From the NCBI RefSeq assembly GCF_001625445.1, contig NZ_LWHG01000029.1:1-64000 (forward strand): a stretch of DNA of 64,000 bases, in the 5' to 3' direction. The notes beneath the pieces were generated by a model, which ran no database searches, had not been told where the DNA came from, and was given only the letters and a program-made list of their open reading frames with translations. Shown here piece after piece: positions 1 through 64,000 of this stretch. Within the stretch, counting starts at the first letter, position 1. Every line of letters starts with the position of its first letter. The stretch is from Haladaptatus sp. R4 (GTDB lineage Archaea > Halobacteriota > Halobacteria > Halobacteriales > Haladaptataceae). The translations under genes were made by a program, and so were the position numbers.

Positions 1-1262
1 GCAGTCGCTGCTCGGCGCGGCGCTGTTCATCCTCGTCGATACGCCGGTTCGCTTTGCCGTCTACGCACTCGGCGGGTCATCCCGTACGTCGTCGTCGGCC
101 TCGCACCACTCGTCGGCATCGCCTTCGGTACTCTGCTCGTGTGGATCGCGCTCACGCCCGGTCTCGCCGGCGTCGTCGCTGGCGAGGACCGCCGCGCCGC
201 CGCCCGAGCGACCGTGGGAACTGCGTTTGCCGACCCGCGCCGGACCGGTACCCTCGTCGGCATCGCCCTCGTCCTCAACGCCGTCGTGGCCGACGGTGGC
301 GTTGCGTTCCTCTTTTACGCTGCCCGGACCGCCTCGCCCGTTACCTTCCTCGTCGTCGTCACCCTGCCCGTTCTCACGGTCGTGCTCGTCACGCCGTTCT
401 GCTATGCGGCCGTCGTCGATGGTGCAACGACGGAAGCGAGGGGAACAGACGGCGGACGGTCGAGTTCGCCTCGCGTCCCGGTTCGACGAGCGGTCGTCGC
501 CTGCCTGATCGTCCTCGCTCTCGTCGCCAGCACTTCTATGGTCCGGGTAACCGAGACGCGGCCGACACCGAACGCGGCGACGCCGCTGCCGAGCGATCCC
601 ACGGCGGCGTACGCGACGGCCGTCTCGAACACCTTCGCGTCGAACAACCGGATCGAATACCTCGCCAACGACGGGGACGGGAGCCACGCAGTGTACAACG
701 GATTCGTCCTCGACCGCACGAACCGGCGCTTCCGCACTTCGTACCGGAGCGAGAACGAAAACAACACCGGCTACGCCGACGCCGGTGTTGAGTACGCCCT
801 CCGCGGCGGCGACCGCTACCTCGCGGTCAGTACCCGACGTACCGACCGCGGTCACGTGGTGTGGGCGTATCCGGGCTACTGGGTCTTTCGCCAGGACTAC
901 GGTCCGACCGGGGGGTACGGCGTCCCGAGGCCGGACACCGGAGCGTGGAACGTGGTCGCGCACAGCAACGACACCGAGACGCTCGAACTCGACGGTGCCG
1001 CGGCGTTCCGCGCCGTCGGCGTGGACCCACCAGCAAACGCCGATTACCACTCCGCGTGGGTCCGAATGCGCGTAGACACCGACCGGGGCGTCCTCCTCGG
1101 CGGCGCGCCCGCCTGAACGCGACGTCCCCCGACTCGGACTTCGACCCCGACGTCTCGGTGCGCTACGACGTGAAAACGGGACCTGACGTGATCGCCCGCC
1201 GACCGGCCGATCTCGGCCCGCGGACGCCCGGCCAGTGGCTCTGGAAACTGTTCGGATACTGA
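1..1262 (+). CDS. Membrane protein with extracytoplasmic C-terminal domain (5'-partial, frameshifted)
   Basis: No function recognised. The gene enters from the left edge. Reading frame 2 gives a hydrophobic start (ending VRFAVYALGG) that continues in frame 1 from about base 80 with several membrane segments and a last helix near 490-540. A long soluble part rich in Asp, Asn and Tyr follows, probably outside the cell. Frame 1 stops at 1116, but the sequence continues sensibly in another frame to the TGA at 1262, ending in GQWLWKLFGY. Two single-base indels, near 70-95 and 1105-1115, are therefore inferred. The architecture of N-terminal helices followed by an exported domain is what is seen; the role is unknown. 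Confidence 0.55.
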
Positions 1263-1318
1263 TTCGGACCCGCGTCCCTATCTCTGACACTTCTGCCCGA
1301 ACGAGTGGTTGACACTAT

Positions 1319-2014
1319 CTACTTCGTTTTCGGGTATTCGGAGTGTTCCTCGTCGTACCGTCCCGTTTTCACGTCGTAGATGTGGAACAGGTACAGACTC
1401 ACGGCTCCGAATATGCCTGCCCCCGCCCAGAACAACGCTGGCGGCCCACCGTGGCCGGTGGTCGGAACGTACGGGTACGAGAGCGACTGTTTCTTCACGA
1501 TGGTCTTTCCGTCCGGCATGATGCCGGAACCGACGTCGTCCGGAATCTCCGTGTTCTCCGCCGGACCGCCAGGGCTTCCGCAGACGATGCGGCCAACCAT
1601 GCCGAGGGTCTTGTGAGGAATGCAGTAGTAGTCGTACGTCCCTTCGGTGGTGAATTGGTAGTCGAAATGTCCTTGGTTGATGACGCCGCTGTCCCACGAC
1701 TTCGCTCCGTCGGGAATCAGTGACGACGACGAGTTGGGATTGTTCTTGGAGTACGACGTCGTCGAGTGGCCTCCCGACTCGATCACCCAGCGGACGTAAC
1801 TGCCCTTCTCGACGTACAATCCGACGGGGTCGAAGTAGTAGCTCGATCCACTCGTCACCATATCCACGACGTACGGGTCGGATTTGCTTCCGCTTCCTCG
1901 CCGCGGATTGGCACCGCTTCCCGACCCCGAATCGCCGGAATCCTGGGCAGCGACGGTTCCAGTCGCCCCGGCCGCTCCGGTACCGAGACCGGCGATGAAC
2001 GTTCTTCGTTTCAT
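1319..2014 (-). CDS. Membrane-anchored cupredoxin (halocyanin-like blue copper protein)
   Basis: A 231-residue exported electron carrier. The N-terminus begins MKRRTF followed by an Ala/Gly-rich hydrophobic stretch, a Tat signal; a Gly/Ser linker then leads to one cupredoxin domain of about residues 45-150. The type-1 copper ligands are visible as H83 (GGHST), C131 and H134 (YYCIPH) and M139 (LGM). A hydrophobic helix near residues 190-212 (FWAGAGIFGAVSLYLF) and a charged tail indicate C-terminal anchoring in the membrane. Haloarchaeal halocyanins pass electrons between respiratory complexes. The start at 2014 was preferred to the upstream start at 2086 because it puts the twin arginine at the N-terminus. 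It is monocistronic and convergent with the broken gene before it. Confidence 0.85.
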   Translation of the reverse strand: MKRRTFIAGLGTGAAGATGTVAAQDSGDSGSGSGANPRRGSGSKSDPYVVDMVTSGSSYYFDPVGLYVEKGSYVRWVIESGGHSTTSYSKNNPNSSSSLIPDGAKSWDSGVINQGHFDYQFTTEGTYDYYCIPHKTLGMVGRIVCGSPGGPAENTEIPDDVGSGIMPDGKTIVKKQSLSYPYVPTTGHGGPPALFWAGAGIFGAVSLYLFHIYDVKTGRYDEEHSEYPKTK

Positions 2015-2625
2015 ACCCCATCGACGGTTTGCGTGAGAACCGTCGTTTCCCCCTTTCCGTCGTTCGTCCTTGTTGCGTACATCCATGTCCCCCCGTGGAC
2101 CGCTCGTCGTCGGTGTATCGTAAGCGGTCTCATCAGAGACATACTATCCGGTCGTCAAAAAGCGTAGTGGTGCCGATTTCGAAATGCCGCTCGTCCGTGA
2201 TTAGGGGACGAATCCAGCAGCGATCCCATCCCTTTTCGAGTTTACGACCGATGAGTCATCGATGAACTGGTCAATTGTACTAACCAATAATCGAGCCAGT
2301 CGCTGATACCATTCTTGTATCGAGCGCGCCGTCAGTAAAACGTCGATTCTTCCCCGAAGGGGGCGCTATCGGGGACCTCGATCCGACCCGATCATTCCGT
2401 TCGTGCCTTCCAGTTTCCCACGATCTGTATTGCGACATCGAGTTTATGATCCCTTCAATCTCGTTCGAGGATCGGTGGCCGAGACGTTCCGCACTCTATC
2501 TCGGCCGGTTCGTCGGCTATGCAACGAGGTTACGAGACGTCTACGAAACGACACCGCGTAGCACCCGCCGAATTCGCACCGGCAGAATCGAACTTCGCAG
2601 TCCGACTCCCACCCGGATCGGAGCG
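2015..2625. other. Intergenic stretch, no gene seen
   Basis: About 610 bases between the cupredoxin start and the last gene of the peptide transporter operon. Only low-quality overlapping frames occur here and none has a recognisable domain or a sensible haloarchaeal composition. The cupredoxin promoter must lie just above 2014. No tRNA, array or transposase remnant was seen. Confidence 0.4.
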
Positions 2626-2835
2626 TTACCGGAATTCCACGTTCCGATGCTGGGGTCCGCTCCGACGAAGAAACAGCAACTGGACGATCACCCACGTCGC
2701 AATCGAGAGGGCGATCAGAACGACGAATCCGACCATCCCGGACAGGGGGAGCAACCAGTGATACGCTGCCACGATCACGAACGTCAACCCGAGGTGGATT
2801 ACGGGCATCAGCACGTCGTCCGTCCGCAGATTCAT
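2626..2835 (-). CDS. Small two-helix membrane protein at the end of the peptide ABC operon
   Basis: A 69-residue protein with two hydrophobic segments, about residues 9-27 and 33-54, and a short basic C-terminus (RRSGPQHRN). Its ATG overlaps the stop codon of the upstream ATPase by four bases (ATGA), the usual sign of translational coupling, so it is a real operon member despite its size. It has no recognised family. It could be a small accessory subunit or stabiliser of the importer, but that is inference from position only. Confidence 0.65.
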   Translation of the reverse strand: MNLRTDDVLMPVIHLGLTFVIVAAYHWLLPLSGMVGFVVLIALSIATWVIVQLLFLRRSGPQHRNVEFR

Positions 2836-3941
2836 CGCTGTTCCTCCTCGTATATCGGCGTCGCTTCTGACTCGTGATCGAACGCTTCCGGCGCGTATCG
2901 ATCCACCGACCGATCATCGACTCGGGTATCCGACCCTTCTTCGAACTTGTCGACGTGGATGCACGATACCTCGTGTGATGTCTTCGCTCCCGACACTTGT
3001 TCGAGGGATGGGTCTCGTGATTGACATTCGGGCGTTGCCATGGGACAACGAGGGTGAAACGAGCATCCGGATGGTGGGTCTATCGGGGACGGGACCTCTC
3101 CCGACAGCGCTTCCCGTTCCCGGGCGAGCGTCGGATCAGGCTCGGGAATCGCACGGATGAGCGATTTCGTGTACGGATGTTGTGGGCTCCTGAACAGCGA
3201 CTCCGTGTCGCTGACCTCCACTATCTCGCCGAGATACATCACCGCGACCCGGTCGCACACGTGACGAATCACGGATAGATCGTGGGCGATGAACAGGATC
3301 GTGAGGTCGTACTCGTCCTGAAGATCAGTGAGTAGGTTCAGAATCTGTGCCTGAATCGAGACGTCTAGTGCGGAGACAGGTTCGTCACAGACGAGGAAAT
3401 CCGGCTCGACTGCCAGCGCCCGTGCGATCCCAATCCGTTGGCGTTGCCCGCCGGAGAACTCGTGCGGGTATCGGTTGGAGTACCCCGGTGGGAGTCCCAC
3501 CTGTTCCATCAGGTCTCGAACCTGTTGGGTTCGTTCCCCGGCGTACAACCCGTGAATCTTCATCGGTTGACGGATGATCTGATCGACCGTCTTCCGACGG
3601 TTGAGGCTGGATGCGGGGTCTTGGAACACGATCTGCATCCGTTTTCGGAATCGCTTCAACTCCCGTTCGGAAAGGGAGGTGATGTCCGTTCCGTCGAACG
3701 TGACGGTGCCCGCGGTCGGTTCGATCAGTCTGAGTAGACTCCGTGCCGTCGTCGATTTCCCCGAACCGGACTCCCCGACCAGACCGAGCGTCTCTCCCTG
3801 TTGGATATCGAACGAAACGTCGCGTACCGCTTTTACCTCCCGGGTCGACCCAAGCAGTCTGTCGATGACGCCGTCGTTCTGAACGAACTCCTTTCGAAGA
3901 TCCGTCACTCTGAGGAACGATTCCTCGATGTCGTCAGTCAT
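2832..3941 (-). CDS. Dipeptide/oligopeptide-type ABC transporter ATP-binding protein (DppF/OppF-like)
   Basis: Cytoplasmic ATPase of 369 residues that energises the importer encoded just upstream. Walker A (GESGSGKS) is at residues 56-63, followed by a Q-loop, the signature FSGGQRQRIG, Walker B ending in CDEP, and the switch histidine in FIAHDLSV. The C-terminal Opp/Dpp extension has the Cys-bearing motif GCSFHPRCP, which in some family members binds an iron-sulfur cluster. The start overlaps the stop of the DppD-like gene by eight bases. The length and tail are those of the oligopeptide-transport subfamily rather than sugar ATPases. Confidence 0.92.
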   Translation of the reverse strand: MTDDIEESFLRVTDLRKEFVQNDGVIDRLLGSTREVKAVRDVSFDIQQGETLGLVGESGSGKSTTARSLLRLIEPTAGTVTFDGTDITSLSERELKRFRKRMQIVFQDPASSLNRRKTVDQIIRQPMKIHGLYAGERTQQVRDLMEQVGLPPGYSNRYPHEFSGGQRQRIGIARALAVEPDFLVCDEPVSALDVSIQAQILNLLTDLQDEYDLTILFIAHDLSVIRHVCDRVAVMYLGEIVEVSDTESLFRSPQHPYTKSLIRAIPEPDPTLAREREALSGEVPSPIDPPSGCSFHPRCPMATPECQSRDPSLEQVSGAKTSHEVSCIHVDKFEEGSDTRVDDRSVDRYAPEAFDHESEATPIYEEEQR

Positions 3942-4953
3942 CGGCCACCTCCTCGCGCGAAGCGATTACGTCGTGTGCGCCGTATCCCCGGGCATGGATG
4001 CACGCGGCTTCCCGTCCGGGTTCCACCGTTCGTAGCTCCGGGTCGTACGTCCGACATTCCTCGGTCGCGTGGACGCAGCGAGGGGAGAACGAACACCCCG
4101 ACGGAAGTGCCGTGAGGTTCGGAACCTGTCCCTCGATGGGCGTCAGTCGGCTTCGACCGCCGCGAACGTGCGGGATCGAGCGCATCAATCCGCGGGTGTA
4201 GGGATGGCGTGGGTTCTCGAACAGCGCATCGACGGTGGCTCGTTCGACGATACGGCCCGCGTATGCGACCGCGACGCGGTCACAGGTACCGGCGACGACG
4301 CCGAGGTCGTGCGTGATGAGGATGATGCTCATCCCGTACTTCTCTTGCAGGTCGTCGAGTACCTCGAAGATTTGTGCTTCGATGGTCACGTCGAGCGCCG
4401 TCGTCGGTTCGTCGGCGATGAGCACGTCCGGGTCACAGGAGATAGCCATCGCCAGGAGCGCACGCTGCAACATCCCGCCCGAAAACTCGTGCGGATAGTT
4501 GTCCACGCGCGCTTCGGGTTCTGGAATACCGACTTCCCGCATCAGTTCGATGGTTCGTTCCCGAGCATCCCGCTTCGAGACGCCTCGGTGCTCTCGGACG
4601 ACCCGTGCGATTTGACTCCCAACGGTGTAGACGGGGTTCAGCGAACTCATCGGGTCCTGGAACACCATCGAAATCCTGTCACCGCGGAGTCGTCTCATCT
4701 CCTCGTCCGTCTTCTCCAGCAGGTCTTCACCGCGGTATCGAATCGTCCCCGATTCGATTCGTCCGGGGGAATCGATCAGGCCCATGATCGACAGGGCGCT
4801 GACGCTCTTTCCCGACCCGGACTCGCCCACGATTCCGAGTATCTCTCCCTCGTGCAGCGTGATCGAGTTTCCATCGACGGCTTTGACCACGCCCTCCTCC
4901 GTGTAGAACCGCGTCACGAGGTCTTCGACTTGGAGAACCGCCTCGGCCGTCAT
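3934..4953 (-). CDS. Dipeptide/oligopeptide-type ABC transporter ATP-binding protein (DppD/OppD-like)
   Basis: 339-residue ATPase, partner of the DppF-like subunit. Walker A (GESGSGKS) is at about residues 43-50, the signature FSGGMLQRAL lies near the middle, Walker B is followed by ADEPTTALD, and the switch histidine is in LITHDLGV. The C-terminus carries the family motif GCSFSPRC. It overlaps the permease gene before it by four bases and the DppF-like gene after it by eight, so the five downstream cistrons form one tight operon. Substrate specificity is not set by this subunit. Confidence 0.92.
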   Translation of the reverse strand: MTAEAVLQVEDLVTRFYTEEGVVKAVDGNSITLHEGEILGIVGESGSGKSVSALSIMGLIDSPGRIESGTIRYRGEDLLEKTDEEMRRLRGDRISMVFQDPMSSLNPVYTVGSQIARVVREHRGVSKRDARERTIELMREVGIPEPEARVDNYPHEFSGGMLQRALLAMAISCDPDVLIADEPTTALDVTIEAQIFEVLDDLQEKYGMSIILITHDLGVVAGTCDRVAVAYAGRIVERATVDALFENPRHPYTRGLMRSIPHVRGGRSRLTPIEGQVPNLTALPSGCSFSPRCVHATEECRTYDPELRTVEPGREAACIHARGYGAHDVIASREEVADD

Positions 4954-5942
4954 TCTCGACCCTCCTCGGTGTACCGCGGATCGAGCGCATCACGTAGACC
5001 GTCGCCGAGCAGGTTGAACCCGAGGATGATCAGCATGATCCCGATTCCGGGGAACACCGGGAACCACCATTGACCGCTGTAAATGTAGCTCCTGGCGTTC
5101 GAAAGCATCAATCCGAGGCTGGACGTCGGTGGCTGCAACCCGAGCCCCAGGAACGAGAGTCCCGCACTGGCGAGAATCGCGGTCGCCATGTAGAGCGTCG
5201 CTTGAACGATGATGACCGGGATGGTGTTGATAGCGACCTCCTGGGTGAGGATTTGGATATCCCCTGCACCGATGGACTTCGCGGCGTTGATGTAGTTCTC
5301 CTCCATCTCCCTGAGAACCGCCCCGCGCATCACCCGAGCGAAGTTCGGGATGTATCCGATGCCGATGACGATCACTATCTTCAGGATGTTCGGTATCACG
5401 AACGAACCGAATTTCGTCGTTCCCACGCCGAGCACCCCCACCACAGCGATGGCGAGGATCAAACTGGGGAACGAAAAGAGGATATCCATGAATCGCATGA
5501 TCCCCTCGTCGAGCCACGAGTTGCGGTAGTAACCGGCAACCCCACCCGCGGCCACGCCGACGATCATCGAGAAGATCACGACACCGAGCGATACCGTGAG
5601 CAACGTTCGGAGCCCGAACAGTATGCGCGACAGGATGTCCCGCCCGTGGTTATCGGTCCCGAGCAATACGGTAGTCGATCCGACGACCTGTCCGTTCTCG
5701 TTCTTTATCATGACGGTGGAGCCAGGTGGGAGTGGATTGTGTGACATCCCCGGAGCGTCGTACTGCGCCGCGGGTGGATGTGGCGCGAGTACCGGTGCGA
5801 GAATCGCGGCGACGACGGCGATCCCGATGATCGCGCCACCGACCAAGGAGAGTCGGTTCCGCCGGAAATCGTGCCAGAACTGCTGAAACTGCGTTCGGTG
5901 TGGTCCGATCCGCTCGGACCGAGTTGCGTCTTCGGTCGCCAT
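4950..5942 (-). CDS. Peptide-type ABC transporter permease (DppC-like)
   Basis: 330-residue inner-membrane permease. A cytoplasmic N-terminus is followed by a first helix (VGGAIIGIAVVAAILAPV) and a cluster of helices in the second half, typical of the DppC/OppC group with its long first extracytoplasmic loop. The coupling EAA-type loop (NYINAAKSIGAGD) is visible before the last pair of helices. The start at 5942, MATEDATRS, was chosen over 5987 because it sits one base after the stop of the DppB-like gene. Confidence 0.9.
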   Translation of the reverse strand: MATEDATRSERIGPHRTQFQQFWHDFRRNRLSLVGGAIIGIAVVAAILAPVLAPHPPAAQYDAPGMSHNPLPPGSTVMIKNENGQVVGSTTVLLGTDNHGRDILSRILFGLRTLLTVSLGVVIFSMIVGVAAGGVAGYYRNSWLDEGIMRFMDILFSFPSLILAIAVVGVLGVGTTKFGSFVIPNILKIVIVIGIGYIPNFARVMRGAVLREMEENYINAAKSIGAGDIQILTQEVAINTIPVIIVQATLYMATAILASAGLSFLGLGLQPPTSSLGLMLSNARSYIYSGQWWFPVFPGIGIMLIILGFNLLGDGLRDALDPRYTEEGRE

Positions 5943-5943
5943 G

Positions 5944-6912
5944 TCAGTTCTGCCCCTCCTGACGGATTCTCGGGTCGAGATACGCATACAGAACGTCGAC
6001 GGCGAGGTTCATGAACACGAAGACGATCGCGATGAAGAGGACGAGCGCCTGTATGACCCGGTAATCCCGTCGGCTGATCGCGAGGATGAGGAGGCGTCCG
6101 ACGCCCGGTAAGCTGAACACGGACTCGGTCAAAACGGCCCCGTTCATCAACCCGCCGAATCCGGTACCGATGACGGTGACGACGGGGATGAGCGCGTTCC
6201 TCGTGGCGTCTTTGAATATGATCTCGTATTTCTTGATTCCCATCGCTCTCGCGGTCCGGATGTAATCCTGGTTGATCGTCTCCAGCATTTCCGAACGCGT
6301 CATCCGTTGGATGATCGCCGCGTGAGCGGTTCCGAGGGCGATGGTCGGTAGCAAGATGTGCTTCAGGTTCGAGACGGGGTCCTGCCATAGCGGGACCCAC
6401 CCGCCGGTCGCCCATTTGAACTGGAAGAAGACGCCGAACACCATGATGAGGACGACGCCGAGCCAGAAGTCGGGAATGGAGATACCGGCGAGCGCGCCGA
6501 TTCGTGCGACGTGGTCCGTCGGTTTGTTCTGACGGAGCGCGCCGATGATCCCTGCCGGGATGCCGATGAGGACGGCCAGAAGCTGTCCGAAGACCGCAAG
6601 CTCGATCGTGAGTGGGAGGCGGTCGGCGATGAGTTTCGTCACTGGCGTTCCCGGCTGTATCGTCAACGACGTGCCTAGATTCCCTTGCACCACCTTGGTA
6701 ATCCACAACCAGTATTGGACGTACATGGGCTGGTCCAAGCCGAGGTTCTGTCGTATCTTCGCGACGAGCGCCTCGTCCTGTAACGGGCCGAGCAGGAGTC
6801 GAACCGGACCGCCGGGGGCGATGTGAACCATTCCGAACACCACGATGCTCACCCCGAATAATACCGGAATGGCGAGCAGTCCCCGCTTGAGAACGTACCG
6901 GGCGATAGTCAT
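5944..6912 (-). CDS. Peptide-type ABC transporter permease (DppB-like)
   Basis: 322-residue permease beginning MTIARYVLKRG, with a first helix at about residues 10-30 and the typical DppB motif HIAPGGP directly after it. The loop NQDYIRTARAMGI before the last helices is the ATPase-coupling EAA-type loop. It is the first of the two membrane subunits and follows the binding-protein gene by 124 bases. The ATG at 6912 was chosen because upstream codons read through low-complexity, non-membrane sequence. Confidence 0.9.
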   Translation of the reverse strand: MTIARYVLKRGLLAIPVLFGVSIVVFGMVHIAPGGPVRLLLGPLQDEALVAKIRQNLGLDQPMYVQYWLWITKVVQGNLGTSLTIQPGTPVTKLIADRLPLTIELAVFGQLLAVLIGIPAGIIGALRQNKPTDHVARIGALAGISIPDFWLGVVLIMVFGVFFQFKWATGGWVPLWQDPVSNLKHILLPTIALGTAHAAIIQRMTRSEMLETINQDYIRTARAMGIKKYEIIFKDATRNALIPVVTVIGTGFGGLMNGAVLTESVFSLPGVGRLLILAISRRDYRVIQALVLFIAIVFVFMNLAVDVLYAYLDPRIRQEGQN

Positions 6913-7036
6913 GTTCGATTCTCCATTGTTCGATGTGTGTCGGCCGTATCGTTGCTGATTTCCATATATATCTCTGTGCGAACACTGGTCGTTCTGATCT
7001 GTTACTTTCGTACGAGTGGGTACCACGACGGCTGAA

Positions 7037-8764
7037 TCATTTCTTGCTGGCTCCCCTCATATCCGAGGTGAATTTGCCCATCTTGAAGCCCGTAACGTCG
7101 GAGTTCCACACCGCATACCGATTGCTGTACGCGATGTCGATCTGAATGGCGTTCTCGACGAGATACTCTTCGAGTTTCCAGACGATCTTCTTCTGTTTCC
7201 CCTGGTCGTCCAACGCTTGTGCCTTTTCGAGCGTCTTCACGAACCACTCGTGGCCGTTCGAAAAGTCCCCCTTCGCGTCCGACGGTGCCGCCGGACCCGT
7301 CGGCTTGTACTTGTCGTCCAGGTCCGGGCTTTCGTGGTGCCAGTTGACGTGGTTGTGGTTGTTGTCGGCGAAACCGGACCTGAGCCAATACGTGACGACG
7401 GGGACCGCGTTCGTCCAGTTTTCGAGCGCGATCTGCCAGTCCTTCGTGTCGTACACCTGATCGAAGAGCGCGGACTTTTCGAGGACGCTGATTTCGACGT
7501 CGATCCCAATATTGCCGAGTTGGTTCTGAATGATGACGGCTTCGTCCTTGAAGTGGCCGCCCTTCGTGGTGATGAGTTTGAGGGAAAACCCGTCGGGATT
7601 ACCCGCCTTCTCGAGTTCTGCTCTGGCTTTCTTCGGGTCGTACAGCTTCTTCTTCTTGAGATTGGGGGACGTCCAGTCGCTGTCCGGATACCACAGCCCT
7701 TTCTGTACCACGCCGTTGCCGTAGAAGATCTCCTTCAGTATCTCCTGTGCATCGATTCCGAAGAGGACCGCGCGCCGGTTGTGCACGTTCGCCATCGGAT
7801 TGTTTCCGGTATCCATCAAGTTCGGATAGAGGACCTCGGTCGTGTTACCCGCGGTCGTCTTTCCGTCGAGATTCGGTCGATTCGTCATCGACTCGTAGTC
7901 CTTGGCCGGTATCGCGCTCGTCAGGTCGAGGTTCCCCGATCGAAGCTTCGAGAGGCGGGTCGCATCCTCCGAAATGAACAGGAACTTGATCTCGTCGACC
8001 TTCGGGATGCCGTCCATCCAGTAGTTATCGTTCTTCTTCAGGAGTACGTGAGAGCCGCTTTTCCACTCCACGAATTCGAACGGGCCGGTTCCGGCGCCGG
8101 ACGGGTCCCGCGTGAGGTTCGTCGAAAATCCGGACGGACCTTTTCCCTTCGACGTCGACCCGCGCGACCCCTTCGGAACGACTCCTTCGAGACCGCGGGT
8201 GAGCCACCAATTGATCGTCGTGAACGGCTTCGAGAGTTCGAGACGAAGCGTCCGGTCGTCGACGATTTTCGTCCCACTCGCGAACGGGATACGCCGTCGA
8301 ACGGGTGAGTTGTTGTCGGGATTCAAAATCCAGTCGACGGAATATTTGAAGTCCTCGACGGTGACCTCGTCGCCGTTATGAAACGTAAGCCCATCCCGGA
8401 GCGTGTACTCGAACGCCTTTCCCCCGCTTTTGGATTTCGGGACTGATTTCGCGAGTCCGGGTTGCAATTTCGTGTTCGTCGATAGCTCGATCACTTCGTC
8501 GTAGATCAATCGGCCGATGATACTTGAGGACGTATCCGACCAGAGTGCCGGGTCGAAGTTCCACGGTTCAGCGGGCATTCCCACGTTGAGCCGAACCGTC
8601 GCGTTCGACCCTGTTCCGCCGCCCCCGCCGTTTCCGTTCCCGTTCGTATCGCCGTTTGTAGAACCGTTTCCTGTACACCCGGCGAGCGATGCTCCGGTGA
8701 GAGCCCCGGCGATTCCGAGAAACTCACGTCTATCCATGTCGTATTCGATGATCTTCCCTGTCAT
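7037..8764 (-). CDS. Peptide-type ABC transporter substrate-binding lipoprotein (SBP family 5)
   Basis: 575-residue extracellular binding protein. The N-terminus carries a Tat motif (DRREFLG) and a lipobox ending LAGC, then a Gly/Asn-rich linker tethering it to the membrane. The SBP_bac_5 body follows, with the family features ALWSDTSSS, TLRDGLTFHNGD and VEDFKYSV. An alternative start at 8737 (MDRREF) gives the same mature protein. It heads the importer operon and is divergent from the creatininase-family gene. Family 5 proteins bind peptides but also nickel, opines or oligosaccharides, so the ligand is open; the neighbouring amidohydrolase suggests an amide compound. Confidence 0.9.
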   Translation of the reverse strand: MTGKIIEYDMDRREFLGIAGALTGASLAGCTGNGSTNGDTNGNGNGGGGGTGSNATVRLNVGMPAEPWNFDPALWSDTSSSIIGRLIYDEVIELSTNTKLQPGLAKSVPKSKSGGKAFEYTLRDGLTFHNGDEVTVEDFKYSVDWILNPDNNSPVRRRIPFASGTKIVDDRTLRLELSKPFTTINWWLTRGLEGVVPKGSRGSTSKGKGPSGFSTNLTRDPSGAGTGPFEFVEWKSGSHVLLKKNDNYWMDGIPKVDEIKFLFISEDATRLSKLRSGNLDLTSAIPAKDYESMTNRPNLDGKTTAGNTTEVLYPNLMDTGNNPMANVHNRRAVLFGIDAQEILKEIFYGNGVVQKGLWYPDSDWTSPNLKKKKLYDPKKARAELEKAGNPDGFSLKLITTKGGHFKDEAVIIQNQLGNIGIDVEISVLEKSALFDQVYDTKDWQIALENWTNAVPVVTYWLRSGFADNNHNHVNWHHESPDLDDKYKPTGPAAPSDAKGDFSNGHEWFVKTLEKAQALDDQGKQKKIVWKLEEYLVENAIQIDIAYSNRYAVWNSDVTGFKMGKFTSDMRGASKK

Positions 8765-9059
8765 AGTCTGTGGTCTGGTGTCGCGTGACGTTCGGACATC
8801 GAATTAACTACATATATATTTTTGCTATTGAGCGATTATTCGTGTCAATATGCGTGCTAAAACGACGAATCGGTTGCGGAGAAGACTAACACGGAAATCC
8901 CGAGAATAAGTTCCTCGTATGCAAATTTATTTATAGAGGGGGCCCAGATGCTAAGATCGATCCAGAAATGGTAAGAACACGTATTCGGGAGAATAGAGCG
9001 TTCAGTACTCACACGCGTTCGGAAACGACGACGAGTGGAACACGAGGGCATCGAAACAA
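8765..9059. promoter_or_regulatory. Divergent promoter region between importer operon and creatininase-family gene
   Basis: 295 bases without a gene. An A/T run near 8805-8822 (catatatatttttg) is placed as a TATA element for the leftward importer operon, and TTTATTTATAGA near 8927-8938 is placed likewise for the rightward gene. An imperfect palindrome, TTCGGACATCGAA, lies just upstream of the leftward box. No copy of the TCCAA-N5-TTGGA palindrome found around the IclR gene was seen here. Confidence 0.4.
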
Positions 9060-9845
9060 ATGACGGTTTCATTGGAATACGAGAACTACGACTTGGGGGG
9101 TCTCACGTGGGAGGAAGCCGAGGAATCGATTTTGGCGGCCGATTTCGTGGTCCTCCCTACCGGTAGTATCGAACAGCATTCGTTACACCTTCCCGTGTCG
9201 GTCGATACCCTCCGGGCGGAAAACCTCACGCGAGTTCTCGTGGAACGTGCACCGGAACACGAATTCAACATGCTTCGGCTTCCGACGCTTCCGTACGGGT
9301 ACTCCGAACACCACATGACACGGGCAGGAACGATGACCCTGATGCCGGACACGTACCAGACCGTGATTCGGGAGCTCGGCTCATCGATCGCCGAACACGG
9401 GGCGAGTCGATTACTCATCGTCAACTGTCATGGCGGAAATCTGTCCCCGTTGAAACTCGCGGCCGACCGCCTCGAACGCGACACGGGAATCGAGGTGTAC
9501 ATCGTCAATTGGACGTCGTACGCACGGGACCTACTCAACGAGCGATTCGGGGAGGATTGGAGCCACGCAGGCGAGCACGAGACCAGTGCCGTCGAACTCT
9601 TCCATCCGGATCTCGTCAGGACGGAACGGAAGGAAAAACAGGAGCGGAAGGCCAGCTACAATGCACGCCAGTATCGGTGGTACACCGATTTGGCCGTCCA
9701 GGGCGGACGCGGTGACCCCCGAAACTCGGATCCGGAGTTCATGGAGACTGTCGTCGCTGAAACGACCGATCGAATCCTCACCGCGCTTCGGGAGGATCTC
9801 CAGCAACCGAGCGGCGGTGACGGCCGTATAGCGAGTGACGAGTGA
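9060..9845 (+). CDS. Creatininase-family amidohydrolase
   Basis: 261-residue cytoplasmic metalloenzyme of the creatininase/formamide hydrolase family, which cleaves cyclic or linear C-N amide bonds with a two-metal centre. Visible metal-ligand motifs are E and H in PTGSIEQHSLHLP, the Asp in VSVDT, the His in VNCHGGN and the Glu in GEHETS. Length is typical for the family. It is divergent from a peptide-type importer and followed by an IclR regulator, so it probably acts on the imported compound. The actual substrate cannot be read from sequence; creatinine, formylated pterins or cyclic imides are all possible for the family. Confidence 0.85.
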   Translation: MTVSLEYENYDLGGLTWEEAEESILAADFVVLPTGSIEQHSLHLPVSVDTLRAENLTRVLVERAPEHEFNMLRLPTLPYGYSEHHMTRAGTMTLMPDTYQTVIRELGSSIAEHGASRLLIVNCHGGNLSPLKLAADRLERDTGIEVYIVNWTSYARDLLNERFGEDWSHAGEHETSAVELFHPDLVRTERKEKQERKASYNARQYRWYTDLAVQGGRGDPRNSDPEFMETVVAETTDRILTALREDLQQPSGGDGRIASDE

Positions 9846-9887
9846 CCGAGACGGTCGTTTCGAACGTCGTCGAAACCACCGAGAACC

Positions 9888-9910
9888 GGTGTCCAACTAT
9901 ATTGGACACC
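9888..9910. promoter_or_regulatory. Perfect palindrome, candidate IclR operator
   Basis: GGTGTCCAA, five bases, then TTGGACACC: a perfect nine-base inverted repeat between the creatininase-family gene and the IclR gene, about 100 bases before the IclR start. IclR regulators bind palindromic operators and commonly regulate themselves. There is no following T-run, so an intrinsic terminator is less likely. A second copy of the core TCCAA-N5-TTGGA lies beyond the IclR gene. Confidence 0.55.
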
Positions 9911-10006
9911 GCGTCGGCGGGATGAGAGAGCGAATTCGTAAGTGAGAGGAATCGAGGGTAATTTTGGAGGAAGATTTATTATGATTCTACGAAAAGCAGT
10001 GTTTCA

Positions 10007-10768
10007 ATGTCACAGGGAACGACGAAATCACTCAAATCGCTCCAACAAGCTTTCGAGATAATCGAACACCTCAAACAGACGGATGGTGCTGGCGTAACCG
10101 AGGTCGCAAACGAACTCGGTCTCCCGAAAAGTACCGCACACATTTACCTCAGTACCTTGGAGGACATCGGATACGTGGTGAATCGAAATCATCGGTACTA
10201 CGTCGGACTTCGATTTCTCGACGTGGGGGAGACGGTTCGCAACCAACGGCAGGTCTACGAGGTCGGGTATCCCGAAATCAACGACCTAGCGAGGGAGACG
10301 GGTGAGCTAGTGAGTCTCACCGTCCTCGAAAATGGGAAAGGAGTGTACCTATACCGAGCGAAGGGGGAGAACTCGATTCCCGTTCACAACTACCCGGGAA
10401 GCAGGGTCCATCTGCACTGTCGCTCCGCGGGAAAGGCGATACTCGCCCATCTCTCGAGTCGCCACGTCGAGGAGATTATCGAGAAGCATGGACTGCCCGC
10501 ACGAACCGAGAAAACGATCACCGACCGCTCCGTGTTGTGGAACGAACTGGAACGGATTCGTGAACGCAAGTACGCGACCAACGAGGATGAACTCCGACAA
10601 GGTCTCCGTTGTGTCGCTGCACCGATATTGGACAACGGCCAAGTCATCGGTGCCGTCAGCGTCTCGGGTCCCCGCGGTCGAATGACCGGTCAACGGTTCC
10701 GCGAGGACCTACCGAACTTGGTCCAGAATACGGCCAACATCATCGGAATCAACCTCACCTACTCCTAG
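10007..10768 (+). CDS. IclR family transcriptional regulator
   Basis: 253-residue regulator. The N-terminal winged helix-turn-helix spans about residues 8-70 (GVTEVANELGLPKSTAHIYL is the recognition region). The C-terminal effector-binding IclR domain follows, with the characteristic HLHCRSAGKAILAHL and the late GAVSVSGPRGRM. Such proteins bind palindromes as dimers or tetramers and sense small metabolites. Its position beside the creatininase-family gene and opposite the importer operon suggests it controls that module. A TATA-like TTTATTATG is near 9975. Confidence 0.9.
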   Translation: MSQGTTKSLKSLQQAFEIIEHLKQTDGAGVTEVANELGLPKSTAHIYLSTLEDIGYVVNRNHRYYVGLRFLDVGETVRNQRQVYEVGYPEINDLARETGELVSLTVLENGKGVYLYRAKGENSIPVHNYPGSRVHLHCRSAGKAILAHLSSRHVEEIIEKHGLPARTEKTITDRSVLWNELERIRERKYATNEDELRQGLRCVAAPILDNGQVIGAVSVSGPRGRMTGQRFREDLPNLVQNTANIIGINLTYS

Positions 10769-10864
10769 CGATACTGTCGGATACTCGCGCGTCGGTTTCC
10801 ACCGACGAACGTCCAGTCGCCGAGGACAAAGACTTCGAACCATGGTTCCCTTTTCCTGCCGTTG

Positions 10865-10879
10865 TCCAACACTGTTGGA
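10865..10879. promoter_or_regulatory. Second TCCAA-N5-TTGGA palindrome
   Basis: TCCAA CACTG TTGGA matches the core of the palindrome at 9892-9906 in both half-sites and spacing. It lies about 100 bases beyond the IclR stop codon. No gene starts nearby on the plus strand for 800 bases, so if functional it may govern an unrecognised transcript, or be a remnant. Confidence 0.4.
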
Positions 10880-11302
10880 AGCAGTATTCGACAGTGGTTC
10901 TTCCTCGCCGACCATTTGAGCGCCAAAATCGACCATGACTATCATTTCGCTTCCGAACGGGATACCGATTCAAAGCGTCGTCCGAGTCGGGGTACGAAAA
11001 GTGATCACATGAATTGGTTATCTTTCGTCAGCGATTACCCTCTCTTGGAGTTGTACTTTACAGTACTAATTGTGTAATGGTTAATTGAAACTGCCGCGGG
11101 TAGGGTCAGCTATCATCACCCGCAAGCGTCGATCGACACTCCTTCACGGTGTATCCCGTCGAAATCTCCTTCTCGGACTCGATAGATCGAAACGGCGAAT
11201 TTGATATAGCATTATATAATTTATAATCTTCGCGGATGGACGTTTTTGAGCAGTAGCGGGTCTGAAACAACCGATATCTGTAATCCTTCCTTCGGCACAC
11301 GA

Positions 11303-11330
11303 ACTTCCGCTTAGAACCATAAGCGGAAGT
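11303..11330. repeat. 11-base inverted repeat, 6-base loop
   Basis: ACTTCCGCTTA, GAACCA, TAAGCGGAAGT forms a perfect 11-base stem. The right arm TAAGCGGAAGT recurs in direct orientation at 18176-18186, near the other side of the A/T-rich segment. This resembles the end structure of a small mobile element or an element boundary, but no transposase is attached. Confidence 0.5.
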
Positions 11331-11690
11331 ACCACCACCCCGGGACCCCCGAATCGATCTGTGCGCAATCCGTGGTGCGGATTGGGTGTGTTATATATCG
11401 AGTGTTTCGAACGCTTGGCTTGGTGGTCGAAATCGACTGACTCTGATTCCTGCGAGGAATCTAATGGCTCTCGTGGAAGGTATAATTTCGTGTTTGTAGA
11501 GAAAGTACAATTTAATTGGGTGTGTTATTCGTCAGTCCGATCGAGTGCGTGCACTGGCCTGCTGGACTAGGCTGCGGCGAGATTCACGCTTATCCTGGCA
11601 GCCCTCCGGCCTCCGGAGAGGATCGTCACGGCCCGCCAGATAGTTGCGTGGTTCGACAAGAATTATTTGACGCCTCCACAGATACCAATC

Positions 11691-12743
11691 ATGCCTGATT
11701 TCATCACACCTCAGCCTGTCGAACCCGGCGATCAGGTCGCAGTTATCGCACCGGCGTCGAACGCCCCAGAGAGTGCTCGGTTCGTCTATGACCTCGGTCT
11801 CACACGAATGCGTGAAGTCTTCGATCTTGAACCAATCGAGTACCCGACCGCGACTGCCGACCCTGAGTGGCTTGCGGACAATCCAGAAGCGCGCGCTGAA
11901 GATATCATGAGTGCCTTCCGTGATTCTGATATCTCGGCTGTGATTGCTAATATCGGTGGCCATGACCAGCTCACGGTCCTCCCGTATCTCGACGGTGACG
12001 TGCTCCGCAAGCACCCAACGCGATTCTACGGCTGGTCAGACAACACGAATCTAGCGCTGTTCCTCTGGAATCAGGGTATTGTCTCGTACTACGGCGGGTC
12101 AACGCTGCTCGAATACGCAATGGACGGCGAGATGTTCGACTACACCACGGAGTACCTCCGGCGTGCGCTCTTCGAGGATTCCATCGGTGAGTGGACCGAA
12201 GCGGAACTATTCACCGACGAGGCCGGTGATTGGGAGAGCCCCGATTCAGTCGAAACCACGCGCGAGATCGAACAATCTGGTGGTCGAATCTGGCGTGGCG
12301 GCGAAGAAACTGTCTCGGGTCGAATTTGGGGTGGCTGCTATGAGGTCCTCGTCGAGCAGTTCCTCGCCGATCGCTATGTACCCAATCCTGACACATTGAA
12401 CGGCGCTGTTCTTGCGCTCGAAACGAGCGAGCTGATTCCTGACCCAGCCGTCATGCGTGCGAACCTCCGAGCACTCGGCGAACGCGGTCTCCTTGAACGA
12501 TTCGACGGTGTTCTCGTTGGGCGTGCCGCCGCACGCTCACATGCCGAGGACAACCCAGAGGAATGGCGAGCGGGATACCGAGAGCGCCAGCGCGACGCTA
12601 TTACTGACGTTCTCGAGACGTACAACCCGAACGCACCTGCTGTCTTTAATTGCGAGTTTGGACATACGTACCCGACGTGCCCGGTTCCGATCGGCGGTGA
12701 GGTCGAAATAGAACCTTCAACCAGATCAATTCGACTTCTCTGA
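11691..12743 (+). CDS. S66 family peptidase (LD-carboxypeptidase / MccF-like)
   Basis: 350-residue serine peptidase-fold protein. The nucleophile is S116 in FYGWSDNTN, the family hallmark; the later ALETSEL glutamate and FGHTYPTCPV histidine fit the Ser-Glu-His triad. Family members trim murein LD-tetrapeptides or, as MccF, hydrolyse microcin C and give immunity. Archaea lack murein, so a peptide- or nucleotide-peptide-cleaving or detoxifying role is more plausible here, which is inference. The ATG at 11691 is supported by the A/T-rich leader before it. It is the first gene of the A/T-rich island. Confidence 0.85.
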   Translation: MPDFITPQPVEPGDQVAVIAPASNAPESARFVYDLGLTRMREVFDLEPIEYPTATADPEWLADNPEARAEDIMSAFRDSDISAVIANIGGHDQLTVLPYLDGDVLRKHPTRFYGWSDNTNLALFLWNQGIVSYYGGSTLLEYAMDGEMFDYTTEYLRRALFEDSIGEWTEAELFTDEAGDWESPDSVETTREIEQSGGRIWRGGEETVSGRIWGGCYEVLVEQFLADRYVPNPDTLNGAVLALETSELIPDPAVMRANLRALGERGLLERFDGVLVGRAAARSHAEDNPEEWRAGYRERQRDAITDVLETYNPNAPAVFNCEFGHTYPTCPVPIGGEVEIEPSTRSIRLL

Positions 12744-13187
12744 TTGCACGACAGGGTAATGTGCCGGGGTCCTGTGTTTCCTTGTCAGCAGCCACTCCCT
12801 GTTTACAGAATAGAACGGATGACATAGGTTTCTGTTGCGAGTTTCATGTTTAGCGTGTCAACTGTCGTCGATTTCAATGATTGAATTCGGCTGCTCCGAA
12901 CAATCGAGACATAAGCAGTCTGATTTCTGGGATTACGCCCCGTTTCGAGATGACTGATTGATTTAATAACAGAAGTAGAACGAATGACGGCGGTACGATC
13001 GAGTTCTTGAATTTCGCCGATTTAGGCGATTGACTACCGCTGGGCAGTATAAGCGGCAGTGGATCGGCCTTAGAATCCGCACAACAATCTATGCACGGTT
13101 CGTGAAGACAATCATTCATCGGTATGTTAAGAAAATCCTTTACACAGATATATTGCAGAAGCATACAGAGGAGTAGATAAGATTCAG
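12744..13187. other. Gene-free A/T-rich stretch
   Basis: About 440 bases. Open frames on both strands are short and interrupted. Near 12880-13100 there are scraps of plausible protein sequence in shifting frames, which could be a decayed gene, but no family could be named. Confidence 0.3.
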
Positions 13188-13385
13188 ATGTATCGAATAA
13201 TTATGAGGCTGATTGGTCACGTTTTTGTATTTGCAGGAGTTCTGGGAACAGGTTTCGCAATATTGGTCATCGCTATCAATCCAGCCAAGTTAATATCCTG
13301 GATTGCTGGCCTCGTGTGCTTTATAATATTCATCGTAGGATACCAACTCATTAAGTCTCTCAATCAAGTACAGAATCAAACGTGA
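13188..13385 (+). CDS. Small membrane protein, two helices
   Basis: 65-residue protein with two hydrophobic segments (about residues 8-29 and 34-54) and a polar tail ending QVQNQT. No family is recognised. It lies alone between the S66 peptidase and the ABC-2 ATPase, 256 bases before the latter. Small two-helix proteins beside ABC exporters are sometimes immunity or accessory proteins, which cannot be concluded here. Confidence 0.45.
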   Translation: MYRIIMRLIGHVFVFAGVLGTGFAILVIAINPAKLISWIAGLVCFIIFIVGYQLIKSLNQVQNQT

Positions 13386-13641
13386 CAGGTGTTGAATAAC
13401 GGTAGTTTGGCTGTTGTCGAGGTTGTGGTCTAGCGGCCATCGCCATGTTGTTGGCCTGCTGCTGTTTACCTATGAACTTTTGGTACTTACTGAACTCTAT
13501 GTCTGACGTACGATCTCAGACTGTCTGTCGTCATCGTACTTCCTCAACAGAGTAGACTGTAAAGTCTCACTACCTCCAGGGTAACGCTGTTCGGACAACA
13601 GAGATAGTCACATTTTTTTAAATCCCCTACTATCATATAAT

Positions 13642-14553
13642 ATGTCTATGATCAGTACTACTAATCTCACAAAATCATATAATAACAAAACAGTTGTTGA
13701 CGATCTCTCACTCACCATCGAACGTGGAGAAGTGTATGGTTTCCTGGGACCGAACGGAGCAGGAAAATCGACCACCATCGATATGCTAATGGATTATACA
13801 CGACCCACCAGTGGTAGTGCAACAGTCTTTGACCTCGATGTGCAGACAGAGTCTGAAACGATCCACTCACGAACTGGTATTCTCCCAGACCGATTTGGCG
13901 TGTATCAGCGGCTCACAGGACGCGAACACGTCAAATACATTCTCGACGCAAATGATGATCATGACGATATAGACCTCATCTTTGACCGAGTTGGACTCCA
14001 CAGCGCAGCCGATGAGTATGCTAGTGACTACTCAAAAGGTATGCAACAGCGCCTCGGGCTCGCAATGGCTATCGCGGGGAAGCCAGATCTGCTCATTCTC
14101 GATGAACCATTCTCCGGTCTTGACCCGCATGGTGTTCGTCTTGTCCGAGAGATTGTCGCTGACGAGCGCGATCGCGGTGCGACTGTCTTGTTTTCATCTC
14201 ACGTTCTCGATCAAGTTGAACGCGTCTGCGACCGAGTTGGATTACTCGACAATGGTACACTTCTTTTCGAAGGAACTCCCACAGAACTCCGGAGAACTGT
14301 TAGAACTGAACGACGGCTATCAATCGACACGCCACTCCCAGAGAAACTATATCAGCGTCTCGAAGATCTGGGATCAGTCACTGAAATTGACGAGAAAGAG
14401 ACTGGAGTAACAATCACCTGCCAACCTGAAGACCAGTTCAGAATCCTTGAATTAATCTGTGAGTTCGATCTTTCTGTTTCTGACTTCCACATCGAAAAAG
14501 AGACTATTGAAGATGCTTTCATCATGCTGGCCGATAATACACCCGAGAATTAA
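13642..14553 (+). CDS. ABC-2 type transporter ATP-binding protein
   Basis: 303-residue ATPase with Walker A GPNGAGKST at about residues 35-43, signature YSKGMQQRLGLA, Walker B ending ILDEPFSGLDP and switch histidine in SSHVLD. The C-terminal extension of about 90 residues is typical of exporters of antibiotics, peptides or lipids (CcmA/NatA group). A T-run with TTTAAAT about 20 bases before the ATG fits a leaderless start. It converges with the permease gene, and their stop codons share the four bases TTAA at 14550-14553. Confidence 0.88.
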   Translation: MSMISTTNLTKSYNNKTVVDDLSLTIERGEVYGFLGPNGAGKSTTIDMLMDYTRPTSGSATVFDLDVQTESETIHSRTGILPDRFGVYQRLTGREHVKYILDANDDHDDIDLIFDRVGLHSAADEYASDYSKGMQQRLGLAMAIAGKPDLLILDEPFSGLDPHGVRLVREIVADERDRGATVLFSSHVLDQVERVCDRVGLLDNGTLLFEGTPTELRRTVRTERRLSIDTPLPEKLYQRLEDLGSVTEIDEKETGVTITCQPEDQFRILELICEFDLSVSDFHIEKETIEDAFIMLADNTPEN

Positions 14554-16448
14554 CCTAAATCGCTACGGGAGAATACAAGAACTGAGAAGATCTGCGAGAC
14601 TCCAAGCAAGAGCACCAAGCCAACCATGGTCAGAATTGGATGAAGGAACCAAACCGGTATGTCTGTCCCAAATACAGACCTCACGGTTGTGATATTCGAG
14701 ATGGTGGATGGCTGTAAAACATCAGAGATGACAAATAGAGCAGTTCCACTAGAATTTGGGACACCAAGTAGCCAGTTCGTGAGAACTCGGTACAAGTTCT
14801 GCGGTAACAACCATTTAAGTAGGAAATAAGCGGGATCATTTGGTGGGTGAAGAAGATTAACCGCGTGCCCGGTTACGATACTATAAAATGAATTTATTAC
14901 TGGCTGCCAGTAAAACGGGAGAGCAACGAATGCAAATGCCAACCCACCAACGACAACCCGGTGTCGGCTAAGTGTAGAGATTGCAACTCCAACAGCAGCC
15001 ATAGCAAACAAAAATACTACGCTCGCCGCGAGAAATCCGAGTAACTCCACTAGGGGAACAGCACCATACTGAGGAGCTGCGACGGCACAGGTGAGTACAA
15101 TTGCTATCAGCACAGGAACCGAGAACGCAATTGTACGTCCTATAAGAATACCAACGATAACGTCTACACGCGATGCTTTTGTTCCCGCTGTCAAGCGAAT
15201 ACTTCCTGAGCGACGCTCTTCGGACAGTGCACGGAATGTGAAAAACACGACTCCACTACCTGCGAACAATGTAATTCCTGGTGTTTGTAAAACAGCCAAT
15301 GGGACAAGTGAACCAAGATAGTTTCTGACGATATCTTGAACAGCAAGACTGGAGATGCTGATTACGAAAATGAGAACGCCGAGGAGCCAGATGCCCGGTG
15401 AACGTGAGAGGATACGGAACTCACGTTGTGCGATTGACTGCCATCGTCCGGGAAGCCGAGAGGAGAGTTCTCTTCTACCAACGATGCTCCCAAAAGAAAT
15501 CCAGTTAGACGGACGACTCCACAGGATTTGCAGTCGACGAATCCAGTTAGATTCTTTATCGTGTTGGACAGTGAGTGATCCATTCTCAAACGCTCGAAGT
15601 GAGAATAGTACTAACACGAATGGCCAACCAACAAGGGGTATAAGAGAGAACCACGGTGCGAGATAGATAGGTTGTGACTCTCCTCTCGCAACTTCGTTTA
15701 ACGGCCCAGTAAGTTGAGTAACGGCACTATCCGTTCCGACTGGCACGTTGAGAACCCAATTAGTGAGAACGTAGTAGGCATCATTCGGTGACAATCGAGA
15801 AGCCATCTCGAAGATGTTCGGATATCGTAGACTATTCCCGGGGACAGTGCCCGTGAATATGTTCCAAAGAAAGGTCACCATCAAGTCGCTCCAGAAGAGC
15901 AACCCAGCGAGCACGGTGACTCCTACGAGGACTGCCGATTGAACCGATGAGGTGGCAAGCGTCGAGATCGAGACGATGATAGAGACAACTGCGAAAGTGT
16001 ATATTAGTGCCACTACCACGAATTCAAGGGCGATTCCAACGGAAAACCTATGCAATGAGAATATATCGACGACGACGACGAAAATCGTTCCAAAGATAAC
16101 CGGTGTGAATGTTGCAGCGGTCTGTCCAACGATTTTTCCGAGGACGATATCCGAGCGGCTAAGACGGGTTCCCGCGAGAATACGAATCGTTCCGGACTCC
16201 CGCTCGCCAATGATCGTACGATACCCAAATGTCGCTGCAACGAATGGTATTAATAAAGCAATTGTCCCCTGAACGTCTGCAATAGGAGTTGCCCCACCGA
16301 GTATCTGGACAGTCGTTGGCCGTAATGAAGTTGTGATCAATCCTATAGAGAAAGCAATAACGGAGACGATTATAAACAGTCGTCGACTAAGAATATTTTG
16401 GTACTCTCTTCGTGAAACCGAGAGTAGTTTGGTAAATTGTACATGCAT
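14550..16448 (-). CDS. ABC-2 type permease, duplicated two-domain protein
   Basis: 632-residue polytopic membrane protein made of two homologous halves. Both halves show the same order: basic N-terminus (SVSRREYQNI; AQREFRILSR), first helix, a GERESGTIR-type motif (GERESGTIRILAGT; EERRSGSIRLTAGT), a second loop GKIVGQT/GILIGRT, then four more helices and an NDAYYVLTNW/NLYRVLTNW repeat. One chain could thus form the whole membrane channel for the ATPase encoded opposite. Duplicated ABC-2 permeases are known in haloarchaea, but the cargo is unknown. Codon use is A/T-richer than in flanking genes. Confidence 0.82.
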   Translation of the reverse strand: MHVQFTKLLSVSRREYQNILSRRLFIIVSVIAFSIGLITTSLRPTTVQILGGATPIADVQGTIALLIPFVAATFGYRTIIGERESGTIRILAGTRLSRSDIVLGKIVGQTAATFTPVIFGTIFVVVVDIFSLHRFSVGIALEFVVVALIYTFAVVSIIVSISTLATSSVQSAVLVGVTVLAGLLFWSDLMVTFLWNIFTGTVPGNSLRYPNIFEMASRLSPNDAYYVLTNWVLNVPVGTDSAVTQLTGPLNEVARGESQPIYLAPWFSLIPLVGWPFVLVLFSLRAFENGSLTVQHDKESNWIRRLQILWSRPSNWISFGSIVGRRELSSRLPGRWQSIAQREFRILSRSPGIWLLGVLIFVISISSLAVQDIVRNYLGSLVPLAVLQTPGITLFAGSGVVFFTFRALSEERRSGSIRLTAGTKASRVDVIVGILIGRTIAFSVPVLIAIVLTCAVAAPQYGAVPLVELLGFLAASVVFLFAMAAVGVAISTLSRHRVVVGGLAFAFVALPFYWQPVINSFYSIVTGHAVNLLHPPNDPAYFLLKWLLPQNLYRVLTNWLLGVPNSSGTALFVISDVLQPSTISNITTVRSVFGTDIPVWFLHPILTMVGLVLLLGVSQIFSVLVFSRSDLG

Positions 16449-16667
16449 CCTTCACGGTTAGAACCTTCTCCTGATCGCTTAAATCTGTCCTTCCAGAATG
16501 TTGAATGAGTATGAGATCTAGTCTATCAAAAACCAATCCTTATTCTTGTCCATATTATGTCCTCTTTGAGTAATAATAGAATGCACGAGTGTCATATTAT
16601 ATAGTATTTATTTTTATTCAATAGAAAAATATTATGCGATCTCGATAATAATAGAATTTTGCAGTCT

Positions 16668-17330
16668 ATGACGAAAGATAAACGAGATCAACTGAATAGA
16701 CGAAACGTAGTTAAAGGTCTTGGAGTTACGGCTAGCATCGGTCTACTTGGCGGTTTGAGTAGTGCAACGTCCGGTCAAGATGACGCAGTTTCGGCCGATA
16801 TGGTCGTTGAAGACAAGCCCAACATGGTCGATGAGTTCGTGACGCGGTCGCTTCAACAGGGAGAAACCGATAGTGTCGTCAAAGCTTACAGTGAATTGGA
16901 CGAAAAGCAACTCGAATTGGTGCGAGAGGCATACGAGCGAGTCACGACAACGGAGATCAGCTCGGAGAATGCGATTACTCCCGAATACATTCCCATCTCA
17001 CCTAGCGTGTCGTACACACATAAGATAAAGGAAACGAACACGATAATTTGGAGGGCATCCATGACTCTCGATTGCCACTATTACCCTAGTGATAATAATG
17101 TCTCTTTTAATTCGCTTTCCTCAAACGGGAATGCCCCGAACTCTCTGTGGCATTACAAAGGAATAGATTATTCAAATGTGGATACTGCTGGGGCCGTTGA
17201 TGCAAAGCGGAAGTTACGGTTCAGCCACTCGGTTGCAGGACAGCATATATCCACGAATCAAGCAATATTAGAGATTGTTGCACACAATAACGGGAACATC
17301 AATAAAAGTGCAAATCGGAAAGTTCTCTAA
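16668..17330 (+). CDS. Tat-secreted protein of unknown function
   Basis: 220 residues. A twin-arginine signal (NRRNVVKGLG) is followed by a hydrophobic Gly/Ser/Leu stretch and a likely cleavage site near SGQ, with no lipobox cysteine, so release to the medium is expected. The mature part has an acidic helical first half and a Ser/Asn/Tyr-rich, probably beta-rich second half with a single cysteine (DCHYY). No domain recognised. The start MTKDKRDQ was preferred over a TTG nine bases upstream. It is divergent from the ABC-2 permease and could be its neighbour by function, but Tat substrates do not need an ABC exporter. Confidence 0.6.
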   Translation: MTKDKRDQLNRRNVVKGLGVTASIGLLGGLSSATSGQDDAVSADMVVEDKPNMVDEFVTRSLQQGETDSVVKAYSELDEKQLELVREAYERVTTTEISSENAITPEYIPISPSVSYTHKIKETNTIIWRASMTLDCHYYPSDNNVSFNSLSSNGNAPNSLWHYKGIDYSNVDTAGAVDAKRKLRFSHSVAGQHISTNQAILEIVAHNNGNINKSANRKVL

Positions 17331-17449
17331 TACAAGCATAGGTAGACAATCTAGACTTCACAGGTAATCATATAGATAAAAATTACTTTTCTCACACAAT
17401 AGTGAGCCGGGCTCTGTCTAGTTTAGCTCGTCCTCAAGAGATGTACGGC

Positions 17450-17830
17450 CATCGAACGATTGGCGGTTCTAGTAATGCCCAAATTGTTCAAGCCACCGCT
17501 GGACACTTGACCGACTGCTCACCCACAATGTATGGAGGCGGTCGATTTGCTGTTTGAGCGTGTAAAACCACTTCGATCCGCTTTCGCTCTATATAGTCGA
17601 GCCGGCTACTCAATTCATTCAAATGATTGCAGTCCGATAGCCGTAGCCATCGACGAGAAACAGAGCGTCCGAAAGATCGTATTTCTCAGTCAATCCAGTT
17701 AGAAACGCAGCCGTCGAGTTACTCCCATGCCGATCAAACACGTCAATACTGAGCAGCAGCTTTGTTTCGGTGCCTGTTGCACTCTGTGGTGAACGAGCAG
17801 CCACAACATGAAATCCATCAAAAGTGACTG
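17450..17830 (-). pseudogene. Transposase remnant (IS6-like, DDE C-terminal part)
   Basis: Minus-strand translation gives ETKLLLSIDVFDRHGSN and then DALFLVDGYGYRTA, followed in a shifted frame by KWFYTLKQQIDRLHTLW and VQRWLEQFGHY. This order matches the catalytic region and tail of haloarchaeal IS6-like DDE transposases. The frame is broken after YRTAII, and a TAG interrupts the terminal HYYN-type motif, so the gene is dead. Terminal inverted repeats were not identified. It marks past mobile-element activity in the A/T-rich island. Confidence 0.65.
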
Positions 17831-18175
17831 GAACATAATGTTCAGGTCAGAAACCAGAACTGCCGGCAGTAGCAAGGGTACTGCGCGTATTTAAAAGACC
17901 GTTCATCCACACCCGCTTAGTGCAACATGAGGCAGTGAAACAAATAGACCCTGATCAATCAAGCGCGGGTAGACCACCCCCGAGACTCCCCTGGATTCTG
18001 GGACTACAGAGGGCGGTAAGTCTCGCAAACATCCTACCTGGAACCATCGATTTAGTATAGAATCTTAACTAGACACCATCGTGATTCAGCGCGACGTATA
18101 ATTACGAAGAACTAAGAAAAGTAATGAATGTGCCTATTTCTATTCATCATGAAGTTGCTCTTCTGCCTGATTTGA

Positions 18176-18186
18176 TAAGCGGAAGT
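18176..18186. repeat. Copy of hairpin arm TAAGCGGAAGT
   Basis: An 11-base exact match, in the same orientation, to the right arm of the inverted repeat at 11303-11330. It lies close to where base composition returns to the genomic average. It could be a boundary mark of the island, but an 11-mer can recur by chance. Confidence 0.3.
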
Positions 18187-18409
18187 GATTTCGAGCGGAA
18201 CGGTGCCTTCATCGAATCACGAAACCAGTCCCTCCGTAGCGAGCGGGCTATCTCAGAAACTCACGAGGAGAAATGAGTTCGATGATCGCGTGGGAACGAT
18301 CACAGACAGGGTCAGGATAAAGTTAAAGAGCGGGTGTGATTGTACTACGAAGAAATCGTGTATGTTTATTCCGTTCAGAGATCGTAAGGGCTATAGAAAC
18401 GAGTGCGAG

Positions 18410-18967
18410 TCACGATGAATCGACATCGTCCGGTTGTGTCCCGACGCCGTCGGGCCATCCCGGTGGTACCGCCGCGCTCGGTTCCGCGAACGCTCGTTTG
18501 AGTACCATCGGCGTCCGTTCGAGCGAGAGCACTAAATCGCCGTCCTGATTGAACGCACGGAGCTCCGTCGTGACGATTCCGACGTGTTCGCGCGACTCGC
18601 TTTCGCGTTTGTTCAGTATCTCGCTCTCCGCGAAGATGGTGTCGCCGTGGAAGACTGGTGCGTGATGGCGAACTTCGTCGTAGCCGAGGTTCGCCGTCGC
18701 GTTGACGGAGATATCGATGACGCTCATTCCGACCGCGAGGGCGATGACGAACGTCCCGTCGACGAGTCGTTCGCCGAACTCCGTCTCGGCGGCGTACGCT
18801 TCGTTGAAATGCATCGGATTGCAGTTCATCGTGACGTTCGTGAACCAGACGTTATCCGTTTCGGTCACCGTTCGTCCAAACGGGTGCTTGTACACGTCGC
18901 CCACGGTGAAATCCTCGAAATATCGCCCGTGCCAGCCAGCAACGAGGCGTCTATCGTTCTCGCTCAT
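18410..18967 (-). CDS. MaoC family (hot-dog fold) dehydratase
   Basis: 185-residue hot-dog protein of the MaoC/R-specific enoyl-CoA hydratase type. The segment FTVGDVYKHPFGRTVTETD leads into the hydratase helix NVTMNCNPMHFNEAYA, where the Asn/His pair occupies the place of the catalytic D-x4-H motif of R-hydratases. The substitution of the usual Asp by Asn in NCNPMH suits the mesaconyl-CoA/methylmalyl-CoA branch as much as classic hydratases. It stands alone, so the acyl-CoA substrate is unknown. Confidence 0.8.
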   Translation of the reverse strand: MSENDRRLVAGWHGRYFEDFTVGDVYKHPFGRTVTETDNVWFTNVTMNCNPMHFNEAYAAETEFGERLVDGTFVIALAVGMSVIDISVNATANLGYDEVRHHAPVFHGDTIFAESEILNKRESESREHVGIVTTELRAFNQDGDLVLSLERTPMVLKRAFAEPSAAVPPGWPDGVGTQPDDVDSS

Positions 18968-19201
18968 CGTTCAGTTGGCTATGCGACCGAGAGCATACTA
19001 AAACGAACGACTCCCCTAGCGTCCGCTCTCCATCTACTACCGGGATAGTACGGACTCACCGGAAAATGATTGTCGTCGAAAATCTCCCTCGTATCTACTC
19101 CTTATCGCGAGAACTACTTAAACGAACTCGGTCGGTGATCGTTGCCCTGTTCGACGCGGATCGACTCGTCGCGGTCCGGCCTTCGATGCCGGATGGATCG
19201 T

Positions 19202-19624
19202 TCACCCCCACGTCCACCGTGAATCGAGGACGTAGCGGTAGACGCCACTGATCATGATCGCGACGGCGTTCGCCAGCAGATAGAGAATCTCGCCGCTGTT
19301 GACGAGCACATAGAGGATCCCGAGTTGGATGGGGATCGCCGACCCGCGGACGACGTTCGTTTTGAGTAACCCGGCGAGATAGTCGCTCGTGGTCGAATTT
19401 CGAGTCGCGCGGAACGTCCAGGCGTTGTTGAGCGAGTACTGAAACAGGATCGTGATCTCGATGGCGATTGCCGCGCCGAGCAAGTAGTTGAGACCGGCTT
19501 TGTCGACGAACATCCAAAGCAGAACGATTTGCACTCCCGCAGCGACTGCTCCGACGGCGACGAACCGTCGTAACTGGGGGAAGAGCGGGCCGCGCCGGAG
19601 ATCGCGAAGAGGTTCCCGAAGCAT
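19202..19624 (-). CDS. GtrA family membrane protein
   Basis: About 140 residues with four membrane segments, characteristic of GtrA-type proteins thought to carry lipid-linked sugars across the membrane. The Arg-rich cytoplasmic start (RRFVAVGAVAAGVQIVLLW), the FQYSLNNAWTFR motif between helices 2 and 3 and the terminal YVLDSRWTWG are diagnostic. The start MLREPLRD at 19624 was chosen; a start at 19726 adds 34 residues without membrane character. It has no operon partner. Confidence 0.82.
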   Translation of the reverse strand: MLREPLRDLRRGPLFPQLRRFVAVGAVAAGVQIVLLWMFVDKAGLNYLLGAAIAIEITILFQYSLNNAWTFRATRNSTTSDYLAGLLKTNVVRGSAIPIQLGILYVLVNSGEILYLLANAVAIMISGVYRYVLDSRWTWG

Positions 19625-19824
19625 ATTTCGGTACCGAGTGGTTCGGACCGTGTATTCCTGTCGTTTCTCTCCCGCTCGAACGCCCGTGGAAGCGACGGGA
19701 AATCCGAAGCGCCATTCGATGGTCATCCAATTATCTGACGGTTTTCATCCCTAACACACCTGATAATCGAAGGTATCGAATATTTTGCCAAAGATTTGTG
19801 GTGGTCCCATTCCATACCTCGCCT

Positions 19825-20055
19825 ATGACGGACACACACGACGAACTGCTACAACAGTTGAACGAGATGCAGGCGGCACGCGGTATCGACCCCGATACGC
19901 GGAAAGTGATCGGTGCCCTCAGCGAAACGGTTCACACGCTCGGCGAGGAGATCGACGATCTCCAAGCGCGCGTGAATGAGTTGGAGGCGCGCGCCGCGAA
20001 AGACGAACGCTCCGAGGACGACGAGAAAAAGCAGGCGTGGTATTCGGAGCGCTAA
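19825..20055 (+). CDS. Small coiled-coil protein
   Basis: 76 residues, highly charged. Heptad-like Leu/Val spacing runs from about residue 25 to 60 (TVHTLGEEIDDLQARVNELEARA), predicting a coiled coil. No catalytic motif or family recognised. The composition is typical of short conserved haloarchaeal proteins. The ATG at 19825 was preferred to an upstream GTG because the added residues are not haloarchaeal in character. Confidence 0.65.
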   Translation: MTDTHDELLQQLNEMQAARGIDPDTRKVIGALSETVHTLGEEIDDLQARVNELEARAAKDERSEDDEKKQAWYSER

Positions 20056-20392
20056 CCGACATACGCGTCCCTCGCTCGCGTTCCTATCCCCCATCCCATT
20101 CCCACTTCCCACCCCTCACCCGTGTCCCCGACCGAGTGATGGGGAGTCCTCGTAGCGGTGAGTGGAATTCGACTGCGGCGTATCGGAACGACTGTCTCGC
20201 CCCGTCCACATGCCACGCCGTTTGGCCGACTTCGATACCCGACAGGGATTACCGCGCACGGGAATTCCGGGTGTGATGATCGTCCGAATTCATCGTCTTT
20301 TCTTCTACGATCCGTTGGGTAGTGGTATCATTTCACATCGAAAACCCATGGGCACAGTCTTTATCATACGACTCGACAATCGCCCCCTACGA
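20056..20392. other. Intergenic stretch with pyrimidine-rich tract and promoter
   Basis: 337 bases. A C/T tract at about 20078-20122 follows the small coiled-coil gene and may end its transcript. Near 20357-20366 TCTTTATCA lies about 30 bases before the next ATG, well placed as a TATA element for a leaderless message. Confidence 0.35.
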
Positions 20393-21595
20393 ATGGACCC
20401 CCAGATTTCCCGCCGCCGCTTCCTCCAAATAGGGGCAACATCGTCTTCTATCGGGCTTGCTGGCTGTAATTCGTGGTCCGCCTCGCGCGGCGATGGAACG
20501 AAACGAACTGCGTCAGGGAGTACAACCACCTCGCGCGAATCGAACTCGAATCCGGATGCGGTCGACGTTCGCGGTGCCATCTATATTCCGGCACGGGCGT
20601 TCAACCGGTACCAGATGTGGCGGGAGTACGATCCCGCGGTCATCGAACGCGATCTCGGTTACGCCGCCAGTCTGAACCTCAACGCCATCAGAACGTGGTT
20701 GAGTTACGAGTTCTGGGTGGAGGACCGCGACGCACACGAAGAGCGGTTGGAACATTTCCTCGAAACCGCGGAGACGTACGGACTCCGCGTTCTTCTCGGA
20801 TTGTTCGATAGCATCGGTGAGGAACCCACCTTCGAGAACCTGTACGACACGGGCCTTTTCACCGGCGTTCAAACGTTCTCTCCGTCGACGAGGACGATGC
20901 TCGACAAGCAACTCTGGGATACCCCGCGCGAGTTCATCCGGTGGTTCATGACCCGATACGGGAGCGACGAACGGTTGCTCGCCATCGAACTCTCGAACGA
21001 ACCGGGGTGGCGGAAGGCGTCCCGGAAGTTCGTCGAGGCGATGGCGAAGGTACTGACGCTCCATCGGGGTTCGGTTCCGCTCACGATGGGTTCCACTAGT
21101 CTCGCGAACAACGCCGAGTATCTCGACTGGGGGATGGACATCCTCCAGTTCCATTACAACTTCGTCAAGACGCCATCGTTGTTCCGCCGTGTGCTCCAAC
21201 AGGCGGCGCTGACGAAAGTTCAGCAAGAAAGCCAAGTGTGGCTCTCCGAATGGCAACGGGTCCGTCCGGGCGATGGATTTTTCGCGGACGTAAGCGGCGA
21301 GGCGCGCTTCCCGGATTACGCGTCGCTCGCCCCGCTCATCCACGAAGCGAACGTCGGGAACTTCTTCTGGTCGCTGATGGTACGGCCAGCCTCGGAGCTC
21401 CATTTCCGGCGTCAAGGCGTGGTGAACGGCCTGTTTCACGAAGACGGCGCGGTCTGGAGTCTCGACGACGCCCGTGCCATCAAGGCGATGTCCGGCGACC
21501 CGTCGTTCGACGGGACGGAACGGAAGGAGTATCCGCAGTGGATGTCCGCGATGGAGGATTCGGCGGTACCGCTGACGGGCCCCCATCCGAGGTGA
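20393..21595 (+). CDS. GH5-like (cellulase/mannanase clan) Tat lipoprotein
   Basis: 400-residue exported protein. MDPQISRRRFLQIG is a Tat signal and GLAGC the lipobox; a Ser/Thr linker precedes a TIM-barrel of about residues 60-380. The acid/base glutamate is seen in LAIELSNEPGW and the nucleophile in VWLSEWQRV, the two strand-end Glu positions of clan GH-A. The substrate, a beta-mannan- or glucan-like polymer, is not determined. It would act on the outer face of the membrane. It stands alone. Confidence 0.75.
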   Translation: MDPQISRRRFLQIGATSSSIGLAGCNSWSASRGDGTKRTASGSTTTSRESNSNPDAVDVRGAIYIPARAFNRYQMWREYDPAVIERDLGYAASLNLNAIRTWLSYEFWVEDRDAHEERLEHFLETAETYGLRVLLGLFDSIGEEPTFENLYDTGLFTGVQTFSPSTRTMLDKQLWDTPREFIRWFMTRYGSDERLLAIELSNEPGWRKASRKFVEAMAKVLTLHRGSVPLTMGSTSLANNAEYLDWGMDILQFHYNFVKTPSLFRRVLQQAALTKVQQESQVWLSEWQRVRPGDGFFADVSGEARFPDYASLAPLIHEANVGNFFWSLMVRPASELHFRRQGVVNGLFHEDGAVWSLDDARAIKAMSGDPSFDGTERKEYPQWMSAMEDSAVPLTGPHPR

Positions 21596-21693
21596 CCTGC
21601 GCTGGTTGCGCGATACAATCCGTGGTGCTCAACGCTTGCGAACGGATGGAACGTACCCATGGTTTAACGGAGCTTCGTTACGTCCATTGAACG

Positions 21694-21966
21694 ATGGAAA
21701 ACCCCGAATTCGAGGAATTGCAGGAGCGCGCGTCCGAAGCGGTCACTGGAGACGAACTCAGGTCCGTCTACGTCGGACTCGTTCACCACGGTGGCGAACA
21801 GGAGTACTACTTCGGAAACGATGTCGAGGAAAACGAGGAGTTACAGGAGATGACCGCCGTCCAACTGGGGATGTTGCTTCGAGTGATCGCGGACCGTTCC
21901 GATGCCACCGCGGCCGAGATAGCGGACGCCGCGGTAGACCACGCCGCTCAAATGCAACTCCAGTGA
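21694..21966 (+). CDS. Small conserved acidic protein
   Basis: 90 residues, rich in Glu, with alternating helices and a short aromatic strand (GEQEYYFGNDVEE). No signal peptide or membrane segment. It resembles other short haloarchaeal proteins of unknown function, and no domain can be named. It is tail to tail with the FAD oxidase gene, 24 bases away. Confidence 0.65.
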   Translation: MENPEFEELQERASEAVTGDELRSVYVGLVHHGGEQEYYFGNDVEENEELQEMTAVQLGMLLRVIADRSDATAAEIADAAVDHAAQMQLQ

Positions 21967-21990
21967 ACACGGACAAGCGAAGCGCCCGCT

Positions 21991-23384
21991 CTATTCGGAC
22001 TCGTCCGAAGGCGGGATGATCTTTCCGGGATTCAGGATATCGTTCGGGTCGAGCGCCTCCTTGATCGCTCTCATCGCGCCGATTGCGGCCTCGCCGTGTT
22101 CCGACTCCATGAATTTCCGCTTTCCCACGCCGATGCCGTGCTCACCGGTCGCCGTCCCGTCGAGCATGATCGCACGTTCGACGAGTTCGGAGTACGCCTC
22201 ACCGGCGCGGGCGGCCTCATTCGGGTCGTCGTAGTTCGCCAGCACGAAGTAGTGGAGGTTACCGTCCCCGGCTGACCGAAGCAGGGAATCGGGAAATCGT
22301 ACTCCTCGGCGACTGAGACGACCTCGGAGATCATCTCCGGATACCGACTGATGGGGACCGTCACGTCGCCGGGCGGTCCGATGTCGAGGTCCGGATCGTA
22401 CTCCTTTGCCGCATAGGTGATGTCCTTGCGGGCTTGCCAGAGTCGTTCCATCTCCTCCCCCGAGGCGATTTCCATCCGTTCGAGGTCGTGCGCTTCGAAG
22501 ACGTTCCGACAGAACTCGATTTCCTCCTCGATGCCGTGATTGGCATGGAACTCGACGAACACCATCGGTCGCTCGGGTAGATCGGTATCCGAGTAATCGT
22601 TCGCCAGCATCGCCGTCTGGTCGTCGATCAGTTCGATCTTCGCCACGTCCACTCCCGAAGTCACGGCGTCGGAAATCGCCTCGGTGGCGTCGTTCAACGT
22701 CGGGAAGACGGCACGACCGCCCTTCACCTGCTCGGGCCGCCCGGCGAGTTCGAGCGTTGCTCGCGTGATGATCCCCAACGTCCCCTCGCTTCCGATGAGT
22801 AGTTCCTTCAGGTTGTACCCGCTGGAGGTTTTGGCCGCCTTGCTTCCGGCCTCGATGACGGACCCGTCCGACAACACCACTTCCAATTCGAGTACCCAAT
22901 CGGCTACTTCCCCGTATTTGACCGTCTGTTGTCCGGACGCATCGGTGGCGATCATCCCTCCGATCGTGGAAATGGCTCCGGAGGAGGGGAGCGGCGGGAA
23001 GAACAGTCCGTATCGTTCGAGAGCTTCGTTGATATCGTCGCCGATGACGCCCGCTTCGACGTCGATCTGGAGGTCGTCGGGACGTATCTCCCGAACGGCG
23101 TCCATCCGCGTGGTGTCGATGCTGATGCCTCCCCGAACCGGCGTGGCGTTGTGTTCAAGCCCCGTGCCCGCAGCGTAGGGCGTAACTGGAACACCGTGGC
23201 GGTTCGCCGCCTCGACGACCGAAGCGACGTCCGCGGTGGATTCGGCAAAGACGACGCTGTCCGGTTCGGTCTCGTCCTCTTCGCGGGTTCCGAAGTCGCC
23301 GGCGTGGTTTCCCCGGTCGGATCGGCTTTGCGAGACGGTTCCCTCTAACGCGAGATCCGCAAGAAACGAACAATCGTACGCCAT
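21991..23384 (-). CDS. GlcD/D-lactate dehydrogenase-type FAD-linked oxidase (frameshifted)
   Basis: FAD-binding PCMH-type oxidase acting on 2-hydroxy acids such as lactate or glycolate. The FAD domain is seen in VTPYAAGTGLEHNATP and PPLPSSGAISTIGGMIATDASGQ, the C-terminal FAD-oxidase domain in the GDGNLHY motif and the family tail ATGEHGIGVGKR...LDPNDILNPGK. The frame breaks near 22275: PIPCFG should be followed by H-AGDGNLHY, and one base of the His codon is missing. The gene is divergent from the sugar-acid operon, and the nearby Lut-type proteins suggest one lactate- or hydroxyacid-oxidising locus. Confidence 0.85.
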
Positions 23385-23567
23385 GGGAGAAAGACGGGAG
23401 GAGGCGGTATAAACCCCCGACTAAGCGGTAGATCTGGGACCGATGATCTCCACGGGAATCTCACACCGACCCCTCACCCGGAAATTATACGAAATCTGCC
23501 AAATATTTGCATAACGTAGGAACTATAGATGCGATATTCTCGGAACTACTAGTATATTTCCCTCGCG

Positions 23568-23583
23568 GGACGACATTTCGTCC
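23568..23583. promoter_or_regulatory. Palindrome copy 1, GGACGA-N4-TCGTCC
   Basis: GGACGA CATT TCGTCC is a perfect six-base inverted repeat with four-base spacing, matching the second copy at 23712-23729. Candidate operator; the regulator is not known. Confidence 0.5.
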
Positions 23584-23711
23584 GTACGATATCGGGTACG
23601 TACTGCCGACTACCCGTTCAGTGGCCGTCGAATATGTCGTTCCGTGCCGCGTCGTCTCGTGTTGGCGATGAATCGGCCGCCGGGCCGCCCCGTCCCGATG
23701 CAGAATAGTTC

Positions 23712-23729
23712 GGGACGAGAGTTCGTCCC
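23712..23729. promoter_or_regulatory. Palindrome copy 2, GGGACGA-N4-TCGTCCC
   Basis: GGGACGA GAGT TCGTCCC is a perfect seven-base inverted repeat, about 25 bases upstream of the TATA-like box of the enolase-superfamily gene. This is the position where haloarchaeal activators usually bind. Confidence 0.55.
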
Positions 23730-23786
23730 CATTCGTTACTGGAGTGACGAAAAAGATTTTATACGGCCTTCCCGGAATCAGGTACT

Positions 23787-24962
23787 GTGGGACCAGAAAT
23801 AACGAAGATAGTGAGTACGGAGTTCGCCTACCCGTTGGAGGACGTCGGCACCGACGAACACGGCTTCAACCTCGTCTACGAACCGGGAACGACGACGGAA
23901 CGGAAACTGTTCGCCGTCGAAGTTCAGACGGACACCGGCATCTCGGGCGAGTACATCGGCGGGAACTCCCCGGGGGCCGCACAGTACAACACCGTCGCCG
24001 ACTATCTCGTCGGCAAGAACCCGCTCGAACGAGAAAAACATTGGAGCGAGGTCAAGCGCGCGCTGCGGAAGTACGACCGGATGGGAATTGGCCCCATCGA
24101 CATCGCGCTGTGGGACTTCGCGGGCAAGTACTACGACGCCCCGATTCACGAACTCCTCGGAACGTACCGCGAACGCATTCCGGCCTACGCCTCCACCTAC
24201 CACGGCGACGAGAACGGGGGTCTCGACTCCCCCGAAGCGTTCGCCGATTTCGCCGAGGAGTGCCGGGAACGCGGCTTCCCCGGCTACAAGATTCACGGCT
24301 GGGGCGGCGGCGACACCTCCCGCGACCTCAGCCGCGAAATCGACGCCGTTCACGCGGTGGGCGAGCGCGTCGGCGACGAGATGGACCTGATGCACGACCC
24401 GGCCTGCGAACTCGAAACGTTCGCTGACGCGCTCAAACTCGGCCGCGCGCTCGACGAGGAGGGGTTCTTCTGGTACGAGGACCCCTTCCGCGACGGCGGC
24501 ATCTCACAGCACGCACACCGAAAGCTCCGACAGTCGCTCGATACCCCGATACTCCAGACGGAACACGTTCGCGGCCTCGAACCCGCGGCCGACTTCGTCG
24601 CGAACGAGGCGACCGACTTCGTCCGCGCCGACCCCGAGTACGACGGCGGCATCACGGGTGCGATGAAGCGCGCCCGTATGGCCGAGAGTTTCGGACTCGA
24701 CGTGGAGTTTCACGCACCCGGTCCGGCACAGCGACACTGCATCGCCGCGACGCGGAACTCGAACTACTACGAGATGGCGCTCGTCCATCCGAACTGCCAG
24801 AACACCCAACCGCCGGTGTATCTGGGCGAGTACTCCGACATGATCGACGCCGTCGATGACGACGGCACGGTTCCGGTTCCGGACGGCCCCGGACTCGGCG
24901 TGGAGTACGATTGGGACTACGTCGAATCGAACGCCACCGGAAGCGTGCACGTGTACGAATAA
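23787..24962 (+). CDS. Enolase-superfamily (mandelate racemase/muconate lactonizing type) sugar-acid dehydratase
   Basis: 391-residue TIM-barrel enzyme with the superfamily N-terminal capping domain. Visible active-site positions are Lys and His in GYKIHGWG, the metal ligands in LMHDPAC and FWYEDPF, TEHVRG, and the base histidine region in VEFHAPGPAQRHC. Members abstract a proton alpha to a carboxylate and here probably dehydrate an aldonate to a 2-keto-3-deoxy acid. The GTG start is supported by a TATA-like box 25-30 bases upstream. It heads a rightward cluster with Lut-type and UxaA-type genes. The exact sugar acid is not determined. Confidence 0.82.
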   Translation: MGPEITKIVSTEFAYPLEDVGTDEHGFNLVYEPGTTTERKLFAVEVQTDTGISGEYIGGNSPGAAQYNTVADYLVGKNPLEREKHWSEVKRALRKYDRMGIGPIDIALWDFAGKYYDAPIHELLGTYRERIPAYASTYHGDENGGLDSPEAFADFAEECRERGFPGYKIHGWGGGDTSRDLSREIDAVHAVGERVGDEMDLMHDPACELETFADALKLGRALDEEGFFWYEDPFRDGGISQHAHRKLRQSLDTPILQTEHVRGLEPAADFVANEATDFVRADPEYDGGITGAMKRARMAESFGLDVEFHAPGPAQRHCIAATRNSNYYEMALVHPNCQNTQPPVYLGEYSDMIDAVDDDGTVPVPDGPGLGVEYDWDYVESNATGSVHVYE

Positions 24963-25058
24963 GACGCCTCACCGATTTCCTTTTCCTCGTCCATCGACGG
25001 GTGATAGTATATCGCCGCCAGGAGAATGGTTATTAGGCCATCTCCACAAGGTCCGTGC

Positions 25059-25568
25059 ATGCCAACGGAATCGACCACGGCGTTCGAATCGTCGCTCCGG
25101 AACCTCGACGTTCCGTGTACGGTGACGACCGTCGATGATTTCCCCGACGCGTTGGACGAGGTCATCGAACGGCCCGCCGTCGGCGTTGACCTGGATATCG
25201 ACGGCGTCTCGCTCGACGACGCCGACGTGACGCGCTCACCCTCGACGGGACAACTAGCGGATGCGAAAACGGGTATCACGCCCGCCGCGCTCGGCGTGGC
25301 GGCCCACGGAAGTCTGGTGCTCCAATCGACCCCTGACGGAACCGAACCTGTGAGCCTCTATCCCCCACGCCACGTCGCCGTGGTCCGCGAGAGCGACATC
25401 GTCCCCGACGTACGCGACGCCCTCGATTGGCTCGACGGCGAGTTCGAGGAGGGTCTGCGCTCCGCCGTGTTCGCCACCGGCGTCAGCGCCACCGGCGACA
25501 TGGGTGCGCTCGTGGAGGGCGTGCACGGTCCCGCCGAAGTCCGCGTCATCGTCGTGGAGGGTCGCTAG
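25059..25568 (+). CDS. lutC: LUD-domain protein (LutC-like)
   Basis: 169-residue LUD-fold protein of the LutC/YkgG type, the small subunit of iron-sulfur lactate-utilisation complexes. Typical features are the strand AALGVAAHGSLVL and the tail GDMGALVEGVHGPAEVRVIVV. The start at 25059 was chosen because TTATTA lies about 30 bases before it; an upstream ATG at 25026 would sit on that box. Its stop codon directly abuts the LutB start at 25569. Confidence 0.85.
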   Translation: MPTESTTAFESSLRNLDVPCTVTTVDDFPDALDEVIERPAVGVDLDIDGVSLDDADVTRSPSTGQLADAKTGITPAALGVAAHGSLVLQSTPDGTEPVSLYPPRHVAVVRESDIVPDVRDALDWLDGEFEEGLRSAVFATGVSATGDMGALVEGVHGPAEVRVIVVEGR

Positions 25569-26816
25569 ATGAGCGGCGAACTTCGACGGGAGAAAGCGGC
25601 CAATATTCGACATCTGTTGGAGACGGAAGGTGAGAGCGTTCAGGAGAACACGACGCATTTCAACGAGGGTCGATACGACGCCGTCGAGGAGTTCGCCGGG
25701 TACGAGGGGGTTCGAGAGGAAGCCCGCGCCATCAAGGAGGACGCCATCGACCGGCTTCCGGAACTGATCGAGACCCTCCGCGAATCCGTCGAGAGGAACG
25801 GCGGTCACCTGTACGTCGCGGACGACGCGGCGGACGCGAACGCGTACATCCGAGACGTGGTCGACGAGGCCGACGCCGATTCCGTCGTGAAGAGCAAGTC
25901 GATGACGACGGAGGAACTCGAAGTCAACGACGCACTGGAAGCGGACGACGTCGACGTCTGGGAGACCGACCTCGGCGAGTTCGTCGTCCAGATAGCCGAT
26001 GAAGCGCCCTCCCATCTCATCGGACCGTCGTTCCACCGGACGACCGACGACGTCGCCGACCTCTTCAACGAGTACTTCGACCCGGACGAACCGTTCGAGA
26101 CGGCCGAACAGTTGACCGACTTCGCCCGGGACTACCTCGGGGAGCGAATCCGCGACGCCGACGTCGGCATGACCGGCGCGAACTTCGTGCTGGCCGATTC
26201 GGGCACTATCACGCTCGTTACCAACGAGGGAAACGCCAGAAAGTGTGCCGTCACGCCCGACACCCACGTCGCCGTCACCGGCGTCGAGAAGGTCATCCCG
26301 TCGCTCGCCGAACTCGGGCCGTTCGTCGAACTCATCGCCCGGTCGGCCACGGGACAGGACATCGCCCAATACGTCTCGCTGTTCAGTCCGCCGACCGACT
26401 CGCCCACGTTGGATTTCGAACACCCCGACGAACCGGGATTCGGACGCCAGCGTGAACGCGATTTCCACCTCGTCCTCATCGACAACGGTCGCATGGCGAT
26501 GCGCGAGGACGACCAACTCCGCGAGACGCTGTACTGCATCCGGTGCGGTGCCTGTGCCAACTCCTGTGCGAACTTCCAGCACGTCGGCGGCCACGCCTTC
26601 GGCGGCGAGACGTACACCGGCGGCATCGCGACGGGGTGGGAAACCGGGGTCCACGGCATCGACAGCGCCGCCGAGTTCAACGACCTCTGTACCGGTTGCT
26701 CGCGCTGTGTCAACGCCTGCCCGGTGAAGATCGACATCCCGTGGATAAACACCGTCGTCCGCGACAGGCTCAATCACGACCACGACTCCTCGGAGTTCGA
26801 CTTCCTCGTCGAGTGA
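25569..26816 (+). CDS. lutB: LUD/4Fe-4S protein (LutB-like)
   Basis: 415 residues. The N-terminal LUD domain (about 20-300) contains VVKSKSMTTEELEVND and TGANFVLADSGTI. The C-terminal ferredoxin part has two cysteine clusters, CIRCGACANSC at 323-333 and CTGCSRCVNAC at 374-384, for two 4Fe-4S centres. In LutABC complexes this subunit helps oxidise L-lactate to pyruvate. A TGA ends it, and the next frame continues in the same phase with no gap, so LutB and the following CCG protein may be one fused polypeptide interrupted by a point change. Confidence 0.85.
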   Translation: MSGELRREKAANIRHLLETEGESVQENTTHFNEGRYDAVEEFAGYEGVREEARAIKEDAIDRLPELIETLRESVERNGGHLYVADDAADANAYIRDVVDEADADSVVKSKSMTTEELEVNDALEADDVDVWETDLGEFVVQIADEAPSHLIGPSFHRTTDDVADLFNEYFDPDEPFETAEQLTDFARDYLGERIRDADVGMTGANFVLADSGTITLVTNEGNARKCAVTPDTHVAVTGVEKVIPSLAELGPFVELIARSATGQDIAQYVSLFSPPTDSPTLDFEHPDEPGFGRQRERDFHLVLIDNGRMAMREDDQLRETLYCIRCGACANSCANFQHVGGHAFGGETYTGGIATGWETGVHGIDSAAEFNDLCTGCSRCVNACPVKIDIPWINTVVRDRLNHDHDSSEFDFLVE

Positions 26817-27773
26817 TTGACGCCCGACGAGGAACCCGCGGGTCTCGACCTGCAGAAACGCGCGTTCGGCAACTTCGAGACGCTGGCGAAGGTGGCGAGC
26901 AAGACTGCACCGGTCTCGAACCGACTGCTCGACTCCTCGCCCGTCAAGGCCGCGATGGGTCGAATCGCGGGTATCGACAGGCGACGCGACTTGCCGACCT
27001 TCCGGGGCGAGTCGCTCGTCGAGTGGTTCGCGGCGCGAGGCGGCAGTCACGTCCGCGACGCCGACCGAACCGCCGTCCTCTACCCCGACGTGTACACGAA
27101 CTACGTCCTCGTGGAGCGCGGGAAGGCGGCGGTTTCCCTGCTCGAATCGCTCGGCGTCGAAGTCGTCGTGCCGGACGTCCCCGGAAGCGGTCGCGCGCCG
27201 CTCTCACAGGGGATGATAGACACGGCCGCGTCGAAGTCCCGACGCGTGTTCGACGGACTCCGTCGGCACATCGACCGGGACCGCGACGTCGTCGTCATCG
27301 AACCCAGCGACCTCGCGATGTTCAGGCGGGAGTACGAGAAACTGCTTCCCGCTCACGCCTACGAAACGCTCTCGGAGAACAGCTACGAGGTCCTCGAATA
27401 CGTTTTCGGCCTGCTGGAGAACGGTGCCGACGCGGACGCTCTCGCGCGTTCCGACTCCAAACTCGCCTATCACAGCCACTGCCAACAGCGGACGTTGGGA
27501 CTCGACGTGTACACGGAAGCCGTCTTCGAACGACTCGGGTACGACGTCGTCACCTCGGACGTGGAGTGCTGTGGCATGGCCGGGAGTTTCGGCTACAAAT
27601 CGGAGTACTACGAGTTGAGCATGGACGTCGGGGAGACGCTCCGCGACCAGTTCGCGGACGAAACCGACCGAACCATCGTCGCCTCCGGTACCTCCTGTAC
27701 GGAACAGCTCACGGACCTCCTGACCGCCGACGTTCGACACCCCGTCGAGATTCTCGCGGACTCCGTCCGATAG
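26817..27773 (+). CDS. CCG-domain iron-sulfur oxidoreductase (LutA/GlpC-like)
   Basis: 318 residues if started at the TTG directly after the LutB stop. It carries a first CCG-like module (VLYPDVYTNYVLVERG onward) and a complete second one with HSHCQQRTLGLD and the hallmark SDVECCGMAGSFG. Such domains bind non-cubane clusters in heterodisulfide reductase HdrB, GlpC and LutA. It is in the same reading frame as LutB with only a TGA between them. Either it is the separate LutA-like subunit using a rare TTG start, or it is the C-terminal part of a LUD-4Fe4S-CCG fusion. Function as electron-transfer partner for hydroxyacid oxidation follows from the family. Confidence 0.75.
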   Translation: MTPDEEPAGLDLQKRAFGNFETLAKVASKTAPVSNRLLDSSPVKAAMGRIAGIDRRRDLPTFRGESLVEWFAARGGSHVRDADRTAVLYPDVYTNYVLVERGKAAVSLLESLGVEVVVPDVPGSGRAPLSQGMIDTAASKSRRVFDGLRRHIDRDRDVVVIEPSDLAMFRREYEKLLPAHAYETLSENSYEVLEYVFGLLENGADADALARSDSKLAYHSHCQQRTLGLDVYTEAVFERLGYDVVTSDVECCGMAGSFGYKSEYYELSMDVGETLRDQFADETDRTIVASGTSCTEQLTDLLTADVRHPVEILADSVR

Positions 27774-27893
27774 CGACCCGGGAGACGAGGTTCGCCGTTT
27801 CGACTTCGATACCGTCGAACGGCGTTGTTCCTGTATTTTCACCGAATAATGGGGTAAAAGCTATTGCGGACTCCGAACAACGAAGTAGCCGTA

Positions 27894-29071
27894 TGTCAAC
27901 ATCGTTTCGAGGGTACCGACGGGACGACGGGCGAGTCGGCGTCCGCAACTACGTCGCCCTCATCCCGACCTCCGTGACGGCCAGCCCCGTCGCCCGTCGA
28001 ATCGCGTCCGAAGCGGGTGAGTGGGCGCGGGCGACGCCCCACCAGATGGGAACGACACAACCGAGACCGGCGCGCGAACAGACCGAGCGCGTCCTCGCCG
28101 GTATCGGTCGGAACCCGAACGTCGGCGCGGCGCTGGTTCTCGAACTCGGAACCGAGGACATCGACGCCGAATCGCTCGCGGACGACATCGCCGCGTCCGG
28201 CAAACCGGTCGAGACGCTTTCGCTCCGTGACTGCGGGGGAACGAAGCGAGTGCTCGAAGACGACGCGTCTCGCGGAATCCCTCCACGAAGGCATCGCGGA
28301 CGCGCGACGGGAGGAGGCGGACGTGTCAGAACTGATCTTCGGTGCGGAGTGCGGCGGGAGCGACGCGACGAGCGGAATCGCGGCCAATCCGGCGGTCGGG
28401 AACGCCGCGGACCGAATCGTCGCCGCCGGTGGAACGGTCAGTTTCAGCGAGACGCCGGAGTTCATCGGCGCCGAGCACATCCTCGCCGATAGATGCGCGG
28501 ACGAAGACGTCCGCCAGCGACTCCACGAACGGTCGAAGCGCGCGAGGGACAGGCGGAACTGATGGGCGTGGACCTCCGGGGCGCACAGCCCACCCCGGGC
28601 AATCAGGAGGGCGGACTGACGACCATCGAGGAGAAGAGCCTCGGGGCCATCGCCAAGGGCGGAACCACGCCCGTCAGGGGACTCGTCGATTACGCCGAGC
28701 AGTTGCCGGTGGGCGGCGGCCTCGTCCTCATGGACACGCCCGGATACGACGTCGAAAGCGTCGTCGCGAAGGTCGCCGGGGGTGCACAGATCGTCGCATT
28801 CACGACCGGTCGGGGATCGACGACCGGAAACCCCATCGCGCCGGTCATCAAGGTCACCGGCAATCCCAACACGTGGGAGCGGATGCGGAACAACATGGAC
28901 GTGAACGCCTCGACAATCGTGCAGGGCGAGGAAATCGACACCGTCGGCGAGCGATTGTTCGAGACCGTTCGGGCCGTCGCGGACGGACGCCGAACCGAGG
29001 CGGAACGCCGTCAACTGGAGGAGTTCGCCATCAACGAGATTCAGCCGAACGAACTGGTGGAGGAAGCATGA
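27894..29071 (+). CDS. UxaA-family altronate/galactarate dehydratase large subunit (frameshifted)
   Basis: Large subunit of the altronate/galactarate dehydratase family, which removes water from hexonates or hexarates. Motifs in order: DGRVGVRNYV near the start, DCGGTKRVLED, then in another frame LIFGAECGGSDATSGIAANPAVGNAAD, and in a third frame GVDLRGAQPTPGNQEGGLTTIEEKSLG and RGSTTGNPIAPVIKVTGNP. Indels are placed near 28268 and 28530; reading through them gives a continuous protein of about 392 residues. Its stop overlaps the start of the small subunit (ATGA). Confidence 0.85.
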
Positions 29072-29372
29072 AGGGCGACGTCATCGAGGACGTCGCCCTC
29101 GTCATGGACCGACAGGACACCGTCGCGACGCGCTCGCGGATATCGACGCCGGGCGGACCCTCGCGGACGACGGGCGGGAGGTGACGCTCGCGGACGAAAT
29201 CCCGTTCGGACACAAGTTCGCGCTCGAATCCATCGACCGCGGCGACGAGGTGTACAAGTACGGAGCCGTCATCGGTCGCGCTACCGCCGAGGTTCCCTCC
29301 GGAACGTGGGTCCACACGCACAACTGCGAAAGCACGCGGGGGCGGGGGGACCAGCAGGAGGACGACCGATGA
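29068..29372 (+). CDS. UxaA-family small subunit, SAF domain (frameshifted)
   Basis: About 101 residues after repair of one indel near 29125. It starts MKGDVIEDVALVMDRQDTVAT and continues in another frame with ALADIDAGRTL, EVTLADEIPFGHKFAL and the SAF-domain end GRATAEVPSGTWVHTHN. The SAF module is the N-terminal domain of full-length altronate dehydratases, encoded separately here as often in archaea. Both ends overlap neighbours by four bases, so the three UxaA-type cistrons are translationally coupled. Confidence 0.82.
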
Positions 29373-30462
29373 CGACCTCCATCGACGGCTACGAACGACC
29401 CGACGGCACCGTCGGAATCCGAAACCACGTGCTCGTCGTCCCGTCGGTCATCTGTTCCCAAATCGTCGCCGAACGAATCGCGGACAAACTCCCGTACGCT
29501 CGTGCGACGCCGCACGACCACGGTTGCGCGCAACTCGGTGCGGACAATGAACAGACGGCGCGGACGCTCGTGGGTATCGGAACGAACCCGAACGTGGCGG
29601 GGGTCGTCGTCGTCGGTCTCGGCTGTGAGGAGGTGCAGAGCGACGACGTCGCCGATTCGCTCGCCGAACGAGGCGCTCCCGTCCGCGAGCTATCGATTCA
29701 GGACGTCGGCGGCACCGAAGCCTGTGTTCAACGCGGTGTCGAACTGGCCCGCGAACTCTGGATGCAAGCCGATACGCAGGAACGCGCGGTTTCGCTCGGG
29801 GACTTGACCGTCGGCGTCGTTTCGAGCGACTTGCGCGAGAGCACGCGCGAGGTCGCCGCACCGCTCGTCGGCGACGCGGTCGATGAACTACTGGAAGCGG
29901 GCGCACGGGTCGTCGTCGCGGGAACCGAGCGCGTACTCGCGCATCCGGACGCCGCACGGGCGCGGACGACGTCCGATGCGGCGGCTCAACTCGACGAGTT
30001 GCTCTCCCGCCATCGAAACCAGCCGCCGCGAGCGACTCGCGTCGGGATGCGGGCCGCGTCGCTCGATTTCGACGACGGCACCCGCGAGTGGGGTTCGTCG
30101 ACGTCGAGGAAGTCGTCGAGTACGGGTCGCCGTCGTCCATCGATTCCGGTCTCGTCCTCCTGGACGCACCGTCCCGGTTCGAGGAGGCGGCGACCGGTCT
30201 GGTCGCCGCCGGTGCCGGACTCATCGTCCATCTCACCGCCGACGGGATTCCCGCGGGCCATCCGACCGCTCCCGTGCTCAAGGTATCCGGGGAGCGCTCC
30301 ACGGTCGGTGCGCTCGCCGACGACATCGACGTGGACGCGACGACGGCGACGGCCGACGACCTGCACGCCTCGATTCGCGCCGTCGCCGATGGGCGACCCT
30401 GCGCCGTCGATGAACACGGTCTGACCGAGTTCGCGATAACCCGAGTCGGCCCCTCGATGTGA
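29369..30462 (+). CDS. Second UxaA-family large-subunit paralogue, degenerate active site (frameshifted)
   Basis: About 364 residues after repair of an indel near 30088. It aligns with the first large subunit over its length (DGTVGIRNHV; DVGGTEACVQRG; PAGHPTAPVLKVSG), but the ECGGSDATSG motif of the active subunit is replaced by SSDLRES, and the central part is shorter. It may be a non-catalytic partner that completes a heteromeric dehydratase. The last strand motif ADGRPCAVDEHGLTEFAIT fits the family tail. Confidence 0.75.
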
Positions 30463-30550
30463 CGATGCGATTCACGACCCTCCCATCGTCGCGGTTCGGT
30501 CGGCGTTCGATTTCTCGCGGTGAAGGCTTCGCACCCGAACGGTGGACGGG

Positions 30551-31798
30551 ATGAACGGGAACGACCGCCGAACCGTCGCCGTCGCGTCGTTCGCGCACGG
30601 ACTGGTGCACACGTACGAACTGACCATTCCGCTCCTCATCCCGCTCTGGATGTCCTCGTTCTCCGCCGATGCGGCGACGATAGGGGTCGTCGTCACCGTC
30701 GGATACGGCCTCTTCGGCGTCGGAGCGCTCCCGAGTGGCATCCTCGCCGACCGGTACGACACGCGAACGCTCATCGCCGTCAGCGCCGTCGGGATGGGGG
30801 CCGGGTTCGGCCTCTTGGCACTCGCACCGAACCTCCTCGTCCTCACGGTCGGCCTGCTGTTGTGGGGCGGTGCGGCGAGTATCTACCATCCGACCGGCCT
30901 CTCGTTGCTCAGCCGCACCGTCTCGGAGCGCGGGCGCGGCCTCGCGGTCCACGGCGTCGCCGGGAACCTGGGAACCGCGATGGGGCCGCTCGCCGTTTCG
31001 GTGTTGCTCGCGGACCTGTCCTGGCGGTACGTCGCGGCGTTTCTCGTCGTGCCCGGGGTACTGATCGGTGCGCTTACGCTCGTCGTTCACACCGACCAGA
31101 CCGGTCGAGAGGAAGTGGAGCGGGAGGACGGGTTTCGAACCGACCTTTCGATGGCGTCGTTCCTGTCCTCGTCGAAGCGACTTTTCGAACGCGGGTTTTA
31201 CGTCATCTTCCTGCTGGTCGTTCTGGAAGGGTTGTTCTACCGCGGCGTGCTGACGTTCTTGCCGGACGTGTTCGAGACGGCGGCCGGGTCGGGAGCAGTG
31301 TTCTCCGGCTTGCTTCGCGACGTGTCCGGGTACCTGTACAGCGGGTTGCTCCTCGTCGGCGTGGTCGGCCAGTACGTCGGCGGATGGCTCGTCGATAGGA
31401 CGGACCCGGTCCGCGGACTGATCCTCGTCTTCCTCTGTTTGGCCGCGGTTTCCACGGCGTTTGCGACCGTCGCCGCGGACGGTTCGTGGAGTCTCGTTCC
31501 CCTCTCCGTCCTCCTCGGCGTCTTTCTCTTCGGAGAGCAACCGCTCATGCAGGCGACCGTCGCGGATCACTCCTCGTCCGATACGCGAGGTCTGAGCTAC
31601 GGTTACACCTACGCAGGCGTCTTCGGAATCGGGGCACTCGGCGCGACGCTCGCCGGATACGTCCTCACGCGAGCGAGCGTCGCCTCGCTCTTCGCGGTAC
31701 TCGCGACGGTGGCAGTCGCCGCCACCGTCGTTTCGGCTTATCTCCGAGGGAGGCACGACGGGAGTGCCAACACATCGGTATCTCTTTTTAATAATTAA
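30551..31798 (+). CDS. Major facilitator superfamily transporter
   Basis: 415-residue protein with about twelve hydrophobic helices. The loop between helices 2 and 3 (SGILADRYDTRTLI) matches the MFS signature, with a weaker repeat GGWLVDRTDPVRGL in the second half. It sits 89 bases after the UxaA-type genes in the same direction, so a sugar-acid or hydroxyacid substrate is likely by context. The ATG at 30551 (MNGNDRRT) was chosen over a GTG nine bases earlier. Confidence 0.85.
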   Translation: MNGNDRRTVAVASFAHGLVHTYELTIPLLIPLWMSSFSADAATIGVVVTVGYGLFGVGALPSGILADRYDTRTLIAVSAVGMGAGFGLLALAPNLLVLTVGLLLWGGAASIYHPTGLSLLSRTVSERGRGLAVHGVAGNLGTAMGPLAVSVLLADLSWRYVAAFLVVPGVLIGALTLVVHTDQTGREEVEREDGFRTDLSMASFLSSSKRLFERGFYVIFLLVVLEGLFYRGVLTFLPDVFETAAGSGAVFSGLLRDVSGYLYSGLLLVGVVGQYVGGWLVDRTDPVRGLILVFLCLAAVSTAFATVAADGSWSLVPLSVLLGVFLFGEQPLMQATVADHSSSDTRGLSYGYTYAGVFGIGALGATLAGYVLTRASVASLFAVLATVAVAATVVSAYLRGRHDGSANTSVSLFNN

Positions 31799-31865
31799 AT
31801 TAATCTTCCAAAAATATTTATCAACCCTGTATGGGTACGTTTCGCACGGTAGCGGAGGTTACAAC

Positions 31866-33395
31866 ATGACTGCCAAGTCAGCGCAAGAACAGACAGGTAT
31901 AGAGCGGCCGGTTGAAGAACCAGGACGGTCGAAGGAGCGGTCGATCACGTTTCCGACCCCGCCGAAGGAACTGCAGAAGGGGTCGCGGGATTGGAAGAAG
32001 TTGCTCGCCTACTTCGGTCCCGGTGCCATCGTCGCCTCGGTGACGCTCGGTTCCGGTGAAACGTTGTTCGCCCCCCGCGGCGGTGCGATTTTCGGACTTT
32101 CGATAATCTGGGCGCTCGTCTGGGCGGGACTCGTCAAGGGTATCATGACCTACTCGGGCGTCCGATACTACACCCTGACCGGCGAACACGTGATGTCACG
32201 GTGGGCGAAACTTCCCGGTCCTCGCGGGTGGTTTTCGCTCCTGATGGGCGGAATCGCAATCCTCGCCTTCCCCGCGTGGATCAGCGGGTTGTCCAAGATG
32301 CTCGGCCAGATAATCGCGTGGATATTCGGCCTCCCGATGACCGACACCACGTTCGCCACGATTGGAACGATTCTGATCGTCGGGACCGCGGGACTCGTAC
32401 TGGTCGGCGGGTACGACTACGTCGAACGCGCACAGATCGCCATCGTGGCGTTCCTCTCGGCGACCATCGCCGCGCTCGCCATCGCCGCCCAACCGTCGCT
32501 CGGCGGCGTTCTCGGCGGCCTCGTCCCCCACATGCCGTCGGGGTACGCGCCGTTCGTCTACGAGAAGTATCCCGACGTCGCGAGTCGCTCCGTTTGGATC
32601 GAAGTCGTCACCTACATGGGTGCGGTCGGCGGCGGCATCTACGACTACATCGGCTACGTGGGCTATTCCAAGAAACGCAGTTGGGGCGTCCTCCGCCGGG
32701 AGGACTCGGAGGAGATTTCCGATTTCGTCCGCGAACTCGCGCCGGGAACGACGGTCCCCTTCGAACTGACTGACGACAACCTCAAGCGGGCCAAATCGTG
32801 GTTGCGAGCCCCGCAGGTCGACGTCATCATCTCGTTCACCGCGATCACCTTCTTCACGGCGGCGGCGATGGTGTTGGGCGCACAGAGCCTCCACAAGGCT
32901 CAACTCATCCCCTCCGGCATCGACCTCTACACGTTTCAGGCGCGGTGGTTCTCGGCCATCAATCCGGGCTTGACCATTCTCTGGAAGATCGGCGTGTTCT
33001 TCGCCATCTTCGGGACCCTCTACGCGACGTGGGAGGGGTACACGTGGACCTGGCTGGAGACGGTCAAACCGTTCTCGTCGCGCGCTCGTAACCTTGAGCG
33101 GGATAACATGACGAAGGCACGGGTCATCACCATGATCTATGCCGGTGGTATCGGTCTGGTTCTCATCTGGTCCGGACTGTCCGCCGTCGCAATCGTCACC
33201 CCGGCTTCCATCATCGGCGGCGTGTTCGGGTGTGGCCTCTGGTGTTGGGCGATGCTGTGGGCCGAGCGAACCGCGCTTCCGGAGGAACTGCGGAGCGGGT
33301 GGGCGCTCACGGTCGGACTGATCATCTCCGGCGTGTTCCTCACCGGTGCGGGCGTCATCTCCATCCTGGAGTACCTCGGGTTCGCCTCGTTCTGA
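31866..33395 (+). CDS. Nramp-related membrane transporter lacking the canonical metal-site motif
   Basis: 509-residue protein with about eleven helices and the Nramp fold. In helix 1 the usual DPGN metal-binding motif is replaced by TLGSGET within the conserved FGPGAIVASVTLGSGE, and helix 6 has GAVGGGIYDYIG in place of the MPH-type motif. A divalent-metal role is therefore doubtful; related non-canonical Nramp proteins carry other substrates. GGAGGT lies eight bases before the ATG as a ribosome site, and ATATTTATC near 31815 is a possible TATA box. Context is the end of the sugar-acid cluster. Confidence 0.82.
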   Translation: MTAKSAQEQTGIERPVEEPGRSKERSITFPTPPKELQKGSRDWKKLLAYFGPGAIVASVTLGSGETLFAPRGGAIFGLSIIWALVWAGLVKGIMTYSGVRYYTLTGEHVMSRWAKLPGPRGWFSLLMGGIAILAFPAWISGLSKMLGQIIAWIFGLPMTDTTFATIGTILIVGTAGLVLVGGYDYVERAQIAIVAFLSATIAALAIAAQPSLGGVLGGLVPHMPSGYAPFVYEKYPDVASRSVWIEVVTYMGAVGGGIYDYIGYVGYSKKRSWGVLRREDSEEISDFVRELAPGTTVPFELTDDNLKRAKSWLRAPQVDVIISFTAITFFTAAAMVLGAQSLHKAQLIPSGIDLYTFQARWFSAINPGLTILWKIGVFFAIFGTLYATWEGYTWTWLETVKPFSSRARNLERDNMTKARVITMIYAGGIGLVLIWSGLSAVAIVTPASIIGGVFGCGLWCWAMLWAERTALPEELRSGWALTVGLIISGVFLTGAGVISILEYLGFASF

Positions 33396-33415
33396 GACGA
33401 CCCCTTCGGCCTATT

Positions 33416-33892
33416 CTACTCTGGCAGTTCGTCGAGAACGGCGTCCAGATAGCGAACGATAGTGTTCGCGTGACGACGACGCAGGAAGCAGTATCCAGCG
33501 ATGACGCCGCCAATGGCCGTCACGGCCACCGTCACCGGAATCGCAGCGAGGGCGAGAACTCCGGAGAGACCCGTCAATGCCCCCCACAATTTCCGTTTCT
33601 TGCGGTACTCCGTTCGCACCTCGTCGATGATCTCGCGTCGTCGCTCGTCCGATACCTCTCCCTCCTCCGGCACGTCGTACCGTTCCGTCAATCCCTCGTT
33701 CGGCGACGAACGACCCCCATCGACCCTGACGGCGAAGGATCGACGGAGGCAGTAGATGCCGACGACGAGCGGAAGGAAGCTCTCGACGAACCCGATTCGG
33801 AGATAGGCGAGGATAGTGAGCGAAAAGGCACCGACGGTGAGGGACTCCCAGAACAACTCGGAATCGAGGACCGAGGTCTTCGAGTGCGACAT
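33416..33892 (-). CDS. Membrane protein of unknown function
   Basis: 158 residues. One or two hydrophobic segments occur near residues 17-50 and two more near 108-135, separated by an Arg/Glu-rich cytoplasmic helix (VSDERRREIIDEVRTEYRKKRK). No family recognised. It is tail to tail with the Nramp-related gene, 20 bases away. Confidence 0.65.
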   Translation of the reverse strand: MSHSKTSVLDSELFWESLTVGAFSLTILAYLRIGFVESFLPLVVGIYCLRRSFAVRVDGGRSSPNEGLTERYDVPEEGEVSDERRREIIDEVRTEYRKKRKLWGALTGLSGVLALAAIPVTVAVTAIGGVIAGYCFLRRRHANTIVRYLDAVLDELPE

Positions 33893-34027
33893 GCTACTAC
33901 AGATGCCGAGGATCGGAAATCAACGTTTTGGTTACGAATCCATAACTACCAAAATAAACGAATGAATCGTCGGGATTTCATCGTCGAGGACGAATCGGAC
34001 GCGGTTCGATCCCATCGCCCCAATCAT

Positions 34028-34120
34028 ACTCACACTTCGTCCCACATTGTTCCATACTTCGTTCCCCTATCGTCCCGTACTCCGTTCCGTCACCGTTCAC
34101 ACTTCGTTCCGTCCCGGCCG
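34028..34120. repeat. Degenerate 21-24 bp repeats of an ACTTCGTTCC unit
   Basis: Four imperfect units, starting near 34031 (cacacttcgtccc), 34053 (catacttcgttccc), 34077 (gtactccgttccg) and 34098 (cacacttcgttccg), lie just upstream of the luciferase-like gene. Spacing of 21-24 bases is about two helical turns. Function unknown; it could be an array of regulator sites or a slippage remnant. Confidence 0.4.
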
Positions 34121-34154
34121 AACACTTAACATCTCGGGGCGAACCGTTGTATCC

Positions 34155-35152
34155 ATGCAATTCGACTGGATGGTTCAGTGTTACGCCGGTGCAGGCGTCC
34201 ACCGGGACGCACCGCTCTACGACGCGCTGGACCGCGACTCGGTGCTCGCCGGGGCGGACGCGGCCGTCGAATCCGGCCTCGGCGGCCTGTGGGCACCCGA
34301 TCACTTCATGCTCGGCCCCAGACGGGAGGAGTTCGAGGTGTGGACGTTGCTGAGCGCGCTCGCCGAGCGAACGGACGACGTGGACCTCGGCCCCCTCGTC
34401 GGTTCGATCACGTATCGGAACCCTGCGCTGTTGGCGAAGATGGCGACGACGGTGGACATCCTCTCCGAGGGTCGTCTTCGACTCGGCCTCGGTGCGGGGT
34501 GGCACGAGGCGGAACACGCCGCGTACGGCTTCGACTTCCCGGACGTCAACACCCGGATCGACATGCTGGAGGAGACGATACAAATTCTCCGGGCGATGTT
34601 CACCGAGGACGCCCCGACCTTCCACGGGAACCATTACGACATCGAGGACGCGTACAACGAGCCGAAACCGGTACAGGAGCCGTATCCGCCGCTCGTCGTC
34701 GGCGGTGCCGGTCCGCGGATGCTACGGCTCGCCGCGAGGTACGCCGACGAGTGGAACGTCGAAATCAGCGCCCGTGCTCGGGGGAAGCCCATCGAATTCA
34801 AGGTTCGGAAGTTCGACGAGTATTGCAGGAGGAAGGCCGCGACCCGGCCGACGTGGAGCGCTCGTGGCTCGCCCACGTCCTCGTCCGCGCGGACGAGGAC
34901 GAACTGCAGGAGTACTGCGATCGCATCTTCCCGTTGCCGTGGGGTGAGGAATCGGACATGGACGACGAGCTATCGAACGCCGAGGACGCCCGCGAAAAGG
35001 GTGGCTTCCTCATCGGAACGCCCGCCGAAGTGGCCGACCAAATCGACGCGATTCGCGGCCTCGGGTTCGACAAAGTTCAGCTGTTGTTCCTCGATTTCCC
35101 GGAAACGACGGGAATGGAACTGTTCGGCGACGAAGTGATTCCGCGATTTTAA
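34155..35152 (+). CDS. Luciferase-like (LLM class) F420/flavin-dependent oxidoreductase (frameshifted)
   Basis: TIM-barrel oxidoreductase of the bacterial luciferase family, probably using F420 as archaeal members do. Motifs are GLWAPDHFML near residue 50, LGPLVGSITYRNPALLAKMATTVD, the conserved GRLRLGLGAGWHEAEH and the PPLVVGGAGPRML strand. The frame is broken near 34825 and continues to 35152 with DPADVERSW, GTPAEVADQID and DKVQLLFLDFP. After repair the protein has about 332 residues, normal for the group. The substrate is unknown. Confidence 0.82.
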
Positions 35153-35880
35153 TCCGCGCTGACGAAGTGTTCGAGGGTTCCGACGCCCTCGATTTCGACC
35201 TCGACGCGGTCTCCGTCCGCGAGCGGTCCGACACCCGCCGGTGTTCCCGTGATGATGACGTCGCCCGGTTCGAGCGTCATGTACGCCGTGATCTCCTCGA
35301 TTATCTCCGGGACGGAGAAGATGAACTCGGCGCGGGAGGAGTGCTGTTTTACCTCCCCGTTCAGCCGAAGTTCGACCGTCGCGTCGCCCGGAACGTCTTC
35401 CGGCGGTGCAACGACCGGGCCGATGGGTGCCGACCCGTCGAACGCCTTCCCGCGAATCCAGTTCTGTTCGACCATCTGGTCGTCGCGGTTCGAGATGTCG
35501 TCGACGCAGGTGTACCCCTCGATGACCGAGTCGGCGTCCTCGGCGGCGACGTTTCGGCACTGCTCGCCGATGACGACGCCGAGTTCGGCCTCGTATTCGA
35601 CCTGTTCTTTCCCCTCGGGGAGCGAAATCGTATCGCCGTGGCCCGCCACCGAGTTCGGCGGTTTCAGGAACAACAGCGGTCGCTCCGGTATCTCCATCCC
35701 GGATTCCGCCGCGTGGTCCGCGTAGTTCAGGCCCACACAAACGATCTTGCTCGGTTCGGTCGGCGGGAGGATATCGACCTCGTCCGGGTCGTAGGTGCTG
35801 TCGGCGAAGACGATGCCGTCGTCCGTCCACGAGCCTGTTCGGACGGCACCGGCGGGGTCGCGAAATCTGACGTGAGACAT
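35149..35880 (-). CDS. Fumarylacetoacetate hydrolase family protein
   Basis: 243 residues, FAH fold. Metal-binding and substrate features include VCVGLNYADHAAE, PLLFLKPPNSVAG, the ligand Glu pair in VEYEAELGVVIG, the Asp in CVDDISNRD, and the tail EPGDVIITGTPAGVG. Proteins of this size hydrolyse or decarboxylate acylpyruvates or act on 2-keto-3-deoxy acids. It forms a leftward group with an amidohydrolase and a Gfo/Idh/MocA oxidoreductase. The start MSHVRFRD was preferred to one nine codons upstream. Confidence 0.87.
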   Translation of the reverse strand: MSHVRFRDPAGAVRTGSWTDDGIVFADSTYDPDEVDILPPTEPSKIVCVGLNYADHAAESGMEIPERPLLFLKPPNSVAGHGDTISLPEGKEQVEYEAELGVVIGEQCRNVAAEDADSVIEGYTCVDDISNRDDQMVEQNWIRGKAFDGSAPIGPVVAPPEDVPGDATVELRLNGEVKQHSSRAEFIFSVPEIIEEITAYMTLEPGDVIITGTPAGVGPLADGDRVEVEIEGVGTLEHFVSAD

Positions 35881-35929
35881 GTACTCACGATTCCAGCGGA
35901 TGCTCAAAACCCTTGCCGTTGCGGCAGGG

Positions 35930-36793
35930 TTACGCGTCGAAGAGTTCGGTGAACGTCCGCGCCCTGAGGTAGCGCTGGTCCCGGGGCGAGAGGAATCTGG
36001 CTTCCGCGACCCAATCGAGACACTGGTCGTACGTCGCCCAGTCGTCCATCCACGGGTAGTCCGAACCGAGCATCAGGCGGTCCGCGCCGAACCACTCGAC
36101 GAGGTTTCGAACGTACCCCCAGAGGTCGCGATACGGCCACCCTTCGATGGACGAACGGGGCAACGAACTCACCTTCACGTAGACGTTGTCGAACGTCGCG
36201 AGGTCGCGGAAGTCGCTCCACGGTTCCGAATCGGGGGTCGTCGTCCCGTCCGGCCACGCCATGTGGTCCACGACGAATGCGACGTCGGGATGTGCCGCCG
36301 CGAGTCGCCCGACGAGTCCGAGTTGCTGTGCTTTCGGGAACACGAACACACACCCATCGAGCGTCGCCATCTCCTCCCACACCGGCGCGAGCGCGTCGTC
36401 GAGGATCCAGTCGCCGGTACGGTCGAGTTCCGTGGGGGCGTCGTCGTACTCCAACGCTGCGTGCATTCGGACGCCGAGCATACCGTCGTGGTCCAGCACC
36501 GCCCTGAGACGGTCACGAACGTCGTCTGCGAAGAAGTCAACGAGGCCGACGCCGTGGAGACGGTCCGGATGGGCCGCGATGCTTTCGAGGGTGTAATCGT
36601 TCGCGCCGCGTCCCCGGCCGTACAGCGGCGTGGTGACGATGACGCTCTCGTCGATGCCGACGCGGTTCATGTCCACGATGAGGTCCTCGTGGGTGTACTC
36701 CCCGGACCATCCGGGCGGGAGAACGGGTTCGTACCACGGCCGTTGCTCGGAGTCCGCTCCCCACGCGTGGACGTGCGTGTCGATCAGTCGCAT
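35930..36793 (-). CDS. Amidohydrolase-superfamily protein (fuconolactonase/PDC hydrolase-like)
   Basis: 287-residue TIM-barrel hydrolase. The HxH metal motif appears in LIDTHVHAWG, the later ligand in FVVDHMAWPDG and the terminal Asp in LMLGSDYPWMDDW. The subgroup includes sugar lactonases such as L-fuconolactonase and 4-oxalomesaconate or pyrone-dicarboxylate hydrolases. Its stop is 49 bases from the FAH-family start, and it follows the Gfo/Idh/MocA gene with only three bases between. A lactonase opening the product of that oxidoreductase is a reasonable inference. Confidence 0.8.
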   Translation of the reverse strand: MRLIDTHVHAWGADSEQRPWYEPVLPPGWSGEYTHEDLIVDMNRVGIDESVIVTTPLYGRGRGANDYTLESIAAHPDRLHGVGLVDFFADDVRDRLRAVLDHDGMLGVRMHAALEYDDAPTELDRTGDWILDDALAPVWEEMATLDGCVFVFPKAQQLGLVGRLAAAHPDVAFVVDHMAWPDGTTTPDSEPWSDFRDLATFDNVYVKVSSLPRSSIEGWPYRDLWGYVRNLVEWFGADRLMLGSDYPWMDDWATYDQCLDWVAEARFLSPRDQRYLRARTFTELFDA

Positions 36794-36796
36794 CGG

Positions 36797-37891
36797 TCAC
36801 CACGACGTGATCCGCACGTCCTTGAGCGGCGTATCGAGCGGCAGGTCCACGTGACTTTCCGTGTAGTCCGAGATGTAGAATCCCACGATGATTTCGAGCG
36901 ACCGCGTCGCGTCCGTGCCGGGGGAGTGGTTCTCCGCGTCCCCGTTCAGCACGTCGACGATGTGGCTCGCAGCGTTCGGGAACGCTCGACGATAATCCTC
37001 GTCCCACGACCACGCTCCTGACACGCCGGGAATCGGCCGTTCCACGTGGGTTCCGTCTTCGAGGGTCCAGTAGCGCCACTCGCCGTCGTCGTTGTTGATG
37101 TACAGTTTCCCCTCCGTGCCGACGAACTGGAGACTCATCGACGATATCTCGCGAGCGACGGTGCAATCGACGGTGGCGAACGTGCCGTCGTCGAGGAGCA
37201 CGTGACCGCCGCCGCCGGAGTCGGTTACCTCCCGCGTCCCGCCGAGCGCATCGACGGCGTCGTTCTCCCCGTTGATGTAGCCGCTGACAGTGGCCGCTCT
37301 GGCGTCGAGCAGATAGACGAGCAGGTCGAGGACGTGGGTCGAGTTTCGCATCAACTCGCGTCGGAAGGTCGCCGCGATGGACTTCGTCTCCCCGACGATA
37401 CCCTCCTCGATTGCGCTTCGTAGCTCTTGGACCTTCTCGGTGAACCGGAACGAGTGGTTGACGACGAGTTCGGTGTCGGTTTCCTCACAGACCTCCGTCA
37501 TCGCTTCCGCTTCGGCCACGCTCGCGGCGATGGGTTTCTCACACCAGATAACCTCCGGGTCCGCGTCGGACTCCGCCGCTGCGACGACGTGGTCACGATG
37601 GAGGTACGAGGGCGTGCAAACCGAAACGACGTCCAACTCCTCGTTTTCGAGCATCGCGTCGTGGCCCACGTAGCGCCCCCGTTCGGGGATGTCCCACGCT
37701 TCTCCGAACCGGTCGAGTTTTTCCTCGTCCACGTCCGCGACCGCGACGAGTTCGATACCGTCGGTTTCGTTGTACCCTCCCGCGTGGCTCGCTCGAAACT
37801 TCTTCCGACCGATATCCGCTTCGTCGTGCATTCCGAGGATTCCCATCCCCGCGATACCACCAGCGCCGATGATACCAGCTCTGTAGACCAT
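36797..37891 (-). CDS. Gfo/Idh/MocA family NAD(P)-dependent oxidoreductase
   Basis: 364 residues. The N-terminal Rossmann fold starts with AGIIGAGGIAGMGILG, then VVSVCTPSYLHRDHV, and the catalytic-region motif WCEKPIA. The C-terminal alpha/beta substrate domain includes VVNHSFRF. Members oxidise sugars or inositols at a ring hydroxyl. It is followed by a lactonase-like amidohydrolase and an FAH protein, which together would form an oxidise-hydrolyse-cleave route. The start MVYRAGIIG was chosen because upstream residues are not protein-like. Confidence 0.88.
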   Translation of the reverse strand: MVYRAGIIGAGGIAGMGILGMHDEADIGRKKFRASHAGGYNETDGIELVAVADVDEEKLDRFGEAWDIPERGRYVGHDAMLENEELDVVSVCTPSYLHRDHVVAAAESDADPEVIWCEKPIAASVAEAEAMTEVCEETDTELVVNHSFRFTEKVQELRSAIEEGIVGETKSIAATFRRELMRNSTHVLDLLVYLLDARAATVSGYINGENDAVDALGGTREVTDSGGGGHVLLDDGTFATVDCTVAREISSMSLQFVGTEGKLYINNDDGEWRYWTLEDGTHVERPIPGVSGAWSWDEDYRRAFPNAASHIVDVLNGDAENHSPGTDATRSLEIIVGFYISDYTESHVDLPLDTPLKDVRITSW

Positions 37892-38517
37892 ACTACTACA
37901 CGTCCCCCCGTGTACTTGATTGATTTGGTGGTTTAAACGGAACGAACGCCGAAGGCGACGAAAGCGGCCCGTCTCCCAGAAATCGCTTCGACTTCGATTT
38001 CCTCGGTTCCCGCCGCCTCTCGTCCGATTTCGTTTCGGAGTAGTTTTCTGGAATACAGAACGCCCGGCAGATGTCGAGTATGCGTTTTCGTACGACTGAG
38101 ATGGGTATTCGTTCGGTTTCCACTGCGCTAATCCAACGAACGTTTTCACCCGCTGCTGATCGAGTGGCGTTATTCCGTCGCTCACCCTCCTACGGACACG
38201 ACCCTAGAGCACCGGTGGTCGAAAGCAGCGAACGGACGGTACTCGTCCTTGCGGGGAATTCCCACGCGTCGTTCCCCCTTTCGATGGTGAAACGTCGTCG
38301 AGGGTCCGTTTTCGATTTTTGCGTTCGGACGCCGACCGGCGGAGTTTTCGTCCCGTTCGCCGGTGAATCCACAACGTTTCGAACGTTCTCCGAAGTATCG
38401 ACCATCGTTCCGACGAACACGCTGTTTATTCATCACGGATCAATTCTGAATCTGAGAACGAGTCGACGTTCGTTCACGATCGGTGTAGGTTCGCTCGAAA
38501 ACGGGTTTGCCGCCGGC
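37892..38517. other. Gene-free stretch upstream of the oxidoreductase
   Basis: About 626 bases. No frame has a recognisable domain. A near-miss of the local palindrome (TCCGA, four bases, TCGA, near 38390) was seen but does not meet the spacing. It contains the promoter of the leftward group. Confidence 0.35.
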
Positions 38518-39396
38518 TCAAACGCTGACGGTACCGTTCACGAGTCGACCGATGTGGTCGATGTCGATGGTAACCTCGTCACCCTCGGTGAGGGTGAACG
38601 ATTCCGGCGGCACGAGTGCGGTCCCGGTGAGCAGAACCAGCGTTTCGGGGAGCGTGTTGTGCCGTTCGAGATACGAGACGAGTTCCTCGCAGGTGGTCGC
38701 CATCTCTCCCGTCGACGTCGAGTCTTCGTACATGATCTCGCCGTCGCGTTCGATCGTCAGCGACATTTCGAGGTCGTGTGGATCGCCGATCGTTTCCTCG
38801 GTTGCGACGCAGGGACCGAGTGAACAACAGCGGTCGTACACCTTCGCCTGCGGGAGATACAGCGGGTTCTTCCCTTCGATGTCGCGGCTGGAGACGTCGT
38901 TTCCGATGGTGTAGCCGACTATCTCTCCGCGGTGGAGGACGACGCCGAGTTCGGGTTCCGGGACGTCCCACCCCGAATCGCCGCGCACCCCGATGGCTTC
39001 CGAGGGGCCGACGGTTCGTGACGGTGTGGCCTTCATGAACAGTTCCGGTCGGTCGCTGTCGTAGACGTCGATGTACACTTCGGGCTTGCCGCTCTCGGCT
39101 TTGCGCGCCTCCTCGCTGATTCGGTACGTGACGCCCGCCGCCCACACCTCCTCGGCGACGACCGGTTGAAGCGCATCCGCGAGGGCGGCGTCCTCGATGC
39201 GGTCGGCCTCGTCGATGCGTCTGCGGGCGATGGTGTCGATGGATTCGTCGCTCGCATTCGCGGCGCGGGCCAGCGCCCGGAACGAACCGAGGTCTGGCGA
39301 GGCCGACGTAAGGTCGTAGGCGGTTCCTTCGTCGTCCATCGCGACGAGGATATCTGTCGCTGCACGCTCTCCGCTGGGGAGTCGGTAATAGCGCAT
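38518..39396 (-). CDS. FAH-fold 2-keto-3-deoxy-pentonate dehydratase-like protein (XacE/KdaD type)
   Basis: 292 residues, FAH C-terminal domain with an N-terminal extension, as in the 2-keto-3-deoxyxylonate/arabinonate dehydratases of Haloferax and Sulfolobus. Motifs include VWAAGVTYRISEEAR, ELFMKATPSRTVGP, VPEPELGVVLHRGEIVGYTIGNDVSSRD and the tail LTEGDEVTIDIDHIGRLVNG. These enzymes turn the 2-keto-3-deoxy acid into alpha-ketoglutarate semialdehyde. The start MRYYRLPSG follows a minus-strand TATA-like TATATTTT near 39440. A TCCGA-N5-TCGGA palindrome is upstream. Confidence 0.82.
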   Translation of the reverse strand: MRYYRLPSGERAATDILVAMDDEGTAYDLTSASPDLGSFRALARAANASDESIDTIARRRIDEADRIEDAALADALQPVVAEEVWAAGVTYRISEEARKAESGKPEVYIDVYDSDRPELFMKATPSRTVGPSEAIGVRGDSGWDVPEPELGVVLHRGEIVGYTIGNDVSSRDIEGKNPLYLPQAKVYDRCCSLGPCVATEETIGDPHDLEMSLTIERDGEIMYEDSTSTGEMATTCEELVSYLERHNTLPETLVLLTGTALVPPESFTLTEGDEVTIDIDHIGRLVNGTVSV

Positions 39397-39478
39397 ACAG
39401 AGAGATGAGCGGATGGTGTTGAAATAACTTTCTCCCAAAATATATACAGGTGATGAAAATACGAATTCTTTCGACATG

Positions 39479-39495
39479 TTCCGACAATATCGGAA
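39479..39495. promoter_or_regulatory. Palindrome TTCCGA-N5-TCGGAA (site A)
   Basis: TTCCGA CAATA TCGGAA is a perfect six-base inverted repeat with a five-base spacer. It lies about 35 bases upstream of the TATA-like box of the leftward XacE-type gene. Candidate operator for the local IclR regulator. Confidence 0.6.
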
Positions 39496-39606
39496 GAATA
39501 CGTCGCGTCCACGTACCCTGCTATTACGAAAATAGTACTGTAATGGTATCGTGTTTTCGATCACGAACACGGTTCCGAATACGATCTCGATGGTGGATGC
39601 CCGTGA

Positions 39607-39621
39607 TCCGATACTATCGGA
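39607..39621. promoter_or_regulatory. Palindrome TCCGA-N5-TCGGA (site B)
   Basis: TCCGA TACTA TCGGA, identical half-sites and spacing to site A, 112 bases to its right, in the same intergenic region upstream of the GH51 gene. Confidence 0.6.
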
Positions 39622-39948
39622 ATTATTCGTGTGAGAGTACCGAAAACTGAGGCTGTTCAGTGATACAACGCGACGGTGACTTGCGGATGTCCACCGATCA
39701 GGTCGAGTTTCCGTGGTCTCGAACGGTTCGGCTGAGGTTCGTCCCGGACCATACATGCGGCAATCGCGTACAACGATATCCGAGAAAATCGTACGCTCTC
39801 CGCAGTATCGCTCCCGATTCACCGCCCCGTATCGGTGACCGGATGGCCGACTCGGGGACGTCTCGACCATTTTATTTGGCGAAATAGATATATTTTTGCT
39901 CGATGACCAATTCATTTATATCGCGGCGAATAAATATCATTGAAGTGT

Positions 39949-41526
39949 ATGACAGACGCTCGCGTCACAGTTCACACAGCGGCGGTTATCGACCGCATCG
40001 CCCCCGAGATACACGGCCACTTCTCGGAACACCTCGGACGGTGCATCTACGACGGAATCTGGCACGGTGAGGCCGACGAGGAGGACGGCTTCCGCGAGGA
40101 CGTCGTTTCGCTCCTCTCCGACCTCGACATTCCGGTACTTCGATGGCCCGGCGGTTGTTTCGCCGACGACTATCACTGGGAGGACGGCGTCGGTCCGCGG
40201 GAGGAACGGCCGCGGCGGCGGAACCTCTTCTGGTCACAGGACACCGGCGAACGTCCCGAGGAGTCCAACGCGTTCGGCACCGACGAGTTCCTCGAACTCT
40301 GTGAACACATCGACACCGAACCGTACATGGCCGCCAACGTGGGTTCGGGTGACCCGCAGGAGGCCGCGGATTGGGTCGAGTACTGCAATTACGACGGTGA
40401 CACCGAACTCGCGGACCGCCGCCGCGAGAACGGGCACGAAGAACCGTACGGCGTGCGATACTGGGGACTCGGCAACGAGAATTGGGGATGCGGCGGCCAG
40501 ATGACCCCCGAGCAGTACGCCCGTGAGTATCGTCGATACGCGACCTACGTCGGAAGTATGGACAAACTGATGCTCGACCACGACTTGGAACTCATCGCCT
40601 GCGGGTTCGAAAACCACGAGTGGAACCGACGGTTCATGGACGAAATCGGGAGCAGTAGCTGGGGTGTCGAGTTCCCACTCGACCACCTCACGCTGCATCA
40701 CTACTACGGGCGGTCGTTCTCCGTCGCGGAGGCCGACGAGGACCAATACGACCGGTTCCTCGTGGAAGCGCTCGAAATAGAGGGACACATCGAACGTATC
40801 GCCGCGGCCATCGACGCCGTGGCGACCACCCGTGACATCGGCGTCATCATCGACGAGTGGGGGGCGTGGCATCCCGAGTCGGTTCCGGAAAGCGGCCTCG
40901 AACAGCCGGGTACCGTCCTCGACGCGCTTTCCGCCGCGGCCGTCCTCGACGTGTTCAACGAGAACAGCGACGTCATGACGATGGCGAACATCGCCCAGAC
41001 GGTCAACGTCCTTCAGTGTCTCATCGAGACGGACGGCGGCGACGCGTGGAAGCGACCGACGTACCGCGTCTTCGACCTCTACGCCTCTCACAAAGGGAAC
41101 GACGCCGTTCGAACGTCGGTCGATACGCCGACGCGGGAACTCGACGACGGTACCGACCTCCCGTTGGTCAATGCGTCCGCATCGACGGACGAGGACGGAA
41201 CTTACGTCACCGTGACGAACCTCGACTGTCGCGGGTCCCGGACCGTCGAAATCGCGCTCGAAGGGGCCGCTCGAAACCCGGACCACATCGACGCGACGAT
41301 CCTGTTCGCGGACCATGCTCCGAACGCGGAAGTCACGGTCGATAACGCGGCGGAATTCGAAGCGACGGACCTCGACGTTTCGGTCGAAGATGGGGTACTG
41401 ACCGCGGAGTTGGCGGCGTCGACGTGGCCGGAATCTCCGTCCGATGATCGCCCGCCGTCGATCCATCCTGTCGGCCGCACCGTGACTGCGGCGGTCCTGA
41501 CGGGTTCTATCGCCCACCGAATATAA
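39949..41526 (+). CDS. Alpha-L-arabinofuranosidase (GH51)
   Basis: 525-residue intracellular glycosidase; no signal peptide. The GH51 pattern is clear: LRWPGGCFADDYHW near residue 65, the acid/base Glu in GLGNENWGCGG near 178, LTLHHYYG, and the nucleophile Glu in VIIDEWGAWHPE near 290, followed by a beta-sandwich domain. It releases L-arabinose from short arabinosides. The lack of export implies that substrates enter through the CUT1 importer encoded next. The start MTDARVTV follows the TATA-like TTTATATC. Confidence 0.9.
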   Translation: MTDARVTVHTAAVIDRIAPEIHGHFSEHLGRCIYDGIWHGEADEEDGFREDVVSLLSDLDIPVLRWPGGCFADDYHWEDGVGPREERPRRRNLFWSQDTGERPEESNAFGTDEFLELCEHIDTEPYMAANVGSGDPQEAADWVEYCNYDGDTELADRRRENGHEEPYGVRYWGLGNENWGCGGQMTPEQYAREYRRYATYVGSMDKLMLDHDLELIACGFENHEWNRRFMDEIGSSSWGVEFPLDHLTLHHYYGRSFSVAEADEDQYDRFLVEALEIEGHIERIAAAIDAVATTRDIGVIIDEWGAWHPESVPESGLEQPGTVLDALSAAAVLDVFNENSDVMTMANIAQTVNVLQCLIETDGGDAWKRPTYRVFDLYASHKGNDAVRTSVDTPTRELDDGTDLPLVNASASTDEDGTYVTVTNLDCRGSRTVEIALEGAARNPDHIDATILFADHAPNAEVTVDNAAEFEATDLDVSVEDGVLTAELAASTWPESPSDDRPPSIHPVGRTVTAAVLTGSIAHRI

Positions 41527-41609
41527 TTTTCACCGTTGTCGTTCAAATAACTACCGAGACTGATATCTTCAGAAAAGTATATACATTATAGACGGTGATA
41601 TAGCTACTC

Positions 41610-42749
41610 ATGAGCGGGATACATCTCGAAGACGTGGGTAAACGGTACGGAGGCGATATCGTCGCGGTAGACGGATTCGATCTCACCATTCAGGACGGCG
41701 AGTTCATCACTATCGTCGGCCCGTCGGGGTCCGGCAAGTCGACCATCCTTCGGATGATAGCCGGATTGGAGTCCATTACGGACGGTACCATCTCCATCGG
41801 CGACCGTCGGATCAACGACGTACCGCCGCAGGACCGCGACATCGCGATGGTGTTCCAGAACTACGCGTTGTACCCGCACATGACTGTCGAGCAGAATATC
41901 TCCTACGGATTAAAACTCAACTCGGACAAGTCCGACGAGGAGATTCAGCGGCGGGTGCAGGAAGCCACCGAGATGATGGGAATCGCGGACCAGTTGGACA
42001 AGAAACCGAGCGAACTCTCCGGCGGCCAACAACAGGGGTCGCGACCGGTCGCGCCATCGTCCGCGACCCGGACGGCGTTCCTGATGGACGAACCGCTGTC
42101 GAACCTCGACGCGAAACTCCGGACGCACATGCGCACCGAACTCCAGCGGATTCAGGAGGAGTTGGAGACGACCACGGTGTACGTCACCCACGACCAGGAG
42201 GAAGCGATGACCATGAGCGACAGGGTCGTCATCCTGAATCACGGGGAGTTACAACAGGTCGGCACGCCGAGGGACGTGTTCACCCGGCCGAAGAACACGT
42301 TCGTCGCCGAATTCATCGGCAGTCCGTCGATGAACTTCTTCGACGTTCGGTTGCAGGATTCGACCCTGGTCGGGCACGATATCGAGTACTCGGTTTCGCG
42401 GTCGTTCGCCGAACGAATCGTGGACCGAAGTACGAACGACGACCTGATTCTCGGTATCCGCCCCGAGCACATGGCGTTCGCCCAAACCGACGACGACAAC
42501 GGAATCGATGCCGTCCTCGAAGTGCGGGAACCGGTCGGGGACGACAACTATCTCTACCTGCGAAGCGGCGAGACGGAGTTCACGATGCGCGTTCTGGGCG
42601 AAGTCGACTACGAGGAGGGCGACAGGCTCCGTGTATCCTTCGACGAGTCGGACCTGCACGTCTTCGACAGGGCGACCGGTGAGAACGTCTTCGTCGGACG
42701 GAACGCCGTCCGCACTACCCCCACGGGAACCACGAAACAGGACGCGTAG
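41610..42749 (+). CDS. CUT1 sugar ABC transporter ATP-binding protein, MalK/UgpC/MsmX-like (compensating frameshifts)
   Basis: About 379 residues. Walker A (GPSGSGKST), the Q-loop (MVFQNYALYPHM), Walker B (MDEPLSNLDA), the switch histidine (YVTHDQEEA) and the C-terminal MOP/TOBE regulatory part are present. Between the signature SGGQQQ and the Walker B strand the frame is wrong: one base is missing near 42036 and one extra near 42074. In the other frame the stretch reads VATGRAIVRDPD, as expected. The gene therefore stays in phase overall. It is separated by 148 bases from the binding-protein gene. Confidence 0.88.
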   Translation: MSGIHLEDVGKRYGGDIVAVDGFDLTIQDGEFITIVGPSGSGKSTILRMIAGLESITDGTISIGDRRINDVPPQDRDIAMVFQNYALYPHMTVEQNISYGLKLNSDKSDEEIQRRVQEATEMMGIADQLDKKPSELSGGQQQGSRPVAPSSATRTAFLMDEPLSNLDAKLRTHMRTELQRIQEELETTTVYVTHDQEEAMTMSDRVVILNHGELQQVGTPRDVFTRPKNTFVAEFIGSPSMNFFDVRLQDSTLVGHDIEYSVSRSFAERIVDRSTNDDLILGIRPEHMAFAQTDDDNGIDAVLEVREPVGDDNYLYLRSGETEFTMRVLGEVDYEEGDRLRVSFDESDLHVFDRATGENVFVGRNAVRTTPTGTTKQDA

Positions 42750-42897
42750 ACGACTGGACCACCGGAACTGCACCGAGTACGGCTTCGGTTATCGTACGGC
42801 GGGCATCGTGGATTCTACGGGCCCACATCCCTAACGAATCCATATAATATATAATCATACAAAATACTTAAATCATTTCTTAACGATAATTAATACC

Positions 42898-44226
42898 ATG
42901 CCATCCACAGAGGGAGCGAACAGTGCGTTAACAAGACGACAACTCCTCGGAGGCGTCGGCTTGGCTGGTACCGTCGGACTGTCCGGGTGTAATTCACGGA
43001 GTGTGATCCTGGGAAACTCGGCCGACACGTCCGGGACGACGATCCAGTTTTGGACGCTATTCAGCGGCGGCGACGGAGCGACGATGAAGTCGATCGTGGA
43101 CCGGTTCAACGACGAGCAACCGATCGGAAACGTCCGAATCGACCGTCAACGAATCCCGTGGGACGACTACTACACGAAGTTGTACACCGCGCTGGTCGCG
43201 GACAAGGGACCGGACATCGCCATCATGCATCAAGCGTTGATGGGTCGGTTTCAACGGATGCTCGTCCCCTACAACCCGTATCTGAGCGATTCCACGTCGG
43301 ACAAGTACGTTCCGACGCTGTGGGAGCGAATGCGCTTCGACGGCGATCAGTTGTCGCTCCCGCTCGACGCACACCCGATCGGAATCTACTACAACCGGTC
43401 GCTCTTCGAGAAGGCCGGTCTCGATCCGGACTCGCCGCCGACGAACTTCGAGGAGTTCGAGCACGTCTGCGATACGATCACGAAGAAAACGGACGCACAC
43501 GCGTTCGCTCCCACCCCGTACCTGGACCCGATAGGGATGCTTCGGACGTTTATCGCCTTCGACGAACAGCGCGGCGGTCACCTCTTCACCGACGGCCTCT
43601 CCTCGGTGACGTTCGACGACGACGCTGGGATGGGAACCGCCCAGTTGTTCGGCGACATAACCGGGAAGTACGGTTGGGACATCCCGAACGCCTCGGAGAA
43701 CAGGGCCGATATCGCGTTTCAGGATAACGGGTTGGCGATGACGATGAACGGGACGTGGTACGCGGCGGTTTTGGAGTCGCTCGACGGGTTCGATTGGGAC
43801 ATGTTCAAGCCGTTCGTGGCACCCGAGAAGAAACGGAACGTCACCCAATCCGGTAGTCACACGGTTACCCTGCCTCGAAATCCACACCGGGACGAGCGGA
43901 AGACGCGCGTCGCGGTGAAGGCCGCCGAGTGGATAACGCAGAAAAACCCCGTGTGGGGAACCCGGGCCGGGCATCTACCGGCCGCGAAGGACGCGTTGCA
44001 CTCGAAGGCGTTACGGAACTCGCCGCTGTGGCCGAAATCGCTCTCCAAGTTCTTCCAGATGGCGAACAACGACCGGTTGGCCTACCTCCCACGGACGCCG
44101 TTCAACGTCAACAACTCCTCGACGTGGAGTTTCTTCCCGGACATCTACGCGCACAACGTGTCACCGAAGGCGGGAATGCAACGCGGAGCGAACTCGATTC
44201 AACGGTTGATCAACGATGTCGATTAA
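42898..44226 (+). CDS. CUT1 sugar ABC transporter substrate-binding lipoprotein
   Basis: 442 residues. A Tat signal (TRRQLLGG) and lipobox (GLSGC) precede an SBP family 1 body. Family features: IQFWTLFSGGDG, DKGPDIAIMHQALMG, HPIGIYYNRSLFEKAGLD and MTMNGTWYAA. It would sit on the outer membrane face and bind a sugar or oligosaccharide. The A/T-rich leader at 42840-42890 contains TATAATATATAA, a strong TATA candidate. The permease start overlaps its stop. Confidence 0.9.
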   Translation: MPSTEGANSALTRRQLLGGVGLAGTVGLSGCNSRSVILGNSADTSGTTIQFWTLFSGGDGATMKSIVDRFNDEQPIGNVRIDRQRIPWDDYYTKLYTALVADKGPDIAIMHQALMGRFQRMLVPYNPYLSDSTSDKYVPTLWERMRFDGDQLSLPLDAHPIGIYYNRSLFEKAGLDPDSPPTNFEEFEHVCDTITKKTDAHAFAPTPYLDPIGMLRTFIAFDEQRGGHLFTDGLSSVTFDDDAGMGTAQLFGDITGKYGWDIPNASENRADIAFQDNGLAMTMNGTWYAAVLESLDGFDWDMFKPFVAPEKKRNVTQSGSHTVTLPRNPHRDERKTRVAVKAAEWITQKNPVWGTRAGHLPAAKDALHSKALRNSPLWPKSLSKFFQMANNDRLAYLPRTPFNVNNSSTWSFFPDIYAHNVSPKAGMQRGANSIQRLINDVD

Positions 44227-45140
44227 GGACAGATTCGGAAGCGGCGGGCGGAATCGGTTGAGAGAGAGCCTCGGACGGCGGGAGACCATCGACGGTATCC
44301 TGTTTTCCCTCCCGTATCTCGCTTTCTTCTGCTTGTTCCTCCTCTATCCGCTGTTACAGGGCCTGTACATGAGCCTCTTCGAATGGGACCCCCTCTTCCC
44401 CTCGGAGTCCCAGTTCGTCGGCCTCGGAAACTACGCCGCGATGTTCGGTGACCCGGCGTTCTGGAACGCGCTGTCGAACACCGTCTACTTCGTCGTCCTC
44501 ACCGTCCCGACGATGGTCGTCCTCAGTCTGGCGTTGGCCCTCGGGGTGAACCGGAAGGTGTTCGGACGGAGATACCTGCGGACGATCTACTTCAGCCCGT
44601 ACATCCTCACCGTCTCCATCGTCGGCATCGTCTGGTCGCTGTTCCTGGCGACCGGGTTTGGTCCCGTCAACTACTATCTCGGCTTCGTGATGGACAGTCC
44701 ACCCGACTGGCTCGGTTCGCCGAGACTGGCGATGCCGATACTCGCCGTGGTCACCGACTGGTGGCTCCTCGGGTTCAACTTCGTCATCCTGCTGGCCGCA
44801 CGGCAGAACGTCCCGGAGCGCCTGTACGAGGCGGCGAAACTCGACGGTGCGGGGACGTGGCGGGCGTTTCGCGACATCACCCTCCCACAGATGCGCAACG
44901 CCATCGCGTTCGTCATCATCATCCAGTTCATCCAGCAGTTTCAGGTGTTCGGACAACCTGTACGTGATGACCAACGGCGGACCGAACGAATCGACGACGA
45001 CGTTGGTGTTCTACCTCTACAACGCGGCGTTCAGCCAGCAGCGGTTCGGTTACGCCGCGGCGATCGGATATCTCCTGTTCGCCATCCTCGTCGGGGTCTC
45101 CTACGTCAACTACCGATACATCGGGAGTGATTCAGCATGA
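44216..45140 (+). CDS. CUT1 sugar ABC transporter permease, MalF/UgpA-like (frameshifted)
   Basis: About 307 residues after repair, six helices. The cytoplasmic start is followed by ILFSLPYLAFFCLFLLYPLL; the coupling loop YEAAKLDGAGTWRAFRDITLP is intact. Near 44957 one base is missing (VFG-DNLYVMTNGGP expected), after which TTTLVFYLYNAAF and the last helix continue in another frame to a stop at 45140 that overlaps the next gene by four bases. Confidence 0.87.
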
Positions 45141-45997
45141 GCAACTCGAACGTCGGCCGGACGAGTCGTATCGGATCCACCATCACGGTGCGTACCATCG
45201 CGGTCCACGTCGGGTTGTACGGGGTCGCGTTCCTCTTCCTGCTCCCGTACATCTACATGCTGTCGCTGTCCCTCCAACCGGAGAGCATCGCCATCAGTTC
45301 GACGCCCCATCTCATCCCGCCGAAGGTCACCTTCGCGAACTACACGGCCCTGCTCGACGGGTCGCTGATCGTTCCGTGGGTGATCAACACGTTCATCGTC
45401 GCAACCGTGGCGACGGTGCTCGTCCTCATCGTCGATTCGATGATCGCGTTCTCGCTCACGCGGTTGGACTGGCCGGGACAGTCGATACTGCTGAGCATCA
45501 TCGTCGCCAGTTTCCTCGTCCCGTTCTACGTGAACCTGGTGCCGCTGTTCACCATCGTCGCGGACTTGGGGCTGGTCAGTAGCCTCCTCGGCGTAATTCT
45601 TCCCGCGGTGGCGAACCCGCTCGGGGTCTTCCTGCTCTATCAGTTCTTCCGGGACATCCCCGACGAGTACGACGAGGCCGCCCGATTAGACGGCTTCTCC
45701 AACTTCCAGATCTACGCCCACATCATCCTCCCGATTTCCAAGCCGATACTGTCCGCGCTGGCAATCTTCGTCTTCGTGTTCAACTGGAACCAGTTCGTCT
45801 GGCCGGTGGTGGTGCTTCAGAGCCAGAGTTCGTTCACGCTCCCGCTCGGACTGGTGGTGCTTCGGGACACCTTCACGTTCCAACCGGGACTCACCATGGC
45901 TTCCGGCGTCATCGCCGCGCTCCCGCTGTTCATCCTGTTCCTGTTGTTGCAGGACAGGATCATCGAGGCGGTGCAGTTTCAGGGGGCGACCGGATGA
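45137..45997 (+). CDS. CUT1 sugar ABC transporter permease, MalG/UgpE-like
   Basis: 286 residues with six helices. The N-terminal helix ends LLPYIYMLSLSLQ, the EAA loop is DEYDEAARLDGFSNFQIYAHIILP, and the last helix and tail (LQDRIIEAVQFQGATG) fit the MalG branch. It overlaps both neighbours by four bases, so it is translated from a coupled operon. Confidence 0.9.
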   Translation: MSNSNVGRTSRIGSTITVRTIAVHVGLYGVAFLFLLPYIYMLSLSLQPESIAISSTPHLIPPKVTFANYTALLDGSLIVPWVINTFIVATVATVLVLIVDSMIAFSLTRLDWPGQSILLSIIVASFLVPFYVNLVPLFTIVADLGLVSSLLGVILPAVANPLGVFLLYQFFRDIPDEYDEAARLDGFSNFQIYAHIILPISKPILSALAIFVFVFNWNQFVWPVVVLQSQSSFTLPLGLVVLRDTFTFQPGLTMASGVIAALPLFILFLLLQDRIIEAVQFQGATG

Positions 45998-46727
45998 CCG
46001 CTCCCCACGCGAGCGCGGAGCAATACCGACGCTCGCTCCGGCGGACGGCGACGTTCGTCTACCACAACAGCACGTGGCTCGTGGCCGTGAGCGTCTGTTG
46101 GGTCGTCGCGTCGATACCGGTCGTCACGTCGGGGGTCGCCACGCTCGGTGCGTTCTCGGCGATTCGGTCGCTGCGGAACGGCGACCGGCCGCGGTGGCGG
46201 GTCGTCACGAACTCGTTGCGCCGTCAGGGAGTGAACGTGACGCTGATGAGTTTCGTCCCCGTCCTCCTCGCGGCGGGTACGGCGCTGTACGTCGTCCGGT
46301 ACGTCGAACCGGGTCGGTTCGGTCCCTCCTCCTCTCGATTGCCGGAGTGTATCTGGTCTTCTTCCTCCTGCTGGTGGTGCTGACGACCATCGCCCGCCTG
46401 TCCGACGGCGACGGGTTCGTGGAGGCGGTGAGCGGCGGTTACGGATGGGTGATACACGACCCGCTGCGCTCCGCGATGAGTGTGGTGACGATGGCCGGTA
46501 TCGTTCTCGTCGGCATCGCGTCCGTCGTCGGGACGGTCATCATCGTCCCCGCGCTGCTGTTCAGCTTCCACCTGCAAGTCGTGGACGGGGATGGCAGTTC
46601 GCCGCCGACCGTCGTCGAGGCAGAACGTTCGGCCGATACCGACCCCCCAACAGATACCGAACGGTCAGCCGATAACGACCGCCCGGCCAACGGCGACGTT
46701 TCACTCGCCGCCGGGAACAACAATTAA
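45994..46727 (+). CDS. YesL-like (DUF624-type) membrane protein (frameshifted)
   Basis: Membrane protein of about 244 residues after repair of an indel near 46320. The first helix contains SIPVVTSG at residues 40-47 followed by an Ala-rich stretch, which resembles the YesL/DUF624 family often found inside carbohydrate ABC operons of Firmicutes. Later helices are SLLLSIAGVYLVFFLLLVVL and IVLVGIASVVGTVIIVPALL; the tail is acidic and low-complexity. It overlaps the permease gene and precedes the GH2 gene by 25 bases. The role is unknown, and the family call rests on pattern only. Confidence 0.55.
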
Positions 46728-46752
46728 TACGGTATCACGTGAAACGAACGTG

Positions 46753-48474
46753 ATGGACGATTCCGTACCACGACCGGAGTATCCGCGGCCCCAGCGGCGA
46801 CGCGAGCGGTGGCGCAATCTGAACGGCGAATGGGAGTTCGAAATCGACGGCGGAGCGAGCGGCCGCGCCCGCGGACTCCCCGAAGCGGACTCGCTGGCGG
46901 AGACGATTACAGTACCGTTCGCGCCGGAAAGCGAACTGTCCGGCGTCGAACACACGGATTTCATGGACGCCGTGTGGTATCGACGGGCAATCGAGGTTCC
47001 GGAACGGTTTCTCGACGGACGATTGTTCCTGCGGTTCGGTGCGGTCGATTACGAGACGGAAGTCTGGGTCAACGGGACGTCCGTCGGGACGCATCGCGGC
47101 GGTTACACCCCCTTCGCTTTCGACGTCACCGATGCCGTCGAACCGGGAACGAACGTCGTGACGGTCTGTGCGGAGGACGACGTCCGTTCGACGCTCCAAC
47201 CCGCCGGAAAGCAGAGTCAGGAGTACGCCTCCAGCGGCGTGAAGTACACGCGAGTGACGGGTATCTGGCAAACGGTGTGGCTGGAACCGGTTCCGGAGAC
47301 GTACGTGGAGAGTCTTCGATTCCAACCCGACCCCGAGAACGACACGTTGCACGCCGACGTCGAGTTGGCGGGGACGGTTCGGGCGGGGACGCTCACCGCC
47401 ACCGCCACGTTCGACGACCGCGTCGTGGGCGAAACGACCGTGAGAACCGACGGTACATACGCCGCGATTTCGCTACCGCTCGACGAGACGCACGTCTGGA
47501 CGCCCGACGATCCGAACCTCTACGATCTGACGGTAAAACTCGTCGTGGACGGTGAGACCACCGACGTCGTGGAGAGTTATTTCGGCCTCCGGTCGGTGAC
47601 GCTCGGGGAAAACCGCGTGTACCTCAACGGCGAACCGGTGTTCCAGCGACTGGTGCTCGACCAGGGCTACTACCCGGACGGGATTTACACCGCCCCGTCC
47701 GACGAGGCGCTCCGGAGCGATATCGAACGCGCGCAGGAACTCGGATTCGACGGCGCTCGTCTCCACGAGAAGGTGTTCGAACCGCGCTTCCTCTACCACG
47801 CGGACCGGTTGGGATACCTCGTCTGGGACGAACACGCGAACTGGGGGATGGACCACGGCCGTCCCGAAACGCTGGGACCGTTCCTCCAGGAGTGGTTGGG
47901 AGTCGTTCGACGCGACTACAACCACCCGGCGCTCGTCGGGTGGACGCCGTTCAACGAAACGCAATCCCACCAGAACGACGACCTCCTGCGGACGGTGTAC
48001 CGTGTCACGAAGCGGTTGGACCCGACGAGACCGGTCATCGACACCAGCGGGTGGTATCACGTCGAAACCGACCTCGTGGACGCCCACGACTACGAACAGG
48101 ACCCGGAGACCTTTCGCGAAACTTACGGCGAGATCGACGGCCCGGTCGAACCGACCGGCCACAGCCACACCGAGTGGAGCGACGATCTGAGTTACGTGAG
48201 CGAGTACGGCGGCATCTGGTGGAACCCGCAGGCCGAGGACGGGTGGGGATACGGCGACCGCCCCGAGGACGAATCCGAGTTCTTCGAACGCTACCGAGGC
48301 CTGACCGAGACGTTGCTCGAAAACGAGGCGATGTGGGCGTTCTGCTACACGCAACTCTACGACGTCGAACAGGAAACCAACGGACTGTACACCTACGACC
48401 GCGAACCCAAGTTCGACGCCGAGCGACTCCGCGAAATCAACGAGCAGGTCGCGGCCTTCGAACGCACCTCGTGA
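46753..48474 (+). CDS. Glycoside hydrolase family 2 (beta-galactosidase/glucuronidase type)
   Basis: 573 residues, cytoplasmic. The sugar-binding domain contains WYRRAIEVPERFLDGRLFLRFGAVDYETEVWVNG; an immunoglobulin-like domain follows, then the TIM barrel with LVWDEHANWG, the acid/base Glu in GWTPFNETQ and the nucleophile Glu in YVSEYGGIWW. It is shorter than LacZ. It closes the CUT1 operon, so it should hydrolyse the imported oligosaccharide, perhaps galactosyl-, arabinosyl- or glucuronosyl-linked; which one cannot be told. Confidence 0.87.
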   Translation: MDDSVPRPEYPRPQRRRERWRNLNGEWEFEIDGGASGRARGLPEADSLAETITVPFAPESELSGVEHTDFMDAVWYRRAIEVPERFLDGRLFLRFGAVDYETEVWVNGTSVGTHRGGYTPFAFDVTDAVEPGTNVVTVCAEDDVRSTLQPAGKQSQEYASSGVKYTRVTGIWQTVWLEPVPETYVESLRFQPDPENDTLHADVELAGTVRAGTLTATATFDDRVVGETTVRTDGTYAAISLPLDETHVWTPDDPNLYDLTVKLVVDGETTDVVESYFGLRSVTLGENRVYLNGEPVFQRLVLDQGYYPDGIYTAPSDEALRSDIERAQELGFDGARLHEKVFEPRFLYHADRLGYLVWDEHANWGMDHGRPETLGPFLQEWLGVVRRDYNHPALVGWTPFNETQSHQNDDLLRTVYRVTKRLDPTRPVIDTSGWYHVETDLVDAHDYEQDPETFRETYGEIDGPVEPTGHSHTEWSDDLSYVSEYGGIWWNPQAEDGWGYGDRPEDESEFFERYRGLTETLLENEAMWAFCYTQLYDVEQETNGLYTYDREPKFDAERLREINEQVAAFERTS

Positions 48475-48501
48475 CGATTGGGCGGGTCGCCCCGTTCGTC
48501 C

Positions 48502-49266
48502 TCACATGTGTCTCATGTTCACCTCGATGATGTTGGCCGTCCCGAGGATTTTCTTCGGAAACGTCTCCTCGTACACGGTTCCCTGCATCCTGTTTTTCGG
48601 TGCCGAGATGCTGACCGCTCCGGCGACCCGCCCCGAGTCGGTCATCACCGGCGCTGCGATGCATCGAATCCCGTTGAGTCGTTCCTCGTCGTCCGTCGCG
48701 TATCCCCGTTCTCGAATCGCGTCGAGTTCGTCTTCGAGGACGTCCCGATTCCCGATGGAGTGCTCGGTGACTCGCGGAAGGCCGTGCTGGGCGAGGACGT
48801 CTTCACGCCGGGAGTCGTCCATGAACGCCAGTATCGCCTTTCCCATCGCGGTCGTGTGGAGGTACACGCGCATCCCTTCGTACGTATCGATTTTGATCGC
48901 CTCGCTCCCTTTCTGCTTCATCAGGAAGACGCCCATCCCGTTCTCCTCGACCATCAGATTGGCGTGCTCGCCCGTCTCGACCGCCAAGTTCTGCAACTCC
49001 GACTCCGAAACCTGAAAGATGCGCGAATTGATTCGCGCGTATCCACCCAGTTCGAGGAACTTCGTTCCGATCCTGTAGGTGCCGTCGTCGTTCAGTACGT
49101 ATCCGAGTTCGGTCAGCGTCTGAAGGTGGTCGTGAACGGTACTCGTCGGCATCTCGAAGTGATCCACGACCTCGCTCAGGGTCGCGCCTTCCAACTCCTT
49201 GAGGTACTCGACGATGCCGAACGCGGTCGCGGTCGATTTGATTTTCGTGCTTGATTCGATGCCCAT
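48502..49266 (-). CDS. IclR family transcriptional regulator (XacR-like by context)
   Basis: 254 residues. The N-terminal winged helix has EVVDHFEMPTSTVHDHLQTL as recognition region; the effector domain includes VYLHTTAMGKAILAFM and AGAVSISAPKNRM. In Haloferax volcanii the IclR protein XacR controls xylose and arabinose genes, and this gene sits among homologues of them. Its minus-strand TATA (TTTAAAAG, about 49284-49292) is about 20 bases from the ATG, suggesting a leaderless message, and a TCCGC-N5-TCGGA palindrome lies directly upstream of it. Confidence 0.88.
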   Translation of the reverse strand: MGIESSTKIKSTATAFGIVEYLKELEGATLSEVVDHFEMPTSTVHDHLQTLTELGYVLNDDGTYRIGTKFLELGGYARINSRIFQVSESELQNLAVETGEHANLMVEENGMGVFLMKQKGSEAIKIDTYEGMRVYLHTTAMGKAILAFMDDSRREDVLAQHGLPRVTEHSIGNRDVLEDELDAIRERGYATDDEERLNGIRCIAAPVMTDSGRVAGAVSISAPKNRMQGTVYEETFPKKILGTANIIEVNMRHM

Positions 49267-49299
49267 ATTTTACGAAGATAGCCATCTTTTAAATAATTT

Positions 49300-49314
49300 T
49301 CCGCTAATATCGGA
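49300..49314. promoter_or_regulatory. Palindrome TCCGC-N5-TCGGA (site C)
   Basis: TCCGC TAATA TCGGA differs from sites A and B by one base in the left half. It lies about 8-10 bases upstream of the IclR gene's TATA-like box and between two divergent genes, the IclR regulator and an enolase-superfamily dehydratase. Position suits autoregulation. Confidence 0.55.
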
Positions 49315-49444
49315 CGAGTTCCGGGTCGGAGGATGATCGGTCATTCCGGAAGTTCGTCCCCGATAGACGGTCCGTTTCGCGGACATACTCAATGCGAACG
49401 ACCGAGGGATAAGTATTATTACGGTCTTCGCAAAAGGAAGAGGT

Positions 49445-50623
49445 ATGTCGGAACTGCGCATTACCGACGTGGCAACGTATGTCGTAGCCAACCCGTGGAA
49501 ACCCTGGGTGTTCGTCCATTTGGACACCAACAAAGGGGTTCAGGGGCTCGCAGAGGCGACGACGCATGACAAACCCGAGACGGTCGCTGCCGCCATCGAG
49601 GAGATGAGCGACTTCTTCATCGGCGAGGACCCGTTCTCCACCGAACGGCTCTGGCTGGAGATGTACCGCGACGAGTGGTTCTCGAAGAACGTCGTCAACA
49701 CGACCGTCTGTTCGGCTATCGATATGGCGTGTTGGGACATCAAGGGGAAGGTGCTCGACCGCCCCGTGTACGAACTCCTCGGCGGGAACGTCCACGGCGA
49801 TAGGATCAGGGCGTACGCCAACGGGTGGTACACCGAGACGACCGACGACACCGATACGTGGCGGGAAGCCGCGGAGCAGGTCGTCGCCGACGGCTACGAC
49901 GCCATGAAGTTCGACCCGTTCGGAAAGTCGTGGCAACGGATGGACCGCGAGACGTTCAACCACGCCGTCGACGTCGTCGGTGCGGTGCGGGAAGCCGTCG
50001 GCCCCGACGTGGACCTCCTCATCGAAGGCCACGGCCGGTTCACGGCCGGACAGGCCGTCGAAGTCGCGAACGCCCTCTCGGAGTTCCACCCCACGTGGTT
50101 CGAAGAGCCGTGCCCCCCGGACTCCATCAACAGCCTCGGAAAGGTGGCCGCGAAGTCGCCGATTCCCATCGCGACCGGCGAACGGCTGATGACGAAGTAC
50201 GAATTCCGCGACCTGCTGGCGAACACGGACGTCGATATCGTCCAACCGGACATCATGAACACCGGCGGCATCACGGAGGCGAAGAAAATCGCCGCGCAGG
50301 CCGAGGCGGAGCACGTCAGCTTCGCGCCGCACAACCCACAGGGACCGGTCGCGACGGCGATTTCGGCGCACGTCGACGCCGCGGTTCCGAACTTCATGAT
50401 TCAGGAGGTCTTCCAGACGTACGACGTCGAGTGGGTCAACGACCTCCTCGTCGACCCCGTCGTCGTCGAGGACGGCCACATCGAAATCCCACAGCGACCC
50501 GGACTGGGCGTCGAACTCGACATGGACGTCGTCGAGGAACACTCCTACACGGGCGCGAAGGACGAGGTGCACACCATCAACCTCTTCGAGAAGAACTGGG
50601 AAACCCGTTCGTTGGTCGACTGA
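49445..50623 (+). CDS. Enolase-superfamily aldonate dehydratase (galactonate/xylonate dehydratase-like)
   Basis: 392-residue TIM-barrel enzyme. Active-site positions: GYDAMKFDPFG with the lysine of strand 2, the metal ligands in LLIEGHGRF, WFEEPCPP and ATGERLM, and the histidine in FAPHNPQGP, which matches the galactonate dehydratase branch. It converts an aldonate to a 2-keto-3-deoxy acid. GGAAGAGG just before the ATG is a good ribosome site. It is divergent from the IclR gene. In the xac scheme this is the second step after aldose oxidation and lactone opening. Confidence 0.85.
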   Translation: MSELRITDVATYVVANPWKPWVFVHLDTNKGVQGLAEATTHDKPETVAAAIEEMSDFFIGEDPFSTERLWLEMYRDEWFSKNVVNTTVCSAIDMACWDIKGKVLDRPVYELLGGNVHGDRIRAYANGWYTETTDDTDTWREAAEQVVADGYDAMKFDPFGKSWQRMDRETFNHAVDVVGAVREAVGPDVDLLIEGHGRFTAGQAVEVANALSEFHPTWFEEPCPPDSINSLGKVAAKSPIPIATGERLMTKYEFRDLLANTDVDIVQPDIMNTGGITEAKKIAAQAEAEHVSFAPHNPQGPVATAISAHVDAAVPNFMIQEVFQTYDVEWVNDLLVDPVVVEDGHIEIPQRPGLGVELDMDVVEEHSYTGAKDEVHTINLFEKNWETRSLVD

Positions 50624-50860
50624 CGGGTTACCGACCGGCGAACCGTTCGAAGTAACGCCGAACATCGAACGTCGTTCCGTGCTGAACCCGATGTCGAATC
50701 GTATCGGATCGACTATCGAACCGTGCCGATTCCGAAATCGTCCCGTTCCGAACCGGATCGCTCGATTCCAGCGGTATCGTTTTTCGAAAACCGTCACTCC
50801 GTCCCACGAATCCATTCGTGAGCGCTCGCCCACTTCCCGGGCGTCGTCTCCGTGCGTTCG

Positions 50861-51631
50861 TTATTCGGTTCGAGGAACGTCCACGTCGTCGACGACGTCG
50901 CTGAGGTGCTCGGTGAAGAGCCCTACTTCGACGCCGAGGGTGAGGTACTGAATCCCGGCGTCCATCCACTTGTTGGCGGTCTCCGCGTCGTCCGCGAACG
51001 CGCCCACGACGGTCTCCGTTTCGGCGGCGCGCTCACATACCCGTCGCATGAGATCCTCGACCCGGTCGTCCGTCACCTGTCCCGGAATCCCCAGCGACTG
51101 CGAGAGGTCGTACGGCCCGAGGAAGACGACGTCGATACCGTCTACCTGCAGTATCTCGTCGATGTTCTCGACGCCGCGTTCCCCCTCGACTTGGATGACG
51201 AGGAGCGTCTCGTCGTTCTGGTCCTCGGTGTACGATTCCCCGCCGACGTAGTCTCCCGCGCGGACGTACTGGGAGAGTCCCCGGCTTCCGAGTGGGCTGA
51301 ATCGGGCTGCCTCGACGGCCGCTTCGGCTCCTTCGCGCGTCTCCACTTGCGGAACTTGTACGCCTGCGGTGCCGATGTCGAGCGCACGCTGAATCTCCGA
51401 TTCCGTGTTTTCGCGGACGCGGACGATTGGCGCGACGTCCTCGTTCTGCGCGGCGGTCGAGAGTTCGAGCGTCGTCTCCGCCGTCAACGGTCCGTGTTCC
51501 TGGTCGTAGACGACGAAGTCCATTCCTGCGACGCCGATCATCTCCGAGACCATCGTCGAATCGAGCAACTGGAACGTACCGACGACACACTCTCCACTGA
51601 GCAGTCTCTGGCGAAACGAATCTGCGGACAT
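50861..51631 (-). CDS. HpcH/HpaI aldolase family protein
   Basis: 256 residues, class II metal-dependent aldolase fold. Diagnostic motifs are VVGTFQLLDSTMVSE, FVVYDQEHGPL, GVQVPQVETREGAE, the loop FSPLGSRGLSQYVRA and VIQVEGERGVENIDEI with LGPYDLSQSLG. Members cleave 2-keto-3-deoxy acids (KDG aldolase-like, HpaI, rhamnonate aldolase) to pyruvate and an aldehyde. Placed between the dehydratase and the second importer, it would cleave the dehydratase product, an alternative to the XacE-type step. It is divergent from the importer genes. Confidence 0.87.
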   Translation of the reverse strand: MSADSFRQRLLSGECVVGTFQLLDSTMVSEMIGVAGMDFVVYDQEHGPLTAETTLELSTAAQNEDVAPIVRVRENTESEIQRALDIGTAGVQVPQVETREGAEAAVEAARFSPLGSRGLSQYVRAGDYVGGESYTEDQNDETLLVIQVEGERGVENIDEILQVDGIDVVFLGPYDLSQSLGIPGQVTDDRVEDLMRRVCERAAETETVVGAFADDAETANKWMDAGIQYLTLGVEVGLFTEHLSDVVDDVDVPRTE

Positions 51632-51928
51632 ATTGCTAGTACGTTTTTCGACTGCAATAAATATTGCGTAGGATCGAATCGAATTGACTGTTTTTCGGGG
51701 TGTTGAAGGCTATGACGTCGTTTCGATATCCTCGGACGGGCCGAACGAGCCGTTTTTCGCCTCCCTCGCGCGACGGTTCGTTCAGATCGTCGTCTCGATG
51801 TCGGTAGTTCGGTTTCGACGGGGGTCAGTCCCGAAGCAGTGATCCGATAACGTCGGACGTGACGACGATTATCGTTATAAATACCCTATCCGTAACAAAT
51901 ATTAGTGTATGCTAATATATCTCTTCTC
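51632..51928. promoter_or_regulatory. Divergent promoter region upstream of second sugar importer
   Basis: 297 bases without a gene. A TCCGA-N5-TCGGA palindrome (51845-51859) ends about 11 bases before TTATAAATA (about 51873-51882), the likely TATA box of the rightward importer operon. Confidence 0.5.
51845..51859. promoter_or_regulatory. Palindrome TCCGA-N5-TCGGA (site D)
   Basis: TCCGA TAACG TCGGA is an exact third copy, directly upstream of the TATA-like box of the second importer. That is the usual position of a haloarchaeal activator site. Confidence 0.6.
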
Positions 51929-53286
51929 ATGGTTGGTGGAAAGCCAGTGTCTACAGCGGAGAGCAGACGACTGTACCTGAAAACGGTCGCACGGCCGGTG
52001 CCGTCGGACTAGCCGGATGCCTCGGCGGCGGGAGCGGTGGCGGAGGTGGTGATACCGACGAGTACAAAGGGGCGAAGATAACGTTCGCCACCAGTTCGCT
52101 CTATACGGAGGCGTGGCAGGATCTGGCCGAGAAGTTCGAAAAGGATCACGACGTGACGATCAACGTCACTTCGTACGCTCAGAGCGAGATGCTGTCGAAG
52201 CTTCAGAATCAACTTCGGTCCCGTCAGGCGTCGTTCGACGCGTTCATCTCCGACGTCATCTGGACCGGATCGCTGATGAGTCCCGAGTTCGTCGAACCGC
52301 TCGACGGCTATCTGAACAACTCGAACCTCGGGATGTCGAATTACGCGTACGACGACCACCTCGACATCTTCGCCCAGTCCTACGGCCAATGGAAGGGGAA
52401 GAAATACGGGTTGCCGTGGTACGGCGACATCATGGATCTGACCGTCCGCAAGGACGTCCTCGAAAAACACGCGAAGGAGTACAAGCGAAAACACGACGAG
52501 GAGATACTCCCGCCGTTCCCGAAGGGATACGAGGACTACGATCACTTCAACCGCGTCGCGAAGTTCATGCACGACAAGGGGTGGCCGATGGGACTCGAAG
52601 GCAAGCGCGGGTGGAACCTCGTCTACTACTACCCCAACCGGTTCGCGGCCGAAACGGGCCAACAGCGCATGCTCACCGAGGACGGGAAATCTCGTCTGAG
52701 CGAGAAGGGTGCCGTCAAGGGACTCGAACAGATGTTGAAGCAGAAGGAGTGGGCGTTGAACCCCCTCTCGACCGGCTACACCCAGAGTCGCGACCAGTTC
52801 CTCTCCGGGAAGACGTGGGCCGTCGAACAGTGGGGGACGGCGACGAAGAAGTTCGTCGATAAGTACGGCTGGGAGGACGGCGTTCGCGTCAGCCTTACCC
52901 CCGGCGGCTATCCCAACCTCGGGGGGTGGGGTATCCTCATCAATTCCTTCTCGAAACAGAAACGGAAGAACGCTGCGTTCGTGTTCGCCCAGTGGGCCAC
53001 CTCGAAGGAGATGGACAAGTACGCCTACAAGCAACACGGCGTGACGCCCACCAGAGCGTCGTCGTACACCAAGCAGATAAAGGAGCGATTTCCCCAGTCT
53101 CAGTACTACGACCCGGAGGAGAATCCGGGTATCCGGACGCCGTCGCTCCGCCCGCGTAATCCCAAGTATCAGCGACTCGGCGACGCGATGCAGGTTCAAA
53201 TCAGCCAGTCGCTCTCGGGCGGGCCGGGGGCCGAGAAGACGATGAAGAACATCGACGACAAGTGGAAGAACATCATGGGTGAGTGA
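51929..53286 (+). CDS. CUT1 sugar ABC transporter substrate-binding lipoprotein (frameshifted in signal peptide)
   Basis: SBP family 1 protein of about 450 residues after repair. The N-terminal Tat motif SRRLYLKT is in one frame, and AGAVGLAGC with the lipobox cysteine is in another, so an indel lies near 51980-51990. The mature protein (FATSSLYTEAWQDLAEKFEKDHDVT; KYGLPWYGDIMDLTVRKDVLE; AVEQWGT; GWGILINSFSKQKRKNAAF) has the usual bilobed sugar-binding features. It begins the second importer operon and ends four bases into a GTGA overlap. Confidence 0.87.
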
Positions 53287-53297
53287 GTCCCGTCGCC

Positions 53298-54218
53298 ATG
53301 AGCACATCGAACACCCTCTCGAACTGGTGGAACGGCTTCAGCCGCGACAGGGACGACGAACGGCTTATCGCGTGGCTGTTCGTCGCCCCCGCGATCGTTC
53401 TGTTGGCGATGGTCGCCATCTACCCGTTCGCACAGATGATCTACGACAGCCTGTTCGGGTTCACGCAGGCCGGGGAGCGCGCGGCGTTCGTCGGCATCGC
53501 CAACTACGGAACGGTGCTTTCGGACCCTCGCTTCCTCAACGCGACGGGGTTCACCGTCATCTTCGTCGTCGTCTCCGTCACCATCGAATTCCTCCTCGGC
53601 CTCGGCGTGTCGCTCCTGCTTTACAGCGCGTACATCGAGCGACGCCAACTGCTCGTGACGCTCAGCATCCCGCCGATGATCATGAGCCCAATCATCACCG
53701 GGTTGACGTGGCGGATGCTGTTCAGCCCGAGTTACGGCATGGTGAACCACCTGCTGGGTCTCAACATCGATTGGATCGCTTCCCGGCCGTGGTCGCGCGT
53801 GGCGCTCATCGTCGCCGACGTGTGGATGTGGACGCCGCTGTTCGTGTTGGTGTTCACCGCCGCGCTCCAGTCCATCCCCGACGTCTACTACGAGGCCGCG
53901 GAGGTGGACGGGATGAGCAAGTGGCAGCAGTTCAAGTGGATCACGCTCCCCCAGATGCGGACCGCCATAGTGGTCGTCATGCTGCTCAGGATCGTTCGCG
54001 CGTTCAAGGTGTTTCCCAAGGTTCAGGTGCTCACGCAGGGCGGACCGGGGGCGTACACGGAGACCATCGCCATGATGACCTACAACTACGGCTTTCGCTT
54101 CTTCCAACTCGGCGTGGCCAGCGCATCGGGCGTGCTCTACTGGCTGTTGATGTTCCTCACGGCGTTCGTGCTGTTCAAATCGGTCGCGGAAGGGCTGATC
54201 AGCCCGGAGGAGGACTGA
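53298..54218 (+). CDS. CUT1 sugar ABC transporter permease, MalF-like
   Basis: 306 residues, six helices, with the early motif LFVAPAIVLLAMVAIYPFAQMIYDS and the coupling loop YYEAAEVDGMSKWQQFKWITLP. LTQGGPGAYTETIAMMTYNYGF is the conserved periplasmic-loop region. An upstream GTG at 53283 that overlaps the previous stop is possible; the ATG at 53298 gives the more typical N-terminus. Confidence 0.9.
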   Translation: MSTSNTLSNWWNGFSRDRDDERLIAWLFVAPAIVLLAMVAIYPFAQMIYDSLFGFTQAGERAAFVGIANYGTVLSDPRFLNATGFTVIFVVVSVTIEFLLGLGVSLLLYSAYIERRQLLVTLSIPPMIMSPIITGLTWRMLFSPSYGMVNHLLGLNIDWIASRPWSRVALIVADVWMWTPLFVLVFTAALQSIPDVYYEAAEVDGMSKWQQFKWITLPQMRTAIVVVMLLRIVRAFKVFPKVQVLTQGGPGAYTETIAMMTYNYGFRFFQLGVASASGVLYWLLMFLTAFVLFKSVAEGLISPEED

Positions 54219-54219
54219 C

Positions 54220-55050
54220 ATGCGACTCGCAACGCTTCACGATTACTCTGACCGGTTCGTCCGCGTCAGCACTTACACGCTCGTCGCGCTCTGGTTGGCC
54301 TGGGTGTGGGGCCCCATCTTGTGGGACCTCTTCACCGGCCTCGCGGTCACCCCCCGGACCGACCCGCCGCGCTTGATTCCGGCGAAACTCACGCTCGAAC
54401 ACTACTATCAAATCTTCACCAGCGGGAACATGCTCACGTACATCCGAAACAGCGTGATCGTGACCGGCGTCAGCACGTCGGTTTCGGTCGTGGTCGGCGC
54501 GTTGGCCGCCTACTCGCTCACTCGGTACGACCCGGGTGACGGGCAAGTCAGTTTCTTCGCGCTCAGCATGCGCTTTTTGCCCCCCATCGCGGTGGCGATT
54601 CCGATGTACACCCTGTTCCTCGGCTTCGGTTGGATCAACACGTGGCAGTCGCTCATCGTGGCGTACCTCACCGTCGGCATCCCGATATCGACGTGGATAC
54701 TGCTCATCTTCTTCCAGAACATCCCCGAGGAGTTGGAGGAGGCGAGTCGCGTCGACGGGTGGTCGCGCATCCAAACGTGGCGGCGGGTCGTCCTGCCGCT
54801 GGCCGCACCGGGCATCTCCAGCGCCGCCATCCTCACGGCCATCCTGATGTGGAACGAGTACGTGCTGGCGCTGGTGCTCACCACCACGAGCAAGGCACAG
54901 ACGGTACCCATCTATTTGGCGGGGTTCGTCACCACCCGCGGCATCCTCTGGGGACGGATGGGGGCCGCGACGGTGGTGGCGATGACGCCGCTGCTCGTGC
55001 TGACGTTCATCGCGCAGGACCGACTCGTCGCCGGATTCAGCCTCGAATAG
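54220..55050 (+). CDS. CUT1 sugar ABC transporter permease, MalG-like
   Basis: 276 residues with six helices. Coupling loop ELEEASRVDGWSRIQTWRRVVLP, conserved AAYSLTRYD before the third helix region, and the tail FIAQDRLVAGFSLE. It follows the other permease by one base, in the same operon. Confidence 0.9.
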   Translation: MRLATLHDYSDRFVRVSTYTLVALWLAWVWGPILWDLFTGLAVTPRTDPPRLIPAKLTLEHYYQIFTSGNMLTYIRNSVIVTGVSTSVSVVVGALAAYSLTRYDPGDGQVSFFALSMRFLPPIAVAIPMYTLFLGFGWINTWQSLIVAYLTVGIPISTWILLIFFQNIPEELEEASRVDGWSRIQTWRRVVLPLAAPGISSAAILTAILMWNEYVLALVLTTTSKAQTVPIYLAGFVTTRGILWGRMGAATVVAMTPLLVLTFIAQDRLVAGFSLE

Positions 55051-55083
55051 CAGCCATCAACCAATCACACACCGACATCAAAC

Positions 55084-56181
55084 ATGACACAAACCGAATT
55101 AGACGACCTCAGAAAGGAGTACGAAGACGTAGTCGCCGTCAACGATTTCTCGCTCACGCTGGCCGACGGGGAGTTCCTCGTGCTGTTGGGCCCGTCCGGG
55201 TGCGGCAAGAGTACGACCCTTCGGATGACTGCCGGACTCGAAACGGCCACCAGCGGGGATATCGTCGTCGACGGCGAACGGGTGAACGACCGAGCACCGG
55301 CCGAGCGCGACTTCGCCATGGTGTTTCAGGAAGTCGCCCTCTACCCGCACATGAGCGTCCGAAAGAACATCTCGTCGCCGCTTCGCGCCGCCGGGGCCGA
55401 TTCCGGAACCATCGAGAATCGCGTCGAACGCACCGCGAGCATGCTCGACATCGGGGAACTGCTCGACCGGAAACCGAGCGAACTCTCCGGCGGCCAACAA
55501 CAGCGTGTCGCCATCGGTCGCGCGTTGGTCCGCGAACCGCAGGCCTTCCTGCTCGACGAACCGTTCTCGAAGCTCGACCAGAAACTGCGCACCGGACTTC
55601 AAAAGGAGCTCAAACGCCTTCAGGATCAGACGGGCGTGACAACGATGTTCGTCACCCACGACCAGGAGGAGGCGATGGTGTTGGCCGACCGTATCGCCAT
55701 CATGAACGAGGGACGACTTCAGCAGGTCGATACGCCCGAGACGGTGTACCGGAAACCAGCGAACCGCTTCGTCGCGGATTTCATCGGAAACCCGGTGATG
55801 AACTTCTTCGACGTGGAAGGCGATGCTGGAACGCTCCGTATCGAAGGCGTACCCTACCCCGAGGCACCGAGCACCGTGCCGGACGGGGCCGATTCGATGG
55901 CGGTCCGTCCGGAGGACGCCGACCTCGTTCCCGCCTCCGACGTCTCGTCCGGCGACCACCTCATCGTCGAGGTGGACCTCGTCGAGATGCGTGGGTCGGC
56001 CACGTACCTCATCTGTGATTTCGACGGCCGCGAGGTGACGTTCACGCAATCGAACGACGAAATCGCCGAAGAAGGCGACGCGCTGGCGCTCGAATTCGAC
56101 TTCGGCGACGTCAACTTCTTCGACGAGCGCGGGGACCTCATCGAACGCACGTCGGAACGGAACGTCCAGTCCACGCGCTGA
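55084..56181 (+). CDS. CUT1 sugar ABC transporter ATP-binding protein, MalK/MsmX-like
   Basis: 365-residue ATPase: Walker A GPSGCGKSTT, Q-loop MVFQEVALYPHM, signature SGGQQQRVAIGRALV, Walker B LLDEPFSKLD, switch FVTHDQEEA, then the C-terminal MOP-like regulatory domain. Unlike the first importer's ATPase it is uninterrupted, and it shows what that one should read between signature and Walker B. It lies 33 bases after the permease. Confidence 0.92.
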   Translation: MTQTELDDLRKEYEDVVAVNDFSLTLADGEFLVLLGPSGCGKSTTLRMTAGLETATSGDIVVDGERVNDRAPAERDFAMVFQEVALYPHMSVRKNISSPLRAAGADSGTIENRVERTASMLDIGELLDRKPSELSGGQQQRVAIGRALVREPQAFLLDEPFSKLDQKLRTGLQKELKRLQDQTGVTTMFVTHDQEEAMVLADRIAIMNEGRLQQVDTPETVYRKPANRFVADFIGNPVMNFFDVEGDAGTLRIEGVPYPEAPSTVPDGADSMAVRPEDADLVPASDVSSGDHLIVEVDLVEMRGSATYLICDFDGREVTFTQSNDEIAEEGDALALEFDFGDVNFFDERGDLIERTSERNVQSTR

Positions 56182-56617
56182 CCGTCGAACGGGGGCACGG
56201 TTCGCCCAAATCGAGTTCACCGATGGTCACGGCCGGTACTCCCTCTTTTTCGGATCGTCGGGTTTGATTCCTGTTCGTCACGACCGATTCGGGTACGACG
56301 CGGTATCGGCTAAGGGAACCCTCCGTCCATCCACCCATCCTTCGACATTGTCGGATATCTCGGTGGATCGTCCGCACCTCGACCTCTATCCGAGGATACC
56401 GTGCCGTATCCCCCGATTCGGCGCGACGTACATTACAGTCTTATTCATGTAATGATCTTTGACCCGCTCGGTTTTGCGACTACGTCTCCCACGGGCGGTG
56501 AGTGGACGGTTCCGGCGATATCGAAGCCACTCTTCATCCGATCAGCTACTCGTACCCTATTGCGTTCGTTCACGGGGCAACATGAACTATTATGGGAGCG
56601 GCGTGGGAGTAGTCGAT
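56182..56617. promoter_or_regulatory. Intergenic region upstream of the XacA-like gene
   Basis: 436 bases without a gene. It contains a one-mismatch copy of the local palindrome at 56341-56355 (TTCGA CATTG TCGGA). No clear TATA box close to the start was recognised; a possible alternative ATG exists at 56582. Confidence 0.4.
56341..56355. promoter_or_regulatory. Palindrome TTCGA-N5-TCGGA (site E)
   Basis: One mismatch to sites A, B and D (TTCGA for TCCGA). It is about 260 bases before the XacA-like start. This is weaker support than the other sites because of the mismatch and the distance. Confidence 0.4.
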
Positions 56618-57687
56618 ATGGAACTACAGGAGCACTTCGATGCCCCCGGACCGAGAGATTGGCAAACGGTGGACGACGGAACCGTCCGATTCGCGCTGGT
56701 CGGCCTCGGGTGGTGGACGAACGACTTCGTCATCCCGGCTGTGGCCGACTCCGATCTCTGCACCGTCACCGCCGTCGTCAGCGGAAGCATCGAGAAGGCG
56801 GAACGGGTCGCGTCGGACGTCGAGACGGTCGAAGCGTCGATGACCTACGACGAGTTCGTGGACGCGCGGCGACGGAGTCGTACGACGCCGTCTATATCGC
56901 CACGCCTAATTCCTACCACAGGGAGTACGCCGAGGCCGCCGCTCGACACGGTAAGGACGTACTTTGTGAGAAACCGATGGAGGCGACCGTCGAGGACGCG
57001 GAGGCGATGGTCGACGCCTGTGACGATGCGGGCGTGACGCTCATGGTCGCCTACCGGATGCACACCGAACCCGTGGTGAGGCTGGCACGCCGCATCGTCG
57101 TGGACGGTTGTATCGGCGACCCTCGATTGGTGCAGGGGATGAACGCGCAACCGCTGTTGGAGATGAACGGCGATCCCGATCAGTGGCGGCTGAATTCGGA
57201 GCTTACGGGGTACGGAACCTCCGTGATGGACCTCGGGATTTACCCGCTCAACACCGCCCGGTTCGTTCTCGACGCCGACCCCGTTGCGGTCCAGTCGATG
57301 ATGAGTTCGGAACACGAGGCGTTCGCCGACGTTCCCGACGAGCGGGTGACGTTCGGCGTCAGGTACGACGACGGGACGCACGCCGCGTTCGGCGCGAGCC
57401 AGAACGCCTTCGACACCACCAGCCTCGATATCGTGGGGACCGAGGGCGAACTCACGTTGAAACCGGCGTTCCACATGGAGACCACGCTCACCGTCACCAC
57501 GGACGATCGGACGTACGAAGCCACGGTCGAATCGGCCGACCAGATGGAAGAGGAGTTCGACTACTTCGCGAATCAACTCCTCGCCGGAGGGGACGTGTAC
57601 GCCGACGGTCGGCACGGACTGCTGGACATGCGAACCATCGCAGCGATCCACGACGCCGCCGACCGTAACGAAACGGTCCAACTGTAA
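56618..57687 (+). CDS. xacA: D-xylose/aldose 1-dehydrogenase, Gfo/Idh/MocA family, XacA-like (frameshifted)
   Basis: About 356 residues after repair of one missing base near 56865. Features match the haloarchaeal glucose-fructose-oxidoreductase-type xylose dehydrogenase XacA: RDWQTVDDGTVRFALVGLGWW, AVYIATPNSYHREY, the motif LCEKPMEATVEDAE, VAYRMHTEPVVR, GIYPLNTARFVLDADPVAV and DQMEEEFDYFA near the end. It oxidises the sugar at C1 with NADP to a lactone, the first step of oxidative pentose degradation. It follows the second importer operon. Substrate preference between xylose and other aldoses is not certain. Confidence 0.83.
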
Positions 57688-57965
57688 GCACGCCCGTTTC
57701 CCGTGTTCCCCGTCCGCAGTTCGTCGATGAACCGGGAACACGGTACTCTCCGGGATGTCTCCCCTCGTTGGTTCGATGTAATTTTATCCCGAATAGTATA
57801 GAAGAATCTATCTGGTTAAAACTAGGACAGGAGGCATTAAAAAGATTGCCAAGAACGATCCACCGATGGTCGTTCAGTTCGGCCGTTCCACTCGTGCTCC
57901 CGCACCGTTTCACGGCATCCGGTAGTTCACCGATTCGCCGTGCCGAGGAGGTGTCTGGGGGTCGT

Positions 57966-59186
57966 TCACTGACCGCCGTCGGCCGTCCGCAGATACTCGT
58001 CGAGCTTTTTTGCGGTCGCCGTCGCGAACTCGTCGTCGTTGATCGCGGCGTCGATTTCGATCAGTTCCACGTCGTCGTCGAGGTTCTCCCGCAGGGCGTC
58101 GAACAGCCTCGAATCCGCCTCCGGATCGTAGAAATCCTCCCCTTCGACGTCGATGATCGAGACCCCATCGAGCGGGAGAAACAACGCGGTCGGCCCGGTG
58201 GCCGCGTTCAGTTTTCCGGCTATGATCTCGCCGAGTTCGGCGTTCTCCTCGGGCGTCGTCCGCATCAGCGTCACCTGGGGATTGTGGATGTGGAACTTTC
58301 GGTCCTCGAAGGCGTCCGGCACGGAGTCCCGCGGACCGAAGTTGACCATGTCGAGCGCACCCACCGAGACGACCTGCGGGATACCCGTCTCGGCGGCGGC
58401 GTCGAGGCGTGTTTCCCCGGCACTGAGCACGCCGCCGACGAGTTCGTCGGCCCATTCGGTGGTCGTGACGTCGAGCACGCCGTCGATGAGGCCTTGGCGC
58501 ACCAACTCCTCCATCGCGCGGCCGCCGGTTCCGGTCGCGTGAAAGACGATCGTTTCGTACCCCTCAGACTCCAAATATTCGCGTGCCGTATGCACGCACG
58601 GCGTCGTCACCCCGAACATGGTGATTCCGACCGTCGGCTTTTCACTGACCGATATGTCGGGTTCGTTGGCCACCATGCCGACCATCGCGAGCGCCGCGTT
58701 CGAGATCACGCGTCGGGAGAGTTGATTGAGGCCTTCGATGTCGGCGACGGAGTACAGCATCATCACGTCCTTCGCGCCGACGTACGGTTCCGTGTCGCCG
58801 GAGGCCATCGTCGAGACCATCAGTTTCGGGATTCCGACGGGCAGCGCACGCATCGCCGTGGTCGCGATGGAGGTGTTTCCCGATCCGCCGAGTCCGACGA
58901 CCCCTTCGAGAATTCCATCGTCGTGGAGCCGAGACGCGATGGCAGCAGCGCCGTCGCCCATCGTCTCGATGGCTTCCCCACGGTCGGCTTCCGCTCGAAG
59001 GTGTTCGAGACTGGTCCCTGCCGCCTCGGCGACTTCGTGAGCCGACGTGTCCGGTTCGATATCCGGGTCTTCCATCACCCCGACGTCGATCAGGTGGACG
59101 TCGATGTCGTGCGCTTCGATGATCTCACGGGCGAAATCCAGTTCTTCCCCCTTGGTGTCCAGCGTTCCGATGAGTACGACCGCCAT
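57966..59186 (-). CDS. Tm-1-like ATP-binding domain protein (UPF0261 family)
   Basis: 406 residues of the UPF0261/Tm-1 family: start VLIGTLDTKGEELDFA, a central VGLGGSGNTSIATTAMRALPVGIPKLMVSTMASGD and TIVFHATGTGGRAMEEL. In plants the Tm-1 domain inhibits a viral replicase and binds ATP; the microbial role is unknown. It follows the PEP-hydrolase-like gene by one base. In plant Tm-1 proteins the same two domains occur in one chain, which supports joint function. Confidence 0.85.
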   Translation of the reverse strand: MAVVLIGTLDTKGEELDFAREIIEAHDIDVHLIDVGVMEDPDIEPDTSAHEVAEAAGTSLEHLRAEADRGEAIETMGDGAAAIASRLHDDGILEGVVGLGGSGNTSIATTAMRALPVGIPKLMVSTMASGDTEPYVGAKDVMMLYSVADIEGLNQLSRRVISNAALAMVGMVANEPDISVSEKPTVGITMFGVTTPCVHTAREYLESEGYETIVFHATGTGGRAMEELVRQGLIDGVLDVTTTEWADELVGGVLSAGETRLDAAAETGIPQVVSVGALDMVNFGPRDSVPDAFEDRKFHIHNPQVTLMRTTPEENAELGEIIAGKLNAATGPTALFLPLDGVSIIDVEGEDFYDPEADSRLFDALRENLDDDVELIEIDAAINDDEFATATAKKLDEYLRTADGGQ

Positions 59187-59187
59187 G

Positions 59188-60021
59188 CTAGAACTCTATC
59201 TCTTTGAACTCCCGCGCTTGGTTCCGAATCGCCTCCTCGGTCGGCAGGCGCTCCAGGCTCGATGCGCCGAAGAACCCGACGACGCCCTCCGTCTCGTTGA
59301 GCACGTACTCGGCGTCGTCCGGCCACGCTATCGGACCGCCGTGGCAGATGACCATGACGTCCTCGTTGACCGCTTTCGCGGCGTCGTGATGGGCCTGAAC
59401 GCGTTCCGCGGCGTCGTCCAGATCCAGCGATGTCTCCGCACCGATGTCGCCGGAGGTGGTGAGACCCATGTGCGAAACGATGACGTCGGCTCCCACCTCG
59501 GTCATCTCTCGGGCTTGCTCCTCGGTGAACACGTACGGACAGGTCAACATGTCCTGCTCGGCGGCCTCCTCGATCATGTCCACCTCTTTATCGTAACCCA
59601 TCCCCGTCTCCTCGATGTTCTGCCGGAACTGGCTTCCCTCGTCGATGAGTCCGACCGTCGGGAAGTTTTGAACGCCCGAGAACCCGCGACGTTTCAAGTC
59701 CTCGATGAAGACGTCCATCTGGCGGAACGGGTCGGTTCCGTTGACCCCCGCGAGGACCGGCGTGTCCTCGACGACGGGCAGGACTTCGTGACCCATCTCC
59801 ACGACGATTTCGTTGGCATCGCCGTACGGGAGCAGTCCCGCGAGGGAGCCTCGGCCGTTCATCCGATACCGCCCCGAGTTGTAGATGATGAGCATATCGA
59901 CGCCGCCTCGTTCCGCGAACTTCGCCGAAATGCCGGTTCCCGCACCCGCTCCGATGATTGGTTCGCCTCGGGATACCGTCTCTTCGAGTCGCGCGAGCGA
60001 CTCCTCGCGTGTGAATTTCAT
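59188..60021 (-). CDS. Phosphoenolpyruvate hydrolase-like TIM-barrel protein
   Basis: 277 residues of the PEP-hydrolase-like barrel found C-terminal in Tm-1 proteins. Motifs are GEPIIGAGAGTGISAKFAERGG, LIIYNSGRYRMNGRGSLAGLLPYGDAN, GVNGTDPFR and GVQNFPTVGLIDG-like QNFPTVGLIDE. It probably acts on an enolpyruvate-like or ketoacid compound. It forms a two-gene operon with the Tm-1-like gene and diverges from the cupin gene. Confidence 0.85.
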   Translation of the reverse strand: MKFTREESLARLEETVSRGEPIIGAGAGTGISAKFAERGGVDMLIIYNSGRYRMNGRGSLAGLLPYGDANEIVVEMGHEVLPVVEDTPVLAGVNGTDPFRQMDVFIEDLKRRGFSGVQNFPTVGLIDEGSQFRQNIEETGMGYDKEVDMIEEAAEQDMLTCPYVFTEEQAREMTEVGADVIVSHMGLTTSGDIGAETSLDLDDAAERVQAHHDAAKAVNEDVMVICHGGPIAWPDDAEYVLNETEGVVGFFGASSLERLPTEEAIRNQAREFKEIEF

Positions 60022-60190
60022 AGCCCCCTTATTCTACATCGAGCACGGTAATCAAGATACTTACCGGTGAGGATTCTCGCCAGTGAAGATCCTCGCCGTC
60101 GAGGGTCGTCGGGCGGGGACGACCGACCGCTACTACGGACCGTCGCCGCGATACAATTATCGTGATGAACGTCGATCGTTTCCTGGGGCA

Positions 60191-60604
60191 ATGACAGACG
60201 AGAACTTCGTCAGCAGCGAGGACGTACCGACCCAGATGTTCGATTGGGGAACGCTCAAATGGATGGCCACTCCCGACGTCAACGGCTCCGAACGATTCAG
60301 CGCCGGGAGCGTCCAGCTAGCGCCGGGGAAAGGCCACGAGTTACACACGCATCCGGACAGCGACGAGATCCTCTACGTCATCAGCGGGGAGGGAGAGCAG
60401 ACCGTCGAGGACGAAACGCGCGAGGTCGGTCCAGGCGAAATGATTTTCATCCCCGCCGGAATCGAACACGGAACGATAAACACCGGCTGGCAACCGCTGC
60501 AACTACTGGCGGTGTACTCGCCACCCGGTCCGGAGGACGTCTTGGCCGACCTCCCGGAGTGTGAAATCGTACCCGCCGGTGAGATACCTAGCCGGGACGA
60601 CTGA
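60191..60604 (+). CDS. Cupin domain protein
   Basis: 137-residue single cupin. Motif 1 is GHELHTHPDSDEILYVISGEG with three possible metal ligands (His, His, Glu), and motif 2 is PGEMIFIPAGIEHGTINTG. No catalytic assignment is possible; single cupins include sugar isomerases, dioxygenases and binding proteins. A CGATA-CAAT-TATCG palindrome at 60149-60162 is about 29 bases before the ATG and may be its promoter. Divergent from the PEP-hydrolase-like gene. Confidence 0.8.
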   Translation: MTDENFVSSEDVPTQMFDWGTLKWMATPDVNGSERFSAGSVQLAPGKGHELHTHPDSDEILYVISGEGEQTVEDETREVGPGEMIFIPAGIEHGTINTGWQPLQLLAVYSPPGPEDVLADLPECEIVPAGEIPSRDD

Positions 60605-60741
60605 TACTCCCGGTTTCCGACGCCGCTTTTCTCGGCCGGAGTTACGATCCGTTCCGTCGAGTACTCCGTACGATACGTCGCCGTCCGAAAAATTGCACGA
60701 TCGTTTATGCTATTAGCGGCCCAAGATAGGGGGCGAGTACC

Positions 60742-62049
60742 ATGGCACAGAAAGAAGTCCAACAGGAGCTTTCGGTCGATCAGTACACGCTCGGTCTCGT
60801 TGGGCCGGATCAGGAGTGGGCGGGAACCGTCGCGGACGGTGGCACGATCAAAACGCATACGCCACCGGCTTGCTGGGGGCCGATGATCACGCCGGAATTC
60901 CGGGGCGGCCACGAGGTGACGCGGCCGATTCGCGTCGAGAACGCGGAGGTCGGCGACGCTATCGCCCTCTCGATAGAGCGCATCGAAGTGACGAGCATCG
61001 CGACGAGTACCGGCAGCATGCGCGAGCGGGAGGGGGCGTTCGGCGACGACCCGTTCGTCGATCACAAGTGTCCGGAGTGTGGAACCGAGTGGCCGGAGAG
61101 CATCGTCGAAGGAACGGGTGAGGGAGCGGTCAAGTGTTCCGAATGCGGAGCGAACGCCTCCTCGTTCGGTTTCGAGTACGGCTATACGGTGGTTTTCGAC
61201 GACGACCGGACGGTGGGACTGACCGTCGGGGAGAGCGGCGCTGATGACCTGGCGAATCGGGCGGAGGAGGCGATGGCGCTGCCCGAGAACTCCCGGCAAC
61301 ACCCCATCCTGCTGTACGAACCGTCGGAGATGCCGGGAACGCTCGGCCATCTCCGCCCGTTCATCGGCAACATCGGAACGACACCGCCGATCGAGATGCC
61401 GGATTCGCACAACGCGGGCGACTTCGGCCAGTTCCTCATCGGCGCGGAGCACGACTGGGGGCTCGCCGACGAGGACGAACTCGCCGACCGAACCGACGGC
61501 CACATGGATATCAACGCGGTCCGCGAGGGTGCCGTCCTCGTCTGTCCCGTCAAAGTGGACGGGGGCGGCGTCTACGTCGGCGATATGCACGCCAACCAGG
61601 GCGACGGTGAACTGTCGCTCCACACCACCGACGTGAGCGGCCGCGCCGAAATCGGGGTCGAAGTCATCAAAGGCCTCGATATCGACGGTCCGCTCCTGCT
61701 CCCGAACGAGGCCGACCTTCCGTACGTCAGCAAGCCGTACACCGAAGCGGAACTCGAACGCGGCGAACGACTCGCCGCCGACTACGACGTCGAAACGATC
61801 CACGAGATGGGTCCGCTACAGGTGGTCGGCAGCGGCGCGACTATCAACGACGCGACGGACAACGCCTTCGAACGCGCCGGAGCGCTCCTCGATATGACCG
61901 AAGGCGAAGTGCGAGCGCGGTGTACGTTCACCGGCGGTGTCGAAATCGGACGCTTGCCCGGCGTCGTCCAACTGACGATGCTCGCACCGATGGACCGCCT
62001 CGAAGACCGGGGCCTCGCTGATTTGATTCGGGCACAGTACGACCGCTGA
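60742..62049 (+). CDS. Acetamidase/formamidase family protein with zinc-ribbon insertion
   Basis: 435 residues of the FmdA/AmdA family, which hydrolyses small amides to ammonia and an acid. Typical motifs are HTPPACWGPM near 40, GDAIALSIERIEV, HMDINAVREGAVLVCPVKVDGGGVYVGDMHANQGDGE and GATINDATDNAFERA. Unusually, C110-x2-C113 and C132-x2-C135 lie in an insertion (KCPECGTEW...KCSECG) near residue 110, a likely zinc ribbon. It is followed convergently by the SAMP-like gene. Confidence 0.85.
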   Translation: MAQKEVQQELSVDQYTLGLVGPDQEWAGTVADGGTIKTHTPPACWGPMITPEFRGGHEVTRPIRVENAEVGDAIALSIERIEVTSIATSTGSMREREGAFGDDPFVDHKCPECGTEWPESIVEGTGEGAVKCSECGANASSFGFEYGYTVVFDDDRTVGLTVGESGADDLANRAEEAMALPENSRQHPILLYEPSEMPGTLGHLRPFIGNIGTTPPIEMPDSHNAGDFGQFLIGAEHDWGLADEDELADRTDGHMDINAVREGAVLVCPVKVDGGGVYVGDMHANQGDGELSLHTTDVSGRAEIGVEVIKGLDIDGPLLLPNEADLPYVSKPYTEAELERGERLAADYDVETIHEMGPLQVVGSGATINDATDNAFERAGALLDMTEGEVRARCTFTGGVEIGRLPGVVQLTMLAPMDRLEDRGLADLIRAQYDR

Positions 62050-62095
62050 GTTCGGTGTTTCTTTTCCCGTCGTCCCGTGTTCGGTACGGAAACCG

Positions 62096-62368
62096 TCACC
62101 TGCTATCGGTTCCCCCCCGAACGGCGGGAAATACCGTTAGCTCCGCATCGGCCGGACAGTGATCGTCCGAATCGACGCGCTCCCCGTTCACCGAGAAACG
62201 GGCACTGGCCCGGAGTTTCCCGTCGGACGCGTACAGGTGCGTCTCTGCTCGGTGGTAGTCCTCGACGAAGGCCGCGAGCGCCTCTTCGACGGTCCCTCCG
62301 TCGAAGGCGAGCGAGACGGTTTTCTCACCCGTTGCACTTCGGAGCGGGCCGTACACGGTGACGCGCAT
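62096..62368 (-). CDS. Ubiquitin-like SAMP/MoaD family protein with C-terminal tail
   Basis: 90 residues with the beta-grasp order of MoaD/ThiS proteins: MRVTVYGPLRSATG, the helix TVEEALAAFVEDY, and AELTVFPAVRGG. The diglycine at residues 85-86 is needed for adenylation by E1-like enzymes and for sulfur transfer or protein conjugation. Here four residues, TDSR, follow it, so processing would be needed. Either insertion or deletion in the G-run before the stop does not restore an exact GG end. Confidence 0.8.
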   Translation of the reverse strand: MRVTVYGPLRSATGEKTVSLAFDGGTVEEALAAFVEDYHRAETHLYASDGKLRASARFSVNGERVDSDDHCPADAELTVFPAVRGGTDSR

Positions 62369-62553
62369 GCATCACGCTACGGTGGTGGACACGAAAAGTG
62401 ATGCGCGCCGAAAAACGGTTCCGCTATCGGTTGTACGGTTCCTCCCACTCGGATCGAACGCGACGGCGAATCCTTTCCCGACTATCCTTTGTGAACTCCA
62501 ATTGCCGGACGGGGTGGAGAAAACTTATGCCATTAGGGCTACACGTGTAGGCG

Positions 62554-63636
62554 ATGCCCCGTTCACGACGAACCCTCCTCAAGTCGGCAGGTCTCGCAGT
62601 TAGTAGCGGAACGCTCGCGTCGATCGCCGGGTGTCTCGGCGGCCTGTCGTCCGATGGTGGGAGCGGTCCGGCCGAACGATCCACGGCGGATCCGTCTACA
62701 ACAGACCAGCCCACGACGGAACTGTCGGCGAAAACGCCGTCGTCGGATTTCGTGCAGTGGCTCCCCGACCCGACGAAAACCCCGCTGCGGGATGGCTACG
62801 GCTTCCTGTATTTCGACGTCGCGGGGATCAGTGAACGCCGGGAATCGATGCACGAGAACGCCTACTCCCGTCTCGAAAAGGAGATGTTGCGTCCCATCCC
62901 CAGCGACTACGTCGACGTGGCTGACGTCGACACCTCGATAACGCTCGACTTCGTCGCGGAACTGTCCCTCGGATCGTTCGATCCGGAGACGGTCGGCGAG
63001 AAACTCGCCAGCGACGGGGAGTCGCCCGCGACGACGTCACGGGGTACCGCGACGACAACGCGAAACAGTACGACAACGCGAACTACTCGGTCGGACCGGG
63101 AACGGTATCGCGGGTTCGACCTCTACGATACGAACCGAGTCTACGCTGTCTCGGAAGACGCCCTGCTACTGATGTCCCCGATGATCGAGGGTGATTCGGT
63201 CGATAACGCCAAAGCGATCATCGACGCGGCGACGACGGAGACGAGCCACTACGCCGACGGCAACGAGTACGTGTCGTCGATGCTCGGGGTCGTCGACAAT
63301 CCCGACGCACTCTGGTGCTATCCGGAGGCGATGGACGGTTCGACTTCCCGTGGCTTCCGAAAGGACGCCATCACGGGAGAGCTCAAATCGTGGCGGTTCG
63401 GGAGCGAGACGACCCACCTCACGTTTGCGGACACGTATCCCGACGAAGAGACGGCAAAGAGCGGCGAACTGTCGAACTACATCGAATCGCAGTCCCGCCG
63501 ATTCAGTTCGTACGACGGGCTCAACGTCGAAATCGATGGCCTGATGGCCTGGGCCGACGGCACCACTCCGACGAACGAGTTCGACCATCTGTCGGCCGGT
63601 GGACCGAGCGACGGCGTCCACACCACGTACAACTGA
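62554..63636 (+). CDS. Tat lipoprotein of unknown function (internal compensating frameshift)
   Basis: 360 residues as read. The N-terminus has a Tat motif (SRRTLLKSAG) and lipobox ending IAGC, then a Thr/Ser/Pro-rich linker. The body (FLYFDVAGISERRESMHENA; YVDVADVDTSITLDFVAELSLGSFD; GFDLYDTNRVYAVSEDALLLM) has no recognised domain but resembles haloarchaeal surface proteins. Bases 63025-63110 give a Thr/Arg-rich stretch in this frame; another frame reads RDDVTGYRDDNAKQYDNANY there, which is the likely true sequence, between two indels. Confidence 0.7.
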   Translation: MPRSRRTLLKSAGLAVSSGTLASIAGCLGGLSSDGGSGPAERSTADPSTTDQPTTELSAKTPSSDFVQWLPDPTKTPLRDGYGFLYFDVAGISERRESMHENAYSRLEKEMLRPIPSDYVDVADVDTSITLDFVAELSLGSFDPETVGEKLASDGESPATTSRGTATTTRNSTTTRTTRSDRERYRGFDLYDTNRVYAVSEDALLLMSPMIEGDSVDNAKAIIDAATTETSHYADGNEYVSSMLGVVDNPDALWCYPEAMDGSTSRGFRKDAITGELKSWRFGSETTHLTFADTYPDEETAKSGELSNYIESQSRRFSSYDGLNVEIDGLMAWADGTTPTNEFDHLSAGGPSDGVHTTYN

Positions 63637-63738
63637 CGGTACTCCCGCTAAAAATCCGAACCATCTCCGCCGGTCGGTGTCCCCACGCCAGCAGTCGTTG
63701 GGAAGGATTTAACTGACAGCCATCCAATCGTTCGACAG

Positions 63739-64000
63739 ATGTCCACCGCTTTCGGCGATGCCCTCCGCGAGCGTCTCACGCTGCGAGCCGTTTTCTCTTG
63801 GCTCGCCGCGCTCGCCATCTTTCACTTCTTCCTCGAATCGACGGCTCCCCAGTTAGCAACGACGGCCTTCGCAACCGTCAGCGCCGGTCTCACCGATCTT
63901 TTTTCGGACGCCTACGACCTCCGAAAATCCGTGACGCACGCTGGTTTCGGAGTGCAGTTGCTTCTCAGCGGTGTCGCGTTGTCCGTGTTCGACGACGGAA
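63739..64000 (+). CDS. Membrane protein, 3'-partial
   Basis: The open frame starts MSTAFGDALRERLTLRAVF and runs off the right edge. Hydrophobic stretches (FSWLAALAIFHFFL; LLLSGVALSVF) suggest a membrane protein. No family can be assigned from the visible 87 residues. Confidence 0.5.
   Translation, partial: MSTAFGDALRERLTLRAVFSWLAALAIFHFFLESTAPQLATTAFATVSAGLTDLFSDAYDLRKSVTHAGFGVQLLLSGVALSVFDDG

Follow-up and report, generated by a model that had tools for sequence, protein, structure and literature searches.

Among halocins, of which just over 17 have been reported, HalH4, HalC8 and HapP are secreted as precursors and are activated by proteolysis through extracellular serine proteases, the activity residing in the C-terminal part of HalH4 and HalC8 and in the N-terminal helices of HapP (PMC12893001). 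HalC8 carries its own immunity segment, as Sun et al. (2005) are cited in PMC6759562. In the case of bacteriocin producers, the LanFEG transporters that serve in self-immunity have also been reported in non-producers (PMC4239024). The locus described here comes from Haladaptatus sp. R4 and was studied in a window, by which we mean the whole stretch of DNA that was analysed (64,000 nucleotides). This window is one end of a 426-kb contig. It contains a compact three-gene unit, encoding an ABC-2 ATPase, a fused permease pair and a Tat-secreted protein, which is a mobile and maintained cassette that was recently imported. By analogy with the systems above, we consider it reasonably probable that the unit is a halocin cassette with a LanFEG-like self-immunity transporter.

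A mobile three-gene cassette in a low-GC island

The initial annotation placed an AT-rich island at 11.0-18.4 kb and read an S66 peptidase, a two-helix small protein, an ABC-2 ATPase, a duplicated permease, a Tat-secreted protein and a dead transposase as one horizontally acquired module for defence, toxin export or competition. The drop in GC is real but its left edge had been set too far out, the true span being ~12.75-18.4 kb: GC is 46.0% over 12750-18400 as opposed to 59.8% for the whole window, and the lowest-GC 5.6-kb stretch (45.9%) starts at 12801, the SD of GC among 5.6-kb stretches past 24 kb being 1.7%. Computed gene by gene, GC lies between 39 and 48% for the 65-aa gene (39%), the ATPase (47.5%), the permease (47.7%) and the Tat gene (45.7%), whereas the S66 gene has 57.4% GC and a GC3 of 0.60 and sits outside the deep dip.

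The cassette itself was delimited by blastn against the closest same-genus match, a locus of Haladaptatus sp. DYF46 (L013, on contig NZ_JAJFAY010000011). The two loci share a single collinear block (Table 1) with abrupt ends on both sides. It comprises the ATPase gene, the oppositely oriented permease gene, the divergent Tat gene and the intergenic regions, and nothing else. Horizontal acquisition, as proposed earlier, fits the evidence. In L013 the cassette is flanked by other genes, namely a PIN-domain-like gene, an integrase and an acyl-CoA dehydrogenase fragment. Between the window and L013 copies, dN/dS (NG86) is 0.08 for the ATPase, 0.20 for the permease and 0.11 for the Tat gene; judged by these ratios all three are under purifying selection and have therefore been maintained as working genes. 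A search for an empty site turned up no relative that is collinear and lacks the island, the flanks being mosaic; nor did the cassette show convincing terminal repeats. The dead transposase was borne out as an IS6-type remnant. A motif, TCATATwATA, occurs in the divergent intergenic region between the permease and Tat genes and a second time upstream of the ATPase.

Table 1. Features of the island and its left flank (window coordinates).
Feature	Position	Strand	Basis
S66 peptidase (MccF/LD-carboxypeptidase-like), not part of the cassette	11667..12743	+	Pfam, GC, blastn, distribution
65-aa two-TM protein, 39% GC	13188..13385	+	outside shared block
Transferable cassette	13518..17461		blastn: one collinear ~3.95-kb block, 86% identity to L013:6851-10800
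ABC-2-type ATPase, 303 aa, DrrA/LanF-like	13642..14553	+	Pfam ABC_tran, weak DrrA1-3_C
Fused ABC-2 permease pair, 632 aa, 6+6 TM	14550..16448	-	ABC2_membrane_2 in two stretches; TM count
AT-rich divergent intergenic region, permease/Tat gene	16449..16658		conserved in L013
Tat-secreted protein, 223 aa from TTG, candidate halocin precursor	16659..17330	+	AlphaFold2 model, alignments, no lipobox
IS6-family transposase remnant, 61 aa	17619..17804	-	NCBIfam transpos_IS6, E 3.8e-5; just right of cassette

These boundaries bear on the suggestion that the S66 peptidase, the two-helix protein, the ABC ATPase, the permease and the Tat protein work jointly, with the peptidase providing MccF-like immunity to an exported peptide. 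The peptidase is present as described: both Pfam domains are recognised in it, its triad (Ser124/Glu253/His333) is intact, its closest structures by sequence are MccC/MccF-like, and its gene lies 0.9 kb upstream of the ATPase. However, its GC differs, it lies outside the block shared with L013 (as does the 65-aa gene), it has homologues in 39 of 59 relatives and its nearest relative, L171 from another family (84% identical), has no such transporter or Tat gene adjacent. The S66 gene is thus ruled out as a part of the cassette, and we regard the joint module as very unlikely. A second S66 copy, 53% identical, is found on contig C21 of the same genome. The S66 gene of the window has as neighbours a creatininase gene, one for an IclR regulator and one whose sequence identifies its product as a substrate-binding protein, and a role for the enzyme in peptide utilisation is therefore more likely. 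The two-helix protein is also present and is possibly a second or leftover protein of the immunity type. What stands of the earlier gene list is therefore the ATPase, the permease and the Tat gene, which are linked in other genomes too, as the S66 gene is not.

The secreted protein and its superfamily

The Tat gene more likely starts at ATG 16668, matching L013, than at TTG 16659. As the initial annotation had it, the protein has no known domain (Pfam and NCBIfam scans). When it was used as a query, and matches covering the signal peptide only were discarded, five real relatives were obtained (L013-L017, one of them a fragment) from genomes G003 (twice), G238, G155 and G110; three of the 59 relatives gave a match, one of these through the signal peptide only. 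Looking outward from the transporter we saw a second Tat family (L052, L053, L061, L065 and L066) that adjoins the same kind of transporter, and profile comparison over 207 columns linked it to the first (E 1.1e-14, probability 98.3%). When the second family served as the query, the search added about two dozen further divergent members with E below ~1e-8 among 391 haloarchaeal genomes, and strong matches to the superfamily occur in roughly two dozen of the genomes surveyed.

A halocin should be a secreted protein of a haloarchaeon, and of the 31 proteins here 30 carry an RR signal, the sole exception being a truncated copy, while no lipobox or other visible anchor is seen in any of them. Because they combine the RR signal with the lack of a lipobox, they are expected to be released from the cell. 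Beyond the signal peptide the superfamily members match no family in Pfam or NCBIfam, the halocin and bacteriocin models of these databases included, and sequence homologues in the PDB were limited to signal-peptide matches. We found no evidence that the window protein belongs to a housekeeping surface family. On the strength of these searches it is a member of a sporadic haloarchaeal superfamily that has no name in Pfam or NCBIfam; an earlier description is possible in a 2019 mBio paper that is said to survey archaeal antimicrobial peptides and polymorphic toxins.

Structure prediction had been suggested for the secreted protein, and in the AlphaFold2 model the Tat signal is followed by a domain of three helices at about residues 41-95 and an eight-strand beta domain at 96-221. 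For each of the two families a model was built from its own alignment (mean pLDDT 73 and 77, with the beta domain of the second-family model at ~90-95), and both give the same order of disordered signal, three helices and eight strands. With Foldseek, neither model had a PDB match at E 1e-3 or better. The top VIA match for both was 4k15, with Z of 8.7 (101 residues, rmsd 3.3) and 8.3 (94 residues, rmsd 3.3), values only slightly above chance level at 9-13% sequence identity; the second was BAS0735 (3c5p), with Z of 6.7 and 6.6. Folds of the leukocidin/alpha-haemolysin type appeared for the second-family model only and within the chance range (1pvl, leukocidin F, Z 6.0; 3anz, Z 4.5). Lactococcin 972 was considered as a bacteriocin candidate as well; there was no Pfam or NCBIfam match to such a protein and none of the fold matches was one, a result that does not by itself exclude a relationship.

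The structure 4k15 is that of Zea (lmo2686) of Listeria, a secreted RNA-binding hexamer (PMC6907008). Since it came first for both independently built models, one could suppose that the beta domain likewise binds nucleic acid outside the cell and that the transporter is functionally unrelated to it. The low identity, the Foldseek result and Z scores near chance level all speak against this, and to our knowledge Zea has neither a helical domain nor an ABC-2 partner. We consider nucleic acid binding of this kind highly improbable, and a Zea-like fold of the modelled beta domain is a lead only. The match also weighs against a halocin, in that the best fold neighbour is a secreted RNA-binding protein and not a bacteriocin. 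In the window protein there is a clear charge split, the helical domain being acidic as compared with the beta domain, but this is not general in the superfamily, and a basic or amphipathic character of the beta domain is not consistent across members.

Transporter genes, neighbourhoods and the candidate role

The ABC-2 ATPase noted earlier is present (either 13642 or 13648 could be its first ATG). Against NCBIfam it scores 213.6 bits with drrA and 172 bits with the lantibiotic-protection model galliderm_ABC (TIGR03740), both below cut-off; as the curated cut-off of the latter is 309.75 bits, the ATPase is not assigned to LanF here. The duplication within the permease is truly internal, giving 12 predicted TM segments as 6+6 in halves that are ~30% identical to each other. 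In L014 and L015 the halves are two separate genes on either side of the ATPase (Tat gene - permease A - ATPase - permease B), so the permease of the window is best seen as a fusion of two partners; L016 and L017 have the order Tat gene - fused permease - ATPase. The system is accordingly composed of an ABC-2 subfamily ATPase and two distinct ABC-2 permeases, as indicated by Pfam, the 6+6 TM segments and the split genes of L014 and L015.

Linkage between this transporter and the Tat gene extends across genera. ATPase and permease are adjacent to the Tat gene in all five close relatives (L013-L017) and near 8 of 24 distant members (L100, L101, L102, L104, L107, L108 and L110, with a fragment in L062), where the distant members are second-family profile matches outside its seed, ATPase and permease had to lie within ~3 kb and only members from the protein search were counted. 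Judged by how many such transporters a genome holds, ~2.7% of sites would have one nearby, and against this rough background the two counts correspond to p ~1e-8 and ~1e-7; the latter is on the optimistic side, a few loci being near-duplicates, L100 and L101 among them. The reverse does not hold, in that transporter pairs lacking a Tat gene are common, occurring in many genomes and often on plasmids.

About half of the distant members have no transporter, which is a point against the halocin reading. Beside 10 of 16 such members we found a small protein with 2-4 TM segments, as opposed to 6 of 46 background small genes further away, and this is what would be expected if immunity proteins were exchangeable. 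Most of these members lie in patches of low GC3 (0.3-0.5) among genes at 0.7-0.9. In addition, the Tat genes of L061 and L017 each adjoin a gene for a secreted serine protease with the GDSGGP motif, and in L016 such a gene lies ~3 kb off, the family matches of these proteases being weak; in the window no trypsin-like protease stands beside the cassette.

Tight linkage of this sort could also mean that the Tat protein is an exported accessory for immunity or binding, helping the ABC-2 transporter to capture a foreign antimicrobial, in which case the cassette would serve resistance alone. LanI and NukH are substrate-binding partners of LanFEG transporters (PMC4239024) and so provide a model for such an arrangement. 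We nevertheless think it unlikely: since none of the 31 members shows a lipobox or visible anchor, the protein would diffuse away into the medium; half of the distant members have no transporter nearby; and the linked transporter is found solitary too. A second alternative, to which we give a similarly low probability, is a non-toxic envelope or stress module in which lipids or small hydrophobic compounds are the cargo of the ABC-2 transporter, with the Tat protein as its surface or chaperone partner. DrrA-type ABC-2 transporters are numerous (11-23 ATPases per genome at E<1e-30) and many have other purposes, which is in keeping with this idea. The very patchy distribution, the cassette-like transfer, the exchangeable membrane partners and the truncated Tat copies (L017, L062, L104 and L110) are not.

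We therefore return to a halocin cassette with self-immunity. Toxin and immunity functions are what we infer from four considerations: (i) a protein sent out by the Tat pathway has no need of an ABC-2 exporter; (ii) the transporter has the LanFEG-type architecture of one ATPase and two permeases, LanFEG systems being found alone in non-producers as well; (iii) the membrane partners appear to be exchangeable; and (iv) halocin precursors are secreted and then activated by extracellular serine proteases. A plausible scenario is that the Tat pathway would secrete and set free a two-domain precursor, consisting of an acidic three-helix domain, a flexible linker and the eight-strand beta domain. Perhaps cut loose by an extracellular serine protease, the beta domain would be the effector against related haloarchaea, and the ATPase and fused permease pair in the membrane of the producer may remove it, conferring self-immunity in the manner of LanFEG. 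This departs from the toxin export first suggested: the Tat protein has a Tat signal of its own, which would make an ABC-2 exporter superfluous, and self-immunity is thus the more economical reading. A role in competition, on the other hand, fits the evidence. Two further candidates were rejected, anti-phage defence after PADLOC gave generic ATPase matches only, and a viral origin after no relative was found in IMG/VR and no significant match in BFVD.

More tentatively, and with rather less confidence than we have in the halocin reading of this cassette, the superfamily as a whole could consist of archaeal protein antibiotics, each with a Tat signal, a helical pro-domain and a beta effector that is possibly membrane-active. 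They would be borne throughout the haloarchaea on small cassettes whose immunity device, an ABC-2 pump or a small TM protein, is exchangeable, some cassettes also bringing an activating protease. If true, such cassettes would be an archaeal counterpart of bacteriocin-immunity cassettes. Should the halocin reading be right, the present cassette would offer a sequence handle on a large unnamed family of candidate halocins together with predicted cognate immunity genes, and the exchange of toxin and immunity in archaea would become directly testable in standard haloarchaeal strains.

Comparison with known systems

The closest parallel on the transporter side is LanFEG. Both are of the ABC-2 subfamily, with one ATPase and two different permeases, and lie beside a secreted candidate antimicrobial, and both also occur without the secreted partner, as LanFEG does in non-producers. 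Unlike LanFEG, the window system is archaeal, its permeases are fused into one 12-TM protein, its ATPase falls below the galliderm_ABC cut-off and its partner is a folded protein of roughly 190 aa and not a lantibiotic. With MccF the likeness is confined to the S66 gene beside the island, which encodes a true MccF-like enzyme with an intact triad but is not within the mobile cassette. The fold neighbours of the beta domain, Zea and BAS0735, rank highest for both models; they are bacterial, 9-14% identical and aligned over a part without the helical domain, and the relationship is uncertain.

Among halocins, HalC8 and HalH4 are likewise secreted haloarchaeal precursors, proteolytic activation to a C-terminal fragment being a feature of those two; the window protein matched no halocin family model in Pfam or NCBIfam and differs in its predicted architecture of helical and beta domains. 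HalC8 also brings its own immunity segment, whereas immunity in the window cassette is predicted to come from the transporter. HapP (HFX_0892) of Haloferax mediterranei, with which we compare by description only, is similar as a secreted precursor with N-terminal helices and is activated by an extracellular serine protease; its activity is in the N-terminal 45 aa, and no linked ABC transporter is mentioned for it (PMC12893001). Taken together, these likenesses suggest that the cassette works in the way of a bacteriocin-immunity cassette, with an ATPase that is not classed as LanF and a Tat protein that is not classed as a known halocin.

Additional Tat-signal proteins and adjoining proteases

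In other haloarchaea, at several loci without the cassette's ABC transporter (L105, L106, L111 and L113), a gene for a Tat-signal protein of about 150 aa immediately follows the candidate toxin gene. The two products may act together as a two-component toxin, or the smaller one may be secreted to provide immunity. A third Tat-signal family, which may be a further halocin family, features a hydrophobic hairpin at the C-terminus; its L058 and L126 members share 34% identity (95 aa). At L058, small TM proteins lie close to the family gene and a cassette-type ABC/permease pair is found 0.9 kb from it. Both Tat families joined by profile comparison have members adjoining a serine protease gene (L061, L017), which in L017 reads into a truncated Tat-protein copy.

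Features at other haloarchaeal loci
Feature	Position	Strand
Smaller second Tat-signal protein	L105:6051-6491	-
Smaller second Tat-signal protein	L106:6387-6845	-
Smaller second Tat-signal protein	L111:6147-6620	-
Smaller second Tat-signal protein	L113:6778-7254	
Third Tat-signal family	L058:4617-5528	+
Third Tat-signal family	L126:686-1471	+
Third Tat-signal family	L127:4761-5552	-
Tat-signal serine protease, GDSGGP	L061:4355-5479	+
Tat-signal serine protease, GDSGGP	L017:8553-9683	+
Annotated 'halocin C8-like domain' (Halobacterium salinarum R1 plasmid PHS3)	L050:14394-15155	+

A repeated motif in the cassette

A 22-nt motif containing TCATATwATA occurs three times in the window, at the start of the ATPase gene (13621-13642, 13663-13684) and in the permease/Tat intergenic region (16580-16601), and could be a common promoter element.

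CRISPR-like and halocin C8-like neighbours

The Haladaptatus sp. DYF46 cassette copy (L013) lies about 4 kb from CRISPR-array-like repeats (2442-2897; translated repeat YRRTVVGLK), which are preceded by a Cas3-like helicase gene. At L050, an orphan ABC/permease pair of the cassette's family is situated about 5 kb from the gene annotated as having a halocin C8-like domain.
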